A DNA stretch of 9,018 nucleotides from Candidatus Rokuibacteriota bacterium (GTDB lineage: Bacteria > Methylomirabilota > Methylomirabilia > Rokubacteriales > JACPHL01), in NCBI GenBank assembly GCA_016188625.1, contig JACPHL010000102.1:1-9018 (forward strand), written 5' to 3'. This document shows positions 1 through 9,018 of the stretch, one piece after another (the first letter of the stretch is position 1; each line of letters starts with the position of its first letter). The notes below the pieces were generated by a model. The model made no database searches. It was given only the letters and a program-made list of their open reading frames with translations, and was not told where the DNA came from. The position numbers were made by a program, and so were the translations under genes.

Positions 1-645
1 CCGGTCGTGATCGCCCGCGGCACCCCGGCCCCCGAGGCCCGGGTCCACGTGAGCCGCCACCTCCTCCTCACCCTCGCCCCCTTGCTCCCGCCCCCGCCCG
101 AGATCCCGCCGGTGCGCCTCGCCCCGACCGCTCGGGAGCGGCAAGGGGCCGAGCGCTGGTGTCGCGCGCACGGCGTGGACCCCGCGCGCCTGGTCCTCCT
201 CCACACCGGGGCCGGCGGCGCGGCGAAGCGCTGGCCCGCCGAGCGGTTCGCGGCGCTCTCGGGGCGGCTCGGCGAGGAGGGCCTCGCGCCGGTGGTCCTG
301 GGTGGGCCCGCCGACCCGGAGGCCTTGGACGCCTTGCGCGCGACCGGCGGTCTGGGGTTTACCCTCGCCCTCGACCTCGGGCTCCGCCAGCTCCTCGCGC
401 TCTCGGCCCTCGCCCGAGGCTTCGTCGGGAACGACTCGGGGCTGACGCACCTGGCGGCGGTGGCGGGGACGCCGACGCTGGCCCTCTTCGGCCCGACCGA
501 TCCCGTCGTCTGGAGCCCGCTCGGCCCGGTCTCGCGGGTCCTCGTCGCCCGCCCCCTCGGCGGCGACCCGTGGGGCGATCTCACCCCCGAGCGGGTTCTG
601 GCCGCGTTCCTCGAGATCGCCGGGGCTACCGGGCGCGCGGCGTGA
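1..645 (+). CDS. Glycosyltransferase family 9 (heptosyltransferase-like), 5' truncated by window edge
   Basis: The reading frame is open from base 1, so this is the C-terminal part of a protein starting upstream; the first in-frame start codon is GTG at 7. The family moves ADP-activated heptose (or a related sugar) onto LPS inner core at the cytoplasmic face of the inner membrane. Seen: the phosphate-binding stretch HTGAGGAAKRWPAERF near codons 67-82, and the family-9 signature GNDSGLTHLAA followed by GTPTLALFGPTDP near codons 145-170. Roughly 213 codons are visible against about 330-350 for the family, so about 120 N-terminal residues lie outside the window. It ends with TGA, and the next gene starts 8 nt later, suggesting an operon. 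Family is secure; the acceptor sugar and the heptosyltransferase I/II/III class cannot be told from this part. Confidence 0.9.
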   Translation, partial: PVVIARGTPAPEARVHVSRHLLLTLAPLLPPPPEIPPVRLAPTARERQGAERWCRAHGVDPARLVLLHTGAGGAAKRWPAERFAALSGRLGEEGLAPVVLGGPADPEALDALRATGGLGFTLALDLGLRQLLALSALARGFVGNDSGLTHLAAVAGTPTLALFGPTDPVVWSPLGPVSRVLVARPLGGDPWGDLTPERVLAAFLEIAGATGRAA

Positions 646-653
646 GGCCGGCG

Positions 654-1082
654 ATGAGCGGGGCGCGATCACGGGGCAGCCGCAGCGGCCTCGGCGCTCC
701 GCGGGGGACCGGCCGGCCGCGGCGCGACCGGCGGGTGATCGGCCGGGGCGGCGAGGGGCTGGCCGGGGCGCTGAACCGGGTGGTCGGGGCCTGGTCGGGG
801 GTGAGGATCACCCCCATGTTCGGCCGCTGGGGGTATTTCCTCGGCGGCGTCCTGTTCGGGACGTACCCCCTCCGGCCCAAGAGCCACGATCTCTGGATCC
901 GGCTCTCCCGCGAGGACCAGGCGCGCGCCCTGAAGCTGGCCGGGATCACGCCCCACCGGCGCTTCGCGGCCAGGGGGTGGATCGAGTGCCGCCTCGCCGA
1001 GCCCGAGGAGCTCCCGTGGGCCCTCAAGTGGCTGCGCCGCGGCTATGAGCGGGCGCGGCACGCCAGGGAGGAGGAGGGCTGA
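654..1082 (+). CDS. TfoX/Sxy N-terminal domain-like small protein
   Basis: Protein of 142 residues. Residues about 50-133 resemble a lone TfoX/Sxy N-terminal domain: MFGRWGYFLGGVLFG at 55-69, then a strand with WIRL at 81-84, a short helix, and a C-terminal helix with PWALKWLRRGYERAR. TfoX/Sxy is best known as a competence regulator, but stand-alone N-terminal domains are widespread and mostly uncharacterised, so no role is inferred. The ATG at 654 is supported by GAGG at 644-647 (6-nt spacer), which overlaps the upstream stop codon. Residues 1-27 are Arg/Gly/Ser-rich, low complexity and unlike the domain. GTG at 735 would give a 115-residue protein closer to the family's length, but has no clear ribosome binding site. 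The gene probably shares a transcript with the glycosyltransferase. Confidence 0.65.
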   Translation: MSGARSRGSRSGLGAPRGTGRPRRDRRVIGRGGEGLAGALNRVVGAWSGVRITPMFGRWGYFLGGVLFGTYPLRPKSHDLWIRLSREDQARALKLAGITPHRRFAARGWIECRLAEPEELPWALKWLRRGYERARHAREEEG

Positions 1083-1087
1083 CCCGA

Positions 1088-1112
1088 GTCGCCCTGCGGC
1101 CCTCGCGGCGAC
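1088..1112 (+). terminator. GC-rich hairpin after the TfoX-like gene
   Basis: GTCGCC (1088-1093) pairs with GGCGAC (1107-1112). Inside, after a 2-nt bulge, GCG (1096-1098) pairs with CGC (1104-1106) around a 5-nt loop. It starts 6 nt after the stop at 1082 and just precedes a promoter candidate. That is where the glycosyltransferase transcript should end. No T-run follows, so it is not a canonical intrinsic terminator. Confidence 0.35.
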
Positions 1113-1123
1113 GGTCCGGGGTA

Positions 1124-1132
1124 TGTTAGGCT
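1124..1132 (+). promoter_or_regulatory. Extended -10 promoter candidate for the molybdopterin oxidoreductase operon
   Basis: TGTTAGGCT reads as an extended -10 (TG-N-TAGGCT; T1, A2 and T6 of the hexamer match the sigma-70 consensus). No recognisable -35 lies 17 nt upstream, as is common with extended -10 promoters. The first start codon is 26 nt downstream. The same TGNTAGGCT core occurs at 8286-8294 ahead of the NUDIX unit. Confidence 0.45.
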
Positions 1133-1149
1133 TGGGTGTCCGCCCCTGA

Positions 1150-1153
1150 GAGG
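1150..1153 (+). promoter_or_regulatory. Ribosome binding site for the molybdopterin oxidoreductase
   Basis: GAGG, within GAGAGG at 1148-1153. It lies 5 nt before TTG (1159) and 8 nt before GTG (1162), so it fits either start; the GTG spacing is closer to optimal. Confidence 0.5.
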
Positions 1154-1158
1154 ATGCC

Positions 1159-3236
1159 TTGGTGCCGCTCGAGCAGAGGCGCTCGGTCTGCCCCCACGAC
1201 TGCCCCTCCGCCTGCGCCCTGGTCGTCACGGTCGAGGACGGCCGGATCGCCCAGGTGGCCGGAGACCCGGAGCATCCGTTCACCCAGGGGGTGATCTGCG
1301 GGAAGGTCCACGCCTACACCGAGCGCGTCTACTCCCCCCTGCGGGTCCTCCACCCGATGCGCCGGGTGGGGGAGAAGGGGAAGGGGGAGTTCGAGCGGAT
1401 CTCCTGGGACGAGGCGATCGAGGAGATCGCCCACCGCTTCCTCCGGGTGATCGCCCAGTGGGGGCCCGAGGCGATCCTCCCCTTCTCCTACGGCGGGACC
1501 CTGGGGCTGGTCCAGTTCTACGCCGGCCACGCCTTCTTCCACGCCCTGGGCGCGAGCCGGCTCGACCGGACCATCTGCGTGAGCACGGCCTACGCCGGCT
1601 GGCGGGCGACGACCGGCGCCGTCACCGGGAACGATGCCGAGCAGCTCGTGGACGCCGACCTCGTCCTCCTCTGGGGGATCAACGCCGCCCACACCCACAT
1701 CAACCTGATGACCTTCGTGAAGCGGGCCCGCGCGCGCGGGGCTTGGATCGTTGCCATCGACCCCTACCGGACCCCACGGCCGTCCAGGCCGACGAGCACC
1801 TCGCGCTCCGCCCGGGGACCGACGCGGCGCTGGCCCTCGGGCTCATGCACGTCCTGACCGCCGAGGATCGCCTGGACCACGACTACCTCGCCCGCGCCAC
1901 GCACGGCTTCGAGGCCCTCCGGGAGCACGTCCGCCAGTACCCGCCCGAGCGGGTCGCGGAGATCACCGGGATCCCGGTCGAGCAGGTCGTCGGGCTGGCC
2001 CGCCGCTACGGCGCGACGCGCGCGAGCTTCATCCGGGTCGGGATCGGGATCTCCCGCCACGAGAACGGGGGGATGGCCTGCCGGACCATCGCCTGCCTCC
2101 CCGCCCTGACCGGGGCCTACGCCCACCCTGCGGGCGGGGCGCTCCTTTCCACCTCGGGGGCCTTCCCGCTGAACTACGCGGCCGTGGAGCGGCCGGACCT
2201 GATGCCCGGGCCGGCGCGGACCATCAACATGATCCACCTCGGGCGGGTCCTGACCGACCCGGACCTCCGCCCGCCCGCCCAGGCCCTCTACGTCTACAAC
2301 TCGAACCCGGCCAGCGTCTGCCCGAACCAGGGACTGGTCCTCCAGGGCCTGGCCCGCGAGGACCTCTTCACCGTCGTCCACGAGCAGATCGAGACCGACA
2401 CCGCCGACTACGCCGATCTCCTCCTCCCCGCGACCACGAGCATGGAGCACCCCGACCTCTACAAGTCCTACGGCCACCTCTACCTCCAGCTCGCCGAGCC
2501 GGTGATCGCCCCCGAGGGCGAGGCCAAGTCGAACTGGGAGGTCTTCCGGCTTCTCGCCCAGGCGATGGGGCTCCGGGACCCCCACTTCAAGAAGACCGAG
2601 GCCGAGCTGATCCAGGAGCTGCTGGCCGTGAAGCACCCGGCCATGGAGGGGATCACCTATGAGCGCCTGGTCGCCGAGCGGTCGGTCAGGCTGAACCTCC
2701 CTCGCCCCTACCGGCCGTTCGCGGACGGCGCCCCGACCCGCTCGGGGAAGATCGAGTTCGTCAACGAGCGCCTCGCCGCCGAGGGGCTCCCGGCGCTGCC
2801 CACCCATATCTCGCTCCGGGAGGGGCCGGACAACCCCGAGGTGGCGGCCCGCTACCCGCTCCAGTGCATCGTCCCCCCGAACCGCTTCTTCCTCAACTCG
2901 AGCTTCAGCCAGTCGAAGCTCCTCCGGGCGCGCCAGGGCGGCCCGGCGGTCTTCCTCCACCCCGCGGACGCCGAGCATCGCGGGATCCTCCCCGGCGAGC
3001 AGGTCCGGGTCTTCAACGACCGGGGCTCGGCCCTGTTCACCGCCGTCCTGACCGAGGAGACCCGCCCCGGGCTCGCGGTCATCGAGGGGATCTGGTGGCA
3101 CAAGCACATGCCGGGCAGCCGGGGGGTGAACGTCCTGACCTCGGATCGCTGCACCGATATGGGCGGAGGGCCGGTTTTCCACAGCAATATGGTCGAGGTC
3201 GAGCGGGCCGCCGGTTTCAATCCAACAATTCGCTGA
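1159..3236 (+). CDS. Molybdopterin oxidoreductase (DMSO-reductase superfamily, [4Fe-4S]), frameshifted near 1772
   Basis: Catalytic subunit-like bis-MGD molybdenum or tungsten oxidoreductase; substrate unknown. Cys11, Cys15, Cys19 and Cys47 (CX3CX3CX27C) form the N-terminal [4Fe-4S] site. The molybdopterin-binding region follows, with SWDEAIEEIA, DRTIC and the GND/DADLVLLWG nucleotide-binding stretch. The C-terminal dinucleotide-binding domain spans about residues 570-690 (GEQVRVFNDRG; GGPVFHSNMVEVE). It most resembles uncharacterised stand-alone MopB-type proteins; the metal ligand cannot be assigned. There is no twin-arginine signal, so it is probably cytoplasmic. Codons run in one frame from 1159 (TTG; or GTG 1162) to about 1773, then continue in the -1 frame to TGA at 3234-3236. 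Adding one C to the CCCC run at 1772-1775 restores a 692-residue protein. As written, the first frame stops at 1857. The coiled-coil gene starts 12 nt downstream. No electron-transfer subunit is visible nearby. Confidence 0.88.
1771..1776 (+). other. Frameshift site (one base missing in a C run)
   Basis: The conserved segment IDPYRTP is read in the first frame up to ACC at 1771-1773. The following TAVQADEHLALRPGTDAAL is read only in the -1 frame from 1776. Inserting one C in 1772-1775 joins them exactly, as family members read. Sequencing error, true mutation and, less likely, recoding all remain possible. Confidence 0.85.
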
Positions 3237-3248
3237 CTCGATGCAACC

Positions 3249-3707
3249 ATGAGGCGCCGAGCCTTGCGTGCCGACTCATCGTCCCAGGAAGCCCGGCTCC
3301 TTGAGCGGGAGACGCGCCAGCTTAAGGAGACCATTGCGGCCTTGCGCGAGGCGCTGGAGCAAGCGAAGGCCGAACAGGAGGCAGCCGTGGCCAGGGTCGT
3401 TGCCGAGTCCAGCCAGGAGATCGGCCAGCTGAATGCCGCCATCCGGGCGCTGCGCGAGGAGCTGGAGAAACTCCGGCTCGAAAAGGACCGGGAGGTCCAG
3501 GAGGCCCTGGCATCCGGCCACGCCGAGTGCCAGCACCTGCAGGCAACCATCCGGGCGCTGCGCGAGGAGCTGGAGCTGGGGAAGATCTTGCACGAGGAGG
3601 CGCTGCACAAGGTGGGGCGCGCCCACCGCGACGAGATGGCCCAGCTGGAGCAGACCATCGTCGCGCTGCGGGAGAGATTGCGAGCGAGCCATGGCCAGAA
3701 AGATTGA
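3249..3707 (+). CDS. Small coiled-coil protein built from 36-residue repeats
   Basis: Protein of 152 residues, not recognised as a named family. After a basic 24-residue N-terminus it consists of three exact-length 36-residue repeats (residues 25-60, 61-96, 97-132) and a partial fourth (133-152). Each begins with L-x-x-(T/A)-I-x-A-L-R-E-x-L-E or a close variant, with hydrophobics at repeat positions 1, 5, 8 and 12, as in coiled coils. The rest is Glu/Lys/Arg/Gln-rich. It has no signal peptide, membrane segment or proline, so a long soluble helix is likely. Thirty-six residues equals ten alpha-helical turns. ATG 3249 has no clear Shine-Dalgarno and lies 12 nt after the Mo-enzyme stop; translational coupling is likely. 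The 3' end overlaps the cyclase start by 17 nt. By context it may oligomerise with, tether or regulate the cyclase. The coding call is firm; the function is inference. Confidence 0.82.
   Translation: MRRRALRADSSSQEARLLERETRQLKETIAALREALEQAKAEQEAAVARVVAESSQEIGQLNAAIRALREELEKLRLEKDREVQEALASGHAECQHLQATIRALREELELGKILHEEALHKVGRAHRDEMAQLEQTIVALRERLRASHGQKD
3321..3707 (+). repeat. 108-bp in-frame tandem repeat inside the coiled-coil gene (3.6 copies)
   Basis: Units at 3321-3428, 3429-3536, 3537-3644 and partial 3645-3707. The conserved core is the first 39 bases of each unit. Between units 2 and 3 a 29-bp stretch is identical (3439-3467 and 3547-3575), while the rest of each unit has diverged. The period is exactly 36 codons with no indel between copies. 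Confidence 0.85.
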
Positions 3708-5988
3708 GCGAGTCGCCACGAGACGGTCGCGCAACCGGTCAGCGAAGCAGGCCGGCGAGAAACTCTCTTACGCCGAGATCTTGCTCCGGGTCACGCAACG
3801 CGTGGCCGGGGCGGAGAATCTCGACGGGCAGCTCAAGGCGCTGCTGGAGATCGCGACGCAGGTCCTCGGGTGCGATCGGAGCTCCCTGTTCCTCAACGAT
3901 CCGGAGACGAACGAGCTCTACTCGCGGGTGGCCCAGGGGAATCTCAAGCGGGAGATCCGGATCCTGAATCATACGGGGATCGCCGGCCATGTGTTCGGCA
4001 CCGGCCGGGGCCTGATCGTGGAGGACGCCTACGCGGACCGGCGATTCAACCGGTCGATCGACGAGCAAACCGGCTACCGGACGCGAAACACCGCCTGCGC
4101 GCCGATCAAGACGGTGAAGGGGGAGGTCATCGGCGCCATCGAGGCCCTGAACAAAAAGGGAGGCCCGTTCCTCCCCGGGGATCTGGAGTGTCTCGAGGCC
4201 ATGGCGACCCACGCGGCGGCCTTCCTCCAGCGCACCCTCTTCCTTGAGAGGACCGAACGGGAACGCCAACGCGAATCGGAGTTCATGAGCGTGGTCTCGG
4301 AGATCTCCTCGGAGATCCAGCTCGGCGCTCTGCTGCAGAAGATCATGGCCACCGTGACCAAGATCCTCAACGCCGAGCGGTCAACGCTGTTCGTCAACGA
4401 CGAGAAGACCAACCAGCTGTACACCGAGGTCGGGGAGGGTCTGGGAGCCATCCAGATCCGCTTCCCCAACCATCTGGGCATCGCGGGCTCGGTCTTCACC
4501 TCGGGGCAGTCGATCAACATTCCCCACGCCTATGCCGACCTCCGTTTCAACCCGGAGTTCGACAAAAAGACGGGATTCTTCACTCGTTCGATTCTCTGCA
4601 CGCCGGTCGTGAACAAGGACGGGAAGACCATCGGCGCGACGCAGGCGCTCAACAAGCGCGGAGGCCCCTTCACGGCGGAGGATGAGGCGCGCCTCAAGGC
4701 GTTCACCGCGCAGATCTCGATGGCCCTGGAGCACGCCAAGCTCTTCGACGAAGTCCAGAACATGAAGAACTATAACGAGGCGATGCTGGAGTCCATGTCG
4801 AACGGCGTGATCACGATCGATGAAGAGGAAAAGATCGTGACGTGCAACACGGCGGGCCTGCGCATCACCCGCACGACCCCGGAGGAGATCCTGCGGAAGC
4901 CGGTCGAAGCATTCTTTACCGGTGAAAATCACTGGCTCGTAGAGCGCCAGAGGCAGGTGGAGCAAACGGGCAAGTCCGAGGTGGTCATGGACGCGGAGAT
5001 GGAATTCGGCGGCGAGAAGGTGTCGGTGAACGCCGCCATCCTCCCGCTGATCAGCGTGAAGCAGAAGAAGCTGGGCACCATGGTCATGCTGGAGGACATC
5101 AGCGAGGAGAAGCGGATCAAGGGCACGATGGCGCGCTACATGGACCCGGCCATCGCCGATCAACTCCTGGCGCGCGGACAGGACATGCTCGGGGGCGTCA
5201 GCAGCACGGTCACGGTCCTGTTCTCCGACGTGCGCAGCTTTACGACGGTGACCGAGCAACTCGGGGCCCAGGGCACGGTCTCGCTCCTGAACGAGTACTT
5301 CACGCTCATGGTGGACTGCATCCAGCGCGAGGGCGGCATGCTGGACAAATTCATCGGGGACGCGATCATGGCGGCCTTCGGGGTTCCGGTGGCGCACGAG
5401 GACGACGAGGATCGGGCGGTGCGGGCCGCGGTCTCGATGATTCGCGAGCTGGCCCTGCTCAACCGGGCCCGGGCGAGCCGCGGGCAAAAGCCGGTGGAGA
5501 TCGGCATAGGGATCAATACCGACGAGGTGGTGTCAGGGAACATCGGCTCGCCGAAGCGGATGAACTACACCATCATCGGGGACGGGGTCAATCTGGCGGC
5601 GCGCCTGGAGACCGCCAACAAGCAGTACGGCACCCGCATCCTGGTGAGCGAGTACACGTACAAAAAATTGCGCGGCACCTACCGGGGCCGGGAGGTCGAC
5701 CGGGTGGTCGTGCAGGGGAAGACGGAACCGGTGGTGATGTATGAGATCCTGGACTATCACACCGAAGAGACCTTCCCCAACCTGATGGAGGCCCTCAACC
5801 AGTTCAAGTATGGCCTGTCGGAGTATCGTAAGCAGCGCTGGGATCAGGCGGTAGGGGCGTTCCGCGAAGCGCTCCGCCTCAATCCGGCGGACAAGGTCTC
5901 GGAGATGTACAGCGAACGCTGCGAGTACTTCAGGGAGCACCCGCCAGGGGAGAGCTGGGACGGAACCTGGGTCATGAAGACCAAATGA
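3691..5988 (+). CDS. Class III adenylate cyclase, GAF-GAF-PAS-cyclase-TPR architecture (CyaB-like)
   Basis: Predicted soluble enzyme of 765 residues making cAMP from ATP. Domains: GAF1 about 44-185, GAF2 about 205-350, PAS-like about 362-475, cyclase homology domain about 500-690, TPR-like tail about 705-745. Metal-binding aspartates are D513 (FSDVRSFT) and D557 (KFIGDAIMA). K553 and T627 match the adenine-specifying Lys/Thr of class IIIb cyclases such as Anabaena CyaB1. N634 and R638 are the transition-state pair. GAF2 has a complete NKFDE motif (N321, K322, F327, D331, E332), typical of cyclic-nucleotide-binding GAFs; GAF1 has N154, K155, F160 and D164 but Leu165 for Glu. G is replaced by D at 611 in the usual INTG segment. 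ATG 3691 was chosen because the frame upstream only translates the coiled-coil gene out of frame. There is no good Shine-Dalgarno, so coupling through the 17-nt overlap is likely. The region is visibly less GC-rich than its neighbours. Confidence 0.93.
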   Translation: MARKIERVATRRSRNRSAKQAGEKLSYAEILLRVTQRVAGAENLDGQLKALLEIATQVLGCDRSSLFLNDPETNELYSRVAQGNLKREIRILNHTGIAGHVFGTGRGLIVEDAYADRRFNRSIDEQTGYRTRNTACAPIKTVKGEVIGAIEALNKKGGPFLPGDLECLEAMATHAAAFLQRTLFLERTERERQRESEFMSVVSEISSEIQLGALLQKIMATVTKILNAERSTLFVNDEKTNQLYTEVGEGLGAIQIRFPNHLGIAGSVFTSGQSINIPHAYADLRFNPEFDKKTGFFTRSILCTPVVNKDGKTIGATQALNKRGGPFTAEDEARLKAFTAQISMALEHAKLFDEVQNMKNYNEAMLESMSNGVITIDEEEKIVTCNTAGLRITRTTPEEILRKPVEAFFTGENHWLVERQRQVEQTGKSEVVMDAEMEFGGEKVSVNAAILPLISVKQKKLGTMVMLEDISEEKRIKGTMARYMDPAIADQLLARGQDMLGGVSSTVTVLFSDVRSFTTVTEQLGAQGTVSLLNEYFTLMVDCIQREGGMLDKFIGDAIMAAFGVPVAHEDDEDRAVRAAVSMIRELALLNRARASRGQKPVEIGIGINTDEVVSGNIGSPKRMNYTIIGDGVNLAARLETANKQYGTRILVSEYTYKKLRGTYRGREVDRVVVQGKTEPVVMYEILDYHTEETFPNLMEALNQFKYGLSEYRKQRWDQAVGAFREALRLNPADKVSEMYSERCEYFREHPPGESWDGTWVMKTK

Positions 5989-6038
5989 ACGAATAAACGG
6001 ACAGGTTCTTCCGACTTTCGAAGGGGTGATGGGGCGGG

Positions 6039-6061
6039 CGAGGTCGCCGGCTGAGACCTCG
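6039..6061. terminator. Hairpin between convergent genes
   Basis: CGAGGTC (6039-6045) pairs with GACCTCG (6055-6061) around a 9-nt loop. It lies in the 78-nt gap between the cyclase stop (5988) and the stop of the minus-strand membrane protein (6067), where it could serve both strands. No T-run lies next to the stem on either strand. No gene is seen in this gap. Confidence 0.35.
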
Positions 6062-6066
6062 ACGGC

Positions 6067-7032
6067 TCACTTTGATCGGGAGCGCCTGAGCGCGCCCCAG
6101 GAGACCAGCACGCCGAAGCCGGCGGCCGCCCAGGCCAGCTCCCGGAGCCGGCGCACCACGCTGAAGGCGAGCCCCACCCCGGCCGTCAGCCCGAAGGCGA
6201 GGCAGATGGCCACGTTCCCCCCCTCCTGCACCCCGAGCGCCCCCGGGATCAGGAAGCCCGCCGCCCGGATCGCCGAGGCGAACGCCTCGATGGCAACGGC
6301 CGTGGCCAGGTCCACCGGGACCCCGAGGAGCCAGAGCGCGAGATAGACCTCGAGGCTCCCGGCGAGCCAGCCGAGGAGGTGGAAGAGGACCGAGAGGCCG
6401 AAGCGGCCCCGGCGGCTCTTGTAGAACGCGGCGATCTCCGAATCCAGCCGGTGGAGCCGGCCCTGGACGCCGCGGATCAGGCCGACCCACCGGAGGAGCC
6501 GCCCGCCCCCCCCGAAGAACCCCCGCTGCTGCGCAAAGAGGAGTCCCCCGACGCCGAGCCCCCCGAGCACGAAGAGCACGCCCATGGCCCGGAGGAGGGG
6601 GGAGGTCGCCCCGAGGAGGCCGAGGGCGAGTCCGAGCCCGAGAAAGAGGAAGAGCCCCTGGGCGAGGACGAGGGTGGTCTTGGCGATGACCACGGAGGCC
6701 AGCCCCTCCTCCAGCGACACCCGAGCGCGGGTCAGGAGGTAGGCCTTCACCGGCTCGCCGCCGAGCGAGGCGGTCGGCGTGGTCAGGTTGACCGCCTCCC
6801 CGGCCATCCGGACGGGGAAGAGGGTGGCGAAGGCCGGGAGTCGCCGGCCGAAGGTGTAGCGCCACCCCAGGGTATCGAGGACGGCGACCAGCCCGTACGG
6901 GATCAGGAGGAGCGGGGAGTACCAGGAGAGCGCGGAGAGCTGGGCGAGGAGGGGTTCCACGCCGACCCGATGCACCAGGTAGGCGAGGAGCGCCGCCCCC
7001 AGGAGCGCGCCGGTGAGCCTGACCCGGCTCAT
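6067..7032 (-). CDS. Polytopic membrane protein, UPF0104 / LPG-synthase transmembrane domain-like (flippase-like)
   Basis: Protein of 321 residues with about seven or eight hydrophobic segments (near 6-22, 38-55, 112-140, 146-167, 211-237, 243-265, 272-292 and 297-313). Seen: the conserved segment NLTTPTASLGGEPVKAYLLTR (82-102) and a second, PGALGVQEGGN (263-273). Both are typical of the integral membrane family that includes the transmembrane part of lysylphosphatidylglycerol synthase and hopanoid-associated HpnL-type proteins. No cytosolic aminoacyltransferase domain follows. The family is thought to move or present lipids, but this member's substrate is unknown. The start is ATG 7032: it overlaps the upstream gene's stop as ATGA, and longer upstream extensions are Pro/Arg/Gly-rich translations of that gene. 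With a CDP-alcohol phosphatidyltransferase directly upstream, transport of that enzyme's lipid product is a reasonable inference. Confidence 0.85.
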   Translation of the reverse strand: MSRVRLTGALLGAALLAYLVHRVGVEPLLAQLSALSWYSPLLLIPYGLVAVLDTLGWRYTFGRRLPAFATLFPVRMAGEAVNLTTPTASLGGEPVKAYLLTRARVSLEEGLASVVIAKTTLVLAQGLFLFLGLGLALGLLGATSPLLRAMGVLFVLGGLGVGGLLFAQQRGFFGGGGRLLRWVGLIRGVQGRLHRLDSEIAAFYKSRRGRFGLSVLFHLLGWLAGSLEVYLALWLLGVPVDLATAVAIEAFASAIRAAGFLIPGALGVQEGGNVAICLAFGLTAGVGLAFSVVRRLRELAWAAAGFGVLVSWGALRRSRSK

Positions 7033-8230
7033 CGCCGCGTCGCGACCCGGACCCCCGCCGCGGCGAGCCAGTAGGCGTGGGAGCCGAGCGCCAGGATCGC
7101 GAGGAGCCAGGCCAGCGCCGGGGGGTGGAGCCAGAGCGCGACGAGGGAGGCGAGGAGGATCAGATAGAAGAGGTCGCGATTCGCCATCCAACCCAGCAGG
7201 CCCCGCAGCCCTCGCCCCGTCTCCGCGGGCAACGCCAGCCACTTGGCCACGAGCGCACTCGCCGCGACCCCGAGGGCGGCGGCCAGGCCGACGCCCCGGA
7301 GGATGGGGAGATCGAGGACTCTCGCCGCCGTCAGCCCGAGCGCGAGGGCGAGGGCGCCGTGGATGAGGGTGTCGATGGCGACGTCGAGCCAGGCCCCCTG
7401 GGGAGACTCGAGCAGCTTCAGGCGCGCCAGTTCCCCGTCGGTGTGGTCGAGGATGGTCGCGATCTGATAGAGGCCGAGCCCGAGCGCGGAGAAGGCCAGC
7501 GAGCCGGCCCAGACCCCGACGGCGCCGAGGAGCCCGAAGGCGAGGCTCGCGAGGCTGACCTGGTTCGGAGTCACGGGGAGCCGGACCAGGAGCCGCGTCA
7601 AGGGGCGCGAGAGGCGACGGTTGACCCAGCGGTCCACGACGCCGTCGTTGGCGATCCCGCGCGCGGCGCAGAGGCGGGCCTCGGCGGCGGCGAGCTCCTC
7701 GGAGGTGGGGATGGGGAGCCAGAGGTCGCCGGGGACGGGGTGGGGACGGACCGCCCCCCGCCTGAGATCGGCCTCGAGCGCCTCGTGGATCGGGGCGCCG
7801 TCCGCGGCCAGCCTGAAGAGCGGCGCGGCAAGGGCGGGATCGGCGAGAAGCACGGGGATCGGGCCCCCGCCGTCCAGGAGTACGGTCCCTCCGCCCCGGG
7901 GAGGCGGGGACGCGGCGAGAAGGGTCTGGATCAGCCCGGGCTCGAAGAGGCTATCGGCGGGGAGGAAGAGCAATGGCTCGCGCTCGAGGCGTCGGCGCTC
8001 GGCCTCCTCGAGCCGGTCGGCCCATCGGATGGCCCCTTGGTCCGGAGCGCGGCGGGGAGGACGAAGCGCCTCACGCCGGCACGGGCAGCGGCCAGGAGGT
8101 TCCTGAGCGCGACCGGGAGCCCCGCGACCTCGGCGAGGGCGATCCGGCGTCCCTCCGGGACCGTCAGGCAGACGATGGCGATCGGGGGCGTGGGCGGCAT
8201 CCGTGCGCGCTCTGACATCAGAGGGGACAT
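7029..8230 (-). CDS. Nucleotidyltransferase-like / CDP-alcohol phosphatidyltransferase fusion, frameshifted near 8042
   Basis: The C-terminal half is a membrane CDP-alcohol phosphatidyltransferase, which moves a phosphoalcohol from CDP to an acceptor alcohol. The full DGX2ARX8GX3DX3D motif is present: D265, G266, A269, R270, G279, D283, D287 in the repaired 400-residue protein, followed by several membrane helices. The conserved lead-in DRWVNRRLSRPLTR and TPNQVSLASL is also present. The N-terminal ~190 residues resemble a MobA-like nucleotidyltransferase (AEVAGLPVALRNLLAAARAG; LLFLPADSLFEP) but lack the usual Gly-rich NTP loop and Lys. The order resembles bifunctional inositol-1-phosphate cytidylyltransferase/phosphatidyltransferase enzymes. 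Reading starts in one frame from 8230 and must shift at about 8042; the second frame alone is open from about 7973 down to TGA at 7029-7031. ATG 8230, 8218 and 8200 are all possible starts; family similarity begins about 8200. The 3' end overlaps the membrane protein gene by 4 nt. Confidence 0.8.
8040..8047 (-). other. Frameshift site (one base missing in a G run of the coding strand)
   Basis: On the minus strand GVRRFVLPAALR is read in the 8230 frame to CGG at 8044-8042. The continuation DQGAIRWADRLEEAERRRL, leading into LLFLPADSLF, is in the adjacent frame. One extra G after CGG joins them without a gap. Confidence 0.75.
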
Positions 8231-8234
8231 GAAA

Positions 8235-8263
8235 ATTCTACCTCAACCCCTCCCCGGTGAGAA
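8235..8263 (-). promoter_or_regulatory. Candidate sigma-70 promoter for the minus-strand operon
   Basis: On the minus strand TTCTCA (8263-8258) and TAGAAT (8240-8235) are separated by 17 nt, and TAGAAT matches the -10 consensus at five of six bases. Transcription would start near 8228. ATG 8230 would then be leaderless or just outside the transcript, favouring ATG 8218 or 8200. A GAGG 10 nt upstream of ATG 8230 would lie outside such a transcript. Confidence 0.4.
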
Positions 8264-8285
8264 GTGAGCATCGCCCAGGCCTCTG

Positions 8286-8294
8286 TGGTAGGCT
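8286..8294 (+). promoter_or_regulatory. Extended -10 promoter candidate for the NUDIX unit
   Basis: TGGTAGGCT has the same TG-N-TAGGCT form as 1124-1132 and lies 22 nt before ATG 8317. No clear -35 is seen. A 6-bp inverted repeat, GGCCTC (8278-8283) and GAGGCC (8301-8306), is centred on it and could be an operator or a 5'-UTR hairpin. Confidence 0.45.
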
Positions 8295-8316
8295 GGGCCT
8301 GAGGCCAGGAGGGAGG

Positions 8317-8424
8317 ATGCCACCGCGTCGGCCGAGGAGGGTCCCGGTCTTGCTGATCGACGGCTGTGGGCCCGACTGCCTCCAGCCGGACCGGGTGCCG
8401 CTCGAGGAGGTCCTGTCAGGGTGA
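8317..8424 (+). CDS. Possible 35-residue leader ORF coupled to the NUDIX gene
   Basis: ATG 8317 follows a strong AGGAGGGAGG (8307-8316; best AGGAGG-to-ATG spacer 4 nt). The frame ends at TGA 8422-8424, which overlaps the GTG start of the NUDIX gene as GTGA, the arrangement of translationally coupled genes. The peptide is basic at the N-terminus, then VPVLLIDGCGPDC with two cysteines, and ends LEEVLSG. LLIDGCGPD faintly recalls the N-terminal metal-binding strand of alkaline phosphatase/phosphodiesterase proteins, so a remnant of such a gene is an alternative. It could also be non-coding. Confidence 0.35.
   Translation: MPPRRPRRVPVLLIDGCGPDCLQPDRVPLEEVLSG
8405..8410 (+). promoter_or_regulatory. 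Ribosome binding site deciding the NUDIX GTG start
   Basis: A perfect AGGAGG lies 10 nt before GTG 8421. No other in-frame start close downstream has a comparable site. Confidence 0.55.
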
Positions 8425-8933
8425 GGGAGGAGGAGCGGTATCGCGGCCGGCTGCTCCGGCTCGTCGAGGGGCGGGCGCGCTACCCCGACGGCCGCGAAGG
8501 CCGGATTGAGGTGATCCGCCACCCCGGCGTCGCCGCGGTCGTCGCCCAGCTCGAGGATGGGCGGGTGCTCCTCCTCCGCCAGTACCGTCCGGCCGTCGAG
8601 GCCTATGTCTGGGAGATCCCCGCCGGCGTGGTCGAGGCCGGCGAGACGCCCGAGGCGTGCGCGCGGCGGGAGCTCGAGGAGGAGACCGGTTACCGGGCGG
8701 GGAAGCTTGAGCCTCTCGGCGAGATCCTGGCGGATGCCGGGTTCACCGACGAGCGGATCCACCTCTTCCGCGCCTCGGCCCTGGTCCCGACCTCCCAGTG
8801 CCTGGAGGCGGACGAGGCGACCCTGGAGGTTCACCCGCTTCCGCTCGAGCAGGCCTACCGGATGCTTGATCATGGGGAGATCCTGGACGCCGCCACCGTG
8901 ATCGGCCTGCTCCTCGTCCGCGGCCGGTCTTAG
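8421..8933 (+). CDS. NUDIX hydrolase, ADP-ribose pyrophosphatase type
   Basis: Protein of 170 residues, predicted to hydrolyse ADP-ribose or a related nucleoside diphosphate sugar to AMP and a sugar phosphate in the cytoplasm. The NUDIX box is complete: G69, E75, R83, E84, L85, E87, E88, G90, Y91 (GX5EX7REUXEEXGU), where E87/E88 bind the metal. Preceding QYRPAVEAYVWEIPAG and following ADAGFTDERIHLF match ADP-ribose pyrophosphatases rather than MutT or Nudix RNA enzymes. The length is slightly short of the E. coli enzyme (about 209), mostly at the N-terminus. GTG 8421 overlaps the stop of the possible leader ORF and has a good ribosome binding site. It is divergent from the phosphatidyltransferase operon. 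Exact substrate is inferred from family resemblance only. Confidence 0.92.
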   Translation: MREEERYRGRLLRLVEGRARYPDGREGRIEVIRHPGVAAVVAQLEDGRVLLLRQYRPAVEAYVWEIPAGVVEAGETPEACARRELEEETGYRAGKLEPLGEILADAGFTDERIHLFRASALVPTSQCLEADEATLEVHPLPLEQAYRMLDHGEILDAATVIGLLLVRGRS

Positions 8934-8945
8934 GCCGGGAACGGA

Positions 8946-8977
8946 CCGGCGGGTGAGGTTGAGGACCTCATCGCCGG
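8946..8977 (+). terminator. Strong hairpin after the NUDIX gene
   Basis: The outer stem CCGGCG (8946-8951) pairs with CGCCGG (8972-8977). The inner stem TGAGGT (8954-8959) pairs with ACCTCA (8965-8970) around a 5-nt loop, with a small 2x1 internal mismatch between the stems. It begins 13 nt after the stop codon. No T-run follows, so termination or 3'-end protection are both possible. Confidence 0.45.
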
Positions 8978-8986
8978 CGTCGGCCC

Positions 8987-9018
8987 CGGACTTCCTTCGG
9001 ACTCCTCGCGGACTCCTC
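8987..9018. repeat. 11-bp tandem repeat running off the window edge
   Basis: Three units starting CGGACT at 8987, 8998 and 9009 (CGGACTTCCTT, CGGACTCCTCG, then CGGACTCCTC cut by the edge). Too little is visible to say how many copies exist or whether the stretch lies in a gene. Confidence 0.5.

Follow-up and report, generated by a model that had tools for sequence, protein, structure and literature searches.

In the window, the 9,018-nt stretch of DNA analyzed here (contig C222 of a 344-contig, 2.6 Mb genome), a class III adenylate cyclase gene was preceded by the gene of a rod-like helical protein built from 36-residue units. The rod and the rod-bearing cyclase almost certainly work together, because the rod preceded the cyclase in nearly every genome that contained this cyclase. 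Judging from sequence and gene order, there is about an even chance that the rod is a modular scaffold or regulator, probably a dimer, that is dedicated to the CyaB1-like cyclase and binds it to form one signalling module.

The three units of the window rod opened with LKETIAALRE (nt 3321), LNAAIRALRE (nt 3429), and LQATIRALRE (nt 3537), and the partial unit with LEQTIVALRE (nt 3645). The conserved segment and short tail of the partial unit formed the same C-terminal end in nearly all members of the rod family. When the rod was compared with itself at a lag of 36 residues, 35 of 116 positions were identical, a level that 2000 shuffles, each scored at lags of 5 to 79, never reached. The repeat, which had been called exact, is exact in length and not in sequence. 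A unit profile built from other lineages only, leaving out the window rod and its three closest relatives, recovered the identical three units with scores of 52.6, 40.5, and 37.0 bits, while no unit in shuffled rod proteins scored above 8 bits. Nucleotide differences between the rod genes of the window and locus L009 were 45, 28, and 56 at codon positions 1, 2, and 3, respectively, and the codon-position differences to close relatives fit a translated rod gene. Translation, profile, and shuffles thus confirmed three 36-residue units and a partial fourth at the ORF of 3249–3707, as claimed in the original prediction. The claimed gene overlap of 17 nt was also found, with the rod stop at 3707 and the cyclase ATG at 3691.

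Table 1. Coordinates of the rod gene, its units, and the cyclase gene in the window
Feature	Position	Strand	Description
Rod protein gene	3249..3707	+	152 aa; short N-terminal cap, three 36-residue units, partial last unit
Unit 1: LKETIAALREALEQAKAEQEAAVARVVAESSQEIGQ	3321..3428	+	Profile search
Unit 2: LNAAIRALREELEKLRLEKDREVQEALASGHAECQH	3429..3536	+	Profile search
Unit 3: LQATIRALREELELGKILHEEALHKVGRAHRDEMAQ	3537..3644	+	Profile search
Partial fourth unit: LEQTIVALRERLRASHGQKD	3645..3704	+	20 residues up to the stop; conserved segment, then short tail
Rod/cyclase gene overlap, 17 nt	3691..3707	+	ORF ends
Adenylate cyclase gene	3691..5988	+	GAF (44–177), second GAF, PAS (363–470), class III catalytic (505–684)
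Disordered basic N-terminal tail of cyclase, residues 1–25	3691..3765	+	Model pLDDT <50; candidate docking site

The 77 rod proteins from script-detected loci, ~105–340 aa in size, contained 306 scored units with the consensus LKxTVxALRDELExARIEKDxAVQxAVAAANDEIAQ. Residue Arg9 was present in 99% of units, Glu33 in 91%, Glu13 in 89%, and Gln36 in 86%, and residues Leu1, Leu8, and Leu12 in ~90% or more. The copy-number survey suggested in the original prediction gave 2 (n=8), 3 (n=25), 4 (n=15), 5 (n=23), 6 (n=3), 7 (n=2), and 8 (n=1) full copies per rod, and the spacing between successive units was exactly 36 in 229 of 229 cases. A quick tree of the cyclases requires at least 27 changes in copy number, and sister taxa had unlike counts (L014 with 3 and L052 with 2; L057 with 3 and L063 with 4). 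When compared with the closest relatives, the rod was 60–64% identical and the cyclase 82%; by this measure, evolution has been faster in the rod. Therefore, selection keeps the register and the face of the rod, not its length, and for this reason a modular scaffold was preferred over a ruler.

The hydrophobic period of the rod units was 3.60 residues, with a power of 0.046 compared with 0.002 at 3.5, and the rod did not follow the 3.5-residue period throughout of a canonical heptad coiled coil. Each 36-residue unit is exactly ten helical turns, and therefore every unit presents an identical face. The core positions were 34, 1, 5, 8, 12, 15, 19, 23, 26, and 30, of which 15 (Ala or Leu) and 19 (Lys or Arg) were weaker. 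The predicted core steps, 3-4-3-4-3-4-4-3-4-4, equal two heptads plus two hendecads; this arithmetic, put forward in the original prediction, agreed with the hydrophobic pattern seen throughout the family and with the period of 3.6. The structure of the rod alone, which had been proposed as a check, was modelled by AlphaFold2 with 23 sequences as a single helix of 148 residues (residues 2–149; mean pLDDT 94.4). The model is a monomer and carries no information on the oligomer. The length of the modelled rod was about 22 nm at 1.5 Å per residue.

The conserved part of the unit contained Ile, Val, or Leu at position a and Leu at position d. The i to i′+5 pairs Glu33–Lys2′ and Glu11–Arg16′ were attractive in 68% and 42% of cases, respectively, and repulsive in 2% and 3%; since both involve conserved columns, they do not count as independent statistical tests. 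By the rules of coiled coils, the a and d residues together with these pairs are the pattern expected of a parallel in-register dimer, and a two-stranded coiled coil with parallel helices is the most likely form of the rod. In addition, ~95% of units (attractive less repulsive cases) had Arg9 and Glu13 positioned to pair within the helix as i to i+4. The rod family was acidic, with a mean net charge of −6.8.

The cyclase had a TPR-like segment at the C-terminus in addition to the domains of Table 1. Its model had a pTM of 0.41, so only local features were used. The N-terminal tail had a mean net charge of +4.8, and 64 of 67 members of the family had a net positive tail. Residues Asp513, Asp557, Lys553, Asn634, and Arg638 were invariant in 44 cyclase sequences, and we take them to play the class III catalytic roles of the metal-binding Asp pair, the purine-binding Lys, and the transition-state Asn and Arg. 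The NKFDE signature of the second GAF domain was intact (N321-K322...F327...D331-E332), and residues Asn321, Phe327, Asp331, and Glu332 were invariant in the same number of sequences. In PMC4411481, NKFDE is given as the mark of cyclic-nucleotide-binding GAF domains, and cAMP bound by the GAF domains of CyaB2 is described as activating the enzyme. Because the second GAF domain bears this signature, the tandem GAF domains of the window cyclase probably sense a cyclic nucleotide, and the precedent of CyaB2 suggests cAMP-activated GAF domains in cyclases of this type. A C-terminal motif, PPxxWDGVWxMxSK (window about 5943–5988), was kept in rod-bearing cyclases, and a similar form also occurred in rod-less cyclases.

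The cyclase is soluble, CyaB1-like, and of an already known kind. It shared the tandem GAF and class III catalytic domains of Anabaena CyaB1 and CyaB2, and its GAF-GAF-(PAS)-class III architecture, second-GAF NKFDE, and catalytic residues all matched those of CyaB1/CyaB2-like enzymes. The best PDB matches included the tandem-GAF structure 1ykd and the catalytic structures 2w01 and 3r5g. However, the window-type cyclase has a separate helical rod gene upstream, while the passages of PMC4411481 consulted mention no partner rod. On the quick tree, the rod-bearing cyclases formed one clade (SH-aLRT 100), outside of which were membrane-anchored single-GAF cyclases and soluble rod-less GAF-GAF-PAS cyclases. 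Both kinds have catalytic and sensory domains related to those of the window cyclase, and the upstream DNA contained no rod gene either in the membrane-anchored GAF-PAS enzymes (L005 and L006) or in the soluble ones (L126–L128). The existence of the latter indicates that the GAF-GAF-PAS architecture does not need the rod, which counts against the proposed module.

From 84,980 species genomes scanned, 80 loci were retained, with cyclases 61–82% identical to that of the window. Together with the window and two genomes of the same order, each with a 59% identical cyclase and a 36-periodic helical ORF upstream, 83 loci were examined. The rod ORF was directly upstream of the cyclase in 77 of the 83 loci by script. 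In two others (L050 and L071) the rod C-terminal end was visible upstream before the contig stopped, and in three (L020, L046, and L085) less than 60 nt lay upstream of the cyclase, which was not readable. Of the 80 loci with readable upstream DNA, 79 therefore had the rod ahead of the cyclase, as did a further truncated relative (L091). The outcome named in the original prediction as contrary to it, related cyclases with no homologous small coiled-coil ORF beside them, did not occur. The sole readable locus with a cyclase apparently lacking a rod directly upstream was L078 (1–300), a case against the proposed module; it had 300 nt of upstream DNA, on a contig that is short and possibly misassembled. 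The pair was found in records of Alpha-, Beta-, Gamma-, and Deltaproteobacteria, Scalindua, Acidobacteria, Nitrospirae, and Opitutaceae, and most of the loci were from metagenome-assembled genomes. With start codons picked by script, the two genes overlapped in 45 of 77 loci and were separated by no more than 30 nt in 29 more.

Co-occurrence was compared in two even draws of genomes. Of 250 genomes from the order of Sulfurisoma, with the cyclase counted at E 1e-250, 17 contained the rod and 20 the cyclase; each of the 17 rod genes adjoined a cyclase gene of the same strand, and the rod never occurred in a genome without the cyclase (hypergeometric P about 1e-23, phylogenetic relatedness ignored). 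The cyclases of the three cyclase-only genomes had the lowest scores among full-length matches, differed at the N-terminus, and grouped apart as a clade of their own. In 199 genomes of one alphaproteobacterial order, the rod was present in 88, the cyclase in 87, and both in 85. The five mismatches (G439, G490, G501, G522, and G525) were all at contig ends, and in G439 and G490 the cyclase start was cut by the contig end. A few pairs were split over different contigs, likewise at contig ends, according to tables read by eye. Two alphaproteobacterial genomes contained a divergent 36-periodic protein remote from any cyclase, which counts against the proposed module.

No third gene recurred in more than 18 of the 83 loci, shadow ORFs of the rod and cyclase aside, and a wider conserved operon was rejected on this ground. 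No plasmid carried the cyclase at E 1e-100. No rod–cyclase fusion was found, another point against the proposed module; fusion of the rod with the cyclase or with a different protein was rejected, the 1018-aa frame in L072 being a read-through ahead of the start codon. The pair in L077, a record titled as a Klebsiella pneumoniae MAG, grouped with betaproteobacterial ones, and the organism name looks wrong.

In the proposed mechanism, the rod and cyclase genes would constitute a single signalling module. The rod would be a straight acidic helix, in which every unit repeats one ladder of Arg, Glu, and Gln residues ~5.4 nm apart. It would bind the cyclase dimer, probably through the basic disordered N-terminal tail as the putative docking site, for which the opposite charges of rod and tail are a weak argument. 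Once bound, the rod might keep a single cyclase or a group of them at a defined position or in a defined array, or it might bias cyclase activity. The number of units would set the size or valency and be free to drift, with the 36-residue register fixed. More tentatively, the units could be equivalent docking sites, such that gain or loss of whole units would set the number of cyclases or effectors gathered. If so, the rod would represent a widespread, undescribed bacterial cAMP-signalling scaffold, a functional analogue of a cyclase-anchoring protein. Class III cyclases are usually explained through domains inside the enzyme; if a separate and exclusive helical partner is retained in several phyla, then a subunit or scaffold has been missing for a whole clade of cAMP enzymes. 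Furthermore, rods with 2 to 8 units of equal length are a natural series for the effect of repeat number and register on coiled-coil function.

The original prediction had spoken of a dedicated scaffold or ruler. Conserved adjacency, gene overlap, and exclusive co-occurrence strongly supported the dedicated helical partner. The invariant unit length and the straight modelled helix would suit a ruler, in which rod length fixes the distance from the cyclase to a partner. However, the range of copy numbers, the frequency of their change on the tree, and the unlike sister taxa make this very unlikely, and a fixed-length ruler was rejected as the main reading because copy number varies so widely. 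A dimeric rod could instead act as an allosteric stalk, which attaches to the GAF domains and the helices at the N-terminus and turns the cyclase on or off, with the repeats serving for stability only. Class III cyclases are dimeric, matching the predicted parallel dimer, and the rod pairs with one cyclase clade. Against this, Arg9, Glu13, Glu33, and Gln36 were kept in every unit and not in one terminal segment, which suggests that all units matter; we consider such a switch possible, though rather doubtful.

The translational symmetry by 36-residue steps would also allow rods to stagger by multiples of 36 residues and self-assemble into filaments resembling a cytoskeleton, as for FilP or Scy, and such filaments would position the cyclase within the cell. 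The precedent is Scy of Streptomyces, with a non-heptad coiled-coil repeat of 51 residues in 14 turns that forms higher-order structures (PMC3718342). The rod proteins, however, are short and have no head or tail domain, and we regard a filament as unlikely. Scy/FilP and the rod resemble each other as long coiled coils with a non-heptad repeat that keeps its length, whereas the rod has 36 residues in 10 turns and is paired with a cyclase; its invariable spacing differed from the 51-residue repeat of Scy/FilP (CC51). Least probable by far is that the upstream ORF only couples or tunes translation of the cyclase. The overlap or near-overlap of the genes in 74 of 77 loci agrees with such a leader, but residue-level conservation was strong in every unit across phyla, and a leader needs no conserved protein. 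The modular scaffold or regulator was retained as the preferred reading.

The window rod scored under every cut-off of the curated Pfam and NCBIfam families. Members of the rod family matched scattered, unrelated coiled-coil models, the same one in at most 11 of 23, and naming the rod from these generic weak matches was rejected. No PDB sequence matched the rod family profile at E 0.01, and the open-licence papers searched contained neither a 36-residue coiled-coil repeat nor any coiled-coil gene upstream of a cyclase. With an enzyme of known kind and a rod that matched no curated family consistently, and no PDB entry or publication in these searches, the locus therefore combines a known cyclase type with an apparently undescribed partner; the new part is the rod family, which is obligate-looking. 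Two divergent proteins, in L129 (3189–4100, − strand) and L130 (342–1463, + strand), had LRDxLE helical repeats that look 36-periodic. Their N-terminal part resembled an Ig/cadherin-like domain by eye, with no Pfam match, and no cyclase was seen alongside in the stretches fetched; they are possibly a second use of the 36-residue unit.

The cyclases nearest to that of the window were from L009–L011, labelled Deltaproteobacteria (82% identical), compared with 59% within its own order, and no flanking genes were shared with the window within the stretches compared. Because the nearest cyclases lie outside its own order and the flanks differ, the 9-kb contig may reflect either horizontal transfer or mis-binning. 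Upstream of the rod, a molybdopterin oxidoreductase gene (1159–3236, + strand) appeared split over two frames near 1750, the ORF of 1159–1857 being the N-terminal part and the frame ending at 3236 the remainder; the split appears to be a frameshift or sequencing error. The oxidoreductase stop lay 12 nt before the rod gene, so that oxidoreductase, rod, and cyclase may be co-transcribed, in the window locus only.
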